A stretch of DNA of 64,000 nucleotides from Hymenobacter sp. HSC-4F20. Lineage in GTDB: Bacteria; Bacteroidota; Bacteroidia; Cytophagales; Hymenobacteraceae. A program made the translations under genes and the position numbers. The notes beneath the pieces are model-generated. The model had not been told where the DNA came from. It worked only from the letters and a program-made list of their open reading frames with translations, and did no database searches. Within the stretch, counting starts at the first letter, position 1. Every line of letters starts with the position of its first letter. Shown here in pieces: positions 1 through 64,000 of this stretch. The stretch covers positions 620,001-684,000 of the forward strand of contig NZ_JAHZTD010000001.1 of the NCBI RefSeq assembly GCF_019599275.1. Reading direction: 5' to 3'.

Positions 1-221
1 ACCCGGCTACCGTAGGTGTGCACCAGCCACCCTGCCACTGGCAGCGCCAGCATGGAGCCCACCGGCAAGGCTAGCAGCAGCTTGCCCAATTCTCCTTCAC
101 TCAACCCCAGCTTCAACCCAATATCCGGAATCCGGGAGGCCCAGGAAGCAAAACACAGCCCCGCCACGAAAAACAACACGCTGACCGCTACGCGGCGCTG
201 GGCCGGCCTGATTTCAGCCAT
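1..221 (-). CDS. MFS transporter, N-terminal part (runs off left edge)
   Basis: This is the first 73 codons of a membrane transporter read leftward from an ATG at 219-221, with no stop before the window edge. The N-terminus begins MAEIRPAQRRVAVSVLFF and forms TM1. It is followed by the sequence RIPDIGLKLGLSEGELG and a second hydrophobic segment ending GWLVHTYGSR. The loop after TM2 resembles the conserved A-loop of major facilitator proteins, and the pattern matches sugar-type MFS proteins of the YbjJ/FucP kind. The substrate cannot be told from this fragment. A hairpin at 241-270 lies just upstream of its start. Confidence 0.75.
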   Translation of the reverse strand, partial: MAEIRPAQRRVAVSVLFFVAGLCFASWASRIPDIGLKLGLSEGELGKLLLALPVGSMLALPVAGWLVHTYGSR

Positions 222-240
222 AGAAAAAGTAGGTAAAAAC

Positions 241-270
241 AACGGGGAGCCACCTGAGTAGCTCCCCGTT
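241..270. terminator. Perfect 10-bp inverted repeat (hairpin)
   Basis: The arms AACGGGGAGC and GCTCCCCGTT flank a 10-nt loop. The hairpin sits in the 309-bp gap between the left-edge MFS gene and transaldolase. There is no clear T tract, so it may be a terminator of the transaldolase transcript or simply a structural hairpin. Confidence 0.45.
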
Positions 271-353
271 GGTAAGTGTCATTCCAAGCAAAAGCGAGGA
301 ATCTGGGTTGGTAGCTCAGCATGGGACAGGAAGCAGAGCTTCCCCACCTGATC

Positions 354-454
354 GTCGTGCTGAGCTTGTCGAAGCATCTCTACCGCTTTGTTGAATCGTT
401 GCCAGGCCAGGTGATTAGCCAGAGGTAGAGATGCTTCGACAAGCTCAGTGTGAC
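354..454. repeat. REP-like palindromic element with 31-bp arms
   Basis: The left arm 354-384 and right arm 424-454 are reverse complements over 31 bp with three mismatches near the outer end. The core reads CTGAGCTTGTCGAAGCATCT and the spacer is 39 bp. The element fills most of the gap downstream of transaldolase. Its GTC(A/G)TGCTGAGC end is shared with the element at 7536-7630, so this looks like a dispersed intergenic repeat rather than a simple terminator. Confidence 0.75.
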
Positions 455-530
455 AATACTATTACACTAGTACAACGTCAGCACTCGGGATGCTTCAGCA
501 CCTCAACTCAATGGAGCGTCCCAATTCAGG

Positions 531-1661
531 CTACGCCGTAGCGCCGGCCAGAGCTTCCTGGCGCTTCTGCTCCAGCACGTTCATCAGCTTGCCGAAGGGC
601 TCGGTAAACTTCTGGGCGCCTTCCTGCTCCAACTGGTTGGTTAGGGCTTCCAGGTCAAGGCCGAGTTCGGGCAGACGGTCCAGGACGGCTACTTCCTGCT
701 TGTCGGCGAGGCGGTTGGCGGGCTTGCCTTTGGCACGATAGAAGTCGAGGGTTTCAACCGGAATGGTATTCACCGTGTTGGGGCCAATGAGGGCTTCCAC
801 GTACTTCAGGTCGTCGTACTTGGGGTTTTTGTTGCCGGTGCTGGCCCACAGCAGACGCTGGGGCTGGGCTCCCTGAGCCTTCAGGGCTTCCCAACGCGGA
901 CCGGCAAAGATTTCCTCAAACACCTCGTAGGCTCGTTTGGCGCTGGCAATGGCTACTTCGCCTACCAGGCTCTGGGCCAGCTGCCCTTTTTCGCCGCCCT
1001 CGGCCGCTAGTTTTTCCAGCTTGGGGTCAATCAGCACGTCGATGCGCGAGAGAAAGAAGCTGGCCACCGAATCCAGCCGCTTCACCGGCTGGCCGGCTTT
1101 CACCCGGTCTTCCAGGCCGGCGAGGTAGGCTTCCGCAACCAGGCGGTAGCGCTCCACACTGAAAATCAAAGTCACGTTCACGTTCACACCAGCCGCAATC
1201 AGCTGCCGGATGGCGGGTAGCCCTTCCAGCGTGGCGGGTACTTTAATCATCACGTTGGGCCGGTTTACTTCTTTCCAGAAGTGCAGGCCTTCGGCTACAG
1301 TACCCTCGGTGTCATTGATGAGGTTAGGCGATACTTCTAAGCTCACGTAGCCGTCGCCGCCGTTTTCGGGGTGGTCGTAGAGGGGGCGGAGCAGGTCGCA
1401 GGCGTGCTGCACATCGGCCACGGCCAGCTTGGCATAGATTTCATCGGCGGAAAGACCTTCTTGGGCAAAGCGGCGGATGTCATCGGCGTAGTCGTCGCTA
1501 CCCGCAATAGCCTTCTCAAAGATGGCCGGGTTCGACGTCACTCCGCGCAGGCCATCTTCAGTAATGAGGCGCTGTAGCTCCCCGTTGTGCAGGATGTTGC
1601 GGCGGATATAGTCCAGCCAAATGCTCTGGCCGAAATCGTGAATAGCAACTAAAGGGTTCAT
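531..1661 (-). CDS. tal: Transaldolase
   Basis: Cytoplasmic enzyme of the non-oxidative pentose phosphate pathway. It moves a dihydroxyacetone unit between sedoheptulose-7-P and glyceraldehyde-3-P through a Schiff base. The 376-aa length fits the long (about 370 aa) bacterial transaldolase class. Family motifs GVTSNPAIFEKAI and EVSPNLINDTEGT are present, and the Schiff-base lysine lies in MIKVPAT at about residue 140. The ATG at 1659-1661 (MNPLVAIHDFGQS) was preferred because upstream in-frame codons do not look like transaldolase. Transketolase lies upstream in the same direction with 220 bp between, so the two probably share a transcript interrupted by a hairpin at 1755-1840. Confidence 0.95.
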   Translation of the reverse strand: MNPLVAIHDFGQSIWLDYIRRNILHNGELQRLITEDGLRGVTSNPAIFEKAIAGSDDYADDIRRFAQEGLSADEIYAKLAVADVQHACDLLRPLYDHPENGGDGYVSLEVSPNLINDTEGTVAEGLHFWKEVNRPNVMIKVPATLEGLPAIRQLIAAGVNVNVTLIFSVERYRLVAEAYLAGLEDRVKAGQPVKRLDSVASFFLSRIDVLIDPKLEKLAAEGGEKGQLAQSLVGEVAIASAKRAYEVFEEIFAGPRWEALKAQGAQPQRLLWASTGNKNPKYDDLKYVEALIGPNTVNTIPVETLDFYRAKGKPANRLADKQEVAVLDRLPELGLDLEALTNQLEQEGAQKFTEPFGKLMNVLEQKRQEALAGATA

Positions 1662-1754
1662 ATAATGCGGGTGTTTCAGAGTTGGAAGGAAAAGAAAGAA
1701 GTACCAAATGAGAAGGACCGCAATCCTCTCCATTTGTCTTTAGTACTACCCTGA

Positions 1755-1840
1755 CCTGTTATCCGGAGCGCAGGGCCTCTATTGCTGACTACCTTATGAA
1801 AGTGCGCCTTCGACAGAGGTTCTTCGCTCCGGATAACAGG
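1755..1840. repeat. Long intercistronic hairpin between tkt and tal
   Basis: Perfect 16-bp arms, CCTGTTATCCGGAGCG at 1755-1770 and its complement at 1825-1840, enclose a second pairing CCTCT/AGAGG (1776-1780 and 1815-1819) across a symmetric 5-nt internal loop. The structure lies between the transketolase stop and the transaldolase start. It could modulate read-through or mRNA stability, or be a REP-like element. Confidence 0.65.
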
Positions 1841-1881
1841 CGAGGAAAGCTGTTGGTAAACAGGGTAAAGCGAAAGAGAAA

Positions 1882-3933
<2,052 letters not shown>

Positions 3934-4103
3934 GGAACGACAAAAAATGGTGGGAAATAACGCTAAGTACGGCCGGGAGCAGAAGCCGGAGAAGTCTGGG
4001 CAGCGGCAGCGCGCAAGAAAAAGGACCGGTATCGATACCGAAACCGGTGCCGGTAGCTAGCACCTGCGTTTACGGTGGGGAAATACGGAAGATTTATTCT
4101 TTT

Positions 4104-4119
4104 ACACAAACGATTGTGT
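4104..4119. promoter_or_regulatory. LacI-type operator upstream of transketolase
   Basis: The sequence ACACAAACGATTGTGT has perfect 6-bp outer arms around a core containing the central CG typical of LacI/PurR-family sites. It lies between the arabinanase stop (4142) and the transketolase start (3933). Three close relatives of this 16-mer occur in the window (5134, 10910, 11100), all next to arabinan genes or the LacI-family gene. Confidence 0.75.
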
Positions 4120-4141
4120 GAAAATCAACCGGGGAAAGCAA

Positions 4142-5137
4142 CTAAGGCTGCACTACCGGCCAGCCAGTCGGGTCCCAGGCCAGCTTCTCAATTCGCAGCT
4201 TGGGGTGGCCTTTGTCGGTAGCGTCGTACCCGTGAAACACGAGGTAATCGGCGTTATCAAATGTATAGACTGAGTTGTGCCCCAAGCCAAACCAGTTTTT
4301 GTCGCCAGCCAGTACCTGCGTACCCCCGCCCTGATCCAGTGCTACCCCGGCCTTGTCCAGGTAGGGGCCCGTAACGGTTTTCGAGCGGCCTACCATAATT
4401 TTATAGGTACTCTGGGGGCCGCGGCAGCAGTAGTCGAAGGACGTGAAGAGGTAGTAATAACCGTTTTTGCGGAAAATGAAAGGCGCTTCGATGGCACCGT
4501 CGCCCGGCAAGGAGTCGTTGAGCTGAGGGCTGCGCGGGCGCTTGGCAATGGTGCGCCACTGCTCGGGCTGGGCAGCAGCCGTGAGGTCGGGCCGCAGCTT
4601 CACCAGCTTAATTCCCTCCCAGAACGAGCCGAACGTCAGCCAGGGCGCACCCGCTTCATCCCGAATTAGGTTGGGGTCGATGGCGTTCCACATGTCGCGC
4701 CCCGGCACCGACTGAATCACCCGGCCGTGGTCGGTCCACTTGAAGTCCTTCGAGCCTGGATCCAGGGTCTTATTCGTAGCTAAGCCAATGCAGGACGTGT
4801 TTTTCCCGAAGGCCGAAACCGAGTAGAAGAGGTAGTATGTGCCGTTGTGAAAAGAAATATCCGGCGCCCAAATGTGGTTTTTAAAGCCGGGTACGGCCTG
4901 CACTGCCCACGTCGGCGCTGCCGGAAAAATGGGCTTTTCCGGCTTCCAGTTCTTCCGGTCCTTCGACGACCACACCGCAATGCCTGGCCCGGTGCAAAAC
5001 ATATAATAGGTACCGTTCTGCTGGGCCATCACGGGGTCGTGAGCCGGAATGAGCGGAGGGGTGGTCTGGGCCGGAGCATCCCAGTGGCTTAGCAGGAAAG
5101 CCAGGGGTAGGAGGCGCTTAAGCAAGGCAGAATACAT
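4142..5137 (-). CDS. Endo-1,5-alpha-L-arabinanase, GH43
   Basis: Secreted or periplasmic glycoside hydrolase that cuts the alpha-1,5-arabinan backbone. The 331-aa protein starts with a signal peptide (MYSALLKRLLPLAFLL, likely cut after DAPAQ). GH43 five-blade propeller residues are visible: the catalytic base Asp in PAHDPVM, the pKa-modulating Asp in NAIDPN, the acid Glu in GAIEAPFIF, and the metal-site His in GLGHNSVY. The ATG at 5135-5137 is preferred over an in-frame TTG six codons upstream because it begins the signal peptide directly. An operator at 5134-5149 covers the start codon, so repression would block this gene at or near its promoter. GH36 lies upstream on the same strand. Confidence 0.9.
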   Translation of the reverse strand: MYSALLKRLLPLAFLLSHWDAPAQTTPPLIPAHDPVMAQQNGTYYMFCTGPGIAVWSSKDRKNWKPEKPIFPAAPTWAVQAVPGFKNHIWAPDISFHNGTYYLFYSVSAFGKNTSCIGLATNKTLDPGSKDFKWTDHGRVIQSVPGRDMWNAIDPNLIRDEAGAPWLTFGSFWEGIKLVKLRPDLTAAAQPEQWRTIAKRPRSPQLNDSLPGDGAIEAPFIFRKNGYYYLFTSFDYCCRGPQSTYKIMVGRSKTVTGPYLDKAGVALDQGGGTQVLAGDKNWFGLGHNSVYTFDNADYLVFHGYDATDKGHPKLRIEKLAWDPTGWPVVQP

Positions 5138-5149
5138 AAACGATTGTGT
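5134..5149. promoter_or_regulatory. LacI-type operator overlapping the arabinanase start codon
   Basis: ACATAAACGATTGTGT differs from the site at 4104-4119 at one base and keeps the AA-N-CG-N-TT core. It overlaps the ATG at 5135-5137 of the GH43 arabinanase gene. Confidence 0.7.
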
Positions 5150-5222
5150 GAACAAAAGTGAAAAACGTTGTAACTCGGGCCGCCTTGCAAAAACGGAATG
5201 GCCAGGCGGGCCGAGCTGCTAT

Positions 5223-7403
5223 TTACTCCGCCGTCAGCTCCAACACGTGGCTGGTGAGGGCGGGGGCATTAAGTGGAGATACGGTTATGCCAACTTGCAT
5301 AAGGTAGTCGCCGGAGTAGGTTTGGGTGTGAGCGGGCAGCTCAGACTTGGTCCCCGGCATCAGGTTAATTTCCGCGACGCGGTAGCGGCGGGCCGGGTCG
5401 AGGCCCTGGAGGCGCACGGGCAGCACCGTTTCGTTGGTGCGGGTGTGCAGGTTGTAGCCGAAGAGCACGGCTTTGGTCTGGCGTTCTTCCACGTACAGCA
5501 CGGCGGCCTGGTTACCCTCGTAGGGAGAGCGAAGACGGTACTGGTCGCCCTGCCAGATAACGGGGCTCAGGCGCTTGTAGTCCTTCACGGCCTGCTGACT
5601 GAACTGCAGCTCCGCGGGCGTCATCTTCTCTACCTCAATATCATAGCCCAACTTGCCCATCATGGCTACATCGGTGCGGAATTTGAGGGTGTGCTGACGG
5701 TTCCAGTTCGTTACGTGGCTGCAGAGCGTGTTGGAAGGGAAGAAATTCGAGAAGCCCCACTGAATAAACACGCGCTCCACGGCATCGGTATTATCGGAGG
5801 GCCAGAACTCGGTGAAGTACTTCAGGCCACCGTAGTCGGAGCGGGCGCCGCCACCGGAGCACAGCATCATGGGCACGTGCGGGTACTTCTGGCGCACCCG
5901 GTCCAGCACTTTGTACAGGCCGCGCACGTAGTCGATGTAGAGGTGGGACTGGTTTTGCTTCAGGTATTGAGAGTAGCCGTTGGTAATCATGCGGTTGCAG
6001 TCCCACTTGACGTACGCCACATTCTGCCGCAACTGCTCATCTACCACGTTAAACACGAAGTCCTGCACCTTGGGGTTCGTCAGGTCCAGCACCAGCTGGT
6101 TGCGGTAGTAGTGCTCGGGGCGGTTTGGCAGTTTTAATACCCACTCGGGATGCTGGCGGTACAGGTCGCTCTGGGGGTTCACCATTTCGGGCTCAATCCA
6201 GATGCCGAACTTCACGCCGTTCTTGTCAGCAGTCTGCACCAGGTGGCCTACGCCGTGGGGCAGCTTGGTTTTAGCCGGCTGCCAGTCGCCGAGGCTGGTG
6301 CGGTCGTCGTTGCGGGGCGGGTTGTTGCCAAACCAGCCGTCATCCAGCAGAAACAAATCTACGCCGAGCTTGCCGGCGTCGGCAATCAAGCCGTCGAGCT
6401 TGGGCTCGTTGAAATCGAAGAAGGTTGCCTCCCAGTTGTTGAGTAGGGTCAGGCGGGGCTCGGTGCCATCGAGCACGCCGAAGCGGCGGGCCCAGCGGTG
6501 CAGGTTGCGCGAGGCCTGGCCCTTGCCTTGCGTGCTATACGTGAAGATAAACTCGGGAGTAGTAAACGTCTGGTTGGCGGGCAGGGTGTACTCGGAGGCG
6601 TAGGGGTTGATGCCCGCCGATACGCGCAACGCATTCAGGTTATCTACCTCGAACGCCAAGCGAAAATTGCCCGTCCAGGCCAGGGTGCCCGCCAGTACTT
6701 GCCCCGTAGTTTCGGTTGCGGCCTGATCAAGGCCCAGGAAAAAGGCGGGTGTCTGGTACCAGTGGGGTCGGGTACCAAGCTTAGTATCAATGACTTTAAC
6801 GCCGCTGGTGAGCTGGCTTTCCTGCTGGCCAGCTTCCTTGGCCCAGTCGCCATGAAACTGGGTGAGCCAGTACTGATGGGCATTGAAGTGGAGCATAGCC
6901 GAGGCGTAGTTGGTCAGCACCACCGGCTTCCGCTCCCGGTGCCGGATTTCGGTCCAGGTCTTGATGACATCCTCTTGGTAGTAGGCCGCGAAGTGCAGCA
7001 CCACGTCCACCGGATACTGCGGGTCGCGCAGCCGGATAACAGTTTCCTTATTATCATTAGCTGGTGAATCTACGTTGCCCTTAACCTGAATAGTCTCCAC
7101 CGAAGCGAAAGCCAGGCTCAGCGAGGGGTTCCCGTCGGTATGCGTCAGACGGATGGCGGGCTCGAAGAGGTTGTCGGTGCCGGCGGGTACGTAGGCTTCG
7201 TGTTGGTGGGGTAGGGCGGCGTAGTCGGCCGCATTCGTGAGCCTGGCACCAAGGTAGGTGTGGTACAGCTTCTGGTCAGGGCCCACCGCCAGCACCAGAC
7301 TCGTATGCTGGGTTTCAACGACAATGGGAGGGGTAGGCTGAGCCATAACAGAGGCCACGCCGCCAAGGAGCAGCAGGCAACAGCTAAGTACGGATTTCAG
7401 CAT
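5223..7403 (-). CDS. Alpha-galactosidase, GH36
   Basis: Exported enzyme predicted to remove terminal alpha-galactosyl residues from oligo- or polysaccharides. The ATG at 7401-7403 gives 726 aa and begins the signal peptide MLKSVLSCCLLLLGG, cut near VMAQ. The order is an N-terminal beta-sandwich, then the catalytic barrel with LLNNWEATFFDF, KFGIWIEPEMVNP and the nucleophile Asp in YVKWDCN (about residue 468). The acid/base Asp in WPSDNTD is near residue 537, with CSGGGARSDYGG between. It sits upstream of the arabinanase in the same direction. No operator was found directly upstream, so it may be read from the GH51 promoter or from an unseen promoter in the gap that holds the REP-like element. 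Confidence 0.92.
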   Translation of the reverse strand: MLKSVLSCCLLLLGGVASVMAQPTPPIVVETQHTSLVLAVGPDQKLYHTYLGARLTNAADYAALPHQHEAYVPAGTDNLFEPAIRLTHTDGNPSLSLAFASVETIQVKGNVDSPANDNKETVIRLRDPQYPVDVVLHFAAYYQEDVIKTWTEIRHRERKPVVLTNYASAMLHFNAHQYWLTQFHGDWAKEAGQQESQLTSGVKVIDTKLGTRPHWYQTPAFFLGLDQAATETTGQVLAGTLAWTGNFRLAFEVDNLNALRVSAGINPYASEYTLPANQTFTTPEFIFTYSTQGKGQASRNLHRWARRFGVLDGTEPRLTLLNNWEATFFDFNEPKLDGLIADAGKLGVDLFLLDDGWFGNNPPRNDDRTSLGDWQPAKTKLPHGVGHLVQTADKNGVKFGIWIEPEMVNPQSDLYRQHPEWVLKLPNRPEHYYRNQLVLDLTNPKVQDFVFNVVDEQLRQNVAYVKWDCNRMITNGYSQYLKQNQSHLYIDYVRGLYKVLDRVRQKYPHVPMMLCSGGGARSDYGGLKYFTEFWPSDNTDAVERVFIQWGFSNFFPSNTLCSHVTNWNRQHTLKFRTDVAMMGKLGYDIEVEKMTPAELQFSQQAVKDYKRLSPVIWQGDQYRLRSPYEGNQAAVLYVEERQTKAVLFGYNLHTRTNETVLPVRLQGLDPARRYRVAEINLMPGTKSELPAHTQTYSGDYLMQVGITVSPLNAPALTSHVLELTAE

Positions 7404-7535
7404 GGGCAGGGGGTAGGAAGTAGGAGGCGGGGCAAGGAACAAGGGCAAACCGACCGCAGCAAGTGATACCAAAAAGTAAACGTTCTGCGGCGCTTGTCGA
7501 AGCGTTATCCTGAAAGCTGGAGCACCATTAAAAAA

Positions 7536-7630
7536 GTCAAGCTGAGCGGAGCCGAAGCAGCTCGCGGGCTGATGTCAGAGGCGCTACCCCAACCATCCGC
7601 GCAAGCTGCTCCGGCTCCACTCAGCATGAC
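7536..7630. repeat. REP-like palindromic element with about 32-bp arms
   Basis: The left arm 7536-7567 (starting GTCAAGCTGAGCGGAGCC) and right arm 7597-7630 are imperfect reverse complements around a 29-bp spacer. The outer end GTCATGCTGAG matches the element at 354-454. It lies between the GH43 stop and the GH36 start in an otherwise empty intergenic stretch, where it may act as a partial terminator within the operon. Confidence 0.7.
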
Positions 7631-7657
7631 GGTTCTGAGGAAACCAGGGGGTAGGCG

Positions 7658-8665
7658 CTACTTGGCCGCTTTCACGCCTTCCGTGGTCATCACTACCCGC
7701 TTCAGGGTGCCATCCTTGTTGTAGTACAGCTGATCAATGCAGACTGAGCGGCGGAAGGAGCCGCCGGCGGTAGGAATGCTGCCGTTGTGGTAAATGAAGT
7801 ACGACTGCCCCTTGAAGTCGATGATGGACTGATGGTTGGTGTTAGAATTGCCAGCCACTTCGTTGAGTATGCCCTTGAACTCCCAGGGGCCCTCAATGCT
7901 GCGGCTCATGGCGTAGGCAATCTTCTCGGGGAATTGGTAGGCGTAGCTGAGGTAGTACCAGCCGTTGTGCTCGTGTATCCAGGGTGCTTCCGTGAACTTG
8001 GGCAGGGTGGTCACCTTGTTGATGGGGCCGTCGAGCTCCGTCATGTTGGGCTTGAGTTTCGCCCAGTAGCAGTTCGTATTGCCCCAGTAGAGGTAGGCCT
8101 GGCCCTTTTTATCCACGAACACGGTGGGGTCGATGTCGTCCCAGCTGATGGGGCTGTCGGTCATGTTGTTGGTAATCAGGGCCGAGCCGCGGGCATCCTT
8201 GAACGGGCCGGTGGGGCTGTCTGATACCGCCACGCCGATGCTTTTGCCCGGGATGGAACCGTGCTCCACGGCCGCGTACCAATAAAACTTGCCGTTGCGC
8301 TCAATCACCTGCGAGGCCCAGGCGTCGTCTTTGGCCCAGGCAAAGGCTTTCACGTTCAGGGGCGAAGGATGCTCCTTCCAGTTTACCATGTCCTGGGAGG
8401 AGTAGCACAGCCAGTCGTGCATCACGTAGCCCTCGCGCGGGGCGGGAGCCTCGTCGTGGCCGGTGTAAAGGTACACGGTGCCCTTGTAGACGAGGGCGGC
8501 GGGGTCGGCGGTGTACTTGTCTTTGATGATGGGGTTGCCGGCCACGGGCTCGGGCGCCGCCTGCCCCAGCGCCGCAGTGGGCGCCAGGGTAGGGGCTGCC
8601 GCCGCCAGCAGCAATCCGGTCAATAACGAGCGGGTAGCCGGCAACAGGGCGCGTTTCTGTGTCAT
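7658..8665 (-). CDS. Glycoside hydrolase family 43 (arabinofuranosidase/xylosidase-like)
   Basis: Exported GH43 enzyme of 335 aa, distinct from the arabinanase. After a signal peptide (RSLLTGLLLAAAAP, cut near GQAAP) come the propeller residues: base Asp in KYTADPAALV, modulator Asp in WDDIDPTVF and acid Glu in FTEAPWIHEH. The repeated pattern NGKFYWYAA / NGWYYLSYA is typical of the family. It probably acts on side chains or oligosaccharides of arabinose or xylose. The ATG at 8663-8665 is 12 bp after the GH51 stop, and an in-frame GTG at 8672-8674 is an alternative start. The pair is almost certainly one transcription unit with GH51. Confidence 0.88.
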   Translation of the reverse strand: MTQKRALLPATRSLLTGLLLAAAAPTLAPTAALGQAAPEPVAGNPIIKDKYTADPAALVYKGTVYLYTGHDEAPAPREGYVMHDWLCYSSQDMVNWKEHPSPLNVKAFAWAKDDAWASQVIERNGKFYWYAAVEHGSIPGKSIGVAVSDSPTGPFKDARGSALITNNMTDSPISWDDIDPTVFVDKKGQAYLYWGNTNCYWAKLKPNMTELDGPINKVTTLPKFTEAPWIHEHNGWYYLSYAYQFPEKIAYAMSRSIEGPWEFKGILNEVAGNSNTNHQSIIDFKGQSYFIYHNGSIPTAGGSFRRSVCIDQLYYNKDGTLKRVVMTTEGVKAAK

Positions 8666-8677
8666 GTCAGCCACTGC

Positions 8678-10786
8678 TTAGCGCTTGCCGGGAATGCGCA
8701 GCACCGTGAACGAGTTCGGGGCCAGCGTGTAGGTTACGTTCGAGGAAGAAACCTTGAACGGCTCATCCTTAGGTGCCACGTTCATGGGCTGGTCCAGGGT
8801 GTTCACGGCGTTCAGGTCCGAGCTGGCCAGTACGGTAGCACGGCCGGCTTTACCCAGCTTTTTCACGCCCTGCAGATTGATGGTAACCGGACGTGCCTCG
8901 GGCGAGTAGTTCACCAGCTTCACAATGATTTCGCCGGTTTTGTCGTCGGCTACAGCGCTGCTAAACAGGTTGTCCTGGCCGTTTTTGGCGTTACCGGCCC
9001 GTTGCACGGGTAGCATGGTAGTGCCCTTATTCACGGCGTACAGCTTCTGCACGTAGTAGTTGGGTGTGCCGTACGACTTCAGGTTGTCGAACCAGATCAT
9101 GTCGGGCGTCCACTGCCAGGCATCTACGTGGGCGAACAGGGGGGCGTAGGAAGCCATCACCACCTTGTCGGCGTTGCGCTCCAGGCCGGTCATGAAGGCC
9201 GCCTCGGAAATGGCCGCGTCCCAGCTGTTCTTGTTGTCGGGGCTGCCGATGGCTACGGTTTGGGCAGCGTACTCGCCAGCGAAGATCTTGGTGCCCGTGG
9301 TGGGGTAGTTGTCATAGCGGCCCACATTCTCGCGGAACCACTCGGGCTTGGCATAGTAGTGTTCGTCAATCACCTCTGCCTTCAACTCGCGTAGGCGCTT
9401 GCTGGCTTTATCGAACAGCTCTCCGTCGGGGCTCGGGCCGGCACTTGACACGATGTTCATCTTCGGGTATTTGGCCTTTACCGCCTTCATGAAAGGCTCG
9501 TAGCGCTCCAGGTATTGCGGGCCCCACTGCTCGTTGCCGATGCCAATGTACTTCAGGTTGAACGGAGCCGGGTGGCCCATGGCTACGCGCTTGGCACCCC
9601 AGGGGGAGCTGGCGGGGCCGTTGGCAAACTCAATCAGGTCGAGAGCGTCCTGAATGAACGTGTCCAGCGTCGGGTCGTCGGCGTGGTTGTGCTGCTCGTT
9701 AGCACTGGGGCCACCGGTAGCGGTGCTGCTGGTAACCGGGGCCAGTTCGGAGGAGTTGAACTGGCAGGCCATGCCCACGTTCAGAATCGGAACGGGTTCG
9801 GCGCCAATGTCCTCGGAAAGCTGGAAGTACTCGTAGAAGCCCAGGCCGAAGGACTGGTAGTAGTCGGGAGTAGAGCGGTGCTTGAACTCCATGTTCCAGC
9901 GGTTTACCAGGGGCACGCGGGCGGCTACGTCGCCAATGGTTTCCTTCCACTGGTAGCGCTCCGATAAAGTGCGGCCTTCCACAATGCAACCACCAGGGAA
10001 ACGCAGGAAGCCGGGCTGCATGTCTTTGAGCAGCTGCACCAGGTCGGTGCGCAGGCCGTTTTCGCGGTTCTTGTACGTGTCCTTCGGGAACAATGACACC
10101 ACGTCGATATCCAGCGTACCGGCCCCGTCCAGGGTCAGCTTCAGGCGGGCGTGGCTGGCCGTACCCGCTGATTTGAGCACCGCCGTATACTTTTTCCACT
10201 CGCCGGTCAGGCCCGTAATCTTGGTTTGCGCCAGTACCCGCCCGGAAGCGGCGGCCTCGGGACCCGCGCCCCGGCGTCCTTCTTCTTCCAGCGTTACGTT
10301 CAGGCCGCCCACGCTACCCGGGCCGCGCCGCAGGTACACGGAGAAGGTGTATTCGCCCCCTTCTTTCACGCCCATGCCCCGGAAGCCTTCGTTAATGAAG
10401 CCGGCATCGGGGCTGGCCTGAGCCGCGGTCAGGCGGGCGAAGTGGTTGTTGGTAGCGCTGATGGGCTTGTCAGAGACTACCGTGTAGGTTTGCAGGCCGG
10501 CGCCCCCACGAATGGCGTTCCAGCCAATAAAGTGCTGGCCCTGAATTTCAAACGACTTGTTCTTGACCAGCTCGGGGTACAAGCCGCCGTCGGCCGCAAA
10601 GTTGATGTCTTCGAAGAACAGGCCATACATAATCGGTGACACGGGGGCGCCGGGCTTGTTTACCTGCACCGTGAGGGTGTTGGCTGCCGTAGGTTTCGTT
10701 TGGGCCAGGCCAGGAGTGAGGCCGAGGGTACACAACGCCAGGCCAGTGGCTGCGTGCGCAAATCGGGTGGGAAAAGAAGTGGGCAT
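8678..10786 (-). CDS. Alpha-L-arabinofuranosidase, GH51
   Basis: Retaining exo-arabinofuranosidase that releases L-arabinose from arabinan, arabinoxylan or arabinogalactan. It has 702 aa with a signal peptide (FAHAATGLALCTLGLTPGLAQ). The N-terminal part after VSPIMYGLFFEDINFAADGG contains a carbohydrate-binding beta-sandwich, followed by the barrel (GFLRFPGGCIVEG). The acid/base Glu is in GIGNEQWGPQY (about residue 419), the nucleophile Glu in IFAGEYAAQ (about 505), and a C-terminal beta-domain follows. The ATG at 10784-10786 begins the signal peptide, and an in-frame TTG upstream is less likely. It is the first gene of a unit with GH43, and a perfect operator palindrome lies 124 bp upstream. 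Confidence 0.93.
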   Translation of the reverse strand: MPTSFPTRFAHAATGLALCTLGLTPGLAQTKPTAANTLTVQVNKPGAPVSPIMYGLFFEDINFAADGGLYPELVKNKSFEIQGQHFIGWNAIRGGAGLQTYTVVSDKPISATNNHFARLTAAQASPDAGFINEGFRGMGVKEGGEYTFSVYLRRGPGSVGGLNVTLEEEGRRGAGPEAAASGRVLAQTKITGLTGEWKKYTAVLKSAGTASHARLKLTLDGAGTLDIDVVSLFPKDTYKNRENGLRTDLVQLLKDMQPGFLRFPGGCIVEGRTLSERYQWKETIGDVAARVPLVNRWNMEFKHRSTPDYYQSFGLGFYEYFQLSEDIGAEPVPILNVGMACQFNSSELAPVTSSTATGGPSANEQHNHADDPTLDTFIQDALDLIEFANGPASSPWGAKRVAMGHPAPFNLKYIGIGNEQWGPQYLERYEPFMKAVKAKYPKMNIVSSAGPSPDGELFDKASKRLRELKAEVIDEHYYAKPEWFRENVGRYDNYPTTGTKIFAGEYAAQTVAIGSPDNKNSWDAAISEAAFMTGLERNADKVVMASYAPLFAHVDAWQWTPDMIWFDNLKSYGTPNYYVQKLYAVNKGTTMLPVQRAGNAKNGQDNLFSSAVADDKTGEIIVKLVNYSPEARPVTINLQGVKKLGKAGRATVLASSDLNAVNTLDQPMNVAPKDEPFKVSSSNVTYTLAPNSFTVLRIPGKR

Positions 10787-10909
10787 AGAAAGAGGTGAAA
10801 TGAGCAAGATGCGAGCAGGCTATTGACCAACCAGGGGCATCGGCAGAGCGGCCTTGGCGTAAAGAAGCCAGCTGCACCAATGGGAAGTAAGTGAGCAGTC
10901 AATCAACTG

Positions 10910-10925
10910 ACACAATCGATTGTGT
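10910..10925. promoter_or_regulatory. Perfect LacI-type operator upstream of the GH51 operon
   Basis: ACACAATCGATTGTGT is an exact 16-bp palindrome. It lies in the divergent region between the GH51 operon (leftward) and the LacI-family gene (rightward). Read toward GH51 it is preceded by TTACTTTA, which resembles the sequence abutting the second site at 11100. Confidence 0.82.
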
Positions 10926-11099
10926 AAAGTAATAAGAAAAACTCAACACATGAGTAATTTATTTTGAAACTCGGCCTGCAACCGCATAAACTCCCCTTGG
11001 AGAGTTCTATTTACTTTCTCCGAAACTATTCATCTAGCTATGCTGCTACGCGGTTATTGCTGGCAGGCTACCCGGAAGAGTATAAATAGTTATATCTTT

Positions 11100-11115
11100 A
11101 CACAAAGCATTGTGT
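11100..11115. promoter_or_regulatory. LacI-type operator upstream of the regulator gene
   Basis: ACACAAAGCATTGTGT has the same 6-bp outer arms as the other sites but GC instead of CG at the centre. It ends 14 bp before the regulator ATG and directly follows TATCTTTA, one base from the TAnnTTTG box. This fits autorepression at the transcription start. Confidence 0.72.
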
Positions 11116-11129
11116 AGTGCCTTTATAGT

Positions 11130-12248
11130 ATGGCCCCTCGAAAAAAACAAGCCCCGGAGGTAAATAATACCAGCCCTGTTTCCATGGCCGACCTGGCCCG
11201 GGAGTTAGGCGTGTCCATGACCACGATTTCGCGGGCTCTGAGCGACCATCATAGCATTGGGCCGGCTATGAAGCAAAAGGTGCTTAAGCTGGCTAAGAAG
11301 TACAATTACCAGCCTAACCGCCTGGCCTCGGCCCTGCGCAAAGGCAAAAGTCAGCTGCTGGGTATTGTGGTGCCGTACATTGAAGGGCGCTTCTTTCCCT
11401 CGGTGGTCCACGGTATTGAAACGGCGGCCAGCAAGGCCGGCTACAATGTCATCATCTGCCAGTCGAACGAGGACGTGGCTCAGGAGCGGCGCAACCTTGA
11501 CATCCTGCTCAGCGCCCAGGTAGCGGGTATTCTGGTTTCGTTGTCGCGGACTACGCATGATTTCCGCCACTTCGAGAAGGTGCGCAGCCGCGGCTTGCCC
11601 CTAGTGTTTTTCGACCGGATTGTGGAGGGCGACAACGTGAATGCCGTGGTGCTCGACGACCAGGAGGGCGGCTACGTGTCTACCCGCCACTTGCTGCAGC
11701 AGGGCTGCCGCCGCATTGCGCACCTGGCCGGTCCTCAGCACCTGAATATCTACAAAAACCGCCGCCAGGGCTACCTCGATGCTCTGCGTGAAGCCGGCCT
11801 GCCCGCCGACGAAAGCCTTATTATCTACTCCGACATGGCCCAGGAGCAGGGCGCCGAAGGCATGCGCCAACTGCTAGCCACGGCTAACCCGCCCGACGGA
11901 GTATTTGCCGCCGGCGACTACTCGGCCCTGGGGGCCATGCAGGAGGCTGCCCGCCAGGGCTTGCGCGTACCCGAGGACGTGGCCATTTCCGGCTTCAGCA
12001 ACGAGACCTTTACCGTCATCACCCAGCCTCCTATTACCACCATCGACCAGCGCTGCGAAGAAATGGGCCAGGCCGCCGTGCGTCTGCTGCTGGAGTTAAT
12101 CGAAGCCGACGGCCGGCCCTTTGCGCCCCGGCAGGTAGCCCTCCGGCCCGAGCTGCTGGTGCGCAATTCCACAGCCCGCGCTGAAGAGGCTTCCGTCGGC
12201 GCTGTCCGGAACCCGGCCGCAAAGTATGTAGGAGTTGCCGCGCACTAG
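11130..12248 (+). CDS. LacI-family transcriptional regulator
   Basis: DNA-binding repressor or activator of 372 aa. The N-terminal helix-turn-helix (SMADLARELGVSMTTISRALS) starts near residue 18, followed by the hinge helix QPNRLASALRKGKS. The rest is a periplasmic-binding-like sugar sensor, with LGIVVPYIEGRFFPSVVHGIE opening it and VPEDVAISGFSNE and PPITTIDQ near its end. The gene is divergent from the GH51 operon and next to four copies of a matching operator, so it very probably controls these glycosidases, transketolase/transaldolase and itself. The effector is likely arabinose or a derived sugar, which is an inference from the neighbours. ATG at 11130, no Shine-Dalgarno. Confidence 0.93.
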   Translation: MAPRKKQAPEVNNTSPVSMADLARELGVSMTTISRALSDHHSIGPAMKQKVLKLAKKYNYQPNRLASALRKGKSQLLGIVVPYIEGRFFPSVVHGIETAASKAGYNVIICQSNEDVAQERRNLDILLSAQVAGILVSLSRTTHDFRHFEKVRSRGLPLVFFDRIVEGDNVNAVVLDDQEGGYVSTRHLLQQGCRRIAHLAGPQHLNIYKNRRQGYLDALREAGLPADESLIIYSDMAQEQGAEGMRQLLATANPPDGVFAAGDYSALGAMQEAARQGLRVPEDVAISGFSNETFTVITQPPITTIDQRCEEMGQAAVRLLLELIEADGRPFAPRQVALRPELLVRNSTARAEEASVGAVRNPAAKYVGVAAH

Positions 12249-12307
12249 GTAGGGGCGTCTGAACCGGGAGCGGGACGTAACACAACGGCTGTTCTCTGGT
12301 TCTAGCT

Positions 12308-12346
12308 AGAGGTGCCCCACGCCGCAGCGGGCCACGGAGCACCTCT
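12308..12346 (+). terminator. Possible terminator after the LacI-family gene
   Basis: AGAGGTGC (12308-12315) pairs with GCACCTCT (12339-12346) across a 23-nt GC-rich loop, followed by TCGTTG. The T tract is poor, so this is a weak call. Confidence 0.35.
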
Positions 12347-12461
12347 TCGTTGAATACGTACTAACGGTGCTTGTTCCGTCGCGGGTGCAACCGCCCCACG
12401 GGAGCAGCTTTTCTATGGCGGCTCTTGCTGAGAGTCGTAGTTTCTTTTCTTAGCTCGCCGC

Positions 12462-13175
12462 ATGGTGCAGGAGTACTACCTTTTCGTGGATACGGAAACT
12501 ACCGGCCTTCCCCGGCGGTGGGACCGGCCCTATGCCGAGGAAAAGGAATGGCCCTGCGTGGCTCAACTGGCCTGGGTGCTATACACGGCGGACGGCCAGC
12601 TTGTCAAAGCCGACCAGGACTACCTCCAGATTCCGGCCGGCCGCATGCCGGCCGCGGCCATAGCTATTCACGGCCTCACACCGGAGTTTCTGCGGGCGCA
12701 AGGGCGGGCGCCGGAGCCAGTGCTGCGCCGCCTGCTGCACGACCTGGAAACGTACCGGCCACAGGTTATCGGGCATTTTTTGCAGCTGGATTTTCACGTG
12801 CTTGGTGCCGCCTTCGGCCGGGCTGGCTTACCCAACCCGCTGCCCGCGCTACCCCAGTTCTGCACCATGACGGCCACCTATCCGCCTTTGCCGGGTGCTC
12901 CGCACGGCCGCCATCTGCGCCTGCACGAGTTGCACGAACTGCTGTTCCAGGAACCCATGCCACGTCTGCACGATGCTTATCTTGACGCCACGGCCACGGC
13001 GCGCTGTTTTTTTGAGCTGCGTCGCCGGGGCCTGCTTCCCGACGAGCTGCTCACCCGGCAAACACCCCTCGTTGAGCCGAGCGCCCGCACCCCTTCGGCG
13101 GTGCTGCGCTGGGTAGGGCTACTGGTGGCGGCGGTCGGTCTGCTGTTTCTTCTACTTTGGCTAGCCTATGGATAA
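12462..13175 (+). CDS. DnaQ-like 3'-5' exonuclease with C-terminal membrane segment
   Basis: DEDDh-type exonuclease of 237 aa. ExoI (VDTETTGL, acidic pair at residues 10 and 12), ExoII (GHFLQLDFHVLG) and ExoIII (HDAYLDATATARCFF) are all present, so it should be catalytically active on DNA or RNA 3' ends. It is shorter than PolC and lacks polymerase domains. The last 25 residues (VLRWVGLLVAAVGLLFLLLWLA) form a membrane helix, which would anchor the nuclease to the inner membrane. Its end overlaps the next gene by 8 bp, so the two are translationally coupled. The same partnership of exonuclease with DUF294 protein is known in other bacteria, often near acetate permease, but the biological role is unclear. 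Confidence 0.88.
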   Translation: MVQEYYLFVDTETTGLPRRWDRPYAEEKEWPCVAQLAWVLYTADGQLVKADQDYLQIPAGRMPAAAIAIHGLTPEFLRAQGRAPEPVLRRLLHDLETYRPQVIGHFLQLDFHVLGAAFGRAGLPNPLPALPQFCTMTATYPPLPGAPHGRHLRLHELHELLFQEPMPRLHDAYLDATATARCFFELRRRGLLPDELLTRQTPLVEPSARTPSAVLRWVGLLVAAVGLLFLLLWLAYG

Positions 13176-15072
13176 CCGCCTCGTTTTTCTCCGGACCGTT
13201 GCCCCGTTCAATCTCCTGCCCGACGACGTGCTGGAGGGTGTTGTAAGCCTGCTCCAGGAAGTGCATCACCCGCGCGAAACCCTGCTCTACCGGCAGGACA
13301 CGTCCAAAGTGCGTAGCCTCGACATCATTGTGGAGGGCGAGTACGAAACGTTTTTCTACGACAGTGAGCAGCACAAGCGCCTGCCCGAGGTGTACGGACC
13401 CGGCACCTGCTACGGGGGGATGTCCATTCTGCTTAACAAGAAACGCTCCCTGCGCACCGTTGTGGTGCACAAGGGTACCCGGGTACTCCAGCTACCCCGC
13501 CGCGACTTCCGGGCTCTGTGCCAGGCCTACGAGCCGTTTTTTCACTACTTCACGGCCCGTTATGGGGAACGGATGCTCAACGAGGAATTTGCCCACTTTG
13601 TGAAGCCGGTAAACCCACCCGAGCAGAACTTCCTGGTGGCCGACCAGCTGTTTTCGCGCCGCATCAGCACCCTGGAAGTGCGCGAGCTGGTAACCTGCCC
13701 TGGTACGGAGCCCATCTTCGAGGCGGCCCGCCGCATGGCTGCCGCCAAAGTGAGCTGCTTATTCGTGACGGACGCGGCCACGGGCGCCATCCAGGGCTAC
13801 TGCACCGACATTACCCTGCGCGACTCGGTTATTGCCCGCTGCCTCGATGCCCGCGGGCCAGTGGCAGCCGTAACGGCTACGCCACTGGTGTCTATCTCCA
13901 GTGAAGCCTTCGTGTACGAAGCCATTCTGCTCATGTTCCAGACCAAAACCCGCTACCTGCTGGTGGAGCGGGAAGGCCAGTACGTGGGCTTCCTGAGTCG
14001 CAACAAGCTGCTGAGTGATTTAGCGCAGTCGCCTTTCATGTTTATACAGGCCGTGAAGCTGGCCCAGGGGACGCCGGAGCTGAAGCGCCGCTGGGAAATG
14101 GTGCCCGACATCGTCAACCAACTGCTCAGCCGCGGGGTGAAGGCCGACATCGTCAACCAGGTAATCAGTACCGTGGCCGATACCATTGCCCTCAAGGTAA
14201 TTGAAAACGTGCTGGCCGAGCACGGGCCCGCCCCGGCCAAGTTCGTGTTCATGGTGCTGGGTAGTGAAGGCCGCAAGGAGCAAACCCTGCTCACGGACCA
14301 GGATAATGCCATTATTTACGAAGACAAGGCCAACGAACAGCGTGAACTGGTGCGCGAGTACTTCCTGCGCTTTGCCACGGCCGTGTCGGACCAGCTCAAC
14401 CATATTGGGCTGCACTTCTGCACGGGCGGCTTTATGGCCAAGAACTCGAAGTGGACCCACTCCCTCTCGCACTGGAAGCGCAACTACCACCAGTGGATGA
14501 GCGAGTCGAACGCCGAAACAGTCATGCAGTTCGCCACCTTTTTCGACTGCCGCTACCTCTACGGCGAAGTCAGCCTGATGCAGGACCTGCAGGCATTTCT
14601 GCACCAGGAGTTGTCGCAGCCCCTGGAACGGTTTCTGTTCTTTATGGCCAAAAATGCCTTGCAGTACGAGCCCCCACTCACCTTCTTCCGCAACATCCGC
14701 ACCTTCGTGCAGGAGGGCCAGCAGGTGTTCGACTTGAAGCGGACCATGACGCCCATTGTGGACCTGGTGCGGGTGTACGCCCTCAAGAACCAGATTTTCC
14801 TGACCAATACCGGTGAGCGGCTGGCCCGGCTGCGCGAACAGGGCGTGTTCAAGGAAAAGGAGTACCAGGAGCTGCTGCAGGCGTACTACTACCTCATGGG
14901 CATGCGCCTGCAAAAGCAGGCCCGCCAGATCATCAACGACCGCACCACTCCCACCAATTACCTCGACCCTAGTACGCTAACCCAGGTAGAGCAGGTCACG
15001 CTCAAGGAAATATTCAAAGTCATCAGCGACTTCCAGGTTAAGATTAAGGTTGGCTTTACCAAGTCGCTGTAG
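13168..15072 (+). CDS. cNMP-binding / CBS / DUF294 nucleotidyltransferase-like protein
   Basis: 634-aa cytoplasmic signalling protein. Residues about 10-150 form a cyclic-nucleotide-binding-like barrel (ILPDD..., VYGPGTCYGGMSILLNKKRS). Residues about 175-285 form a CBS pair (ATPLVSISSEAFVYEAILLM). Residues about 300-435 are the DUF294 nucleotidyltransferase-like fold with VLGSEGRKEQTLLTDQDNA near 362. The rest is the helical DUF294_C substrate-binding region. The GSxGRxExTxxTDxDNA motif resembles GlnD-type uridylyltransferases. The substrate is unknown, and CBS plus cNMP modules point to nucleotide-controlled activity. It overlaps the upstream membrane exonuclease gene. Confidence 0.9.
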   Translation: MDNRLVFLRTVAPFNLLPDDVLEGVVSLLQEVHHPRETLLYRQDTSKVRSLDIIVEGEYETFFYDSEQHKRLPEVYGPGTCYGGMSILLNKKRSLRTVVVHKGTRVLQLPRRDFRALCQAYEPFFHYFTARYGERMLNEEFAHFVKPVNPPEQNFLVADQLFSRRISTLEVRELVTCPGTEPIFEAARRMAAAKVSCLFVTDAATGAIQGYCTDITLRDSVIARCLDARGPVAAVTATPLVSISSEAFVYEAILLMFQTKTRYLLVEREGQYVGFLSRNKLLSDLAQSPFMFIQAVKLAQGTPELKRRWEMVPDIVNQLLSRGVKADIVNQVISTVADTIALKVIENVLAEHGPAPAKFVFMVLGSEGRKEQTLLTDQDNAIIYEDKANEQRELVREYFLRFATAVSDQLNHIGLHFCTGGFMAKNSKWTHSLSHWKRNYHQWMSESNAETVMQFATFFDCRYLYGEVSLMQDLQAFLHQELSQPLERFLFFMAKNALQYEPPLTFFRNIRTFVQEGQQVFDLKRTMTPIVDLVRVYALKNQIFLTNTGERLARLREQGVFKEKEYQELLQAYYYLMGMRLQKQARQIINDRTTPTNYLDPSTLTQVEQVTLKEIFKVISDFQVKIKVGFTKSL

Positions 15073-15183
15073 CGGGCGCACAACTGCCGCTGCCGGCTAC
15101 GAGCGGGTGTGCTACATGCGGGAACTAGGTAGCAACAGCAGTTGCGTAGAAATGTCCCATGTAGAGAAAGTACTATTATAAAG

Positions 15184-15213
15184 TTTATTTACGACTAAAA
15201 AAGGGTATTTTTG
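15184..15213 (+). promoter_or_regulatory. Bacteroidota-type promoter upstream of small STAS-like gene
   Basis: TATTTTTG (15206-15213) matches the TAnnTTTG -7 box exactly. A TTTA at 15184-15187, 18 bp upstream, is a partial -33 element. The start codon of the next gene is about 115 bp downstream. Confidence 0.55.
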
Positions 15214-15327
15214 CAGAAAAGAATACAAGCTGGACAGTAACAGTCTGCTCGGCGGCTCCTTGCCCGGAATCCGATACGGGGGTGGGGCCGGTGTAGGCCG
15301 CTGTATTCCAGAAATGATACCTGAACT

Positions 15328-15726
15328 ATGCCGGCAGTACTATTAGATTCGCCTTCGTTTACGCTTTACCACGACCAGGAGAATGAGTGGCTGCATCTGG
15401 AATGGCGTGGTCCTCACACGCAGCAGTCCGTAGAGCACTATTGTGGCGCGCTGCTGCAAGCCGTGCGCGACACCAAGTGTCGCAAGATTCTCGACGACGC
15501 CAGCGAGATTCTGGACGGGTGGGGTGAGCTGGCGCAGTGGCTGGGCCGGAGTTTCCTCCCCCTGCTGGCCCAGGAAGGAGTAACGCAACTAGCTATTCTC
15601 AATGCCATGGATTGGCCCGCCCGCCTCTGCCTGCAGGCGATGCTGTTGCACACCGAGCAGCCTAGCGTACGGCTTTTTGATTTTGACGAGATGCCCGCCG
15701 CCCAGGCGTGGCTTCGCGCGGGTTAA
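15328..15726 (+). CDS. Small STAS/SpoIIAA-like protein
   Basis: 132-aa soluble protein (MPAVLLDSPSFTLYHDQENE). The alternation of short beta strands and helices, with LHLEWRG, the helix ALLQAVRDTKCRKILDDASE and the strand VTQLAILNAMDW, resembles the SpoIIAA/STAS family used in anti-sigma-antagonist and sensory switches. There is no obvious catalytic motif. It stands alone between its own promoter and a strong hairpin, and the next gene is another STAS-like protein. The function is not established. Confidence 0.7.
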   Translation: MPAVLLDSPSFTLYHDQENEWLHLEWRGPHTQQSVEHYCGALLQAVRDTKCRKILDDASEILDGWGELAQWLGRSFLPLLAQEGVTQLAILNAMDWPARLCLQAMLLHTEQPSVRLFDFDEMPAAQAWLRAG

Positions 15727-15791
15727 AAAACGGGCACTTGCCCATGGGCAAATAGCCTACCTCATTACTGCTCCGATAAGGCAGATTCAGG

Positions 15792-15840
15792 AATTCCCCG
15801 TAAAAATCCGGAGACTAAATCCGGGTTTTTACGGGGAATT
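15792..15840. repeat. Strong hairpin with 21-bp arms between two STAS-like genes
   Basis: AATTCCCCGTAAAAATCCGGA (15792-15812 in full) pairs with 15820-15840 with one mismatch and a 7-nt loop. The arms are symmetric and AT/GC-mixed, with no following T tract, so it may be a protein-binding or repeat element as well as a terminator. A -7 box for the next gene starts 18 bp downstream. Confidence 0.7.
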
Positions 15841-15857
15841 GGCGTATTCTATACCTG

Positions 15858-15865
15858 TAGTTTTG
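15858..15865 (+). promoter_or_regulatory. -7 box TAGTTTTG
   Basis: Exact TAnnTTTG match 34 bp upstream of the GTG start at 15899. An ATTG at 15838-15841 is a poor -33 candidate at slightly short spacing. Confidence 0.5.
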
Positions 15866-15898
15866 CAGTATCATCTTTGAATAGTTTAATTAAAGATA

Positions 15899-16288
15899 GT
15901 GTACGTGCAGGTGCAGGACTTACGCATTTACGTCGGCGGCGGAGCCGCTAATCAGGGCATGAGCATTCGGGGGGTGTGCACTACCGTAGACGAAGCCCGC
16001 TGCTTGCGCGGAATATTTGAGGAAGCCATTACAAGAGGAAGCGATACGCTCTGGGTGGACTGCCAGCAGTTGCGGGACGTCTCGTATGTGGGGCAGCAGG
16101 CCATATTTCAGGTGGAGCAGCTGGCCCGCGCCGCCCAGCTCATTATCTACTGGTGCGGCTTATCGGTGCACCTGGTCCAGGAGCTTTCGGCCACGGGCCT
16201 GTATCTGCTGTTGCGCTGCCTGCCGGCCACTAGCTACCAGGGGCCGGAAAGCGTCCGCCAAGGAGCCACGCCACTTGTGCAATGCTAA
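15899..16288 (+). CDS. STAS-domain-like protein
   Basis: 129-aa protein with the STAS arrangement: an N-terminal strand (VQVQDLRIYVGG), helix TVDEARCLRGIFEEAI, the conserved strand-turn LWVDCQQLRDVSYVGQQAIFQ, and strand-helix AQLIIYWCGLSVHLVQELSATGL. In anti-sigma-factor antagonists the equivalent of the DVSYVG region carries a phosphorylatable Ser, and here a Ser is present in DVSYVG. A GTG at 15899 is the best start because no ATG precedes the first strand. No anti-sigma kinase is adjacent. Its partner is unknown. Confidence 0.7.
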   Translation: MYVQVQDLRIYVGGGAANQGMSIRGVCTTVDEARCLRGIFEEAITRGSDTLWVDCQQLRDVSYVGQQAIFQVEQLARAAQLIIYWCGLSVHLVQELSATGLYLLLRCLPATSYQGPESVRQGATPLVQC

Positions 16289-16430
16289 CCACCCGGAGGG
16301 CCTTGTTCCAGCGGGTGTCTGCTGCCCTTTTCGGGGGTAACACAGTGGAAATTTGCTTGTAGAACACCGGCTGGCAAATCTGGTTGCCTACTTGCTGCCG
16401 TAGGTAGCTGAGGACCATCCCAGTTTGCGT

Positions 16431-16646
16431 ATGCATTTCAAGGCCCCGCCTTTCTCAATGCCACTGCCGGACCAGCACGCCTGGGCCAAGCGCCTGCTCC
16501 AGGCCGAGTACATTTCTGGTATTAGTCAGGAAGGAACCCCCTTGGTTACCAGTGCTACTATGCAGCTGCTGCAGCGCTACGTGATGGGGGAGTTTACCCT
16601 ACCCGAGTTTCTGGTGTTGCAGAATCAGCGGCTGCGGGGCTGGTAA
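16431..16646 (+). CDS. Small conserved-looking protein of unknown function
   Basis: 71-aa protein from ATG 16431 (MHFKAPPFSMPLPDQHAWAK); MPLPDQ at codon 11 is an alternative start. It is mostly helical and has the pattern ISGISQEGTPLV...LLQRYVMGEFTLPEFLVLQNQR. The combination of SxEG with a later Y-x-x-GEF-x-x-x-EF vaguely recalls short antitoxin-like (VbhA-type) regulators of Fic proteins, but no Fic gene is near. I do not assign a function. Confidence 0.55.
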   Translation: MHFKAPPFSMPLPDQHAWAKRLLQAEYISGISQEGTPLVTSATMQLLQRYVMGEFTLPEFLVLQNQRLRGW

Positions 16647-16674
16647 ACAGCCAGAACATTCTCGGGAAAGGGGT

Positions 16675-16726
16675 GCTCCCCAGGCGGACGCGGAAGCCGG
16701 GAGGCTCCAGCCTCCGCCTGAGGAGC
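16675..16726. terminator. Hairpin between convergent genes
   Basis: GCTCCCCAGGCGGA (16675-16688) pairs with 16713-16726 with one mismatch. An internal GGAGGCT/AGCCTCC pairing can compete. It lies between the rightward small gene ending 16646 and the leftward DUF4097 gene ending 16734, so it probably terminates one or both. Confidence 0.55.
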
Positions 16727-16733
16727 GGATTCC

Positions 16734-17567
16734 TTACTTCGCCTTGCGGATGTAAATGTTGCCGTTGAGCGTTTTCATCATGAACTCGGGGCCGCCGCCG
16801 TTGATTTTACCGCTGGTAAAGCTGTCCTGGCTGACGCGGTAAGTGCCGTCCTTAGCCGTGCGCATAACCTTAGGCGTGCTGTTGTCCAGGCTCAGGTCGA
16901 AGTCGCTGTAAATCTCGCCCCGGTCCGATTTCAGCTTCAGGTAGGCCTTGGCTTTGGCCGGCAGGCTCACGTCAATCTTGCCGTTAACGCTGGAAAAGGC
17001 CATGGGCACCCCGCTGGTGATGTCGCGGAAGGTGGTTACAATGTCGCCGTTTACGGTGGTGAGCACTGCCGAGCCGGCTACGTCCTCGAGGCGGATGGAG
17101 CCATTGACATTGGAAATCTCCAGCTCGCCCGCTACGTTCTGCACCGCAATGTTACCGTCGTTGACGGTGGCCAGCTGCAGTGAGAACTGCCGCGGCACCC
17201 GAATCACAAAGTCGACGGGGTTCTGCCAGGACTGCGTTTTCAGGTACACGTGGTTGTCTTTTTCCTGAGCCGTCACGTCCAGGCCCTGCACTCTGGAGAG
17301 GCGCCGCATCCCGCTGGGAGCCGGCTCGTCGGGGCTGGTTTCGCGGCGACCGGCGCGGTTGGCTACGTCAACTACCACATCTTTGCCGCTGGTACCTTCC
17401 ACCCGAATGGAGCCGCCCACCAGTTTGAGGTGCAGCACCCCGGGCTTGCCGGGCGCACTGAGCGCCACGGTGAGTTGTTCTTTGCTGGCTTGCTGGGCCG
17501 CCAGGGGCCGGGCCCCGGCCAGGACGACCAAGAGGGTCAGGAGAGTGCGAAAAAGGAGCTGGTTCAT
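16734..17567 (-). CDS. DUF4097-family exported beta-helix-like protein
   Basis: 277-aa exported protein (signal MNQLLFRTLLTLLVVLAGA, cut near AAQQ). Repeating short strands such as GNIAVQNVAGELEISNVNGS, VLTTVNGD and FSSVNGKIDVSLP are typical of DUF4097, a family predicted to form a beta-solenoid at the cell surface or periplasm. It is the last gene of the ECF sigma operon and overlaps the preceding gene by 4 bp (ATGA). Likely a target or effector of the envelope-stress-type sigma system; its biochemical role is unknown. Confidence 0.82.
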   Translation of the reverse strand: MNQLLFRTLLTLLVVLAGARPLAAQQASKEQLTVALSAPGKPGVLHLKLVGGSIRVEGTSGKDVVVDVANRAGRRETSPDEPAPSGMRRLSRVQGLDVTAQEKDNHVYLKTQSWQNPVDFVIRVPRQFSLQLATVNDGNIAVQNVAGELEISNVNGSIRLEDVAGSAVLTTVNGDIVTTFRDITSGVPMAFSSVNGKIDVSLPAKAKAYLKLKSDRGEIYSDFDLSLDNSTPKVMRTAKDGTYRVSQDSFTSGKINGGGPEFMMKTLNGNIYIRKAK

Positions 17568-18433
17568 CGAGGCTGTTGTTTGATGGTGACGTTGCCGTTG
17601 AGGGTTTCAAAGCGGAAATCGGTGCCGCCCTTGCCTAGCCGCACGGCCGTCTCTTTGCTGAGTTTATACTTGGTACTCTGGCCATCGCGCTGCTGGTTCT
17701 GCGTCACGCGCGCCGGCAGCACCTCGGCCTGGGGAAAATCGGTGTATATCTCCCCCTGCATGCGTTTGAAGTAGAGGTCAGCCGACACGGTGGCTGGGTA
17801 GCTGACTACAATGTTGCCGTTGATGGTATGGTAGGATGAGGCCAGGGTAGGGGCAGCGGCGTAGCTCACAGTTACGTCGCCGTTCACGGTGTGCGCCAGC
17901 GTTGCCTGGTGGGCGTTGAGGATGGTAACCGGCCCGTTCACGTTGCGCGCCTGCAGGGGCCCCGTCACGTCCTCTACCAGCACCTTACCCCCGTTTACCG
18001 TCGAGACGCGCACCCCCATGCCGGCCGGTACCTTCACCGTGTAGTCAAACTGATAGGAGTAGCGCCGCCGCTCCTGGCTGTGCCAGTTGCCGCGGTTGGG
18101 GCGCGAGTCCTGGGGGCCAGCCACATACAGCAGCACGCTGTCGGCGCGTTGCTCGAAGCCGGGCTGGGCTTCTTTCTGGCCCTGAGCCAGCAGCTCGGCC
18201 GTGGGAGCCGTCACGGTTTTGGTGATTTCCACGACCACCGTGTTGCCACGGTAGCCTTGCACCGTCACGGAGCCGAAGATGTTGTAGAGGGCCAGCGTGC
18301 CGCGGCCGGCGTTGGCGGGCAGGGCAAACTCGCGGTTAATTGTTTCGGTAGCCTGGCGGTCCTGAGCGTACAGCGAGCAGCTAGGCAGCCACAGCAATAG
18401 GACGGTCAGCCGTAGTAGCAGGGTGAATTTCAT
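17564..18433 (-). CDS. DUF4097-family exported protein, second copy
   Basis: 289 aa from ATG at 18431-18433 (MKFTLLLRLTVLLLWLPSC, a signal or lipoprotein-like leader). The body has the same stacked pattern as its neighbour: LYNIFGSVTVQGYRGNTVVV, VSTVNGGKVLVEDVTGPLQA, VNGDVTVSYA, INGNIVVSYP, LNGNVTI. This suggests an ancestral duplication. It overlaps the upstream anti-sigma gene by 53 bp and the downstream copy by 4 bp, so expression is tightly coupled. Confidence 0.82.
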   Translation of the reverse strand: MKFTLLLRLTVLLLWLPSCSLYAQDRQATETINREFALPANAGRGTLALYNIFGSVTVQGYRGNTVVVEITKTVTAPTAELLAQGQKEAQPGFEQRADSVLLYVAGPQDSRPNRGNWHSQERRRYSYQFDYTVKVPAGMGVRVSTVNGGKVLVEDVTGPLQARNVNGPVTILNAHQATLAHTVNGDVTVSYAAAPTLASSYHTINGNIVVSYPATVSADLYFKRMQGEIYTDFPQAEVLPARVTQNQQRDGQSTKYKLSKETAVRLGKGGTDFRFETLNGNVTIKQQPR

Positions 18434-19292
18434 GGTCAGTGGAAGAGGTAGAAGGTTGGGGAGCCCGGTCGGTCGACAGCGACTCAATGCTTTGCTCGAT
18501 TTTGTCTTTTACCTGTTGGTTCAGGTTTTCCTGCCGCAGCAGCTGGCGCAGGGGGCGCACCGAGCGGCGCTCCTGCAGCTGCACCATCACGTCGGCCAGC
18601 GCCGACTGTACCAGGGGCGAATCCTGGCGCTGCAGGGACCGGACCAGCCCCTGGCGCACCACGGGGTCCTGGCTGAGGCCGGTCAGCACTTCCAGGGAGG
18701 CCAGCCGCACGTTCACGTTCGGGTCCTGGTTGAGGGTGCTGAGCAAGGCCGCCACTACCCGTTCGTTGGTGGGCGCTACTTCCTCGGCGTAGCTCACGGC
18801 CCGCAGCCGTTGTACCGCCGAAGGATTGGCCAGCAGCTCCAGCACCTGGGCTTGCTGGCCGGTAGCAGTCGGTGGCAGAGCGGCTACCGGCGCGGGTAGC
18901 GCCGGGCTTTGCTTTAGCCCGTGGCCCACCGCCAGCCCAACCAGGAGCAGGGCCAGGCTGTACGCCAGCCGGAGTGCGTAGGCCGGTTGCCACCACGCCC
19001 GCAGCCGGGCTAGCAGGGTGGCCAGAGACCAGCGTTGCCGGCGCTGCTCCGTAGCTTGGAACTCGGCCAGCATGGTGTAGAAGCGCGGGCGCAGCTCTTC
19101 GCTGGGTTCCGGCGTGGGCAGCTGGCCCAGGCTGGTCCAGAGGGCCCGCACGGCGGTTAGCTCCTGCTGGCAACCGGGGCACTGGCGAAGGTGGGCTTCC
19201 AGGGTCTGGTGTTCAGTAGAGGGTAGGGTACCAGCCAGCCAGTCCATCAGCCCCTCCTGCACCTGTTCACAGTTCACGAACTTTGCTTCCAT
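18381..19292 (-). CDS. Zinc-finger anti-sigma factor with HEAT-like repeats
   Basis: 303-aa membrane anti-sigma factor. Residues 1-50 carry the ZAS motif (NCEQVQEGLMDWL and HLRQCPGCQQEL, the H-x3-C-x2-C triad), which binds the cognate ECF sigma factor. A membrane helix follows at about 125-150 (LRLAYSLALLLVGLAVGHGL). The outer part contains HEAT-like helices (LLSTLNQDPNVNVRLASLEVLTGLS, VRQGLVRSLQ) that could bind a partner protein. It overlaps the sigma gene upstream by 26 bp and the DUF4097 gene downstream by 53 bp. Confidence 0.87.
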   Translation of the reverse strand: MEAKFVNCEQVQEGLMDWLAGTLPSTEHQTLEAHLRQCPGCQQELTAVRALWTSLGQLPTPEPSEELRPRFYTMLAEFQATEQRRQRWSLATLLARLRAWWQPAYALRLAYSLALLLVGLAVGHGLKQSPALPAPVAALPPTATGQQAQVLELLANPSAVQRLRAVSYAEEVAPTNERVVAALLSTLNQDPNVNVRLASLEVLTGLSQDPVVRQGLVRSLQRQDSPLVQSALADVMVQLQERRSVRPLRQLLRQENLNQQVKDKIEQSIESLSTDRAPQPSTSSTDHEIHPATTADRPIAVAA

Positions 19293-19839
19293 TTTCCAGT
19301 TTCAGATAAATCTCCTTGAGTTGGCACAGGGCCCGGTGCGCGCGCACCTTCACGGCCCCCACCGTGGTATCGAGCAGCTGCGCTATCTGCTCGTATTTCA
19401 GCTCCTGGAACCGACTGAGTACCAGCACCTCCCGTTGGTCGGGGCTGAGGCGGGCCAGCGCCCGGTGAAGCAGGGCCACGTCCTGGGCCTGCTGCAGGCT
19501 ACCGTCGGCGGTAGAGGCCCCGGCAATTTTTTCGGTCCAGTCGGCCACGTCTTGGTGGTAGCGCGAGGCTTTATGTTTCTTAGCGGCATCGGCTAGCACG
19601 TTGCGCGCCAAGTGGTACATCCAGGTCCGAAACTCGCCTTCGCCCGTGAAGGTGTGCCGGTACTTCAGCATCCGGTAGAACACGTTCTGCACCAGGTCCT
19701 CACTGGCTGCCGAGTGTCCGTTGGCGTGGTAGAAAAACGCGAACAGGGCCCGGTGGTAGCGCTCGAACAGCAGGCCCATCTTCTCGATCTGGCCGGCCTT
19801 CACCTGCAGCATGAGCGAATTGTCAGTAAGCGAGTTCAA
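19267..19839 (-). CDS. ECF-family RNA polymerase sigma factor
   Basis: 190-aa sigma-70 family protein with region 2 (LFERYHRALFAFFYHANGH, SEDLVQNVFYRML, FRTWMYHLARNVLAD) and region 4 (LSPDQREVLVLSRFQELKYEQIAQLL, VGAVKVRAHRALCQLKE). The start is TTG (19837-19839) because no in-frame ATG precedes region 2 and homologues usually begin near (M)NSLTDNSLM. It heads a four-gene overlapping unit with the anti-sigma factor and two DUF4097 proteins. A near-consensus -7 box (AATATTTG) lies about 80 bp upstream. Confidence 0.9.
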   Translation of the reverse strand: MNSLTDNSLMLQVKAGQIEKMGLLFERYHRALFAFFYHANGHSAASEDLVQNVFYRMLKYRHTFTGEGEFRTWMYHLARNVLADAAKKHKASRYHQDVADWTEKIAGASTADGSLQQAQDVALLHRALARLSPDQREVLVLSRFQELKYEQIAQLLDTTVGAVKVRAHRALCQLKEIYLKLENGSKVREL

Positions 19840-20323
19840 GCCTAAGGTCGGTAAGAAGGTGGAAGCGAATTCGGCGGTGGAAACTTCGGCTTTTGCTGAA
19901 GGTTACAAGGGACGGGCAAATATTTTTACCTCGTGCCGGCTGTACTGCTTGGTAGCCGCCAGCGTTCCTGGCCGCCAGCCTTGCTGGGCAGGCCAGCAGC
20001 GTACCCGCGGCTTGGCTCTCTTAGGCCGGGAACTCGTAGCACACAACGCCCCGTAGCTTGAGAGGGTAGGCGCCAGTATTGACTTATATGAAGAGGTAGC
20101 TTACGCGGGGCAGATTCCCGGTCAGCAACGAAAAGTTACGACTCAGCTCGCGAAAAGACCCTGAAATGCTGCCAGATACAGCCGCATACTTCGTAATAGT
20201 AGACGGCGGCGCTGGTACTTCTTACTGAGGAGCTGTAGCTGTTTTCCGGTATATGGTCGTACCCCTTTTGCCCAAGGCACCTAAGAGGCAATTCTGGCAT
20301 TTCACCGTTCTATTCCGTTGGGT
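19840..20323. other. 484-bp gap between the sigma operon and a PAS remnant
   Basis: I see no coding pattern here. The left end carries the presumed leader of the ECF sigma gene. The remainder is GC-rich sequence without clear repeats or hairpins. Confidence 0.5.
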
Positions 20324-20800
20324 ATGGTTGTTCCTCCCGTTCTGTCGGCTGAGGTGTTGTGCACGCTGGAAAGCATTCCGGACGCGTACCTGGTACTGGC
20401 CCCTGGCCCCACCTTCCCCATCCTGACGGCTACCGATGCCTATTTGCGTAGCACTGGTACCACCTGCCGGCCTTGCAGGGGCGCCCCCTGTTCGAGGCCT
20501 TTCCCGACTATCCTTTTCCGGGCGCCACGGGCAAGGAGATGCTACTGGCTTCGTTGCAGCAGGTGCTGCATACGGGCCGGCCTCACCGCCTGCCACTGCA
20601 GCGCTACGAGGAGCAATACAGGGATATTCTGAATACGCCGGTGCTGACTTCGGCGGGGGTAGTATCGTACGTGCTGCACCGGGCGGAGCGGGCCCCGGCC
20701 GCTGCCAAGCCAGCGCCCACCCCGCCGCTACCCTCGCCCCAACGCGAATCCTTGTACCAGCTGTTTGAGAATACGCCTGCTCTAATCTGCATTCTTTTGA
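20324..20800 (+). pseudogene. Remnant of a PAS-domain (histidine kinase-type) sensor, frameshifted
   Basis: The reading starts at ATG 20324 with LSAEVLCTLESIPDAYLVLAP and DAYLRSTGTT, a typical PAS N-terminal region. The homologous continuation (LPALQGRPLFEAFPDYPF, GKEMLLASLQQVLHTGRPHRL) is in another frame after about 20462, so a one-base shift has occurred. A linker and the beginning of a second PAS domain (ESLYQLFENTPALICIL) follow and then break off near 20795 into unrelated sequence. No kinase core remains. It was probably a multi-PAS hybrid sensor lost by frameshift and deletion. Confidence 0.7.
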
Positions 20801-20905
20801 CATTACCTGCCAGGCTTACCGGGGGGCGCCGTAGCGGGCGTCGTGGCGGTGGGGGTAGGGGTGACGGCGCAGGTGCTGGCCCGCCGGCCGCCTACCCCTG
20901 TCTGA
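20801..20905 (+). pseudogene. Orphan C-terminal membrane segment after the PAS remnant
   Basis: Directly after the break there is an in-frame run of 34 codons, beginning LPGLPGGAVAGVVAVGVG and ending RRPPTPV then TGA, preceded by an in-frame stop. It looks like the last transmembrane helix and tail of some membrane protein joined to the PAS fragment by deletion. The family could not be identified, and it may be chance coding. Confidence 0.3.
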
Positions 20906-20953
20906 CCCGGCCGGTAGCGGAAGGCAAGGCTGGTACCGCCGGGGTAGAATACG

Positions 20954-22387
20954 TCAGTTCAGTCCTACCTTCCCCTGTAGGGAGTTGAACAGCTTGCCGG
21001 AGTCGAACCCAATGCCTTGCTTGAACACCAGCTCCATGCGGCGCACTTCCTGCATGTTACGCTCCGGGTCCCCGTCAATAAGCACCAGATCGGCCTGCTT
21101 GCCAGCCTCAATCGTTCCGATTTCCTGGTCGCGGCCCAGGTACACGGCCCCGTTCAGAGTGCTTATTTTAATGGCCTGCACGGGCGTGAAACCCGCTTCC
21201 ACCAGCAACTCCAGCTGCCGGCGGTTGGCATAGCCGGCAATGGTGCGGCCGGCGCCGGTCGGGTCGGTGCCAGCTACCAGCAGGCCCCCGGCCTCGTAAA
21301 ACTGTTTTTCCCAGGCCATTTCCTTCTTAAACAGCCGCACGCTGGCCGTGTCTTTCTGCTGGTTCTGCTGCCAGGTAACCGTTTCCCGTTCCTGCAGCTG
21401 CGGAATCAGGGCGCTCAGGCCCCCACCCAGCACCACCTCCCGGCCTGTATAGGGCTCGAACACCGGCAAGGTAGACGTAAGGGCTACCTTCTTACTGACC
21501 AGAAAGGTAATCAGGCTGCTCATCTGCGGGCTGTTAACCGGCAGGCGGAGCAGGGCCTGGCGGCTGGCAGGGTAGTCGGCCACGTCCGGGGCTTTGCCGG
21601 GCACGAAGTCGGAGCTGGCCATGAAACCGTGTTCCAGGTTGTCGATGCCAAGCTCAGCAGCTTCGCGGTAAGTAATAGAACACAGATGCCCCGTTACCTT
21701 CAGGTGCCGCGCGTGAGCTTCCCGCACCACGGCGGCCAGGTCGGCGCGGGTGGCGTGCATGTACATTTTAAAGGAAGTACACCCTTTGTTAGCCCAGAAC
21801 GTGGTAGCGGCAGCGGCTTCCTCAGGCCCTCTGATGGTGTTCAGGGCTGGAATATCCAGGGCAGGCTCTTCCATGTAGGGGGCCGTTACGTCCATTTCCG
21901 GTCCAATGAGCTTGCCCTCCCGGATCAGGCGCTGAATGGCCAAATCGGTTTGGGGCTCAATGCTACCCGCCGTGCGAATGGTAGTGGCCCCCCCGGCCAG
22001 GTACAGGCGCGGGAAGGAGTAGGGCATCTGGGCAATATTAAAGAAGCCGCCGGTGGGCATGGTATAGTAGAGGTGCTCGTGGAGCATCACCAGCCCCGGA
22101 ATAAGGGTTTTACCCGCGCAGTGTATCACCTGGGCATCGGCCGGCACCCTCACCTTTTTCGTGGGGCCTACCTGCACAATCCGGCCCTGCCGCAGCAGCA
22201 CCGTCTGGTGAAGCTGGGCCGGCCGGCCGGTGCCGTCTATCACCTTGGCGTCGGTCAGGGCTACGGACGGGCTGCTGACTTTGATAAACTCCTGCACGGC
22301 AGGTGTAAACTGCTGGGCCAAGCTGGGCAGGGTACCTTGCAGCAGCAAAAATGCGCTGAGCCGCAGACGCCGGTAGGTAGTAGGCAT
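20954..22387 (-). CDS. Exported amidohydrolase
   Basis: 477-aa metal-dependent hydrolase (amidohydrolase superfamily) with a signal peptide (RLSAFLLLQGTLPSLAQ). Metal-binding and family features are IPGLVMLHEHLYY (the HxH strand-1 motif as HEH), SFKMYMHA near the lysine position, VTGHLCSI, NLEHGF and VAGTDPTG with the late Asp. The C-terminal beta-sandwich has IGTIEAGKQADLVLIDGDP. Relatives include imidazolonepropionase-like and prolidase-like enzymes; the substrate is unknown. The ATG at 22385-22387 is preferred to an upstream GTG because it opens the signal peptide closer to the hydrophobic core. Confidence 0.88.
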   Translation of the reverse strand: MPTTYRRLRLSAFLLLQGTLPSLAQQFTPAVQEFIKVSSPSVALTDAKVIDGTGRPAQLHQTVLLRQGRIVQVGPTKKVRVPADAQVIHCAGKTLIPGLVMLHEHLYYTMPTGGFFNIAQMPYSFPRLYLAGGATTIRTAGSIEPQTDLAIQRLIREGKLIGPEMDVTAPYMEEPALDIPALNTIRGPEEAAAATTFWANKGCTSFKMYMHATRADLAAVVREAHARHLKVTGHLCSITYREAAELGIDNLEHGFMASSDFVPGKAPDVADYPASRQALLRLPVNSPQMSSLITFLVSKKVALTSTLPVFEPYTGREVVLGGGLSALIPQLQERETVTWQQNQQKDTASVRLFKKEMAWEKQFYEAGGLLVAGTDPTGAGRTIAGYANRRQLELLVEAGFTPVQAIKISTLNGAVYLGRDQEIGTIEAGKQADLVLIDGDPERNMQEVRRMELVFKQGIGFDSGKLFNSLQGKVGLN

Positions 22388-22454
22388 ATGACAAAAAAAG
22401 AAAGGATGCACGGAAAGCAGGCGCGGGAATATACCTGGTAACTGGCAAAGTAGC

Positions 22455-22485
22455 CCCGGCTAGCCGGGGGGTAGGGCTAGCCGGG
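22455..22485 (-). terminator. Hairpin at the end of the BrkB-family gene
   Basis: CCCGGCTAGCC (22455-22465) pairs with GGCTAGCCGGG (22475-22485). It overlaps the last codons and stop of the leftward YihY/BrkB gene and is followed in that direction by CTACTTTG, so it is a weak terminator. Confidence 0.45.
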
Positions 22486-23427
22486 TTGCTCCGGCTCAAT
22501 GATATCAACCAGCCGGTAGCGCACGGCGGCTTTCTTAGGCCGGATGTCCATGCCCACGTAATGGGCGTAGGCTTTCGTGAAGCAGGCGCCGAAGTAAAAA
22601 ATCATGGCTGAGTAAAACACGAACAGCAGCACTAGCACGATGCTGGAGGCCGGGCCGTAAATGGGCCCCAGGTTGCGCGGCACCAGCAGGTAGCCCAGCA
22701 AGTTTTCGCCCAGGTCGATGAGCACGGCCGTCAGCAGGGCCCCGCGCAGCACGGCCCGCCGGGGTACTTTCGCGCTGCTCAGGTTGCGGAACGTGACGGC
22801 AAACCAGGCCGCCAGAATCAGAAGGGAGGCCAGCTGGTTGCCGATCTGAAACAGCACGTAGCCAACCGTAGCGTCGAAGTCCCGGACGTAGTCGGAGAGA
22901 AAGGCCAGGGCCGCGTCGAAGAGGAAGGCCAGCATGGACAGCAGCCCCGTGGCCAGCAGCAGCCCCAGGGAGCGGGCCCGCTCCTTGAGCACCTTGTGAA
23001 ACCGGCCAGTGTGGCGGCTGGGCCGAATCTGCCAGAGCTGGTTCAGGGAGCTTTGGATGACGCCGAACAGGGTAGTGGCAATAAAGAGCAGAAAACCGAA
23101 GCCCAGCCACGTCACCAGCCGGCTCCGCTCGATGTTGGTCACGTTCTGCAAAATCTGCTCCACCAGGCTCGCCGCCGAGTAGCCCAGCAGGTGGGAGAGC
23201 TTGGTGAGCAGCAGCACCCGAACCCGGGAGGTAGAGTAGAGGGAGCCCAACACCTGAATCAGAATAATCAGGATGGGGGGCAGGGCGAAAGTGGTGAAGA
23301 AGGCGGTGGCCGCGCCCAGCCGCAGCGGATCGTTGGCCCCAAACTCCCGGCCGGCCCGGCGCAGCAGAATCAGGAAATCCGTCCAGGGGTTGCGCCGGGC
23401 GTGGCCGGGCGGGTGTACTTTTGTCAT
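22477..23427 (-). CDS. YihY/virulence factor BrkB family membrane protein
   Basis: 316-aa inner-membrane protein with about six helices. Family features are the N-terminal LRLGAATAFFTTFALPPILIIL, the segment WLGFGFLLFIATTLFGVIQSSLNQLWQI, and the final helices GPIYGPASSIVLVLLFVFYSAMIFYFGACFT. The family was once called ribonuclease BN but is now treated as a membrane protein of uncertain function. ATG at 23425-23427 follows a GTG directly. A divergent DUF2062 gene starts 111 bp away and both may share this regulatory gap. Confidence 0.88.
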   Translation of the reverse strand: MTKVHPPGHARRNPWTDFLILLRRAGREFGANDPLRLGAATAFFTTFALPPILIILIQVLGSLYSTSRVRVLLLTKLSHLLGYSAASLVEQILQNVTNIERSRLVTWLGFGFLLFIATTLFGVIQSSLNQLWQIRPSRHTGRFHKVLKERARSLGLLLATGLLSMLAFLFDAALAFLSDYVRDFDATVGYVLFQIGNQLASLLILAAWFAVTFRNLSSAKVPRRAVLRGALLTAVLIDLGENLLGYLLVPRNLGPIYGPASSIVLVLLFVFYSAMIFYFGACFTKAYAHYVGMDIRPKKAAVRYRLVDIIEPEQPG

Positions 23428-23538
23428 CACAAGTGCGTAGGTAGTCGCGGGCGGATGGCCGGCGGCCAGCTACCGGCGAAGGTAACGCTCCGTCCGCGCA
23501 TCCCCCAGCCCGCCGCCCTTTTCCCTTACTAGCTGCCC

Positions 23539-24060
23539 ATGCCCCAGGTTTCCGAAACGTCTGCACCCAGCCCACCCCCCGGACCGCCCCCGGCGGGGTG
23601 GTTTCGCCGCCGGGTGGTGCAGCCCCTGGTGGGCCTGTTGCGCCAGGGCCTGACCCCCCATCAGCTGGCCCTCACGGTGGCTCTGGGTACCGCGTTCGGA
23701 CTGGTGCCGGTGCTGGGCATCACGACCCTGCTCACCACGTTTGCAGCCGTGCGCCTGCGCCTGAACGTAGCCGCTGCCCTGCTCATCGCCCACCTCTGGA
23801 GCCCGGTGCAGCTGCTGCTCATTATTCCGTTTATGAGCCAGGGTGCCCGCCTCTGGGGAAGCACAGGGCCTGCTCTCACCCTGGACAAGCTCCGGTACCT
23901 GTTTGCGCACGACTGGGTGGGGGCCCTGCAACTGCTCTGGCACGCCATGCTCGGCGGGCTGGCGCTGTGGGCTGCCGCCTGTCTGGTGGTAGCGCCGCTG
24001 CTTTACTTCGCCCTGCGCCCAATTCTGCGCCGCACCATCACGCCTCGCTCTGCAGAGTAA
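23539..24060 (+). CDS. DUF2062 membrane protein
   Basis: 173-aa protein. After a proline-rich N-terminus comes the DUF2062 core: LTPHQLALTVALGTAFGLVPVLG, TTFAAVRLRLNVAAALLIAHLWSP, and two C-terminal membrane helices (AMLGGLALWAAACLVVAPLLYFAL). Members often lie near glycosyltransferases or lipid-modifying genes; the function is unknown. It is followed by a strong bidirectional terminator hairpin. Confidence 0.85.
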   Translation: MPQVSETSAPSPPPGPPPAGWFRRRVVQPLVGLLRQGLTPHQLALTVALGTAFGLVPVLGITTLLTTFAAVRLRLNVAAALLIAHLWSPVQLLLIIPFMSQGARLWGSTGPALTLDKLRYLFAHDWVGALQLLWHAMLGGLALWAAACLVVAPLLYFALRPILRRTITPRSAE

Positions 24061-24094
24061 CTATGCTACGCTGGCTTTTGCGCCCGTACCTATG

Positions 24095-24143
24095 CAGCAG
24101 CCCCCGCGGGGTAGCCTAGGGCTACGCACCGCGGGGGCTGCTG
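24095..24143. terminator. Bidirectional terminator hairpin
   Basis: The 15-bp arms CAGCAGCCCCCGCGG (24095-24109) and its complement (24129-24143) are extended inward by GTAGCC/GGCTAC. The hairpin lies between convergent DUF2062 (rightward) and SseB-like (leftward) genes. Confidence 0.75.
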
Positions 24144-24163
24144 GAAGTAAGTAGGCCGGCGGA

Positions 24164-25159
24164 CTATGCGCGCTGGTACACCGGAGTTGTCTGGAGCAGG
24201 TACTGAACCAGAGGCTCCTCTGAGGTAGGATCAATCAGCATGAGGTCCACGAACTGTGCTTCGCCAATCTTGCCCTGAATGATGGGGCCTAGCTCTTGCA
24301 GGAAAGCCGGGTCTTTCTCTTCCGTGTCGAAGGCCAGCAGCAGACGGGCTTCCTGGGGGTTATGCTGCATCCGCATCTCGGTGAGGTACACGGCGCGAAT
24401 GTGGGGCTGGGTGGCGCTGTACTCGCGCAGTCCCGCCAGCAACTCCGTGGGCTCGGGCTCGGGCTGGTGCAAGGATACCTGCATATCCTGGGGGTCGGGC
24501 ATCTCGAAGAGCTGCCCGCTGAGCAGGGCCTGAATCTCGTCGGCGGCCAGCAGCTTGCCTACAGCCGAGAAGGGGTTCAGGGCGCAGTCGGCCCCTTGGA
24601 CCATGGTAAAGAAGTCGTGGCCGCGCAGGCGCATGTAGGCCACGCTGCCTTCGGGCACGGCCCCGTTATCGAAAATGCGCTCTACAGCCGTGAAAACCGC
24701 AATTTTGCCGTCGTGCAGGGCTTGCAGCTGAATTTCCATGCCCTCAGTGGGAGTTATCTCCCCGGGCTCCTGGTCTTCCTTGCCAGCCATTACCACTACT
24801 ACCTCCTCGCCCAGCAGAGCTTGGTAGAAGGGGCTGCGGAACTGAGGCTCCACGGCGGCCTGCATCAGCAGCTGCTCCAGAATGTTGAGGGGCTGAAAGT
24901 CGGGGAGCTGGGGAGCCTGCTGGCCGAAAGGCTCGGGCAGCGGAATGGGAGGAGCCGGAGGAATCTGGGGGACGGGTACCGGCGCCGGGGCGTCGGGCAT
25001 CTGGTAGTTAGAGCCTTTATAGCGCGGGCCGCTGGGTTTGGCCGCTTCAGTGGGGGTAGGCGCAGAGGAATTTTCCGTCGTGGGGGCGGCGGGAGAAGAA
25101 GCGGGGGCGGGCGCCGGGGTGTCCTCGGGTTTCTTTTTCAGGAAGTCAAACAGACCCAT
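24164..25159 (-). CDS. SseB-like protein with proline-rich N-terminus
   Basis: 331-aa soluble protein. It starts MGLFDFLKKKPED and continues through about 85 residues rich in Pro, Ala and Ser, likely disordered. An SseB N-terminal-like domain (LLMQAAVEPQFRSPFYQALL, GKIAVFTAVERIFDNG, GHDFFTMVQGADCALNPFS) is followed by an SseB C-terminal-like domain (PHIRAVYLTEMRMQ, ARLLLAFDTEE, FVDLMLID). SseB is linked to serine sensitivity in Escherichia coli, but its biochemical activity is not known. It stands alone with terminators on its 3' side. Confidence 0.82.
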   Translation of the reverse strand: MGLFDFLKKKPEDTPAPAPASSPAAPTTENSSAPTPTEAAKPSGPRYKGSNYQMPDAPAPVPVPQIPPAPPIPLPEPFGQQAPQLPDFQPLNILEQLLMQAAVEPQFRSPFYQALLGEEVVVVMAGKEDQEPGEITPTEGMEIQLQALHDGKIAVFTAVERIFDNGAVPEGSVAYMRLRGHDFFTMVQGADCALNPFSAVGKLLAADEIQALLSGQLFEMPDPQDMQVSLHQPEPEPTELLAGLREYSATQPHIRAVYLTEMRMQHNPQEARLLLAFDTEEKDPAFLQELGPIIQGKIGEAQFVDLMLIDPTSEEPLVQYLLQTTPVYQRA

Positions 25160-25346
25160 AACAAAATATGCAGATGAAGCTGCAAGCTAAGCAGGTTTAG
25201 GGGAAGATGCACACCCCGCCGGCGCCCGGGTGGCGGCCCGGCCTAAAATAATTTGGGCCGGGCGCACGTACTGCGGAGCCGCCCGCCGCGGGCCGGTGGG
25301 CAAGCAGAAGGCCACCGGCGAAAGCGTGGCGAAACCTGGAGCGGCC

Positions 25347-25787
25347 TTACTGACCGTCGGAGCCGTTGCAGCGGCCCAGCAGCTCGGAGGCCTCCCGAAT
25401 GGTGTAAGGCTGGTTGGAGTTCCCCCAGTTGGTTTGCAGAAAGTTAAGCAGGTTGGTAATCTGGGAGTCGGTCAGGTCTTCGTGACCGGGCATTACCTGG
25501 TTGTACGTCACGCCGTTCACCGTCAGCGGGCCCTTCATCCCCTTACGAATAATGCAGGGCAGCTCGGCCCGGTGGCGCGCTACGTAATCGGTAGCCGCTA
25601 CGGGCGGAATCAGGCGTTGCAGGCCCTGGCCCTGGTCGCCGTGGCAACTGGCGCAATGATTCGCGTACAGCTTGGCTCCTTCGTTCTGGCGCTCTGTGAA
25701 GCAGCCTCCCAGGCTCAGCAGCGCGAGCCCCCCGCCGGCCAGGGCCAGCACCCCCTTGCTCGTCAGATGAGGCATGCGGCAGGTCAT
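25347..25787 (-). CDS. Mono-heme c-type cytochrome lipoprotein
   Basis: 146 aa. A lipoprotein signal (GVLALAGGGLALLSLGGC) anchors it in the envelope. The heme-binding motif CASCH lies in YANHCASCHGDQGQG, and the probable distal Met ligand is in YNQVMPGHEDLTDSQI, a standard class I cytochrome c fold. It is coupled to the SCO gene by a 4-bp ATGA overlap, so it is likely part of terminal oxidase assembly or electron delivery. Confidence 0.9.
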   Translation of the reverse strand: MTCRMPHLTSKGVLALAGGGLALLSLGGCFTERQNEGAKLYANHCASCHGDQGQGLQRLIPPVAATDYVARHRAELPCIIRKGMKGPLTVNGVTYNQVMPGHEDLTDSQITNLLNFLQTNWGNSNQPYTIREASELLGRCNGSDGQ

Positions 25788-26467
25788 TTAGCGGCCGTCG
25801 GCTGGTTTTCGGCTTCTTCCTGTAGCAGAATAGGTAGGTCGTGGATGAGTTGGTCGACCTGCTCTTTGTTCATGCCATCATACACCCCCCGCACGCGGCG
25901 CTGCGAGTCGATCAGGGCAAAAGCCCCGTCGTGGGAGTATCCACCCGCCGCCTTTTTGTCTACCTGGGCCCCGGACATGTAGGCTTTGGCCAACGCAAAG
26001 ATGGTGTCCTGGGGAGCGGTGGCGAAATGCCAGCGCGAGGCATTCGGGATGCCCAGGCGCTCGGCGTAATCCCGCAGCACCGGAATGGAGTCGTGGGCCG
26101 GGTCAATGGTATGGCTCAGAAACAGCACCTTGGGGTTGTCCTCGAAGTGCTTGTACACGCGCAACATCTCGCTTTGCATTTTCGGGCAGATGCTGGGGCA
26201 GGTAGCGAAGAAGAAGTCCGTGACGTAGACCTTGCCGGCAAACGTTTGGTTGGTAACTACCTGTCCGTCCTGGTTGGTGAGGTGGAATGCGGGCACGGGG
26301 TCGGGGAGGGTATCAGCCGGCGTGCGCGGGGCCGTCAGCTTGACCCCGAGTACGGGCAGGCGGTCCGGCTGGTCCGTTGCGTCGGAAGTGCAGGCGAAAG
26401 GCAGGAAGCTACCTGCACCGAGCAGGGCAGCCAGTGTAGCGTGGCGTAAGGCAGACAAACGCATCAT
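25784..26467 (-). CDS. SCO1/SenC family copper chaperone
   Basis: 227-aa lipoprotein-like thioredoxin-fold protein (leader ends LPFACTSD). The copper site CPSICP in FFFATCPSICPKM and the distal His in GGYSHDGAF are both present, together with the TIDPAHDSIPVLRDYAE segment. SCO proteins deliver copper to the CuA site of cytochrome c oxidase. It sits between an upstream small lipoprotein and the downstream cytochrome c gene in the same direction. Confidence 0.92.
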   Translation of the reverse strand: MMRLSALRHATLAALLGAGSFLPFACTSDATDQPDRLPVLGVKLTAPRTPADTLPDPVPAFHLTNQDGQVVTNQTFAGKVYVTDFFFATCPSICPKMQSEMLRVYKHFEDNPKVLFLSHTIDPAHDSIPVLRDYAERLGIPNASRWHFATAPQDTIFALAKAYMSGAQVDKKAAGGYSHDGAFALIDSQRRVRGVYDGMNKEQVDQLIHDLPILLQEEAENQPTAAK

Positions 26468-26495
26468 GGTAAGAAAGAAAGCAGAAAGAACAGCA

Positions 26496-26894
26496 TTAAC
26501 GGGCCGCGGAGGCTCGGGTGAGCAGCCGCCGCGCCGAATCCTGGCTGGCGTGAAACAGGCGGCCCACCGAATCCATGCGTTGCTGTTGCAACGAGAAATA
26601 GGCCAGGCGGCGTTCCACGGCTACCGTATCGTGGGGGCGGCGGTAGTGGTGCATCCAAAATAGCATGCCGGCTTCAGCCGCCCGCAGCGCCCGCACCTGG
26701 CGGCCCACCGTGGCGGTATCCGGCACCGGCGCTTTCTGGAGTTGCTGGCGTAATTCATAGAGCTGGTCCATCTGGGCCATCAGCTCATCGTGGCGGGCCA
26801 GCACCGCCTTTTCGGCATCTTCGGCTTTCTGCTCATCACTTTGCAACGATAAACAGGCCGACAGCAGCACCAGCAAAGGAGCAAATCGGAGCAT
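26496..26894 (-). CDS. Small lipoprotein of the SCO/cytochrome operon
   Basis: 132-aa predicted lipoprotein (MLRFAPLLVLLSAC). The mature part is charged and helical (EKAVLARHDELMAQMDQLYELRQQLQ, then a second helical pair ending FHASQDSARRLLTR), with coiled-coil character. The start ATG 26892-26894 lies 11 bp from an exact TACCTTTG -7 box, giving a near-leaderless mRNA. It is the first gene of the unit with SCO and cytochrome c, suggesting a role in oxidase biogenesis. No family was recognised. Confidence 0.72.
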   Translation of the reverse strand: MLRFAPLLVLLSACLSLQSDEQKAEDAEKAVLARHDELMAQMDQLYELRQQLQKAPVPDTATVGRQVRALRAAEAGMLFWMHHYRRPHDTVAVERRLAYFSLQQQRMDSVGRLFHASQDSARRLLTRASAAR

Positions 26895-26904
26895 TTTCAC
26901 GCCG

Positions 26905-26912
26905 CAAAGGTA
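26905..26912 (-). promoter_or_regulatory. -7 box TACCTTTG for the SCO operon
   Basis: Exact TAnnTTTG match on the minus strand, ending 11 bp before the ATG at 26894. The leader would be only a few nucleotides. Confidence 0.6.
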
Positions 26913-27054
26913 CAACCAGATTCGGGAGCCGGCTCGCAAGCCCCCGAACCTGCGCCGGCCAGCCCACCCAGCTACGCTCCTGCTCCCAACGGCGGGGCAG
27001 CCTACGCGGCGACGCTAGGCGCGGTACCCTATGCTAAGCCAGGCAGGTGGCTGG

Positions 27055-27324
27055 TTATCCCTGCTCATGCTCGCGCAGATAGGCCAGCAGGTGGCTCAGG
27101 GTCAGTTCCTGGTGGGCTACCATGTTCAGCAGGCTCCGCTCATAAGGGGCCAGAACCCGGCTGGTATCGTGGGTAAGGGCCAGGGCGGCGGCTATAATTT
27201 GTTGGTTCCCTTCCTCCGTATCAACCAGCGAAGGGTTTTGGCTTAGCCACAAAAGGAACAGAAAGTGCATCCCTAAAAATCGCACATCTGCCTTGGAGTA
27301 GCAACTTGGCGGGGTGGGTTCCAT
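27055..27324 (-). CDS. Small hypothetical protein
   Basis: 89 aa from ATG 27322-27324. It has one hydrophobic stretch (FLGMHFLFLLWLS) and a helical C-terminus (ERSLLNMVAHQELTLSHLLAYLREHEQG). No family was recognised. It is on the same strand as the SCO operon upstream of it and downstream of DUF4112. Coding is supported only by codon pattern and position. Confidence 0.5.
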   Translation of the reverse strand: MEPTPPSCYSKADVRFLGMHFLFLLWLSQNPSLVDTEEGNQQIIAAALALTHDTSRVLAPYERSLLNMVAHQELTLSHLLAYLREHEQG

Positions 27325-27421
27325 CTGAATGGCGGCTGACGGCAGGCGAAGGGTAGTGAACTGACGGTAAACAGCAATGGGCCTCGGGCCCCATACGCAG
27401 AGCGACGCAGACCTGCCAGGC

Positions 27422-27907
27422 TCAAAAGGCGTGTTGAAGGTAGTGGTAGAGGGCCGCTCCGGCTACCCAGGCGCCCCACAACACGGCTCCGGTCAGCATC
27501 AGCAATATCAGCACTACCCCGGCCGCCAGCCCCTTGCCGCTGCCCTGGTACTTGCCCTCGGCATAGTGGCGGCGCAGCAGGCGCACATTCCGGTCGTTGG
27601 CTTTATAGGCGAAGTCGAAAACGTTGCCGATTACCGGAATAGCTCCGATGATGGTATCGAGCAGAACGTTCACGACCATGCGCACTACCAGGTTGCCGCT
27701 GGCCCCGTGGCGCAGCATGGTCAGAATCAGAACGCCGGAAACGGCCAGCGAGGGCAGGCCCCCAACTACCGGAATCAAGCCCATGATAGGGTCGAGGCCA
27801 AAGCGCCAGGTAGTGCCAGGCACCCGAAATTGGCTGTCGAGCAAGTGAGAAATGCGCTCCACCCAGCGCAGGCGGTCATCTTGGTCAAAGGAGGCAGGGG
27901 TAGACAT
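27422..27907 (-). CDS. DUF4112 membrane protein
   Basis: 161 aa from ATG 27905-27907. The DUF4112 signature appears as ISHLLDSQFRVPGTTWRFGLDPIMGLIPVVGG and the matching repeat LLDTIIGAIPVIGNVFDFAYKANDRNVRLL. A final membrane helix follows (GLAAGVVLILLMLTGAVLWGAWV). The function of the family is unknown. It is divergent from the aldo/keto reductase gene. Confidence 0.88.
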   Translation of the reverse strand: MSTPASFDQDDRLRWVERISHLLDSQFRVPGTTWRFGLDPIMGLIPVVGGLPSLAVSGVLILTMLRHGASGNLVVRMVVNVLLDTIIGAIPVIGNVFDFAYKANDRNVRLLRRHYAEGKYQGSGKGLAAGVVLILLMLTGAVLWGAWVAGAALYHYLQHAF

Positions 27908-28056
27908 AGCTGGTATAGGGAAAGAAAGGGATGTTTTTTGCTTGATACGGGCCGGGTAGGAACAAGGCGTAATACTACCTGAACATCGGGGCATACTAGC
28001 CGGTTAGCGACGTATACGCGGCTTGTTGTCTTATTCACCTCGTTTTGTCTCCCCTC

Positions 28057-29046
<990 letters not shown>

Positions 29047-29203
29047 CTCTCAGTTATCCTGATTAGTAAGTAGGTAGCTGCAAGCAGGGCGAGCTGAACG
29101 ATAGCAGCGTGCCCGGGCCTGGCTATCTTGCATTCACTCAGGCAGCGCCGTGGGACGAGATACCCGGGCGTTGCCTGAGCATGTACTACCTAGAAGCAAA
29201 AGA

Positions 29204-29854
29204 ATGATTCGTATTGCTCTGGCCGACGACCACGCCATCATTCGAGATGGAATACGGGCGTTGCTGCAGGAAGAAGAAGATATGGCCGTAGTAGGCGAGG
29301 CCAGCAACGGGCACCAGTTGCTGGCCCTGCTCCCTGACGTAGCCGTAGATGTGGTGCTGCTGGATATTAATATGCCTGAGTTAGATGGCTATGGCACGCT
29401 CCAGCAGCTCCAGCGACTGTACCCCCAAGTGCGGGTACTGATTTTGTCCATGCTCAATCACCAGGAATATGTAAACAAGATGCTGCAGGCCGGAGCTTCG
29501 GGTTACGTGCTGAAAAACGTGGGCAAGGCCGAAATCCTGTTTGCCATTCGCTCCGTGGCCGCCGGGCGGCAGTTTCTGTGCACGGAGCTGGGAGTAGATA
29601 TGCTGTACAAGCTCAGCAGCGAGGGGGACCAACCCACTCCCAGTGAAGAGGATAAAAAAGTGCCAGCCCTGTCGCGGCGGGAAACGGAGGTGCTCAAGCT
29701 CATCGGGGAGGGGCTTACTACCAGTGAAATAGCCGAAAAGCTGTTCACCAGCAAGCGCACCATTGAAACCCACCGCCAGAACATCATCGAGAAAACGCAG
29801 GTGCGCAACACGGCAGCCCTCATTAAGTATGCCGTAACCCAGGGGCTGCTGTGA
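29204..29854 (+). CDS. NarL/FixJ-family response regulator
   Basis: 216 aa. The receiver domain starts MIRIALADDHAIIRDGI, with the phosphoacceptor Asp in DVVLLDINMPELDG and the switch Lys in GYVLKNVGK. The LuxR-type helix-turn-helix follows at about 150-216 (LSRRETEVLKLIGEGLTTSEIAEKLF, TIETHRQNI). The ATG at 29204 was chosen because it begins the first strand directly. No histidine kinase is adjacent, so it is an orphan here. The next gene is convergent. Confidence 0.92.
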   Translation: MIRIALADDHAIIRDGIRALLQEEEDMAVVGEASNGHQLLALLPDVAVDVVLLDINMPELDGYGTLQQLQRLYPQVRVLILSMLNHQEYVNKMLQAGASGYVLKNVGKAEILFAIRSVAAGRQFLCTELGVDMLYKLSSEGDQPTPSEEDKKVPALSRRETEVLKLIGEGLTTSEIAEKLFTSKRTIETHRQNIIEKTQVRNTAALIKYAVTQGLL

Positions 29855-29915
29855 GCCGCCGCGCACCTGTTGCGCTGATGGCTATGCTACGGTTCGCCCG
29901 GTGGCCCCATGGGTG

Positions 29916-31367
29916 CTAGCGGCGCATCGGCGGCAGCAGATCAATCCACCCGTCTTCGCTGACCACCACCACCAGCACCGGATAGCGGCTGCTTTCCACA
30001 TACCGCAAAGCGGAGTTGTAGCGGGAGCCGCGCGAGGAGTCGCCCTTTTCCGTAGCCAGGCCGTCGAGAATGACGCCGATGGCGTAACAGGTGCCGGCCG
30101 GGTCAATGAGCACCGCCCCATCAATATTGGTGACCAGACGTAGAACGGAAGGCGTCATCAGGCGTGGGGCAACCCGGAAACACTGCCTGGTAAGCCGGGC
30201 CGCTTCCTGGGCGGCCCCCTCTGAAATAACCAGAATGGTGCCGTTGGCCTGAGCCGTGGCCTTCAGGGTCAGCTCCCAGAGGTAGGCCACGCCGGCAGCA
30301 TCCACGCCCGGAAACACCCGCCGGATGGCGGCGGCAAAGTTCAGCTCGTCTACGGTGCCCTGGGGCAGGCGCGGCGTGTTCGAGACAACCTTCATCATCA
30401 CGTGGTCGGCGTGGCTTAGCTCCCAGCTGTAGTGTTTGGTGAAGTGCACCGTAAACAGGGGCTCGTACTGCGGATCAGTGGGTTCCACCAAGTAGCCCAG
30501 CCCAAATACATCGGAGGCATCGGTGATAAGGGCATTACGGTCCTCGCTCAGCTCCAGCAGCTTGCGGATGCGGCGGTAGTCGCGCAAAGGAATGGGCGAC
30601 TCCAAGGTCATGATGGGCACGACGGCGGGGTGGTTGCGGCGTGAAATCAGCATAGTACCCACACCCTCGTCGCCCTCGTGGCGTAGGGCCGCAATGCCGT
30701 TGCAGGCGTCGTAGAGGCCGTGGGAGCCAGCGGCGGCGCGCAGCATAAAACGCCTTCCGGCCGCCCGCAGCACCTCGTTGTAGTCGCGGTCCAGCACGGG
30801 CCGGTCATCGTCCGTGTCCGACTCGCGCAGGGCCCGGGAGGCATCCTGCAGAAACTCCTGCACCGTGGCGGCCAGCAGCGAGGCCGGCCGGGCTGGCCCT
30901 GCGGCCCCGGGCAGCGCGTAGTAGCTGGTGTACACTTCCGCAGATAGCTGCAATACCACAATCACGAGGTAGCCGCCCACGCTTACGGGTAGCGAGCAGA
31001 AATTTACCCGGTCTTCGGCACGCAGCCCCACCAAATCATTAAGCGAATGTTCAGCGGCCCGGCGCAGCAGTTCGTACCAGCGGTGCTTTTCAAACCGGTC
31101 GTGGTCGAGAGGGTGAAGGTGATATACTACCTCCCGGGGGCCATCGGGCTCCAGAGCAGCGGCTTGCGCTTTGATGGCGCGGAAATCGTGAGGCTGGTAC
31201 CGGTGCGAGGAGGGCTCCACCACAATGGCCTCGGGCTCAGATGCTTCTCTGGCAGAGGCCAGCCCCAGCAGAAACACTTCCGGCTTGAGGCTTCGGTCGA
31301 GAAGATGAAAAATACCATCGGCCGATAATTGAGCCGAAACGCGGAACAGACTTTGGTTTTCCCACAT
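29916..31367 (-). CDS. DisA_N/DAC-like nucleotide cyclase-type protein (DACNV-like sensor)
   Basis: 483-aa protein. The C-terminal 70 residues resemble the diadenylate cyclase (DAC) core: the DGA motif in NIDGAVLIDPAG near residue 416 and, at about 446-453, RGSRYNSALRYV at the place where DisA has GxRHR. The DGA motif is thus kept but RHR is replaced by RYN. The long N-terminal part (about 1-400), with helical and mixed segments such as WYELLRRAAEHSLNDLVGL and VGTMLISRRNHPAVVPIM, matches the sensor type called DACNV in comparative genomics. It may make or sense c-di-AMP or a related nucleotide. Monocistronic. Confidence 0.7.
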   Translation of the reverse strand: MWENQSLFRVSAQLSADGIFHLLDRSLKPEVFLLGLASAREASEPEAIVVEPSSHRYQPHDFRAIKAQAAALEPDGPREVVYHLHPLDHDRFEKHRWYELLRRAAEHSLNDLVGLRAEDRVNFCSLPVSVGGYLVIVVLQLSAEVYTSYYALPGAAGPARPASLLAATVQEFLQDASRALRESDTDDDRPVLDRDYNEVLRAAGRRFMLRAAAGSHGLYDACNGIAALRHEGDEGVGTMLISRRNHPAVVPIMTLESPIPLRDYRRIRKLLELSEDRNALITDASDVFGLGYLVEPTDPQYEPLFTVHFTKHYSWELSHADHVMMKVVSNTPRLPQGTVDELNFAAAIRRVFPGVDAAGVAYLWELTLKATAQANGTILVISEGAAQEAARLTRQCFRVAPRLMTPSVLRLVTNIDGAVLIDPAGTCYAIGVILDGLATEKGDSSRGSRYNSALRYVESSRYPVLVVVVSEDGWIDLLPPMRR

Positions 31368-31580
31368 AGGGAGGGCGACGTGTGGGCGTAAAGAAGCGCA
31401 AAACTGAAAGTACGGGATAAATCAGGCGAAGGATAGGTGGGGCAGCCAAATCCCAGCATTTTTTGCCAACCTTCAAGCCAGTTACTGGTTTACTAAGCTG
31501 CCGCAGTACGGATGGGGCTTGCCTACTACTGGAAAGCGGCGTATCTTCCTGAAAGTCTCACGCCTTTGCCCCGTCGTGTT

Positions 31581-31835
31581 ATGTTCGTAGATCTACTGCT
31601 CGGCGCCATCTTCGCCATGTCGCTGCTACCAATTACCACGGGGTACTGTGCCTACAGCTATGGCCGGTCCTTTTGGCTGTGGTTTGCCCTGGGTATTTTC
31701 CTGCCCATTGTTTCCTATTTCATCTTGTTTGCTCTTATCCTGCGGCAGCAGCTCGACCATGGCCAGCGTCTGCTGACAGAAGCCAAAGCCATTTTGGCCG
31801 AGGCTGAAGAAGCCGACCGTGTGCCCCGCGAGTAG
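31581..31835 (+). CDS. Small two-helix membrane protein
   Basis: 84 aa from ATG 31581 (MFVDLLLGAIFAMSLLPITTG); an ATG at 31512 would add 23 residues. Two hydrophobic helices (through YSYGRSFWLWFALGIFLPIVSYFILFALIL) are followed by a charged helix (LDHGQRLLTEAKAILAEAEEAD). No family was recognised. It ends before a strong hairpin shared with the convergent flavoprotein gene. Confidence 0.6.
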   Translation: MFVDLLLGAIFAMSLLPITTGYCAYSYGRSFWLWFALGIFLPIVSYFILFALILRQQLDHGQRLLTEAKAILAEAEEADRVPRE

Positions 31836-31883
31836 GCAGCTGCTGCTATAGCGTCGCCGTAAAGCGCGCCGCTTGTCTTGCCG

Positions 31884-31956
31884 CCTACCCCCAACACGCA
31901 ACAAGTCCCAGCCGATAGCACTATCAGGTGGGGCTTGTTGCGTGTTGGGGGGTAGG
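31884..31956. terminator. Bidirectional terminator hairpin
   Basis: CCTACCCCCAACACGCAACA (from 31884) pairs over about 22 bp with the sequence ending 31956, with a single G bulge. It lies between convergent genes (31835 and 31987). Confidence 0.75.
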
Positions 31957-31986
31957 CCTTTGTAGCGTAGGCTTCTCTTATTTGTA

Positions 31987-33246
31987 CTACGCGTTGGTTG
32001 CTTCGGGTTTTACTTGCCCAAGCCAGCGGAGCATGCCCTGGGCCGCCCAAGCCCCGGTGCTAAAGCACCCTTGCAGCAAGTACCCCCCCGTAGGGGCTTC
32101 CCAGTCCAGCATTTCGCCGGCCACAAAAGTGCCCGGCCGGCGGCGCAGCATCAGGTCGTCGTTTACTTCGGGCCAGGCAATGCCCCCAGCAGTGCTAATA
32201 GCTTCATCGAGAGGGCGCAGGCCCGTAACCGGGAGGGGTAGGTGGGTCAGCAACCGGGCCAGCTCCGGGGCAGAGGCGGGTAGTTGAGGTGGTCCTACTT
32301 CGCGCAGCAGGGTAGGAACCGGCGCCTTCAGGCGCAGGGCCTCACTCAGAAACGAGGTCCAGGACTTACCTGGCCGGCGGCCTTCCAGCTTATGAATCAG
32401 TTGGGCCTCCGTAAGGTCGGGCTTTAGGTTAAGCCAGAGGGTAGCGGCTCCCGTCGTCAGGGCCTCGCGCACGGCGGGAGTGAGGGCGTACACGGGAGTG
32501 CCCTCTAGGCCGTAGTCGGTAAATAGCAGCTCGCCGCGTACTACCGCCGCGCCGCAGCGCAGCGCAATGTTTTTGAGCGGCTGGCGCCCTACCTTCTCCC
32601 GAAAAAACGCTGACCACGCTACTTCAGCCCCACAGTTGCTCGGGGCAAAAGGCACGGTCTGAATGCCTGCGTCCTGCAAGAGGGTAGTCCAGCGGCCATC
32701 CGAACCGGTTTTGGCCCAGCTAGCCCCGCCCAGGGTGAGCAGAGTGGCCGCAGGATGCAGGGTCATTTCCTGTCCGGTGGCCTCCACGGCTATGCGCAGG
32801 CCAGAGCCCTCGGTGAAGCCCAGCCAGCGGTGGCGGGTTTTAAGTTCTACCCCCAAAGCCTGCAGGTGCTCTAGCCAGGCGCGCAGCACATGAGCCGGTT
32901 TGTGCTCCTCCAGCGGAAAAATCCGGCCGCTGGTGCCCACAAACGTGTCGATGCCCAGTTGCCGGGCCCAGGCGCGGAGGTCAGCCGGTGAAAAGTGTTC
33001 TAGAAAACGCGCAAACTCCGACTGGCGGGTAGCATACCGCGCCGCAAAGGCGGCGGGCGGCTCGCTGTTGGTTAGGTTGAAGCCTCCATGACCCGCCACC
33101 AGAAATTTGCGCCCCACTGTAGCCTGCGCCTCATAAACCGTGACGCGGCAGCCGGCTTCGGCCAGGCGCTGGGCGGCCAGTAAGCCGGCCGGTCCGCCTC
33201 CTATTACTGCCACCCCCGTCGTTTGCGCGTCAGAACTACTCTCCAT
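31987..33246 (-). CDS. HI0933/BaiN-like flavoprotein (TIGR03862 type)
   Basis: 419-aa FAD-dependent oxidoreductase of unknown substrate. The Rossmann FAD motif is VAVIGGGPAGLLAAQRLAEAG near residue 13. Family signatures are GRKFLVAGHGGFNLTNSE and, near the end, STAGGIAWPEVNDDLML, FVAGEMLDWEAPTGGYLLQGCFSTG. A paralogue of the other HI0933 branch lies at 54681-55928. The start ATG 33244-33246 is 4 bp after an exact TACCTTTG box, so the mRNA may be leaderless. Confidence 0.9.
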   Translation of the reverse strand: MESSSDAQTTGVAVIGGGPAGLLAAQRLAEAGCRVTVYEAQATVGRKFLVAGHGGFNLTNSEPPAAFAARYATRQSEFARFLEHFSPADLRAWARQLGIDTFVGTSGRIFPLEEHKPAHVLRAWLEHLQALGVELKTRHRWLGFTEGSGLRIAVEATGQEMTLHPAATLLTLGGASWAKTGSDGRWTTLLQDAGIQTVPFAPSNCGAEVAWSAFFREKVGRQPLKNIALRCGAAVVRGELLFTDYGLEGTPVYALTPAVREALTTGAATLWLNLKPDLTEAQLIHKLEGRRPGKSWTSFLSEALRLKAPVPTLLREVGPPQLPASAPELARLLTHLPLPVTGLRPLDEAISTAGGIAWPEVNDDLMLRRRPGTFVAGEMLDWEAPTGGYLLQGCFSTGAWAAQGMLRWLGQVKPEATNA

Positions 33247-33250
33247 GCCA

Positions 33251-33258
33251 CAAAGGTA
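33251..33258 (-). promoter_or_regulatory. -7 box TACCTTTG for the HI0933-like gene
   Basis: Exact TAnnTTTG match on the minus strand, 4 bp before the ATG at 33246. This would place the transcription start at or beside the start codon. Confidence 0.55.
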
Positions 33259-33389
33259 AAGCGCCCCGGTCAGAGGCCGATGTGGCGCCGGCCCGATACT
33301 GGAAGCAATACCAACCTTACCCGGTAGTTTTCGGCTGGTATGGGCTAGCGCGCGTATAGCGAAGCTAGTGTGGGGCTTATTTCTACTGC

Positions 33390-34577
33390 ATGGGTTCGTA
33401 TTCCATCCTCATCGGGCTGAGTCTGGCCGTCATTCTTTCCTACCTCTTCGATCTGGCCGCCCGGGCTACGAAAGTGCCCTCCGTGCTTATGCTGCTGCTC
33501 ACGGGCATTGCGCTGCGCCAAGCCGCCGACTACTTCGACTTCGCTTTGCAGATTCCGAAGGTGGTGCTGGAAATATTCGGCATCATCGGGCTAATTATGA
33601 TTGTATTGGAGGGTGCGCTCGACCTAAAAATCAGCCGCGACAAAGCTCCATTAATCCGACGTTCCTTTCTGGCGGCGGCCCTGATGCTGGTGGTGCAGGC
33701 CCTGGTTATTGCCTTTCTGCTCCACCTTTGGTTGCACGTGAACTTCCAGAGCTGCCTTGTGAATGCCATTCCGCTGGCCGTCATCAGCTCGGCCATTGCC
33801 ATTCCCAGCGTGGCGGGGCTGTGGGGCGAAAAGCAGGAGTTTATCATCTACGAGAGCACCTTCTCCGATATTCTGGGCATCATGTTCTTCAACTTTGCCC
33901 TCCAGGACAATTTTGCGCAGGGAACCTCGGTGTTCACCTTCGGGCGCGACGTAGTAGCCGTGCTGGTAGTGGCCGTGCTGAGTACCGCCGCCCTGGCCTT
34001 CCTCCTCGACCGGATTCGGCTGCATGTGAAGTTCTTCCTGATCCTGGCCTTCCTGATCCTGCTTTATAGCATTGCCAAGAAGCTGCACTTGTCTTCCCTG
34101 GTGCTGGTACTCGTGTTTGGGCTGGCCGTCAACAATGCCGAGCAGTTTCTGAAGGGCCGCCTGCGGCGCTGGTTTCGGCCGGAGCGGCTCAGTGAGGAAG
34201 TGCACCAGTTGCGCAGTATCACGGCCGAGTCGGCATTTCTGATTCGCACGTTTTTCTTCCTGCTTTTTGGTTTCAGCATTACGCTGGGCAGCTTGCTAAG
34301 CCCCCAGCTGCTGCTGCAAGGCGTACTTATCGTGGCGGCTCTTACGGGCATCCGCTACTGCTACCTCCGCTATATTGCCCGTACCGACCTGATACCGGAG
34401 CTGTTTATCGCCCCGAAGGGCCTGATTACGGTGTTGCTGTTCTATAGTATTCCGGCCAGGCACCTGATCGGGGAAGTCAGTGAAAACATCCTTTTCGTGG
34501 TAATTCTGCTCACGGGGGTGCTCATGATGATCGGGCTGCTTCTGTCGCGGCAGGAGCCGGATTTAGGGGAATATTAA
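33390..34577 (+). CDS. Cation/proton antiporter (CPA-type)
   Basis: 395-aa polytopic membrane protein with about 11-12 helices. It begins SYSILIGLSLAVILSYLFDLAAR. Family features include VPSVLMLLLTGIALRQAADY, LIMIVLEGALDLKISRDKAP, IPLAVISSAIAIPSVAGL and the acidic segment YESTFSDILGIMFFNFAL, where the ion-binding Asp is expected. It probably exchanges Na+ or K+ for H+. It has no RCK/TrkA domain. The stop is near the convergent ClC gene. Confidence 0.88.
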   Translation: MGSYSILIGLSLAVILSYLFDLAARATKVPSVLMLLLTGIALRQAADYFDFALQIPKVVLEIFGIIGLIMIVLEGALDLKISRDKAPLIRRSFLAAALMLVVQALVIAFLLHLWLHVNFQSCLVNAIPLAVISSAIAIPSVAGLWGEKQEFIIYESTFSDILGIMFFNFALQDNFAQGTSVFTFGRDVVAVLVVAVLSTAALAFLLDRIRLHVKFFLILAFLILLYSIAKKLHLSSLVLVLVFGLAVNNAEQFLKGRLRRWFRPERLSEEVHQLRSITAESAFLIRTFFFLLFGFSITLGSLLSPQLLLQGVLIVAALTGIRYCYLRYIARTDLIPELFIAPKGLITVLLFYSIPARHLIGEVSENILFVVILLTGVLMMIGLLLSRQEPDLGEY

Positions 34578-34642
34578 GGAAGGTGATGCGGCAGGAGAAA
34601 GGGCAGCATTCTCTTACTTTATCACTCCTTACCTGTCACCCT

Positions 34643-36427
34643 TTACAGCTCGCTTTCCTTGATGAGCTGACGGCGGTAATTAGCCAAGATGGTGGATTTG
34701 AGCAGGAAACCAAGGTAGCGGTCATCGAGACTAAGAACGGGCAGGGCCCAGACATCGAGCTGTTCCATGCAGCGAAGCGTGTCCAGTAGCGTGTCGTCGG
34801 GGCGGACAATGGCCGGCGGGTCGCTCATCAGGTCGCGTACGCGCGTGGTGTTGTAGTGCTCATCGTCGAAAAGGGCGTCGCGCACGGTATCCAGGCTCAC
34901 TATTCCGTGCAGGTGCCCCTCCGAATCGACCACCGGAAAAAGGTTGCGGGTAGCGTGGCGGAAGGCTTGCACCAGCTCGCCCAGGGTATCGTCGGGGTGC
35001 ACGGGTAGGAAATCGGTCTGAATCAGGGAGGCTACGTCCAGCTGTGCCAGCAGGCCCCGGTCCCGGTCCTGGTTGACGTACACGCCCTTTTGCACCAGCT
35101 TGCGCGTGTAGACCGAGTACGGCTCGAAGTAGCGCGTAATCAGGTAGGAGCCCGAGGTAACGACCATTAGAGGTACAAACAGGGCGTAGCCGCCGGTAAT
35201 TTCCGCAATCAGGAAGATGCCGGTCAGGGGGGCGTGCACCACGCCGGCCAGCGTACCGGCCATGCCCAGCACAATGAAATGGACCTCGGAAATAGGGTAG
35301 AGCCCGCTCATGTTGATGAGGCGAGCAAAAACGAATCCGCATAAGGCCCCTGCAAACAGCGACGAGCCGAACATGCCGCCGTTGCCGCCCGAGCCAATGG
35401 TAATGGTTGTGGCCACCACCTTCAGCAGCATACTACCCGCCGCTACCAGCAAAACCAGCCACACGCTTTGGTCCTGAAACACATCGAACAGTGACCCATT
35501 AACCAGTTGGTCGGCGTGCCCGCCCAGCAGGAGCTGCACAATGTTGTAGCCCTCCCCGTAGAGCGGTGGAAACAGAAATACGAGGCCGCCCAGGGCCAGC
35601 CCGCCCAGCAGCACCTTGCGAAAGGTGCCCGGCAGCTGCTCAAAATACTTATCGGCCCAGAAATACACCCGGATCATGTACACCGACAGCAAGGCGGTAA
35701 ATACGGCCAGCATTAGGTACAGGGGCACGGCATCTACGGGCCAGGAGGTAGTAATCAGCACGAACGGCTGGCCCGCGTATAGAGCCTTGGATACTACCGT
35801 AGCTGTAGCGGAGGAAATCAGCAAGGGCACGAAATACGCCGCAGAAAGCTCCGAAAGAATAACCTCTACCGCAAACAGTACCCCCGCAATGGGCGAGTTA
35901 AAGATGGCGGCTACCCCCGCCGCCGCCCCGCAGCCTGTCAGCAGGCGCCGCTCGCGCCGCCCGATGCGCAGAATGCGCGACGTATTGGAGCCAATGGCCG
36001 AGCCAGTAACAGAAATAGGTGCTTCCAGGCCCGCCGAGCCGCCAAATGTCACGGTCAGGAAGGAAGAAACCAGCTGGGAGTACATTTTGCTGCGCGGCAC
36101 CACACTTCCTTGGCGGGCAATGTTGTAGATAATCGGGCCGATGCCGCGGCCCAGATTGCCGTCGAGGAAGTACCGGGTAAACAGTACCGTGAGGGCAATG
36201 CCGATGATGGGGTAGAAGGAGCTGGTAAATACCTGATACTGCCCGGGCACCCACGCCTTCAGCATGCCTTGCGAGTCGTGGACCAGGGTTTTGAGCAGCA
36301 CCGCCGCCAAGCCTGCCAGCAGCCCCACCACCATACTTACCAGGATAAGATACACCCGGTCGCTGATGTGACGCAGTCGCCACAGCAGCAGGGGGCGCAA
36401 CAACCGGTGAATGGTGTTTTTGGGCAT
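34643..36427 (-). CDS. ClC-family chloride channel/exchanger with CBS pair
   Basis: 594-aa membrane protein from ATG 36425-36427. The ClC pore motifs are FGGSAGLEAPISVTGSAIGSN (with the gating Glu in GLEAP), GCGAAAGVAAIFNSPIAGVLFAVEVI and IGSGGNGGMFGSSLFAGALCGF. The gating Glu is kept, so a Cl-/H+ exchange mode is possible. The cytoplasmic end carries two CBS motifs (FLPVHPDDTLGELVQAF, PPAIVRPDDTLLDTLRCM), which may sense nucleotides. Upstream, on the same strand, is MscS. Confidence 0.93.
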   Translation of the reverse strand: MPKNTIHRLLRPLLLWRLRHISDRVYLILVSMVVGLLAGLAAVLLKTLVHDSQGMLKAWVPGQYQVFTSSFYPIIGIALTVLFTRYFLDGNLGRGIGPIIYNIARQGSVVPRSKMYSQLVSSFLTVTFGGSAGLEAPISVTGSAIGSNTSRILRIGRRERRLLTGCGAAAGVAAIFNSPIAGVLFAVEVILSELSAAYFVPLLISSATATVVSKALYAGQPFVLITTSWPVDAVPLYLMLAVFTALLSVYMIRVYFWADKYFEQLPGTFRKVLLGGLALGGLVFLFPPLYGEGYNIVQLLLGGHADQLVNGSLFDVFQDQSVWLVLLVAAGSMLLKVVATTITIGSGGNGGMFGSSLFAGALCGFVFARLINMSGLYPISEVHFIVLGMAGTLAGVVHAPLTGIFLIAEITGGYALFVPLMVVTSGSYLITRYFEPYSVYTRKLVQKGVYVNQDRDRGLLAQLDVASLIQTDFLPVHPDDTLGELVQAFRHATRNLFPVVDSEGHLHGIVSLDTVRDALFDDEHYNTTRVRDLMSDPPAIVRPDDTLLDTLRCMEQLDVWALPVLSLDDRYLGFLLKSTILANYRRQLIKESEL

Positions 36428-36536
36428 AGGCAAAGATGGTGAAATTGTGAGATGGTAAAATGGGCCTTTGATGTTTTGCTTGCCCGGATAAACCTGCCAG
36501 CGCGTCTGACTCACCCTTTCACCATCCCACGGGCCC

Positions 36537-37361
36537 TTACTGTCCCAGAGCCGGCACGCCCAGGCCAGCACCCAGCAACTCCTGCTTTACTTCCTGCATG
36601 ATGCGGCTTTTCAGCTGAAGCACGCCACGGCGGTAGTCTTCGGAGTCGGCCCAGAAGTATACCCGCAAATCGGCGGTAGTACCACTGGCCTTTTCCAGGT
36701 TGATGTACGGAGCCCGAGGGGCTTGCTGAATATCCGGGATTGTGCGCAAATAGTTCAGAATGATGGTGCTAGCCTGGTCCGGTGTCGCGTCGGAGCCTAG
36801 CTCCACGGTCACGAGGAACTCCTGACGGAGGTTGCCGTCGCGGGTGTAATTGATGAGGGGCTCCTTGAGCACCAGAGAGTTGGGCAGGAAAATGTGCTTG
36901 CCATCAAAGGTGCGCATGAGGGTGGTGCGCAGATTCAGGGCCTCAACGTGTCCTATCAGATCCTTAATCTGGACGGTATCGTTGATGTGGAATGGACGGT
37001 TGAAGGCCAGAATCACGCCGGCCAGGAAGTTCTCGGCAATGTCTTTAAAGGCAAAGCCCACGATAAACGCCGACACGCCCGCGGCCCCTACTAAGCTGCC
37101 CACAATTCCGGAAAAACCGAGCACGTTCAGCGCCACCATCAGGCCCAGCAGCACCATGGCCCACTTGCTGAGCCGGGCCAGAAAATCGGGTAGGAGCGGG
37201 TCGTGGGAGCGGCTGCGGAGCCGTCCGCCCAGTAAGGTGCTGACGCGGTTGGCTATGAAAATGGCCGTTACCAGCAGCACAATGGCAATCAGCAGCTTGG
37301 GTAGCACGTACAAAAACTGTTGCCAATACGTGGACAGTACGCGGTGCAGATCCTGAATCAT
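36537..37361 (-). CDS. MscS-family mechanosensitive channel
   Basis: 274 aa. Three membrane helices end in the pore-lining GSLVGAAGVSAFIVGFAFKDIAENFLAG. The MscS beta-domain follows (HINDTVQIKDLIGHVEALNLRTTLMRTFDGKHIFLPNS), then the C-terminal alpha-beta vestibule (DLRVYFWADSEDYRRGVLQLK). It releases solutes at hypo-osmotic shock. It lies 109 bp upstream of the ClC gene in the same direction, an osmotic or ion-homeostasis neighbourhood with the nearby antiporter. Confidence 0.93.
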   Translation of the reverse strand: MIQDLHRVLSTYWQQFLYVLPKLLIAIVLLVTAIFIANRVSTLLGGRLRSRSHDPLLPDFLARLSKWAMVLLGLMVALNVLGFSGIVGSLVGAAGVSAFIVGFAFKDIAENFLAGVILAFNRPFHINDTVQIKDLIGHVEALNLRTTLMRTFDGKHIFLPNSLVLKEPLINYTRDGNLRQEFLVTVELGSDATPDQASTIILNYLRTIPDIQQAPRAPYINLEKASGTTADLRVYFWADSEDYRRGVLQLKSRIMQEVKQELLGAGLGVPALGQ

Positions 37362-37398
37362 ACGGGGAGAATTAGTGAAAGCTTCAGGTTAAAGCAAA

Positions 37399-37424
37399 GC
37401 CCCGCGAGCAGGTGCCAGCGGGGC
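37399..37424 (-). terminator. Terminator of the VanZ-like/zinc-ribbon/deaminase unit
   Basis: GCCCCGC (37399-37405) pairs with GCGGGGC (37418-37424). On the minus strand the stem is followed by TTTGCTTTAA. It separates the VanZ-like gene (ending 37482) from MscS. Confidence 0.6.
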
Positions 37425-37481
37425 CAGAATAGGGGTTTATACGGAAGAAGGCGGAAGCGGGGTTAGCCCAGGAGCCTTATC

Positions 37482-37856
37482 CTAGGCTAGGGCGGGCCGG
37501 TTCATCCAGCGCCAGAACACTACCCCTCCGATGCTGTAGGCAACTACATCCAGGGGGTCGGCCGTCATGCGCGAGTTGAAAAACGGCATGATCAGCTCGA
37601 ACCACACGGCAATGACCACCCAGCTGGCTACTATCCAGGACACCGGCAATACAAAAGAAGGCTGTCGAAAGTAATACCGCCGCAAGATCCAGAGCAGCAC
37701 CGTGAGCTGCAGAGGCAAATCCACCAGATCAGCCAGGTGCGAGTTGATGAAGGTAGGGAGGGGCCAGAGGGGCCAGTGGCGGTTAACGGAGGCAAAGACA
37801 TACAAACACGTCCCGAGCACAAACAGCGGGTGGCGCAATTCCGCAGGCAGTTTCAT
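37482..37856 (-). CDS. Small VanZ-like membrane protein
   Basis: 124 aa from ATG 37854-37856 (MKLPAELRHPLFVLGTCLY). It has four hydrophobic segments and ends with FNSRMTADPLDVVAYSIGGVVFWRWM, where DP-x-DV-x-x-Y-x-x-G resembles the conserved tail of VanZ-like proteins. The function is unknown. The start overlaps the stop of the zinc-ribbon gene (ATGA). Confidence 0.65.
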   Translation of the reverse strand: MKLPAELRHPLFVLGTCLYVFASVNRHWPLWPLPTFINSHLADLVDLPLQLTVLLWILRRYYFRQPSFVLPVSWIVASWVVIAVWFELIMPFFNSRMTADPLDVVAYSIGGVVFWRWMNRPALA

Positions 37857-38143
37857 CCGGCCAGGGCCGTTACCAGCCACACCATGAAGGCCATGAGCGC
37901 CGCAAAAGCCAACTGTCCGCCCCGGATAATGTACTTGAAAAAGCGCATCACCGGCCCATCCTCGGGCTTAATCTCAATAAGCATAAACGAGGAAACCGGC
38001 TGTTCGGACAGCCGCTGCCGGGCCTGCTCGCTGGCCACGCGGTAGGGCTCCAGCACCTGCCCACAGTGCTGGCACAGGTCGGTGGGCTGCTGGCTCCACT
38101 CCGTCCAATGGCCGCAGTGCGGGCATTTTTTGGTGGCCTTCAT
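37853..38143 (-). CDS. Zinc-ribbon membrane protein
   Basis: 96 aa. The N-terminus has two CxxC pairs (KKCPHCGHWTEW and DLCQHCGQVL) forming a zinc ribbon, followed by a linker and one C-terminal membrane helix (GGQLAFAALMAFMVWLVTAL). It lies between the deaminase and the VanZ-like gene in one unit, with short spacing. The function is unknown. Confidence 0.7.
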   Translation of the reverse strand: MKATKKCPHCGHWTEWSQQPTDLCQHCGQVLEPYRVASEQARQRLSEQPVSSFMLIEIKPEDGPVMRFFKYIIRGGQLAFAALMAFMVWLVTALAG

Positions 38144-38155
38144 GCTGTCGCCTGC

Positions 38156-38590
38156 TTACAGCTCCATGATGTCCTCGTTCCAGAGCGTGGGCTCGGCCTG
38201 GATAAAGTCCTGCATCATCTGCACACACTCCGGCAGGTTCAGAACTTCCACTTCCACGCCATGCGACTCCAGAAAGGCCCGCGACTCCCCGAAGGTTTGA
38301 TCTTCTCCTACCACCACTTTCGGGATTTTGAACTGCACGATGGTCCCGGCGCACATGTAGCACGGCATCAGGGTGGTATAGAGCACGGTGTCGCGGTAGG
38401 AGCGTTGGCGGCCGGCGTTGAACAGAGCATCCATTTCGCCGTGCTTAATGGGGTTATCTTCCTGCACCCGCTTGTTGCGGCCGCGGCTTACAATCTCGTC
38501 GCCCCGGCGCAGCACCGAGCCAATGGGAATGCCGCCTTCTTTGCGTCCCTGAAGCGCCTCGTCGATGGCGGCCTGCATGAATTTGTCCAT
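38156..38590 (-). CDS. Cytosine deaminase-like enzyme (yeast FCY1 type)
   Basis: 144-aa zinc-dependent deaminase. The catalytic HxE is in IKHGEMDALF and the second zinc motif in LMPCYMCAG. The pattern GGIPIGSVL, RDTVLYTTLMPCYMC, IPKVVVGEDQTF, GVEVEVLNLPECVQMMQDFI and the C-terminal PTLWNEDI follows yeast cytosine deaminase Fcy1 closely and differs from bacterial guanine deaminase or TadA. The likely reaction is cytosine to uracil plus ammonia. ATG at 38588-38590, with a TACCTTTG promoter box 31 bp upstream. It is divergent from a low-GC orphan gene. Confidence 0.82.
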   Translation of the reverse strand: MDKFMQAAIDEALQGRKEGGIPIGSVLRRGDEIVSRGRNKRVQEDNPIKHGEMDALFNAGRQRSYRDTVLYTTLMPCYMCAGTIVQFKIPKVVVGEDQTFGESRAFLESHGVEVEVLNLPECVQMMQDFIQAEPTLWNEDIMEL

Positions 38591-38621
38591 AGTCTGGGAT
38601 GGAAATAGGTAAGAGAAAAAG

Positions 38622-38629
38622 CAAAGGTA
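38622..38629 (-). promoter_or_regulatory. -7 box TACCTTTG for the deaminase unit
   Basis: Exact TAnnTTTG match on the minus strand, in the 68-bp divergent gap before 38590. The expected leader is about 25 nt. Confidence 0.6.
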
Positions 38630-38658
38630 TTTTTACCGGTGTATAAAGCAGGTCAGTT

Positions 38659-39192
38659 ATGAAAAAACAGTTTGAATTGGAGTTACTTACAATTGATTGG
38701 TTAGAAAATACAGATGAAAAAGAAGACCTCTGCGCGCATGGTAACGTACTGGTACGCATAGGTTCTACTATTTTATCAGACTCTAAAAAGGGCAAGTGGA
38801 CGGTGAGTGCTGCTGCGCTGTTTTTGCTGCGCACAATTACCCAAAATCACACGGTCGCTGCTTCCGTCGGTGACCAACTGCTGCCCTGTTGCGGCTTTAC
38901 TATGTGGCCCGTTGCTGAATCAGACGACGTACTGGTATTTGGCTGCCCCAACGGAGTTGATTGGACGGTAGAGCATATCCCGGAAGGTGTGCAGCTAACT
39001 CCGCCCGGGGAAGAAAGTGTAGTGGTATCTACTGTAGAATATCAGGAAGCCGTGCTACAATTTGCCGATAAGGTATACGCCTTCTATCAAAGTAGTGAGC
39101 CTAAGCTACTGCCCACGGACCCAAACGATGCTGCCGGGTACGTAGCATTTTGGCGAGAGTGGCATCGGCGATACCAGCAATTCAGTTTATAA
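38659..39192 (+). CDS. Low-GC orphan protein, possibly immunity-like
   Basis: 177-aa soluble acidic protein. Features are WLENTDEKEDLCAHGNVLVRIG, KKGKWTVSAAALFLLRTI, FGCPNGVDWTVEHI and the C-terminal VAFWREWHRRYQQFSL. Base composition is clearly lower in GC than the neighbours, and the gene stands alone facing the AddB-like gene (the two stops nearly touch). Size, composition and the single-domain form are like many toxin-immunity proteins, but no toxin is present and no family was recognised. Confidence 0.65.
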   Translation: MKKQFELELLTIDWLENTDEKEDLCAHGNVLVRIGSTILSDSKKGKWTVSAAALFLLRTITQNHTVAASVGDQLLPCCGFTMWPVAESDDVLVFGCPNGVDWTVEHIPEGVQLTPPGEESVVVSTVEYQEAVLQFADKVYAFYQSSEPKLLPTDPNDAAGYVAFWREWHRRYQQFSL

Positions 39193-42100
39193 TTACCGGG
39201 CGCAAATGCCTTTGTAGGGGCAGTACTGGCACTTATCCAGGTCGTCGGTTTTGCGGATGGGCTCCTGAGGGTCGAGGATGCGGTTAACGAGCTGGCTCAG
39301 GAGCCGCTCGCTGTGCTGCACGAAATCCTGTCCGTCGGCGGTGAGGAAGCTCATGTCGGCCGACATGGGGCCGGCCCCGAGGTTGCGCAGGGAAATGATG
39401 GCGGCGTCGGCGGCGGGGCGGCCGCCCTGGGCCAGCAGAAAGCGGTAGAGCCAGAGCTGACGCACTTTGTCGGCGGCGGGAGTAGCATCCTGGAGCAGGC
39501 GCTGCACGGCATCGGCGGGGCCTTCGCCGCGCTTGAGCAGCTGCAGATTGTACTTCTCCACCATGCCGGTTTTGTAGTCGACTACCCGCAGGCGGCCGTC
39601 GGGCAGCTGGTCCACGCGGTCGGCAAAGCCTACTAGGCTTACGGGTAACTTTTCGCCAGTGGGCAAGGGCACGTACACGGTGGTTTGCAGGGCTTCTTCC
39701 TGGCTTTGGATGAGCAAGGGCAGCGCATCGGGTTGTTCGAGCAGGCTTTCGAGGTAGCGGCGTACGAGCTGGCTGGCCACTTGCCCCAACACGTGGTTGA
39801 GCCCCTCATCGGCGCGGGCATGGCGGCCCTCTTCCTCTCGGCGTAAGGCCTTGGCTACCATAATAGGCGCCAGTTTCACCAGGCCCGGAATATCCGGGGC
39901 CGTAACGGGCTGCTTGTTCAGCTGAAATGGGCCTAGCAGCTCCTCCAGCGCCTCGTGCACGACTGTGCCGAAGCCATCGGGGCCGAGGGCTTCTTCTACC
40001 TCATCGTTTTCTCTAAACCGGGCAACACGCTGAAAATAGAACTGTAAAGAACAGTTCAGGTACTGGTTCAGGGCGGTGGGCGAGAGGCCCTTGGTCAGCA
40101 CCTCGCGCAGGGCCAGCAGCATGCCGGTGTCTTTCTCCAGCACCAGGTCGGTGGTTTCATCGGAGGCTTCCAGGGCGGAGGCTCCGGCGTGCGTGGGGGG
40201 TAGGGCTTGCTCCGGTTCGGGCGAGGTCACGGTGAGGTCACGCAGCACGAGGCCTGGGTTCTGCACGGCCAAATCGTTTTCAATCTGGAGCAGAAAGCGG
40301 CTTCGCTCCCCGGTGCGGGTGCCCTCGGCCCCGGGCAGAATGTGCAGCAAATCAATTTGCCGCGCCCGTTGCAGCAGGCGCCAGAACTGGTGGGCCGTGG
40401 CCGATTCATGGTCGGCGTAGGTGGGGAGCTGGAACGTGGTCAGCACGTCGTAGGGGAACAGGGAGCTGTGGCGCTTGGGGGCCGGCAGCACGTTCTCGTT
40501 GCAGCTCAGAATGATAATGTGGTCGAAGTCGAGGGCGCGGGTTTCCAGCAGACCCATCACCTGCACATCGGCAATTGGCTCCCCACTGAAGGGTAGGCGG
40601 GTGGCCTTCATCTGCTCATAGAGAAACCGCCGGAACGAGCGCACCGACAGCCGCTGCTCCCGGCAATCAAACACCGAATCGAGCCGCTTTACCAGGGTGA
40701 AGAAGAGGTAGAGGTATTCCGCCTCAATGGCCGAATGCTGGTCTTGGTAGGCCTGCTTAAGCAGGTTGATAAGCGTATAGCAAGCGGCAATGATGTCGTC
40801 GCAGTTGTTCCAGGTAGCAAACAGGGCCCGCAGCAGCTCGTGGCCGCGGCCCAGCTCTACCAGCTCTTCGGCCGGCAGCAGCACGGCGTGGCGCTTCACA
40901 ATGGCCCGGCAGACGTGGTCGAGCAGGCCGTGGTGGCGGGTGTCTTCCTGCTTATCGAGCCAGTGCTGGTAGCGGCGCAAAAAGGGGTGCTGCAGCAGCT
41001 TGCTCACGGCCAGGTGATGGTAGCGCGGGACCCCGTAGCCGGTTTCCGGCGAGCCTTCCCGCACCCCAGTCAGGTGCACCTCAAACAGCAAATCCACCAG
41101 GTTAAACAGGGGCGTGCTCTGAAAATTGAGGCCCATCGTGACGTTGTACTCCGGCACGGCACCCAGGGGTAGGCCGTGGAGCACGGGCAGCAGCAGGGTT
41201 TCGTCGGGCAGTACCACCGCTACCTTGGCGCTGGGGTTCAACCTTCGGGACTCGGCCAGCAGCTGCCCGGCCACTTTGCCCTGCATGGAGGCGTTGGCCA
41301 CGCCCACGAAACGCACCTCCCGCGGCAGCCCGCGCAGCAGCTCGGCCGGACCGCCAAAGTTTTCCCACGGCAAATCGAACAGCTCCTGATACTCGCGCAG
41401 GTGCTGGCCGGCGCGGTTGGGCGAGCCACGTTCCAGGTAAAAGGCATCGGCATCGAAGAATACCTCCGCCCGCCGCGCCTTGCGCAGCAGCCGGATCAGC
41501 TTCTCCTCTGCCTTCGACAGCAAGCCTAACCCAATAAAGATGTGCTGAGGTAGCACTTCGTCCTTCTCCAGGCGGTCCTGCACCCGGTTCACGGCCAAGC
41601 GGTAGGCCAGGCCGGGGTAGGCCAGGTGGGTTTGCTCCATGCGGCGGCGCAGGCGGCGGTACACCTTCTCCAGGTCGTCCCAGAAGCGGAAGTAGGCCGC
41701 CGTGGTGCTCTGGGGCGAAGGCTCGGCGCCCAGCTCCCAGCGCTCCAGGGCCTTGGCCTGGCTTAGGTACTCAAACACCTTTTTGGGCGAGGCCAGGTTC
41801 TGGTCGAGGCTGGAAAAGTCCTGAAGCAGCAGCCCCGACCAGCCCACAAACTGGTCGAAATCCAGCTTGGGGTCGATGTCGCGCAGAATCTCGAACAGCA
41901 GCAGCTGCAGGGCAATGGGCTCCTCTACCTGCACGCCGGCCAGCTCCACCATGTAGTCTTCCATGGCCGCAATGCGCGGGCTCCACACGGCCTGCCCGGC
42001 CTCGGCGGCCAAGCTCAGCTCGTTTTGCAAATACACTACCGCCCGCCGCGTGGGCACCACCACCACCAAATCCGACAAGTCGCCCGAGGGGCCGTACTTC

Positions 42101-42195
42101 GCCACCAGTTCCCGGGCCATGCGCGTGAGGAAGGGGGTAGTATCGGGCCGGTTGGTGAGCGGGGCGAGGGTAGGGGAAGCAGGGGCGGTAATCAT
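39193..42195 (-). CDS. AddB-like helicase-nuclease subunit, PD-(D/E)XK family
   Basis: 1000-aa protein. The N-terminal helicase-like part has VVVVPTRRAVVYLQNELS but no intact Walker A, as in AddB-type inactivated helicases. The C-terminal RecB-like nuclease shows GFADRVDQLPDGRLRVVDYKTG (catalytic Asp and DYK). A 4Fe-4S staple is suggested by Cys in LNQYLNCSLQFYF together with KCQYCPYKGIC at the end. It should act with the AddA-like protein at 46324-49749 in double-strand-break resection. Four unrelated genes separate the two. A TACCTTTA box lies 6 bp upstream of the ATG at 42195. Confidence 0.88.
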   Translation of the reverse strand: MITAPASPTLAPLTNRPDTTPFLTRMARELVAKYGPSGDLSDLVVVVPTRRAVVYLQNELSLAAEAGQAVWSPRIAAMEDYMVELAGVQVEEPIALQLLLFEILRDIDPKLDFDQFVGWSGLLLQDFSSLDQNLASPKKVFEYLSQAKALERWELGAEPSPQSTTAAYFRFWDDLEKVYRRLRRRMEQTHLAYPGLAYRLAVNRVQDRLEKDEVLPQHIFIGLGLLSKAEEKLIRLLRKARRAEVFFDADAFYLERGSPNRAGQHLREYQELFDLPWENFGGPAELLRGLPREVRFVGVANASMQGKVAGQLLAESRRLNPSAKVAVVLPDETLLLPVLHGLPLGAVPEYNVTMGLNFQSTPLFNLVDLLFEVHLTGVREGSPETGYGVPRYHHLAVSKLLQHPFLRRYQHWLDKQEDTRHHGLLDHVCRAIVKRHAVLLPAEELVELGRGHELLRALFATWNNCDDIIAACYTLINLLKQAYQDQHSAIEAEYLYLFFTLVKRLDSVFDCREQRLSVRSFRRFLYEQMKATRLPFSGEPIADVQVMGLLETRALDFDHIIILSCNENVLPAPKRHSSLFPYDVLTTFQLPTYADHESATAHQFWRLLQRARQIDLLHILPGAEGTRTGERSRFLLQIENDLAVQNPGLVLRDLTVTSPEPEQALPPTHAGASALEASDETTDLVLEKDTGMLLALREVLTKGLSPTALNQYLNCSLQFYFQRVARFRENDEVEEALGPDGFGTVVHEALEELLGPFQLNKQPVTAPDIPGLVKLAPIMVAKALRREEEGRHARADEGLNHVLGQVASQLVRRYLESLLEQPDALPLLIQSQEEALQTTVYVPLPTGEKLPVSLVGFADRVDQLPDGRLRVVDYKTGMVEKYNLQLLKRGEGPADAVQRLLQDATPAADKVRQLWLYRFLLAQGGRPAADAAIISLRNLGAGPMSADMSFLTADGQDFVQHSERLLSQLVNRILDPQEPIRKTDDLDKCQYCPYKGICAR

Positions 42196-42201
42196 ACAGT
42201 G

Positions 42202-42209
42202 TAAAGGTA
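42202..42209 (-). promoter_or_regulatory. -7 box TACCTTTA for the AddB-like gene
   Basis: One mismatch to TAnnTTTG, on the minus strand, 6 bp before the start codon at 42195. Confidence 0.45.
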
Positions 42210-42297
42210 ACGCTGACCAGAGCAGAAAGCGTTTCCTTGCAGCGGCCAGTTGCTACCTTCGTCGGGTAAGTACTAGGGCCTTCGGGCAGTTATACAC

Positions 42298-42984
42298 GTG
42301 AAATTCAGCGTTCAGAAAACGAGCATTCTACCCGCTACTCTGCCTGCGGCAACTGCAGAGAGTAGGGTGGAGCGTGTGCTACACATAGTCTTGGCAGTAG
42401 CCCTTGGAATACCGGTGCTTCTCGTGGTGGGAGCGGTAAGCGTGATGGTTGGAGGGTTTGTGTGGCTGCTAGAGGGGGTGAAAAAGGTGCTGGGCCTGTC
42501 AGAAACAACTACCTCACCTTCGGCAACAAAGCCAGCTCCGCAGGATTTATTTAGTAAGGAGCAGCTCACCCTGAGCAGCGTGGATGTAGACTTAGAAGAG
42601 GAAGTAGGAGAGGCCTTTTCGGAGTGGTATCTCGATGCTTTGGGGCCCTACTCACCAGGAATCAGCCGGCTGATTACAACTCCTGAAATTCCTGGCTTGC
42701 ACGGGCAGCTGGTGGGGGCGTTGTGTCGGGAATGGCCTGACGGTATATTCCTCCAACTATTTGAGCCTACTATCAATCAGTCATCGGCCGGAACCTCGTG
42801 GTTGGTCTATCTGGAATTTGCTACCCTAAGTTTGCATAAACTAGAAGAGGTAGGTGGCTTCTACTTATCTGCGGATTACGCCGAACACGGTCTGTTTAAC
42901 GGCCAGGATGCTGATGGGGCGGTCATGCAGTTTCAAGTAGCAGGCATCGAAGATGCCTTCTTATCTTCTTCTATCATTCAGTAA
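42298..42984 (+). CDS. Hypothetical protein with one N-terminal membrane helix
   Basis: 228 aa from GTG 42298. One membrane segment (VLHIVLAVALGIPVLLVVGAVSVMV) is followed by a short linker and a soluble domain (EAFSEWYLDALGPYSPG, LHGQLVGALCREWPDGIFLQLFEP, TSWLVYLEFATLSLHKLEEVGGFYL). No family was recognised. GC is lower than average. The stop lies 7 bp before the next gene, suggesting a two-gene unit. Confidence 0.65.
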   Translation: MKFSVQKTSILPATLPAATAESRVERVLHIVLAVALGIPVLLVVGAVSVMVGGFVWLLEGVKKVLGLSETTTSPSATKPAPQDLFSKEQLTLSSVDVDLEEEVGEAFSEWYLDALGPYSPGISRLITTPEIPGLHGQLVGALCREWPDGIFLQLFEPTINQSSAGTSWLVYLEFATLSLHKLEEVGGFYLSADYAEHGLFNGQDADGAVMQFQVAGIEDAFLSSSIIQ

Positions 42985-42991
42985 AATCTTT

Positions 42992-44209
42992 ATGCCTCAC
43001 TCCTGGTGGCGCTTTTTGTTTATAAGCCTGGCACTTGCTGCCTCCTGCCAACCCTCAACGCCTACCGAACAGGGTACTACCCCGCCCCCGGTGCCCGATT
43101 CGATGCAACCAGCTGTGGTACTTCCTGCTCCGCGGGCGCCCGATACGGTAGACTGGATGGGTAAGGGACTTCCCGAAAAGGCTGCCACGGATACTACCTT
43201 CCAAATTGATGGGAAGCTGTACCGCCTGCGCCTGAGCGCCACGGCCGACTCGGCGCACATGCTGCGCGTGAAGGTAAGTGGGCGAACAGGCGAGGCATAT
43301 GCAGCCGACAGCAGCGCTCCGGAGCCTGAAGTGGTACAAGGTCCGGCCGGGCGCTATCTGATTCAGTTACAGGATGCTGCTGGGCGCACCGTGCTGCGGA
43401 AAGAGTTTCACAAGCCCGATTTCTATGCAGTAGCTCCCCCGGATGAGGTAGTGGTAAGTCTGCCGGCTCCCCCGCAGTTTCTGGGCTACTACCCCAACAT
43501 GGGGGGCTTAGCTTTCTGGCAGCTACTAGGTATTCCGGATAGTGATGTGGGCACCTATGTGTTTTACATGCTGGATCTGAGAGGGCAGGTACGAGAGCTA
43601 TCCTTTGGTAACCAGTTCGGAGAAGGCCGCGCCGACTGCGCCCCGCTGCCGGCCCCGGGAGGCGCCGCCTTTCTTACCTGTGACAGGCTGCTGCGGGTTG
43701 GCCGGCCGCCACTTCCGCTGCAGAAGCCCCACGCCGATTTAGCCCTGGCCCGGTTTCTTTCCGACAGCACGTTACTGACCATCTACCAGTACGGGGAGTA
43801 TGCCGTGACCTATGACAGCGCCGGCCACGCCGAAAGCATGGAGTGGAAAGTGCCCCCGCGTATGCAGAATCAGCCCAATGCTTTTGTGCTCAACTTTGAG
43901 GGAATGAAGCTGGCGCAATTTCGCTACCAAGGATTTTCTGAGGGCCTGGGCTACACCGTACCTCGCGCCTATGTGCCTACCACCGACACCTACTACCTCT
44001 TGGATGAGGAGCGAGGCCTGCAGCTGATAGACAAGAAAAATCCGACGGCTACCCGAGAAGTAAAGTTCCGGCAGATGAGTCGGTTTCGCTCGCCCCGCAA
44101 GCTTTCGGAGGTACGCTTTGTGCTTACTGCTGGCAGCCAGTATGAATTCTATGTGGATAAAAGCCGGCCGGAGCGGATTCGCTACCGCCGGCTGCCACTA
44201 GAAGGGTAG
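42992..44209 (+). CDS. Hypothetical lipoprotein
   Basis: 405 aa from ATG 42992. The leader WRFLFISLALAASC is a lipoprotein signal, followed by a proline/threonine-rich stretch (PSTPTEQGTTPPPVPD). The body is beta-rich: FQIDGKLYRLRLSAT, PAGRYLIQLQDAAGRTVL and LRGQVRELSFGNQFGEG, then a segment ending YLLDEERGLQLIDKKNPT. No domain was recognised. It starts 7 bp after the preceding membrane protein gene. Confidence 0.7.
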   Translation: MPHSWWRFLFISLALAASCQPSTPTEQGTTPPPVPDSMQPAVVLPAPRAPDTVDWMGKGLPEKAATDTTFQIDGKLYRLRLSATADSAHMLRVKVSGRTGEAYAADSSAPEPEVVQGPAGRYLIQLQDAAGRTVLRKEFHKPDFYAVAPPDEVVVSLPAPPQFLGYYPNMGGLAFWQLLGIPDSDVGTYVFYMLDLRGQVRELSFGNQFGEGRADCAPLPAPGGAAFLTCDRLLRVGRPPLPLQKPHADLALARFLSDSTLLTIYQYGEYAVTYDSAGHAESMEWKVPPRMQNQPNAFVLNFEGMKLAQFRYQGFSEGLGYTVPRAYVPTTDTYYLLDEERGLQLIDKKNPTATREVKFRQMSRFRSPRKLSEVRFVLTAGSQYEFYVDKSRPERIRYRRLPLEG

Positions 44210-44291
44210 GGGTGGAAAGCTCCTCCTTAACCCTACCCCCTCCGAAACACGTACCCCTTAGCAGAAATCAACCACCTGCTATTCTTTTCTA

Positions 44292-44795
44292 ATGGATCCT
44301 ACCCAACTCAGCCTTGAACTTCGGCACGGCCAGAGCGCCGACCTCAAGCGCCGCCGCTGGATTATTGGCCTTTCGATGCTTGGCGTGGCCGCGGGCCAAA
44401 TCGTGAGCCTCTACCAAACCGGCATCATCAAGCACCTGCCCGACCCACCCGTGGGCCCGTTCGATTCTGATAAGGTAGATGCCTCGGACTACGCCTACAA
44501 GCGCCTGGACACGCCCGACGCCCTGCCCATGATTGTGACGTATGGCCTCACGGCCAGCCTGGCCGGCGCCGGTGGGCTACACCGTGCCAGCAAGCAACCT
44601 CTGCTGCCGGTAGCTATGGGCGTTAAAACGCTGTTCGACTCACTGACTACCGTGAAGCTGGGCCAGGAGGAGTGGCAGGAAAACAAGGCATTGTGCTTTT
44701 ACTGCCAGGTAGCTACAGTGGCTTCATTTGCCTCTCTGGCCCTGGCGCTGCCCGAAGCTATAAAAGGCGTGAAAACCCTGCTGGCTCGCCGGTAA
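44292..44795 (+). CDS. VKOR-like membrane protein
   Basis: 167 aa with four hydrophobic helices (WIIGLSMLGVAAGQIVSLYQ; MIVTYGLTASLAG; LLPVAMGVKTLFDSLTTV; CQVATVASFASLALAL). The active-site-like pair CFYC lies at the start of the last helix, as in the vitamin K epoxide reductase family, which uses CxxC to make disulfides. The loop cysteine pair of longer VKOR proteins is absent, and these two cysteines are the only ones. Function therefore remains tentative. Confidence 0.6.
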   Translation: MDPTQLSLELRHGQSADLKRRRWIIGLSMLGVAAGQIVSLYQTGIIKHLPDPPVGPFDSDKVDASDYAYKRLDTPDALPMIVTYGLTASLAGAGGLHRASKQPLLPVAMGVKTLFDSLTTVKLGQEEWQENKALCFYCQVATVASFASLALALPEAIKGVKTLLARR

Positions 44796-44810
44796 CGGCA
44801 TACTTAGTTC

Positions 44811-44857
44811 AATACGAAAGAGGCCCGCGCTACTGTAGCGCGGGCCTCTTTCGTATT
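44811..44857. terminator. Bidirectional terminator, perfect 23-bp arms
   Basis: AATACGAAAGAGGCCCGCGC (from 44811) continues to 44833 and is the exact complement of 44835-44857, with A/T-rich ends on both sides. It lies between the convergent VKOR-like and MFS genes. Confidence 0.9.
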
Positions 44858-44876
44858 GGCCGCAGGTAGCCTTCTC

Positions 44877-46139
44877 TTAATGACCCGCGCCAACCAGGGG
44901 TTCGGTCGGGGCTTCTTGCGGGGCCGGTACTACGTAGGAAGCTAGGGAGCGGGTAAGCAGCAGCAAGCTTACCAGAATCAGCACTGCCCCCAGCACAAAG
45001 GGGGCGCCCGGGAAGTAAATGGGGGCCTTGGGGCCTGTGTAGTACGAAAATAGGTTGGTCATGAGGGGCGGGCCTACAATGGAGGTTACGCTCATCAGGC
45101 TGGTGAGGGCTCCTTGCAGTTCGCCCTGCTCGTTAGGCGGGACCTGGCCGGAAATAATGCCTTGCAGGGCCGGGCCCGCAATACCTCCCAGGCAGTAGGG
45201 CACCAGGAAGGCGAACATCATCCAGCCCTTGGAAGCAAAGGCAAACAGCACGAAGCCCACCGCGTACAGCAACATGCCCAGAAACACCGAGCGTTTAGGA
45301 CCCAGCAGCGGGTTGATGCGCCGGATCAGCAGGCCCTGTACCACGGCTACCAGCAAGCCCAGCGCGGCCAAAGAGTAGCCTACCCAGGCTTCATCCCACT
45401 TGAATTTCTCAATCACGTAGTACGACCACGTAGACTGCGTGGCGTGGGCCGCTACGTAAGTAAGCAGCAAAGAAGCCACCAGCCCGGTAATGACGGGGTA
45501 GCGCCGCAGCAATTTCAAGGAGCCGATAGGATTCGCCCGGGACCACTCAAACGTCCGGCGCTTATCCAGGGGTAGCGACTCGGGCAGCACAAAATACCCG
45601 TAGAGCACATTAAGCAGCGTAAGGCCGGCAGCGGCCAGAAACGGAACCTGGTGGCCGTACTTGCCCAGTACGCCGCCTACCAGCGGCCCCAGAATGAACC
45701 CCAGCCCGAAGGCCGCCCCCACCATACCAAAGTTCTGAGCCCGCTCTTCCGGCGCCGAAATGTCGGCAATATAGGCCGAAGCGGTTGTGAAGCTGGCCCC
45801 CATTACGCCGGCAATTAGCCGGCCGGCAAACAGCCACCCAATGTTTGGAGCAAAGGCCACCAGAAGGTAGTCTAGCCCAAAGCCCAGCAGAGAAAGCAGC
45901 AGCACGGGGCGCCGGCCAAACCGGTCGGAGAGGTTGCCCAACACCGGTGAAAACAGAAACTGCATCACGGCAAAAGCAAACACCAGCCAGCCGCCCACCC
46001 GTGCCGCCTCACTGACGCTACCCCCCGTAAGGTGGCGAATCAAGGCGGGCACTACGGGCACAATAATGCCAATGCCCGTGACATCGAGCAGCAGTGTCAG
46101 GAAAATAAAGCCCAGCGCGGCCTTACGTGGTGCAGCCAT
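44877..46139 (-). CDS. TetA-like MFS efflux transporter
   Basis: 420-aa twelve-helix MFS protein from ATG 46137-46139. Signatures of the TCR/Tet drug:H+ antiporter group are [19 protein letters not shown], the A-loop [15 protein letters not shown], and motif C-like [16 protein letters not shown]. This group also holds many chromosomal transporters that do not confer tetracycline resistance, so specificity is open. Upstream on the same strand is the AddA-like helicase. Confidence 0.88.
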
Positions 46140-46323
46140 AATCACGGAGTTAAGCGAATTAGGTGGGCTGCCCGGGCTCTACACCCGCGTATGCCCCCGT
46201 CAATACCGGGTAAAGATAGACGGGGCATCGTCCACTCGGGCAACCTGGGCTTATTTCTTCTGTGCTACCCCAGGCAACCGAACGGCCACCAGTCGCCGCT
46301 ACAGCAAGCAGGGCGGTTACGGG

Positions 46324-49300
46324 CTAGAATAGGAGAACTTCCTGCGTATCAAAGTAGTAGAGCACGCAACGCACCTCCTCGAAGCCAAGTTGCCGGAATA
46401 GCTGGGCGTAGCGCTGCAGAGGCTGGCGGTGGTGCGGCTCGGGCGGAGGAACTTTAAAGTCGATGAGCGTAACGCGGCGGCCGGCTCCGGTAGTCGTTTC
46501 AAACACGATGCGGTCGGGTTTGTAGTCCTGCTTGCGGGTACCGCCCACCAGAATTTCGCGCTCCGCCTCGGCTTCCACCTGGGCACTGAAGTAGTGGGCC
46601 ATAAGCGGGTGTTCGGTGACCTCGTGCAGGCGGCGCAGCAGTTCGGGCCGCTCGCGGGTGCTTACCAGCCCTTCGGCCACCAACTGGGCCGCTACCCGGT
46701 CTACCTCCGTGGCGCGCTTTACCCGGCGCAGGGCGTAGTGCAGCTTACGGTTCCACTCGCGCTGGGCCTGCTGGTCATCGAAGTCGAAGACGGTATTGGC
46801 GTGGCGCTTTAGGCGCAACCGCTCTTCCCAGGGCGTACTGGCCAGGTTGTGCAGGGGCAGGTTGTGGTCGGTGGTAGCTTCGGTCCGGCGCAGCGGGGGC
46901 ACATACCCCCGGGCATCGGCCAGCACATAGGCCATCTGCTCGTCGTCCCATTGCGTGGTGCTCACTAGGTAGCGGTGCAGGAGCTCCGCTACGGTTTTGG
47001 CTGGCTCAGAGGGGGTAGTAGTATCGACGTCCTTGGGGGCTTTGGTAGGCCTGGGCTTGCGGCTGATGGCATACAGGCGGTGCCGGGGGCGGGTGAAAGC
47101 CACGTAGAGCATGTTCAGCCCCTCCAGAAAAGTCTTTTCCAGCTCCTCGGTGTACTGGGCGGCCAGGGGCGTGTGCAACAGGGCCTGCGTTTGGGGCAGC
47201 ACGGCTACGCCGGGCATCTGGGGTAGGGGCTTGGTCGCCGCATCAGGGAGGCGGCCCCATAGCAGCGTGCCCATGTAGGGCCTGAGCGACCAATCGGCAA
47301 ACGGCACGATTACCATCCCGTAGGCCAGCCCTTTGGCTTTGTGCACGGTGGTAATGGTAATGGCGTCGCGGCCGGCGGGGGCGTTGATGCTCAGGGCGCT
47401 TTTCTTCTGGTCCCAGTAGGTCAGGAAGTTGTTGAGGTTGTTGCCGTAGCGCAGGCTGTAGTCCAGGGTCAGGTCCAGAAACCGGAACAAGTATTCCTGC
47501 TCTGCGGCCCGGTGCAGCAGCCCAAATAGGCCGATGAGGCGCTCCGTTAGCTCGTAGAGGCCCAGATTTCCGGTTTGCTGTTCCTGCACATCGTAGCCCA
47601 GTTCCCGCAGCTCGTCGAAGAAAGGCCCTGCCGACTCATCATTCGCCAGCTCCGACCAGCGCCGGGCCCGCTCCGGGGTAGGGTCCTGGTGGCGCACTAC
47701 CCGGTCAATCAGCAGCAAGGCTTCGGCCCGGGCCAGCGTATCGGCCGGCTGGTTGAGCACCCGGAACAACGCCACCAGCAGGTTTACTACCTCCGCAAAC
47801 TCCAGCGACAATGAGTCGGCGGAAATAATATCATAGCCTCGCTCTTTCAGAAATTTCGCTACCCGGCGGCTTTGGTCGCGGCGGCGGCAGAGCACGGCCA
47901 CGTCCTGCAACCGGAAGCCATCGGCCAGCGCCTTTTCCACCAGTTGCAGCGTCAGATACAGCGTGCTTTCGTTGTAGTCCAGCGTCTGGCCGGTTACGTA
48001 GCCCGGCAGCACTTCCGGGGTGTAAGTGCCAAGAGCGGCATCGTAGCGGCAAGCCGGGGCGTCATCCTCGGTGAACAGTAGCTCTACGTGGCCAGCGGCC
48101 GCCTGAACGTGGATGCCGCCAGGCTCCCGCTGCACAAAGTCGGCATCATAAATCCCCTGCACCAGGGGCAACGAGGCGTGCGTGGCGCTAATCTGGCTGA
48201 AGAAGCGGTTATTGAAGTCGATGATGGCCGGGGCCGAACGGAAATTCGTGTTGAGGTGGGCTGACTCCAGCGTTTGATCCAGCGTGATGTAGCGGTCGGC
48301 CAGCAGCTCGCGCAGCTCCTCGTCGGCGGCCTTATTATACAGGTGCTCGGTTTGGTTCTGGTGAAGGCGCAGAATCTGCTCCATCTCGCCGCCGCGCCAG
48401 CGGTAAATGGCCTGCTTGGCGTCGCCCACGGCCAGGCTGAGGTTGCCACCGGCCACGGCGTTTTCCACCAGCGGCAGCAAGTTGTTCCACTGCAGTACCG
48501 ACGTGTCCTGAAACTCATCAATCAGCAAGTGCTGGTACCGCTCGCCCATGCGCTCGTAGAGGAAAGGCACCGGCTCGCGCAGCACAATCTGGGCAATGCG
48601 GCGGTTAAACTCGGCAATCAACACTACCCCCCGGTCGCGGCTCAACTGGTCCACGGATTTGCTTAGCTCACTCAGCAGGCTTACTTGAAACAGATAGGGG
48701 AGCATGCCCGTCACCAGCAAATAATCGGGCAGCAGGGTAGCACGCAGCTTTTCCACCAACTCGTAGGCAGCCAGCAAAGCAGGTTTCACGGCATCTACGC
48801 GGGCTTTATCGGCGGCCGTTTTCACCTTGCCGCTGTACCACTTGTCTTGCTCCACGGTGGCGCGCACGTAGGAGTTGGCCTCCTTATCGGGCTGCAGGCG
48901 TTCCTCCCATTTGGTGAGGTAGCCCAGCAGGCCGCTGCGGCCCTGGTAGAGGTCTGAGTCGGTCACGCCGGCGGTGTCCACGGCCTCCTGCGCTACCTGC
49001 GCTACCTGCCGGAAAGCGTCTTCAATTTCGGCTTTGCGCTGGCGCAGGGCCTCGTGCAGGCGGCGGTAGTCCTGCATGCTGAGCTTCTGCAGCTGATCTA
49101 CGGCCTCGTGTACCGGCTCGCTGAGCAGAAACTGCCCAAAATCGACCAATTCCTCGGGCAAGTTATTCCAACTGCGGCCCTCCTCGGCTTTAGTAAGGGC
49201 AAAGTCGGAAATGGTGCGGGAGAGTAGCTTGGCGTTCGGGTCCCGGTTCACGCGGTCCAGCAGTAAGGCCACAGCACTTTGTAGTACAGTGGCGCTATCT

Positions 49301-49749
49301 AGCTCCACCTCAAACGTAGCCGGCAACCCCAGCTCCCGGGTAAACGCCGTCACGATGCGCTGCACGAAAGAGTCGATGGTACTGACGGCAAAATCGGCGT
49401 AGTGGTAGAGCACCAGCCGGAACGTGCGCGCCGCCCGCTCCCGCAACACCCGTTGTTGTTCCTCCAGGATAGGCAGGTAGGCCAGTTGTCCTTCGGCGGC
49501 CAGCTCCGCGGCAATTTCCGTCAGTAGTGCGTCGGTTTCACCTTCCGGCAGCTGGGCAAACCGCCGCAGCGCCCCGATGATGCGCTCCTTCATCTCGCCC
49601 GCCGCGTCGTTGGTAAACGTAATGGCCAGAATACGCTTGAAGTACGAGGCGTCGTCGGTGCCCAGGGCCAGCTTCAGGTATTCCTTCGTAAGCTGATACG
49701 TTTTGCCGGAGCCGGCGGAAGAGGAGTAAATGCGGAAGGTGGCGGGCAT
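46324..49749 (-). CDS. AddA-like UvrD-family helicase-nuclease
   Basis: 1141-aa SF1A helicase. Motif I is SSAGSGKT (residues 10-17), Ia ITFTNDAAGEMKERI, II HLLIDEFQDTS, III VGDAKQAIYRWRGG, IV LNTNFRSAPAIIDFNN and V/VI VHKAKGLAYGMVI and YVAFTRPRHRLYA. The C-terminus carries a RecB-like nuclease (DYKPDRIVFETTTGAGRR, LIDFKVPP). It should pair with the AddB-like protein at 39193-42195 for DNA end processing. ATG at 49747-49749. An SPFH-like lipoprotein gene lies 25 bp upstream. Confidence 0.92.
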   Translation of the reverse strand: MPATFRIYSSSAGSGKTYQLTKEYLKLALGTDDASYFKRILAITFTNDAAGEMKERIIGALRRFAQLPEGETDALLTEIAAELAAEGQLAYLPILEEQQRVLRERAARTFRLVLYHYADFAVSTIDSFVQRIVTAFTRELGLPATFEVELDSATVLQSAVALLLDRVNRDPNAKLLSRTISDFALTKAEEGRSWNNLPEELVDFGQFLLSEPVHEAVDQLQKLSMQDYRRLHEALRQRKAEIEDAFRQVAQVAQEAVDTAGVTDSDLYQGRSGLLGYLTKWEERLQPDKEANSYVRATVEQDKWYSGKVKTAADKARVDAVKPALLAAYELVEKLRATLLPDYLLVTGMLPYLFQVSLLSELSKSVDQLSRDRGVVLIAEFNRRIAQIVLREPVPFLYERMGERYQHLLIDEFQDTSVLQWNNLLPLVENAVAGGNLSLAVGDAKQAIYRWRGGEMEQILRLHQNQTEHLYNKAADEELRELLADRYITLDQTLESAHLNTNFRSAPAIIDFNNRFFSQISATHASLPLVQGIYDADFVQREPGGIHVQAAAGHVELLFTEDDAPACRYDAALGTYTPEVLPGYVTGQTLDYNESTLYLTLQLVEKALADGFRLQDVAVLCRRRDQSRRVAKFLKERGYDIISADSLSLEFAEVVNLLVALFRVLNQPADTLARAEALLLIDRVVRHQDPTPERARRWSELANDESAGPFFDELRELGYDVQEQQTGNLGLYELTERLIGLFGLLHRAAEQEYLFRFLDLTLDYSLRYGNNLNNFLTYWDQKKSALSINAPAGRDAITITTVHKAKGLAYGMVIVPFADWSLRPYMGTLLWGRLPDAATKPLPQMPGVAVLPQTQALLHTPLAAQYTEELEKTFLEGLNMLYVAFTRPRHRLYAISRKPRPTKAPKDVDTTTPSEPAKTVAELLHRYLVSTTQWDDEQMAYVLADARGYVPPLRRTEATTDHNLPLHNLASTPWEERLRLKRHANTVFDFDDQQAQREWNRKLHYALRRVKRATEVDRVAAQLVAEGLVSTRERPELLRRLHEVTEHPLMAHYFSAQVEAEAEREILVGGTRKQDYKPDRIVFETTTGAGRRVTLIDFKVPPPEPHHRQPLQRYAQLFRQLGFEEVRCVLYYFDTQEVLLF

Positions 49750-49774
49750 TGGGGGAGATAGGCGGGGTAGAGGT

Positions 49775-50485
49775 CTATTCTTCCTCTTTAGTAGGAGGCA
49801 ATACTGGAACTTGGTTTTCGACCACTATTTTGGTGGCACCGGCTCGTTCAACCATTACTTGCTTTCCTACATCTGTCAGGTTACGGCTTTCGTAAATCTT
49901 CATGGCAGTAGAAATATCGATAGCCTGCCGGGTTTGCTCATCAAGATCGAAGGTGAGCGTGATAAAGTTGAGATGTACTCCTAGTGGCTCCAACACTTTA
50001 TTCGATTGAACCAGTAAGCTGTTTTCAATTTCCGCTTGGTCTAACTCCACAATGTCTTCCGTAAGGAACAACGCTTTACTCACGTCACGAATTCGCTTAT
50101 CAATCACCATGTTCTCAGCTCCTTCAAAAGCGGTTGGACTAAGCGCCTCGTTACTGTCTGCGTGAGCATTGGCTTTGCCCAAGTACTTAGCTTGCCGAAT
50201 AAAAGCTAGCGGATCAGTAATAGAGTAGTCGTAGTCGATATGTACTGATGCGCGTACCCTGTCCTTCAGATTAGTGATAAATTTACTGTCTCCCTGCATA
50301 GGGAAATTAGGAATTACCACCTTCATATAGCACGGATTCATAGTGCCTTTGGGTACGGCAGCGCCTGCGGGAATTTTACTCCAAGCCATACCGCAATCAT
50401 CTGAAACCAGCACTTGTTGGTTTGATTTAGCATAGTTGCAGCCGGCTAGAAGACTTGCCAGTAGGAGTAAAGAGAACGTACGCAT
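49775..50485 (-). CDS. SPFH/prohibitin-like lipoprotein
   Basis: 236 aa. The leader MRTFSLLLLASLLAGC is a clear lipoprotein signal. The mature protein has an SPFH-like core (DRVRASVHIDYDYSITDP, LAFIRQAKYLG, QAEIENSLLVQSNKVLEPLG, LNFITLTFDLDEQTRQAI) resembling prohibitin/Band-7 proteins. GC is distinctly lower than in the flanking genes. It lies 25 bp upstream of the AddA-like gene and may share its transcript. The role is unknown; membrane scaffolding is an inference. Confidence 0.7.
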   Translation of the reverse strand: MRTFSLLLLASLLAGCNYAKSNQQVLVSDDCGMAWSKIPAGAAVPKGTMNPCYMKVVIPNFPMQGDSKFITNLKDRVRASVHIDYDYSITDPLAFIRQAKYLGKANAHADSNEALSPTAFEGAENMVIDKRIRDVSKALFLTEDIVELDQAEIENSLLVQSNKVLEPLGVHLNFITLTFDLDEQTRQAIDISTAMKIYESRNLTDVGKQVMVERAGATKIVVENQVPVLPPTKEEE

Positions 50486-50556
50486 AATGGTGGCTGGTTA
50501 ATAGCGCGGGAAGTAGACGGTGACAGCTAAGGTAGAGACGAGCTATGCAACTTGCC

Positions 50557-50976
50557 CTACACCGGCCCCCACAGCCGCGCTACCACGTCCGCCTCAATCC
50601 GCACGGGGCGCTTGGTGGCGGGGTCCAGCAGCACCCATTGCGTTTCGGCCTCACAGAGCAGCTTATTATCGGCAGCCCGCTCAATCCGCACGAAGCGCTG
50701 GCATTGGGCCCCACGCACTTCGCCAATCCAGGTGGTGCAGCGCAGCTCCTGGCCCAGCAGGGCAGGGTGGCGGTACTGCACCCGGTGCTCCCGCACCACC
50801 CAGATATACTGTTCCCGCTCGCCCGGGGGGTAGGCCGTCAGCCAGTGTGCTCCGGCCGTATCCTGCACCCAGCGCACGTACTGCACGTTGTTGGCGTGGT
50901 CCAGCTCGTCGATATCCTCGGGCTGAACAGTGATAAGACGAGAGAATCGATAAGCAGGCCCAGAGCGTGTTTCCAT
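50557..50976 (-). CDS. Acyl-CoA thioesterase, hotdog fold
   Basis: 139-aa 4HBT/YbgC-type thioesterase. The motif DIDELDHANNVQYVRWVQDTAGAHW holds the family's conserved Asp/His region, followed by VVREHRVQYRHPALLGQEL and FVRIERAADNKLLCEAETQWVLLD. It hydrolyses acyl-CoA thioesters. Start ATG 50974-50976. It is monocistronic, upstream of an AT-rich gap. Confidence 0.87.
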   Translation of the reverse strand: METRSGPAYRFSRLITVQPEDIDELDHANNVQYVRWVQDTAGAHWLTAYPPGEREQYIWVVREHRVQYRHPALLGQELRCTTWIGEVRGAQCQRFVRIERAADNKLLCEAETQWVLLDPATKRPVRIEADVVARLWGPV

Positions 50977-51293
50977 AGGGGCAAAGCTACTAGGCCAGCA
51001 GGAAAACGTCAGAAACTGAGTACAAGGTTTTGTTTAATTCAGAGTGGGATAAATGCTATATATGGTTGCATAAACGCTTGTTATTCAGCTATTTATTTGT
51101 AAATATAGTCTTTTGTTAATTCTTGTGAATTCTGCTGGTCAGCTTGCATAAGGTATTTTACATCTAAAATATCCGTGTATATTTGAGCAGATTAAGAAAA
51201 CGCGGTTTCACCGTCCTGTTGAGTACTTCCGCAAGGGAGGGAAAGCAGAGTTGAGTGCGCTTTCCTAAAAAAACATCCATCATCACCAGTACC
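50977..51293 (+). other. AT-rich region and leader of the cold-shock gene
   Basis: The 317-bp gap between the thioesterase start and the cold-shock start is AT-rich in its centre. An exact -7 box TATATTTG lies at 51178-51185. The expected leader of about 100 nt may carry cold-responsive structure, as known for csp genes. Confidence 0.55.
51178..51185 (+). promoter_or_regulatory. -7 box TATATTTG of the cold-shock gene
   Basis: Exact TAnnTTTG match 108 bp before the ATG at 51294. The -33 element is weak. Confidence 0.5.
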
Positions 51294-51485
51294 ATGCAGA
51301 CAGGAACTGTAAAATTCTTCAACGAAACCAAAGGTTTCGGCTTTATCAAAGTTGACGAAACCGGCGAAGACGTATTCGTGCACGTAACCGAGTGCATCGA
51401 CGAAATCCGCGACAAAGACAAAGTGGAATTTGAAATTGCTCAAGGCCGCAAAGGCCCGAACGCCGTGAAAGTGAAGCTGGCCTAG
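51294..51485 (+). CDS. cspA: Cold-shock protein
   Basis: 63-aa single cold-shock domain. RNP1-type GFGFIKVDE and RNP2-type EDVFVHVTE are present, with the start MQTGTVKFFNETKG and the end PNAVKVKL. It binds single-stranded RNA or DNA and acts as an RNA chaperone. ATG at 51294 gives the standard family length. A classic terminator follows, and a DEAD-box RNA helicase lies 417 bp downstream. The gene symbol is used at family level only. Confidence 0.93.
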   Translation: MQTGTVKFFNETKGFGFIKVDETGEDVFVHVTECIDEIRDKDKVEFEIAQGRKGPNAVKVKLA

Positions 51486-51512
51486 TCCAGCGTCCTTTCC
51501 CGGATAGCTTAG

Positions 51513-51544
51513 AAAAGCAGGCTCCTGACGAGCCTGCTTTTTTT
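51513..51544 (+). terminator. Rho-independent terminator after cold-shock gene
   Basis: The 12-bp stem AAAAGCAGGCTC (51513-51524) pairs with 51530-51541 around a 5-nt loop, followed by a T run. Confidence 0.92.
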
Positions 51545-51714
51545 GTGGCCTACCACAGCGAAGTAGGGGGTAGGCAGCTTTCCTTATTCTTCTATCGTAT
51601 GCCTATCCCAGGGGCAGCACGTTTCGCCGGGGCGTTTTAAGTCGTCAGCAGGCGGCCTTTGCTCTTTTCTTTATATAAGACACGCGAGGTGATACAATAT
51701 TGATTATTTCTACG

Positions 51715-51722
51715 TATCTTTG
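51715..51722 (+). promoter_or_regulatory. -7 box TATCTTTG of the DEAD-box helicase
   Basis: Exact TAnnTTTG match about 180 bp upstream of the ATG at 51903, so the mRNA leader is long. No convincing -33 element. Confidence 0.55.
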
Positions 51723-51902
51723 CACCCGCATTTGAGAACGGCCACGTTCCGCGCAGCTTGTGAGCTGCCTTGTTAACCTGTTGGGCCGGCTTTGTCTTCC
51801 GTCCGTTGCTTCCGTCACTTGTCGTCGTTGTTGAGTGGGAGAGAAGAGCGTCGCTGAATCCGCTGTTTTCAGAGCTATTGTCTCCACTCCATCAACACAG
51901 AC
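51723..51902 (+). other. Long 5' leader of the DEAD-box helicase gene
   Basis: About 175 nt between the -7 box and the ATG with no open coding pattern. The length is unusual beside the near-leaderless genes elsewhere in the window. It may hold a regulatory RNA structure, as known for cold-induced helicases in other bacteria. Confidence 0.45.
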
Positions 51903-53843
51903 ATGGAAAAAGTAAAATTTGAAGAGCTGCCCCTCTCCGAGGAAATGCAGCGCGCTATTACGGAAGTTGGCTACGAAGAGGCCTCGCCTATTCAAACGGC
52001 TGCCATTCCGGTTCTTCTTGAAGGCAAAGACGTTATTGGCCAGGCCCAGACGGGTACCGGCAAAACCGCCGCCTTCTCCATTCCCGCTATCGAAAAAATC
52101 AACACCGACTCGCGTGAGGTGCAGGCCCTGGTGCTGTGCCCTACCCGCGAGCTGGCCGTGCAGGTTTCCGGCGAAATCCAGAAACTGGGCAAGTACAAGC
52201 GGGGCCTCTCGGTAGTGCCGATTTACGGCGGCTCCAGCTACGACCGCCAGTTCCGTGCTCTGGAGCGCGGCGTGCAGATTGTCATTGGTACCCCTGGCCG
52301 CGTAATGGACCACCTGGAGCGCGGTACCCTGAAGCTGGATAACTGCCGCATGATCATTCTTGATGAGGCCGACGAAATGCTCGACATGGGCTTCCGCGAC
52401 GATATCGAGACGGTGCTGACCAAGATGCCCGAGGAGCGTCAGACGGTCTTCTTCTCCGCTACCATGAGCAAGCCGATCATGGAGCTGACCAAGAAGTACC
52501 AGAAGGATCCGCAAATCGTGAAGGTCAACCATCAGGAGATGACCGTTACGAACATCGAGCAAAGCTACTACGAGGTACGCGGCCCCCAGAAAAAGGACGT
52601 GCTGACCCGTTTGCTCGATATGTACAACCTGAAGTCGACCATCGTATTCGCTAACACGAAGCGCATGGTAGACGAAATCGTGTCGGACCTGCAAGCCAAG
52701 GGCTATTTCGCCGATGGTCTGCACGGCGACATGGGCCAGCAGCAGCGCCAGAACACCCTGGACAAGTTCCGTAAGGGCACCCTGGAAATTCTGGTTGCTA
52801 CCGACGTAGCTGCTCGCGGTATCGACGTAGATAACGTGGAAGCCGTAGTAAACTACGACTTGCCCGCCGACGAAGAATACTACGTGCACCGTATTGGCCG
52901 TACAGGCCGCGCGGGCCGTCAGGGCAAAGCCTTCACCTTCGTGAGTGGCCGCGACATCTACAAGCTCCGCGACATCATGCGCTTCACCAAAGCCACGATT
53001 AAGCAGGAGCGCGTACCGTCGTTCGAGGATGTATCGGAAGTGAAAACGACCGTGATGCTCAACTCCATCAAGGAGGTTATTGAGAAGGGCAACCTCGACA
53101 AGTACATTGCCCGCGTACAGCGTCTGATTGATCAGGATCAGGAAGATGGTATTACGTCCCTCGACGTAGCCGCCGCCCTGCTGAAAATGACCATGAAAGA
53201 AGACAAGCGCGCGCAGGAAAGCCTCGACGCCAGCCGCACCCAAGGTGCTGCCCGCCCCGGCTTCACGCGCCTGTTCGTCACCATGGGCAAAAAGGACCGT
53301 CTGCACCCCCGCGACATCGTGGACCTGATTGCCGAAAACACCAGCCTCACGGCCGGAAAAGTAGGTGATATTGCCCTCTACGATAAGTTTAGCTTCGTGG
53401 AAGTGCCGAATGAGTTTGTTGAAGAGGTGATCAACCAGCTGGGTCGTAGCACCATTCAGGGCCGGCCGGTAGCCTTCAACATTGCTACCCCCCGCCAAGA
53501 AGGTGATGCCCAGCAAGAGGGTGGTAACCGCGGCGGTTTCGGTGGCGACCGTCCGCGTCGCGGCCCAGGTGGCTTCGGTGGCGGCGAGCGTCGCGAAGGC
53601 GGCTTCGGCGGTAACCGTGGCGGCGGTAGCTACGGCGGTAACCGCGGTGGTGGCAGCTACGGCGAGCGTCGGGAAGGCGGCTTCGGTGGCAACCGCGGCG
53701 GTAGCAGCTACGGCGGCAACCGGGGCGGTGGCTCCTTCGGCGGCGACCGTCGGGAGGGTGGCTCCTACGGTGGTAACCGCGGTGGCGGCAGCTACGGTGG
53801 TGGCTACAAAGGCAAGCGCGACAACGGCGGCTTCGACGAATAG
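51903..53843 (+). CDS. DEAD-box RNA helicase with glycine-rich RGG-like tail
   Basis: 646-aa SF2 RNA helicase of the DeaD/CsdA type. It has the Q motif ([19 protein letters not shown]), motif I AQTGTGKT (about 48-55), LDEADEML near residue 150, SATMS, and [17 protein letters not shown] DbpA-like RNA-binding domain follows at about 455-530 ([29 protein letters not shown]). The last ~110 residues repeat [11 protein letters not shown] and RREGGF units, a flexible RNA-binding tail. Like the adjacent cold-shock gene it probably supports RNA unwinding at low temperature and ribosome assembly. Confidence 0.95.
53520..53810 (+). repeat. Imperfect tandem repeat encoding the RGG-like tail
   Basis: Units of about 24-60 bp around GGTAACCGCGGTGG and AGCTACGGCGGT are repeated, encoding GGNRGG and SYGG blocks. 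It lies in frame at the 3' end of the helicase gene and may vary in copy number between strains. Confidence 0.75.
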
Positions 53844-53891
53844 AGAAGTAAACCGACGCTGATGTGGCGTTATCTACCTCAGTGTACAAGT

Positions 53892-53925
53892 AAAAAAAGG
53901 CCCCTCATCTGAGGGGCCTTTTTTT
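53892..53925 (+). terminator. Rho-independent terminator after the helicase
   Basis: AAAAAAAGGCCCCTC (53892-53906) pairs with GAGGGGCCTTTTTTT (53911-53925) around a 4-nt loop. Confidence 0.93.
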
Positions 53926-53992
53926 GGTTGCAGCCTACTGAATACAGAGGGCCTAATACACCCTTATTTCTCAGTCGGCAGCAGTAATGCGC

Positions 53993-54439
53993 TTATTTGG
54001 AAGCGTTGCGCAGGGCCTTGATTTCGTCGTGGCCTTGCTGAATGCCTTGAAACTGTTTTTCGAGAATGGACTTTAGCTGGCCGGGCAGACCTTCCGCCGC
54101 AAGTGCGGTCTGGTAGGCTTTCACGGCGTAGTCTTCGCCCCGCTCACATTCGTTGAGGATGCTCTCCCGGCTCTTGCTGGTAATAGCCGACTTCAAATTG
54201 ATAAAGACCCGGTGGAGAGTACCCGTTACAGAGCTTTCCTCTTCCACCTTGATATTGAGCTGGTGCAGCTGGTCTTCAATTTCCGTAAGATAACCGTCGC
54301 GCTGCACGGCGTATTTCTTGAATACTTCTTTCAGATCCTGATCTTCTACATCGGTGAGGGCTTCGGAGTAGCCTTTTTCGCCGTCTTTCAGGGTTTGAAC
54401 AATTTCTTTGAGCAGGGCTTGGGTTTCGTTGGCTTCCAT
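53993..54439 (-). CDS. DUF2383/PA2169-type four-helix protein
   Basis: 148 aa from ATG 54437-54439 (MEANETQALLKEIVQTLKDG). The four-helix pattern DGEKGYSEALTDVEDQDLKEVFKKYAVQR, LHRVFINLKSAITSK, ESILNECERGEDYAVKAYQTAL and LKSILEKQFQGIQQGHDEI is the ferritin-like DUF2383 family. Metal binding and a stress role are suggested for the family but not proven. It is convergent with the helicase. Confidence 0.87.
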   Translation of the reverse strand: MEANETQALLKEIVQTLKDGEKGYSEALTDVEDQDLKEVFKKYAVQRDGYLTEIEDQLHQLNIKVEEESSVTGTLHRVFINLKSAITSKSRESILNECERGEDYAVKAYQTALAAEGLPGQLKSILEKQFQGIQQGHDEIKALRNASK

Positions 54440-54680
54440 GAGGAGAGTAGATTTGGTGTTTAGGAAAGAAGAATTATGGTTTCCTTTACTGCCAAACCTT
54501 GCCCGAAGTTGCAACCGGCGCGAAACTAGTACCTGCGTATACCTCCTGAGCTGCCCGCACCAGAACAAAATGGAGCAGGGGCCACCAGCTTCAGGGCAGT
54601 GCTTTCGGCCGGTTCTCCCTTTCCTTGCTCTGTGGAAGGGTAGGAGCCAGCGGATAATTTTTGCGCTTTAGGAGGCCAGG

Positions 54681-55928
54681 TTACTTTACCAGCTCAGCCA
54701 TGGCCTTCCCGGCCAGATAGCCCGTAGTCCAGGCAGCCTGGAAGTTGAAGCCGCCGGTAATGCCGTCAATGTCCAGCACTTCCCCGGCGAAATGCAGTCC
54801 TGGAACCTTGCGGCTTTCCATCGTTTGCATGTTGACTTCGCCCAGCACGATGCCCCCGCAGGTCACAAATTCGTCCTTGTAAGTAGTTTTGCCCCGTACC
54901 GCTAGCGCCGTGCGGAGCAATCCTTCAATAAGGCGGTTCTGCAGTTTGGCGGGCAATTCGTTCCAGCGTGTTTCGGCCCCAATACCCGCCTGCTCCGCGA
55001 GGGTACGCCAGAGCCGTTGGGGTAGCCCGAACAGGGGGTTGCCGACTACCCCCTTTTTGCCGTGCACCTCTCGGAACTCCAGCAGGTATTGGCGCAGAGT
55101 GTCTTCGGTGTAATCGGGAATCCAATTGATAAGGGCCGTGCTTTGATAGTGCAACTCGTGCAGACGGCGGGCACCCCAGGCCGAAAGCTTGAGCACAGCT
55201 GGGCCACTCACGCCCCAGTGCGTTACCAGGACCGGTCCTTCATACTCCAGTTTTTCCCCGCTGACGCGTACGCGGGCCCGGGGTACGCTCACGCCCGGTA
55301 ACTCCCGCAGCGGTGATTCCGGAACGTTGAAAGTGAACAGGCTGGGTACCGGCTCCTGCACCGCATGGCCCAGTCGCCGCAGCCACTCGTATTGCTCGGC
55401 TTTCGGGGCCCCACCGGTAGCCACCAGCAAACGCGCTACCTGCAGCTGTTGGGCATGAGCCCCCGTTAGCGTCAGCTGAAAACCACCGGTAGCAACTGGC
55501 TCAATAAGCTCGGCGGTAGTTTGCTGCAGAATCTCTACTCCGGCAAGCCGGGCGGCATCCAGCAGGCAGCGGGCAATGGTTTCCGACGAATCCGTGGTGG
55601 GAAACATGCGGCCATCGGGTTCCGTTTTCAGGCGCACGCCGCGCTGCTCAAACCACCGCACGGTGTCTAATGCGCCAAACTGCTTAAAGGGCTCCTTCAG
55701 TTGCTTGGCTCCGCGGGGGTAGTGTTGCACCAGTTGAGCAGCCGTTTCGGCCGCGTGGGTAACGTTGCAGCGCCCGCCCCCCGAAATCCGGACTTTGCTC
55801 AGCAGCTTGGAGGTTTTCTCAATCAGCACAACCCGCAGGCTGGGGTTAGCTTCGGCGCAGGCAATGGCCCCAAAAAAGCCGGCTGCGCCACCTCCCAACA
55901 CCGCCACTGTATTCTTCGCTACATTCAC
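54681..55928 (-). CDS. HI0933/BaiN-like flavoprotein (TIGR00275 type)
   Basis: 415-aa FAD-binding oxidoreductase of unknown substrate. The Rossmann motif is VAVLGGGAAGFFGAIACAEA. Family motifs are KLLSKVRISGGGRCNVTHA near residue 40 and, at the end, VTCGGIVLGEVNMQTMESRK and FAGEVLDIDGITGGFNFQAAWTTG. It starts with GTG (55926-55928), and a TACCTTTG box ends 4 bp upstream, so it is probably leaderless. Paralogue of the protein at 31987-33246. Confidence 0.9.
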   Translation of the reverse strand: MNVAKNTVAVLGGGAAGFFGAIACAEANPSLRVVLIEKTSKLLSKVRISGGGRCNVTHAAETAAQLVQHYPRGAKQLKEPFKQFGALDTVRWFEQRGVRLKTEPDGRMFPTTDSSETIARCLLDAARLAGVEILQQTTAELIEPVATGGFQLTLTGAHAQQLQVARLLVATGGAPKAEQYEWLRRLGHAVQEPVPSLFTFNVPESPLRELPGVSVPRARVRVSGEKLEYEGPVLVTHWGVSGPAVLKLSAWGARRLHELHYQSTALINWIPDYTEDTLRQYLLEFREVHGKKGVVGNPLFGLPQRLWRTLAEQAGIGAETRWNELPAKLQNRLIEGLLRTALAVRGKTTYKDEFVTCGGIVLGEVNMQTMESRKVPGLHFAGEVLDIDGITGGFNFQAAWTTGYLAGKAMAELVK

Positions 55929-55932
55929 GGTG

Positions 55933-55940
55933 CAAAGGTA
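55933..55940 (-). promoter_or_regulatory. -7 box TACCTTTG for the second HI0933-like gene
   Basis: Exact TAnnTTTG match on the minus strand, 4 bp before the GTG at 55928. Confidence 0.55.
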
Positions 55941-56083
55941 CGGTATAGGTGACTGAGAGTGAAGAGTCAGGTCTGGATTGAGGCTGAGGCAGTCGGTTGC
56001 TAAGCGCGCAGCAACGCCGGGCGTTCTGTTCCGAATTTTTAGGCATTCGCAAAGAGCCAGGTGACTCCAGCAAGTCCAGCCTG

Positions 56084-56424
56084 ATGACCTACCCGCCCGA
56101 GGACGTGGTCAACGCCATGTTGCACCTCCATGAGCAGACCCCGCACATCCACGCCACGGTCGTGCCCATCGACTCGGCCGCAAGCTCAATTGCCGGGCGA
56201 TGCTAGACGACCGACAGAAGATGCGCGACATGCAAACCAGCTTTGCGGCCAAGGTAGCCCCGCTCGGGCTGCAGCGCGGGGTGGAGGGCAGCCCGGCTCA
56301 GCATCAGAAAGTGAAGCGCTTCTACGGGTTGGTCAAGGAGCTCAACCCGCAGCGCCAAGTAGCCCAGCAGAGCATCCGCCAGGCTGGACAGCAGCACAGC
56401 CGCAGCGGTGGAGTAGGCATGTAA
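56084..56424 (+). pseudogene. Fragment of a MobV/Pre-type plasmid relaxase, frameshifted
   Basis: From 56084 the frame reads MTYPPEDVVNAMLHLHEQTPHIHATVVPID, matching the relaxase metal-binding motif HxDExTPHxH, though Asp is His here. Near 56175-56185 a one-base shift breaks the frame. The second half continues in another frame as GRKLNCRAMLDDRQKMRDMQTSF, GLQRGVEGS and HQKVKRFYGL, a typical continuation of MobV proteins. The N-terminal DNA-binding part and the coiled-coil tail are missing. It is a decayed remnant of a mobilizable plasmid or integrated element; no integrase or origin was found nearby. Confidence 0.8.
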
Positions 56425-56456
56425 AGGCTATGCCCTACTTAAATCACCCTTTGAAA

Positions 56457-56801
56457 TTACAAACGAATGTCCACGCGGATGCTCTTAGAGTTGATTTCCT
56501 GGGCGTAAACAAGTGTGTCCTGGCGAGCTTGCTTTACTTCAATGGCCAGGTAACACAGCAGCGGGAATCTGGTCGTAAAACGTCCCTGCGCATCCGTGGT
56601 TAGCGTATCGTGCCGGTACCCGTTGTAACTGTCATAGTCTCCGCCCCGGTAATAGGCCGTTTCCAGATATAGCACGGCCCCCTTTACCGGCTGTTGGGTT
56701 CGCCGGTCCGTCACAGTGCCAACAAGGCAGGCATTTTCTACGTCTTTGGGCCGGCATCTGACCAGCGCAAGCAGCAGTAACAATGTCCATCTTGGGCGCA
56801 T
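56457..56801 (-). CDS. Small carboxypeptidase-regulatory-like lipoprotein
   Basis: 114 aa from ATG 56799-56801. The leader MRPRWTLLLLLALVRC is lipoprotein-like. The mature domain (CLVGTVTDRRTQQPVKGAVLYLETA, DTLTTDAQGRFTTRFPLLCYLAIEV) matches the CarboxypepD_reg beta-sandwich common in Bacteroidota outer-envelope proteins. The TACCTTTG box lies 22 bp upstream of the start. Confidence 0.75.
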   Translation of the reverse strand: MRPRWTLLLLLALVRCRPKDVENACLVGTVTDRRTQQPVKGAVLYLETAYYRGGDYDSYNGYRHDTLTTDAQGRFTTRFPLLCYLAIEVKQARQDTLVYAQEINSKSIRVDIRL

Positions 56802-56823
56802 AAGGGCAGAGGCGTGGCCGTTG

Positions 56824-56831
56824 CAAAGGTA
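56824..56831 (-). promoter_or_regulatory. -7 box TACCTTTG for the small lipoprotein
   Basis: Exact TAnnTTTG match on the minus strand, 22 bp before the ATG at 56801. Confidence 0.55.
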
Positions 56832-56857
56832 GGCAGCAGCATTTAACTGGCCTATTG

Positions 56858-57178
56858 CTATTTGGACCGTTTGAATACCCCCCAAAACCCTAGTCTTTTA
56901 GGGAGCTGCACGATTGGATCCCTCACAATTGGGCCCTTCCACTCGTTAGGCGGAATCATCTTCAGGTAGTCATCGCCCACGTACAGCGTTACTTCGAGAC
57001 TTGGATCCTGCTGATGCAACCGCAAAGCAAACTGCTCGGCCTCCGCCAAGGAATCAAAGTAGTGATAGGGTATTACTGCCTCTACATCTGCTGGATGCGA
57101 GTACACCGTTTTGGCGTCAGTATTCATTACTTGCCCCGTGGCGCGTTGGCAAATCAGGACTTTGTATGTGGGAGTCAT
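56858..57178 (-). CDS. Hypothetical protein
   Basis: 106 aa from ATG 57176-57178 (MTPTYKVLICQRATGQVM). It is mixed alpha/beta, with YHYFDSLAEAEQFALRLHQQDPSLEVTLYVGDD and a basic C-terminus (LPKRLGFWGVFKRSK). No family was recognised. It is upstream of the small lipoprotein gene on the same strand. Confidence 0.6.
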   Translation of the reverse strand: MTPTYKVLICQRATGQVMNTDAKTVYSHPADVEAVIPYHYFDSLAEAEQFALRLHQQDPSLEVTLYVGDDYLKMIPPNEWKGPIVRDPIVQLPKRLGFWGVFKRSK

Positions 57179-57437
57179 GGCGATAAGGGAATGACTGCTG
57201 GAACGCTTCTTTCCTTTTACGGCCAGCTGCTGCGCAGCACTAAGCGCCTCGTCAAAGTACCACGCTGGCACCAAGCCGCGCAGGGAGGAGAAACCACCAT
57301 TATTCCGAGCCGGGGTGTATAACGTATGTTATATTAAGGGACGAAAATCAGACAAGGAAGAAGCTTTCTAGTAGCTCACACTATGGGAAAAGCCTTTTTC
57401 GGGCACCCTTGATAGAAAGCGTAGTAGCTTATCGGTA

Positions 57438-58283
57438 TCAGCAATACTCCAGCGCGGCCACTACATCCTCATGGCGGAACTGGTAGCCGGTTAGCTCCCG
57501 AATCAGCGAAGAATCAATTTGCTTGCCCCCTGTAGTTTCTTCCAGAAAGGTAGGCGGCTGCAGCCCCAGGCGCGTGGCCGCGGCCGTGTAAAACGCGCGG
57601 CGGGTAGGATGGGTAGCCGCGCTGGCATTGAACGTGTGGCCCCACAGATTCCGCTCAATAATGCAGGTGAGCAGGCTGATGCAGTCTTGCAGGTGAATCA
57701 GGTTGACAGGAGCTTCCCCGTGTGGTACACCGGCGCGGCCGGCCAGAAAACGGCCTGGGGACCGGCCCGGGCCAATCAGTCCGGCTAGGCGCACTACCGT
57801 ATGAAACGGCGGCTGAAACAAGGCCTCGGCCTGAAGTAATGGTGCCTCTGCCGTAAAGGCCGCCAGCGCGTCCGACTCCTGCATGAGGCGAGGCTCGTCG
57901 GCATAGACGCCGGTAGAGCTAACCAGCAGCACGTGCCGGACGCCGGACAGCACGGTCGCCTCGGCTACCGGTCGTAACAGCGCGGGGTAGGCCTGCGGGG
58001 AGCCCGCCGCACGGGTAGGCGGCACGTTCAGCACCAGCACATCAACCCCATGCAGCAAGGCTTGCAGAGTATCTGCGTCGGTAGGAGTCAGGCTAGGGGC
58101 CAGGCGCAGCAGAAACGGCCGGATACCGGCGTCGCGCAGAGTGAGCAACTGGCCGGGGGTAGTGGTGGAGCCGTGCACCGGGTAGCCAGCCCCGACCAGA
58201 GCCTGTGCCAGGGGTAACCCCAGCCAGCCGCAGCCCAGAACGGCCACCGTAGGGCGAAGGACGGAAGAAGTAGCGTCGGTCAT
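57438..58283 (-). CDS. Extended SDR / NAD(P)-dependent epimerase-like (YeeZ-type)
   Basis: 281 aa. The Rossmann motif is VAVLGCGWLGLPLAQALVGAGY near residue 13. The chain continues VDVLVLNVPPTRAAG, VLLVSSTGVYADEP (with the catalytic-type Ser/Tyr position), VRLAGLIGPGRSPGRFLAG and NLIHLQDCISLL. The overall pattern fits YeeZ-like reductases of unknown substrate. ATG 58281-58283. Confidence 0.85.
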   Translation of the reverse strand: MTDATSSVLRPTVAVLGCGWLGLPLAQALVGAGYPVHGSTTTPGQLLTLRDAGIRPFLLRLAPSLTPTDADTLQALLHGVDVLVLNVPPTRAAGSPQAYPALLRPVAEATVLSGVRHVLLVSSTGVYADEPRLMQESDALAAFTAEAPLLQAEALFQPPFHTVVRLAGLIGPGRSPGRFLAGRAGVPHGEAPVNLIHLQDCISLLTCIIERNLWGHTFNASAATHPTRRAFYTAAATRLGLQPPTFLEETTGGKQIDSSLIRELTGYQFRHEDVVAALEYC

Positions 58284-58384
58284 GTGGGGGTAAAGGTGGC
58301 AAAAAATCTGAGCTGGGCAAGAAGGCCGGGAGGAATTGCCAAACTGTTACCTTGCGCCTCAACTAGTAGGCAAGCATACTACCT

Positions 58385-58777
58385 ATGGCCGCTCCGTACC
58401 GCCTCTACTCTGACTACGCCGACGACTTTGAGGCCCGGGTGCGGCTGCTGCGGCCCGAGGAGGGTGGGCGGCAGCTGCCTCCTTATAACGGTATCCGCTG
58501 GGATTTTTGCTATGCGCATGACCAACCCATGCTCCGCTACATGTGGCTGTACCCCGATTTCTTCGACCCTGGAACCGGCAACTCCCTACGGGATGGGCTG
58601 CCTTTGCCCGTTGATGCATGGCTACACGCACGGATTCCTATCTTTCTTGCCGCCGCCCGGCCCTTTCACCAGCCGAAACTTTGGCCCGGCACCAGCTTTT
58701 ACTACTGCGAGGGTAGCCGGGTAGTCGCCGAGGGTACCGTTACCCGCCTGACCAGTTTGAGTACATTCCGGCCGTAA
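58385..58777 (+). CDS. EF-Tu domain-3-like small protein
   Basis: 130 aa (MAAPYRLYSDYADDFEARVR). The segments ARVRLLRPEEGGRQLPPYNGIRWDFCYAH and GTSFYYCEGSRVVAEGTVTRLT resemble the C-terminal beta-barrel domain of elongation factor Tu, which is also found as a stand-alone family in some bacteria. No GTPase domain is present. The function is unknown. It is divergent from the epimerase-like gene. Confidence 0.62.
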   Translation: MAAPYRLYSDYADDFEARVRLLRPEEGGRQLPPYNGIRWDFCYAHDQPMLRYMWLYPDFFDPGTGNSLRDGLPLPVDAWLHARIPIFLAAARPFHQPKLWPGTSFYYCEGSRVVAEGTVTRLTSLSTFRP

Positions 58778-58822
58778 GTAAAATCACTGAACAGAATCTT
58801 CCCACTTCAATTTTCTCACCCT

Positions 58823-59704
58823 ATGTCCTCAACTCACCCCTACGCCCAACCTATGCTGCGCGACAACGCCCTGCAGGGCAAAACCATTGTGGTAACGGGC
58901 GGCGGCACGGGCCTCGGCCGCGCCATGACCACCTATTTCCTGCAGCTTGGCGCCAACGTAGTCATCAGCTCCCGCAAGCTGGAAGTGCTCGAAAAAACCG
59001 CCGAGGAGCTGCGCCAGCAGACGGGCAACCAGGGCGTGCTGGCCGTGCAATGCGACGTCCGCAAGTACGATGAAGTAGAAGCGCTGCTCCAGAAAACCAT
59101 CGACACGTTTGGCGGGGTAGATGTGCTGCTCAACAATGCCGCCGGTAACTTTATCAGCCCCACGGAGCGCCTCAGTCACAAGGCTTTTGATGTGATTGTG
59201 GACATCGTGCTGAAGGGTTCCTACAATTGCACCCTGGCCTTTGGCAAGCGCTGGATTGCCGAAAAGAAGCCCGGCACTATTCTTAACATCGTGACTACCT
59301 ATGCCTCAGTGGGCTCGGCCTTCGTGGTGCCTTCGGCTACGGCCAAAGCGGGGGTGCTGGCGCTTACCCGTTCCCTGGCCGTAGAATGGGCCAAGTATGG
59401 TATCCGCTCCAACGCCATTGCGCCCGGCCCCTTCCCAACGGAAGGCGCTTGGAGCCGCCTGTTTCCCGAGCCCCTGGCTTCCAAGCTCGACCCGGCGGCT
59501 TCCGTGCCACTCAAGCGGGTAGGCAATCATCAGGAACTGGCCAACCTGGCCGCCTACATGGTTTCTGACTTCTCGGCCTACATGAACGGCGAGGTAGTAA
59601 CCCTCGATGGGGGCGAGTGGCTTAACGGAGCCGGGGAGTTCAACAAGCTCGAACTTCTAACCCCGGATATGTGGGACCACATTGAAAAAACCATGCGCCG
59701 CTAA
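58823..59704 (+). CDS. 2,4-dienoyl-CoA reductase-like SDR
   Basis: 293-aa classical SDR. The cofactor motif is VVTGGGTGLGRAM, with VLLNNAAGNF following. The active-site region is VGSAFVVPSATAKAGVLALT, where the usual Tyr of YxxxK is Ser, exactly as in mitochondrial 2,4-dienoyl-CoA reductase (PSASAKAGV). AIAPGPFPTEGAWSRLFPEP and NGEVVTLDGGEWL also match. It reduces 2,4-dienoyl-CoA in degradation of unsaturated fatty acids. A strong terminator follows. Confidence 0.9.
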   Translation: MSSTHPYAQPMLRDNALQGKTIVVTGGGTGLGRAMTTYFLQLGANVVISSRKLEVLEKTAEELRQQTGNQGVLAVQCDVRKYDEVEALLQKTIDTFGGVDVLLNNAAGNFISPTERLSHKAFDVIVDIVLKGSYNCTLAFGKRWIAEKKPGTILNIVTTYASVGSAFVVPSATAKAGVLALTRSLAVEWAKYGIRSNAIAPGPFPTEGAWSRLFPEPLASKLDPAASVPLKRVGNHQELANLAAYMVSDFSAYMNGEVVTLDGGEWLNGAGEFNKLELLTPDMWDHIEKTMRR

Positions 59705-59760
59705 AAACTTGTTTTACAACGAATAAGCACGGACCAGTCGGACTTGCCAGATATTGGCCG

Positions 59761-59800
59761 GCAATAAAAAAGCCTCGTTCTCACGAGGCTTTTTTATTGC
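59761..59800 (+). terminator. Rho-independent terminator, perfect 18-bp arms
   Basis: GCAATAAAAAAGCCTCGT (59761-59778) pairs exactly with 59783-59800 around TCTC, giving A and T tracts on both sides. Confidence 0.92.
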
Positions 59801-59884
59801 GGTGCGTGCTTCTGCTGTCTGGCGAGCAGGCGCAGTAAAGTGTCGATAACAACCAGCTAACACGGCTCCGAAGTAACTCCGTAA

Positions 59885-60733
59885 TTAGAGTTTGTATCCC
59901 TTAAACTCCTTCGTGAACTCTTGGGCGGGAATGGGTTGGTTGGCGATAATGTCGCTGAACTCAAACTTTTCGAACAGCCCTTTGTCGTCGTTTACCTGAA
60001 TGGAGAGGGGTAGGGTCAGCTTTTGATCCACGGCAATAATGACGCGGCGGCCGTACGCATTGGGCACTTGCAGGGTGCGGCCCGCAGGCACGGTAGCGCC
60101 GGGCGTGAGGCCGTTGCGCTCCAGAATCCGATACTCGCCACACCCAAACCGGTTGGCAATGGAAGTAACGGTTTCGGCCTTAGTGGTTTTGTAGGGTACG
60201 TAGCGGAACTGGGGGTAGTCGGCGCGTAAAATGTAAGCCGGGCGGCCCTGCACGGTGGTGTCGCCAGCGTAACGGAAGCTTTTCTCGAAGCTACGGTCCA
60301 GGCGCTGGCTGGAGCCGCGCAGTAGCTCGGCAATGGTGCCGTAGCCCGCATCGAGCACGCTGTGGTGCTGGGTTTTGCGCATTAAGCTGCCCAGCGGATC
60401 AAGGCTGACGGTGACGTAGGGGAAGCTGTTGGGGTACACCCAGGCGTCGCCGTCGTTTTGGCCCGTCACGTACAGCACCTCAATGCCCTTCTGATTGCGC
60501 AGGTACACTTTATAGGGCTTAAACGCCATTTTCATGCTGGTACGCGCCTGCTGGTAGCTACCCTCAATCCGCTCCTGAGCGCGCACGTTGCAGCGCAGCG
60601 TTTTCAGATTTTCAATGGCTGCCGTAAGGCGAGCAATGAGCTGTTCGGTAGTCGGTTTGGGGTCGGCTGGAGCGGCGGCTACACTGCCTGCCGCAAATAG
60701 GAGAAAAGAGAGTAATCGGAAATACCGAATCAT
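59885..60733 (-). CDS. DUF1571 exported protein with inserted LysM-like segment
   Basis: 282-aa exported protein (signal LLSFLLFAAGSVAAAPA). The DUF1571 core is split. The first half (LTAAIENLKTLRCNVRAQERIEG, MKMAFKPYKVYLRNQKGIEVLYV, GSLMRKTQHHSVLDAGYG) and last half (IIAVDQKLTLPLSIQVNDDKGLFEKFEF) are separated by a LysM-like block (KAETVTSIANRFGCGEYRILERNGL, GATVPAGRTLQVPNAYG). DUF1571 is related to LolA-like lipoprotein carriers, and LysM binds peptidoglycan, so an envelope role is likely. Confidence 0.8.
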   Translation of the reverse strand: MIRYFRLLSFLLFAAGSVAAAPADPKPTTEQLIARLTAAIENLKTLRCNVRAQERIEGSYQQARTSMKMAFKPYKVYLRNQKGIEVLYVTGQNDGDAWVYPNSFPYVTVSLDPLGSLMRKTQHHSVLDAGYGTIAELLRGSSQRLDRSFEKSFRYAGDTTVQGRPAYILRADYPQFRYVPYKTTKAETVTSIANRFGCGEYRILERNGLTPGATVPAGRTLQVPNAYGRRVIIAVDQKLTLPLSIQVNDDKGLFEKFEFSDIIANQPIPAQEFTKEFKGYKL

Positions 60734-60897
60734 GCAGAAAGCGAAGAAGGTAACTACTTAAAAATAGGACGAGTGGGCTAGCAGAAATCGAGCCGGAAGG
60801 GCAGAAGCTGAAGCGTTGCACGGGCCGCGACACCGAGCGCCGGGTGTTTCTGGTGACGCCAGCGTTTAATGGCCCTGTCTCCGGGCACACCCTCTTT

Positions 60898-61197
60898 TTA
60901 GTTAAGACTAATGCGGGGAAAGCGGCTGGCCGTGCTATCGAATACAAACAGCTCGTCGATTTCTATTTCGCGCAAAAACCGGTACAGCGGAAATTGCTCA
61001 ACCACGGCCCGCACCGTAGCGGCATTCAAGCCATTGATGGTTACCCAGCCGCGGGTGCGGTCGGCGCTGATGGCGTAGGACTCCACAATGTTTTCTTCGA
61101 TGAGCTGATTGATAAAGGCACGATGGCGCGGAATGAGGGCAATGAAATCCTCATCAAAAAAATCGGGCAGACGGAGCGTGACTACGAATTTGGCCAT
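60898..61197 (-). CDS. YciI/muconolactone-isomerase-like small protein
   Basis: 99 aa from ATG 61195-61197 (MAKFVVTLRLPDFFDEDFIALIPRHR). The ferredoxin-like dimer pattern continues FINQLIEENIVESYAISAD and WVTINGLNAATVRAVVEQFPLYRFLREIEIDELFVFD. It matches the family of YciI-like and muconolactone-isomerase-like proteins. No catalytic role can be assigned. It is divergent from the glycosyltransferase gene. Confidence 0.75.
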   Translation of the reverse strand: MAKFVVTLRLPDFFDEDFIALIPRHRAFINQLIEENIVESYAISADRTRGWVTINGLNAATVRAVVEQFPLYRFLREIEIDELFVFDSTASRFPRISLN

Positions 61198-61297
61198 GAA
61201 GCAAGCAGCGGACAAAACCGTAACGCCTCCCGCGCAACGAAAGTTGGCCTTGAGACAGGTGGTGTAACTTTTTTTGAGCTGAGCCGGAATAGAGAGC

Positions 61298-62059
61298 ATG
61301 CATTTTTCTGTAATCACTCCGACCCACAACCGCCAGGACTTTTTGCCCGAGGCCGTAGCCAGCGTACGCGCAACCGTATCGGCACCCCTGGATTTCTCCT
61401 TTGAACACCTGATTTGCGAAAACGCCAGCACCGACAACACCGCGGCCTGGCTGCGGGAAGCTGCCTCGCAGGAAGGCATCCCACTGCGAGTACGTGCCCA
61501 GGCTGAAAAGCTGCTGCCCGGTCCGGCCCGCAACCTGCTGATTCGGAAAGATGCGCCCACCGACGGTTGGATTGTGCCGCTCGACGACGATGACGTGCTG
61601 CTCCAACGCACGCTGTTTCACTACGCCACCCAGATTCAGCAGCACCCCGGCCGGCCGTGGCTGGTGGCCGATTTCCTGCGCGTGGACCAGGACCGGCGCT
61701 ACCTCCCCCATGAGGACTATTACGCCTGGAAGTTCGACTCACCAACTGACATGCTGCGCGCCATATTTCGGGCTGAGCACTTTATCCAGGGCAATGTGTG
61801 CTACAGCCGCGCCCTCTTCGATGAGGTAGGCGGCTACGATGAGCAGATTGAAATGGCCGAAGACCTGGACCTGTACGTGCGGTTTCTGCTGGCCGGCCAC
61901 GAGCCCGTTATTTGCCCACACATCAGCCATTTGCACCGCTTCCACACCAGCAACGTCAGCATCGGCGTCGATGCCGACAAGCATGGCCAAGACTTACAGG
62001 TGATTTACGATAAATACGCCGCGCAGCTGAAGGAGCGCGGTATTGAGCGGCCGGGGTAA
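61298..62059 (+). CDS. Family 2 glycosyltransferase
   Basis: 253-aa cytoplasmic GT-A fold enzyme. The nucleotide-sugar segment is FSVITPTHNRQDFLPEAVASV and LICENASTDNTAAW, with the metal-binding DDD in WIVPLDDDDVLL and the acceptor-side GGYDEQIEMAEDLDLYVRFLLAGHEP. No membrane helix, so it probably acts on soluble or lipid-linked acceptors. It stands alone here, not in an obvious polysaccharide cluster. ATG 61298. Confidence 0.9.
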   Translation: MHFSVITPTHNRQDFLPEAVASVRATVSAPLDFSFEHLICENASTDNTAAWLREAASQEGIPLRVRAQAEKLLPGPARNLLIRKDAPTDGWIVPLDDDDVLLQRTLFHYATQIQQHPGRPWLVADFLRVDQDRRYLPHEDYYAWKFDSPTDMLRAIFRAEHFIQGNVCYSRALFDEVGGYDEQIEMAEDLDLYVRFLLAGHEPVICPHISHLHRFHTSNVSIGVDADKHGQDLQVIYDKYAAQLKERGIERPG

Positions 62060-62077
62060 GCTTCTGTCATAAACAGC

Positions 62078-62155
62078 GTCGTGGCGAGTGGAAGCAAGGC
62101 ATCTGGTTGACTTCCAGAGGAAACGTAGATTTCTCGCTTGCCTACTCGCCATGAC
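62078..62155. repeat. REP-like palindromic element
   Basis: The left arm 62078-62104 (GTCGTGGCGAGTGGAAGCAA...) and right arm 62127-62155 are imperfect reverse complements; the right arm reads GTCATGGCGAGTAGGCAAGC on its complement. It lies between convergent glycosyltransferase and amidohydrolase genes and shares GTCAT-type ends with the elements near 0.4 and 7.6 kb. Confidence 0.65.
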
Positions 62156-62173
62156 ACCGTTTTACGGGTTTCG

Positions 62174-63448
62174 CTACTCTTTTACCACTACCCCGCCTTT
62201 CACTACCAACCGCACCTGCCGGAGCGCTTTGACGTCTTTGGTTGGGTCGCCGGGTACGGCGATGAGGTCGGCGAGCAGGCCGGGCTGGATGCGGCCCCGG
62301 TCGGGGAGCTGGAAAATGCGGGCATTGGTGCTGGTGAAGCCACGCAAAGCTTGAAGGGTAGTAAAGCCGTACTCCTGCACCAGTAACTCAGCCTCGCGCA
62401 GGTTGTCGCCGTGGGCGAATACGCCGACGTCGCCACCGTAGGCCAAATCCACGCCGCTTTGCAGGGCCGCTTTCACCGACTGCTTTTTCTGCTGGATGCG
62501 TTCCGGCTCGGGGTCTTGGCCTTTGCGCCAGCCGCGGTACTGGGAGGTAGCGTCGCCGGCGGCGACGGTGGGGCAGAGGGCTACCCCGCGCTGCTTCATG
62601 AGCTTGAATACTTCCGGAGTGCCGGCGTCGCCGTGCTCAATGGTTTGGACGCCGGCCAGGGTAGCGCGGCGCATGCCTTCGGGCGTGCTGGCGTGGGCTA
62701 CTACCGGGCGCCCGGCGCTGCGGGCCGTCTGCACAATCAGGTTTAGCTCGTCCTGGGTGAAGGTGGGGCGGCTGGGCTCATTGGCTCCCCAGCGGTAATC
62801 GGCATATACCTTAATTACATCAGCGCCCTTACCAATCTGTTCCCGCACGGCCCGGATGATGCCATCCACACCGTCGGCTTCCTGCGCGCCCTGTGGCACG
62901 TCGAAGCCGGCAGCTAGCTTGGGGCCATAACTACCCGTAGCAACCAAGGCCCGGGTGGCTACCACCATGCGCGGACCCGGAATCAGCCCCCGGTCAATGG
63001 CTTGCTTCAGGCCCACATCGGCGTAGCCGGCGCCTTCACTGCCCAAGTCGCGGACGGTGGTAAAGCCGGCTTCCAGGGTGCGGCGGGCGTGAGCCGTGGC
63101 GCGGGCCACGCGCAGGGCTTCCGACTCCTGTAGCACCTGGTCGTTCCAGCTGGTTTCGTTGTAAGGGTGGAGCAGTAGGTGGGAGTGGCCTTCAATGAGG
63201 CCGGGCAACAACGTCAGGCCTGGCAACTCCAGGGTACGCGCGCCAGCTGGAGCTGTAAGCTGGGCGGCCGGACCTACAGCTTTAATTTTTTCACCTTCTA
63301 CTAGCACTGCCCAGCCGGGGTGTAGGGTTTCGCCATCAAAGACGGCAGCCGGGTGGAGCAGCAGGGCGGGGGGAGGCGTTGGCGCGGAGGGTTGGGCTAG
63401 GGCGGTCAGGCCCGGGAGAAACAGGGTGACGAAGAGGGGTAGGCGCAT
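62174..63448 (-). CDS. Exported amidohydrolase, second type
   Basis: 424-aa metal-dependent hydrolase from ATG 63446-63448 with signal MRLPLFVTLFLPGLTALAQ. Features are LLPGLIEGHSHLLLHPY (the HxH motif as HSH), VIKVYADYRWG with the Lys position, PVVAHASTPEGM, TIEHGDAGT, the late Asp in AYGGDVGVFAHGDN, and the tail GRIQPGLLADLIAVPGDP. Resembles imidazolonepropionase-like exported amidohydrolases; the substrate is unknown. An alternative ATG at 63470-63472 shares one base with the upstream gene stop (TGATG), so a longer form with translational coupling is possible. Confidence 0.85.
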   Translation of the reverse strand: MRLPLFVTLFLPGLTALAQPSAPTPPPALLLHPAAVFDGETLHPGWAVLVEGEKIKAVGPAAQLTAPAGARTLELPGLTLLPGLIEGHSHLLLHPYNETSWNDQVLQESEALRVARATAHARRTLEAGFTTVRDLGSEGAGYADVGLKQAIDRGLIPGPRMVVATRALVATGSYGPKLAAGFDVPQGAQEADGVDGIIRAVREQIGKGADVIKVYADYRWGANEPSRPTFTQDELNLIVQTARSAGRPVVAHASTPEGMRRATLAGVQTIEHGDAGTPEVFKLMKQRGVALCPTVAAGDATSQYRGWRKGQDPEPERIQQKKQSVKAALQSGVDLAYGGDVGVFAHGDNLREAELLVQEYGFTTLQALRGFTSTNARIFQLPDRGRIQPGLLADLIAVPGDPTKDVKALRQVRLVVKGGVVVKE

Positions 63449-63471
63449 AGAAAGACGAAAATACCGAACCA

Positions 63472-64000
63472 TCACCTGTTAGATAAAGGCGGCAACTGCT
63501 TTTTCAAGTAAAAGGCATCAATAATAATCATGAAGGTGTCAACGCCAGGTCTTATGTCACTATTGTCAATTCCTATGCGGTAGTAGCCCTTTACTTTCGT
63601 TATGCTATCAGTGAGGGTAGCAGTTGGTGTGCACTCAATGGTTAATACATCCTTGCTGTCACTTAGCACTTCTCCATTAATATTGTTGTCGAATGAGTAG
63701 TCAAAGTAGATATCCTTAGCTGGTTGGTTCTTTCGAATAAAGCTAGCTATATCCTTGTTTCTTTTAAAAATCTTAATGACAAACGAAGAATTATATGTTA
63801 TTGTGTCATTTGATATGTTAGTTAAATAACTATCTTCAGATGCTGCTGGTTGTTTGTTCTCTATATGAGCATCATTCTGGCTGCAAGAGCAAAATACATT
63901 TGCGAGTAATATTATTGTTGTACTATTAATTATAGTGCTAATATGTCTGTGAAAGGCATTTGTTTTTCTATGTAGATTATTGTTGTGGATGCGTTTTATG
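63472..64000 (-). CDS. AT-rich putative lipoprotein (runs off right edge)
   Basis: An open frame with no stop from the window edge to TGA at 63472-63474, about 176 codons. GC is far below the neighbours. A hydrophobic segment (ISTIINSTTIILLANVFCSC) ends in a lipobox-like region, followed by SQNDAHIENKQPAASEDSYL and a soluble beta-rich part (FVIKIFKRNKDIASFIRK, TKVKGYYRIGIDNSDIRPGV, TFMIIIDAFYLKKQLPPLS). The visible part has no ATG, so the true start is outside the window or non-ATG. No family recognised. It overlaps the alternative start of the amidohydrolase. Confidence 0.65.
   Translation of the reverse strand, partial: IKRIHNNNLHRKTNAFHRHISTIINSTTIILLANVFCSCSQNDAHIENKQPAASEDSYLTNISNDTITYNSSFVIKIFKRNKDIASFIRKNQPAKDIYFDYSFDNNINGEVLSDSKDVLTIECTPTATLTDSITKVKGYYRIGIDNSDIRPGVDTFMIIIDAFYLKKQLPPLSNR

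Follow-up and report, generated by a model that had tools for sequence, protein, structure and literature searches.

A decayed mobV gene in a Hymenobacter chromosome may mark the left border of a plasmid-derived, cassette-like gene unit

Integron gene cassettes place single unrelated genes in a common slot, and plasmid dimer resolution sites of the cer/psi type join a dif-like core to a longer conserved accessory flank. MobV relaxases carry a conserved HxDE-x2-PHxH motif. The closest known counterparts of the locus described here appear to be the pdif/dif modules of Acinetobacter, which are described on Rep_3 plasmids (PMC13141974, PMC12907356). Our Hymenobacter locus and its relatives resemble them in their Rep_3 plasmids, in dif-like sites on both plasmids and chromosomes, and in small gene modules that differ between plasmids; unlike them, they have one ~165-bp dif-like element with conserved flanks (hereafter X) on one side only and are bounded on the other by a mobV 3' end rather than a second 28-bp site. 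Like integron cassettes, the Hymenobacter units hold single unrelated genes in a common slot; unlike integrons, they showed no integrase among the seven ORFs of one intact plasmid, L089, that we scanned with Pfam. X shares with cer/psi sites the dif-like core and longer conserved flank and differs from them in also lying on chromosome-sized contigs, in several copies in some genomes and beside differing cargo. Titles and abstract openings of literature on Hymenobacter Xer or relaxase genes, on Bacteroidota dif/XerCD cassettes and on dif-like sites with MobV held nothing on an arrangement of mobV tail, cargo and X, and those of the pdif/dif-module literature concern mainly Acinetobacter, or Acinetobacter among general plasmid work.

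The locus lies in a 64,000-nucleotide stretch (the window) of Hymenobacter sp. HSC-4F20, positions 620001-684000 of contig C9 in the source genome (G000). Here an island of ~1.49 kb (55944-57436; left edge uncertain by ~25 bp, right edge by ~5 bp) is absent from relatives: homology to the nearest relative found, G055 (locus L042), breaks off at 55943 and picks up again at 57437. The resident neighbours are an HI0933-like flavoprotein gene on the left (54681-55928, minus strand; its product has 92% identity with that of H. sediminis and 91% with that of H. latericoloratus) and an NAD-epimerase-like gene on the right (57438-58283, minus strand; Pfam NAD_binding_10 just under cut-off). Of 51 loci from relatives, 50 have both genes in the same orientation with 7-231 bp between them, and in the last one the second gene was not found; nine of the 51 are counted twice (distinct contigs with both genes, 41 of 42), and six come from the other genera Solirubrum, Pontibacter and Adhaeribacter. 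A preliminary description of this DNA had proposed seeking the same scar in relatives, where the insert proved absent, or direct repeats around 55940-56460; a search of 55900-57470 for an insertion footprint gave five direct-repeat families, none of which pairs the two island edges. For known RNAs, 55800-57600 gave two Rfam matches (E 0.15 and 0.87), both under gathering scores. Further left, the part of a DEAD-box-like helicase gene (named by eye) that codes for the C-terminus is repetitive and glycine-rich (53520-53800).

The island contains a mobV remnant, two small minus-strand genes and, at its right end, X. The remnant matches Mob_Pre (PF01076) in both reading frames, on either side of a frameshift: 55997-56203 passed the 25.5-bit cut-off (E 1.2e-6, 28.9 bits), as did the first piece in a whole-genome scan (E 1.1e-5, 26.8 bits), and 56200-56421 fell under it (E 0.0019, 18.5 bits). 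The match is not due to chance, because DNA identity is 82-87% for the seven best matches from other Hymenobacter genomes (those with more than 250 query bases, omitting a second copy in one genome). The preliminary description was right that a MobV fragment split by a frameshift lies in the chromosome. It had begun the fragment at 56084; homology is clear from ~56004 and plausible from ~55961. We place the remnant at 55961-56425 on the plus strand, its left edge uncertain in that 55961 is the edge of the sequence slice aligned. Of the two ends held to be missing, the 5' part is indeed gone, and the natural 3' end with its stop is kept: the window reads ...QQHSRSGGVGM to a stop at 56424, where the intact 240-residue MobV ends ...QQHSRSGGIGM or similarly.

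Comparison with complete copies, as had been suggested, located a one-base difference between the two frames, a 1-nt deletion among others of 22, 69 and 18 nt whose placement varies with the alignment. The reported change of Asp to His was confirmed: the remnant has HLHEQTPHIH against HLDEQTPHIH in five intact plasmid copies, and so departs from HxDE-x2-PHxH. Where all five intact mobV genes agree, the remnant departs from them at 19 of 134 first, 12 of 142 second and 15 of 86 third codon positions; leaving out each intact gene in turn (one of them sliced one codon early, in frame) gave 13, 9 and 38 differences combined. Judged by this pattern, constraint on the remnant as a protein gene seems to have ended. 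It shares family, motif region and small-plasmid context with MobV relaxases, which include a solved relative, the plasmid recombination enzyme 4lvi; unlike working members it is 5'-truncated, frameshifted and changed from D to H, and with its N-terminal part gone and its frame broken, relaxase function cannot be expected from its sequence. That the gene is intact and its frameshift a sequencing error is very improbable: the one-base difference between frames would suit such an error, but the separate 22-, 69- and 18-nt deletions, the lost 5' part, the altered motif residue and the changes at all codon positions would not.

Neither of the two other genes looks decayed in this way. Cargo gene 1 (56457-56801, minus strand) is an open frame for a putative lipoprotein of 114 aa with weak similarity to CarboxypepD_reg (20.7 bits, under the 32.3 cut-off). 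It shares 85% DNA identity with G075:C2:103-451, differing at 10, 5 and 34 sites by codon position (114 each); no mobV tail is visible in the 102 bp available beside that homologue, so homology is confined to the gene. Of 99 genomes searched, four have the lipoprotein-like gene, counting the source genome itself. Cargo gene 2 (56858-57178, minus strand) is an open frame for a 106-aa protein assigned to no family, with DNA homologues in G054 (partial), G004 and G068 and codon-position differences of 1/0/8, 9/9/29 and 13/14/29, respectively. Neither cargo protein had a tblastn match in PLSDB. Differences from homologues thus fall mainly at third positions, unlike those of the mobV part, and by sequence the two cargo genes look intact where the mobV part is dead. 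The preliminary view of the locus as a plasmid fossil between flavoprotein and lipoprotein genes holds in one respect, in that the chromosome carries a decayed relaxase gene from a small plasmid of mobilizable type, and fails in its flanks: the lipoprotein gene is cargo inside the insert.

X (57247-57412, plus strand, right limit approximate) resembles DNA on many Hymenobacter contigs and consists of a dif-like core with conserved flanks. The 28-bp core at 57312-57339 (plus strand) reads GGGGTGTATAA-CGTATG-TTATATTAAGG, and a consensus was taken over 20 sites. A genus dif candidate, TTATAATTTATATTATGTTAAGT, is single-copy in 98 of 101 genomes, present twice in two and absent from one (up to 3 mismatches), a reversed control pattern giving 0 matches, and its right arm, TTATGTTAAGT, is nearly that of X. 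With two arms, a 6-bp centre and this relation to the host dif, the X core can be classed by sequence as a dif-type site, and XerCD would presumably be the enzyme acting there. Among the matches listed, an X sequence model found at least 85 of 101 genomes, with at least 24 matches in one, on small and chromosome-sized contigs alike; in PLSDB, two blastn queries returned 10 and 4 records, all Hymenobacter. In window positions 50001-64000 one X only was detected, at the island's right end, and not the two inverted pdif sites of an Acinetobacter-type dif module. Contigs L087, L091 and G004:C151 do have pairs of X in inverted orientation, 2-3 kb apart, and dif-module-like parts are possible there. 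We do not favour integration of the island through crossover between the X core and an arbitrary chromosomal position, as ~75 bp of plasmid-type sequence separates the core from the resident gene on its right.

Within the source genome, the candidate chromosomal dif is at G000:C9:991578-991600, outside the window. Two more X-like cores lie at G000:C9:779678-779697 (L106), on the contig of the window unit and ~102 kb away from it, and at G000:C43:30960-30979 (L112). A further element, E, measures 69 bp and has three operator-like palindromes (GAGTTTNNNAAACTC type); it is placed either ~22 bp upstream of X or, in inverted orientation, ~76 bp downstream, and in some units it immediately precedes a truncated mobV tail. 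Copies are at L175:156-224, L178:4722-4791, L178:9255-9186, L211:4290-4222 and L089:2830-2761.

Our reading, to which we give a probability of about 0.55, is that the fragment forms the left edge of a cassette-like unit that comes from small Rep_3/MobV plasmids of Hymenobacter and whose contents can be exchanged. Such a unit consists of a mobV 3' tail, one or two cargo genes and then X; in the plasmids, an intact mobV is followed by a variable gene slot between its stop codon and X, and units with a 5'-eroded mobV also reside in larger plasmids and chromosomes. Five intact relatives of the remnant encode a 240-aa MobV on contigs of 5.1-11.1 kb. These small plasmids have mobV in common at 86-92% DNA identity, followed by unrelated genes and then X, and the similarity runs out near the end of the stop codon, from 13 bp short of it to 38 bp past it. 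L089, the only one scanned with Pfam, has a Rep_3 initiator (Rep3_N, E 3.8e-32), a MazF-like toxin, a MazE just under cut-off and a MobV that is over its cut-off and matches 4lvi; it provides a Rep_3 plasmid context, the window copy itself being chromosomal.

Units of this order recur across the genus. At E 0.001, 52 of 101 genomes had a match to a model of the mobV 3' tail, the weakest matches probably by chance, and we examined 48 tails: all 44 listed matches of E 1.8e-9 or better, plus four that were weaker, not all of them independent (one plasmid dimer and other contigs with two tails are included). X lay downstream on the same strand, at 200-1750 bp, in 30 of the 48, as opposed to one case downstream on the opposite strand, one upstream on the same strand and none upstream on the opposite strand; 500 random placements of the 49 X matches gave a mean of 4.6 and a maximum of 12. 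Because 11 of the 20 sites in the first X model came from tail units themselves, we repeated the association with a model of nine tail-less sites, and the four counts became 29, 1, 1 and 0 of 48, against a mean of 4.5 and a maximum of 13 for random placement. At 18 of the 48 tails no X stood in the scored interval, the sequence being too short to tell in three only. A rough control, in that its two queries differ in sequence, concerned the bias towards 3' fragments: a query from the 5' half of mobV with upstream DNA was strong only for intact plasmids and one partial copy, its other matches reaching E 4e-7 or worse apart from short ones to the upstream inverted repeat, and the window query, mainly the 3' part, found many 3' fragments.

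Several of these features suit a plainer history, in which small plasmids integrated into the chromosome or larger plasmids, the unneeded rep/mob part was deleted at random and useful cargo was kept, leaving tail and X as functionless leftovers; we regard this as a serious possibility, though one that we would not back over its negation. The left ends of the tails vary between units, as expected of erosion rather than of a precise site, and so do tail lengths; many tails have a broken reading frame; and the window cargo, unlike mobV, differs mainly at third positions. Most X elements, as far as can be detected, lie outside a tail-cargo-X unit: 7 of 45 X matches examined (the best and some chromosomal ones, duplicates included, usually with ~1.5 kb each side) had a same-strand tail nearby. 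Taken alone, the window fits mere scarring and exchange equally well. Random deletion by itself does not account, however, for three units whose cargos differ but whose truncated tails directly follow the same element E, or for unrelated cargo beside the same tail at orthologous sites.

Cargo is diverse throughout. The 30 tail-X segments contain 33 ORFs of at least 85 aa (no more than two kept per segment), covering 44-95% of them, and all-against-all blastn and blastp found no cargo common to units other than one plasmid dimer, besides which there were two short X-proximal DNA matches. Pfam was run on 15 of the 33 ORFs, the window's two included: barstar, SMI1/KNR4, ankyrin, MORN, PQQ propeller, thioredoxin-like and DUF7878 matches were over cut-off and DUF6438 was under it, and at E 0.01 five of the 13 non-window ORFs had no match.

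At two orthologous sites the cargo differs between genomes. In G062 and G041 a unit sits between the same two genes, with left flank and tail 87.6% identical, and the cargos are a 382-aa thioredoxin-like protein and a 140-aa DUF7878 protein; homology is back inside X, and the relative G015 is without the unit. Left of the X core, 43 of 59 aligned bases agree (85 columns), and on the right 65 of 82 (94 columns); swapping predicts a left/right asymmetry at X, and the modest one here counts against it, being compatible with exchange at the core without being decisive. In G100 and G045, flanks are 83-90% identical, the tails have a common 24-nt deletion and the cargos are dissimilar; immediately beside X the two sequences gave no alignment. 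It is this unrelated cargo at two orthologous sites that leads us to favour exchange over a plain scar.

Different units might instead have inserted independently at preferred sites, with no swapping in place, an account that we consider improbable. Tails in G062 and G041 share, by eye, the same left edge, which may reflect target preference, and G015 has no unit at this site, its two genes being ~45-50 bp apart. Yet only two of 30 Sir2 loci searched with ~1.5 kb flanks, those of G062 and G041, have X or a tail, and the 24-nt deletion, found in two of the 48 tails (G100 and G045), points to one ancestral tail, although it sits between short repeats and could recur.

Exchange of cassette contents could proceed in three steps. 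XerCD recombination at X would fuse an incoming plasmid with a resident unit; homologous recombination between the two mobV tails would then loop the plasmid out together with the old cargo; and the new cargo would stay behind in the resident unit. More tentatively, such exchange may be genus-wide, with Rep_3/MobV plasmids shuttling single genes of Hymenobacter by XerCD and mobV-tail recombination, and the 3' end of the relaxase gene may, just as tentatively, continue to serve as a DNA homology arm after the death of its protein. The route by which a unit first entered the chromosome is likewise conjectural. If this exchange reading is right, broken relaxase genes are more than debris and mark places of single-gene trading between chromosomes and plasmids, the traded genes being barstar-like, SMI1/KNR4-like, thioredoxin-like, lipoprotein and others of no assigned family. 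Xer-dependent gene modules would then extend to Bacteroidota with a different second border, and a mobV tail with a dif-like site could be used as a marker for exchanged genes next to unannotated DNA.

The small plasmids have further features of their own. In L086, L087, L088, L089 and L090, a long conserved inverted repeat (ACAATTTTGGGCAGCC...GGCTGCCTAAAATTGT in G097) stands upstream of mobV and could be a transfer origin. L090 (G003:C2) and G003:C5 seem to be head-to-tail copies of one plasmid, two by sequence and three by X spacing, which may be either multimers or assembly effects. The source genome also has a longer MobV gene in an open frame of 546 aa, on its 50-kb contig (L001, G000:C44:8144-8758).
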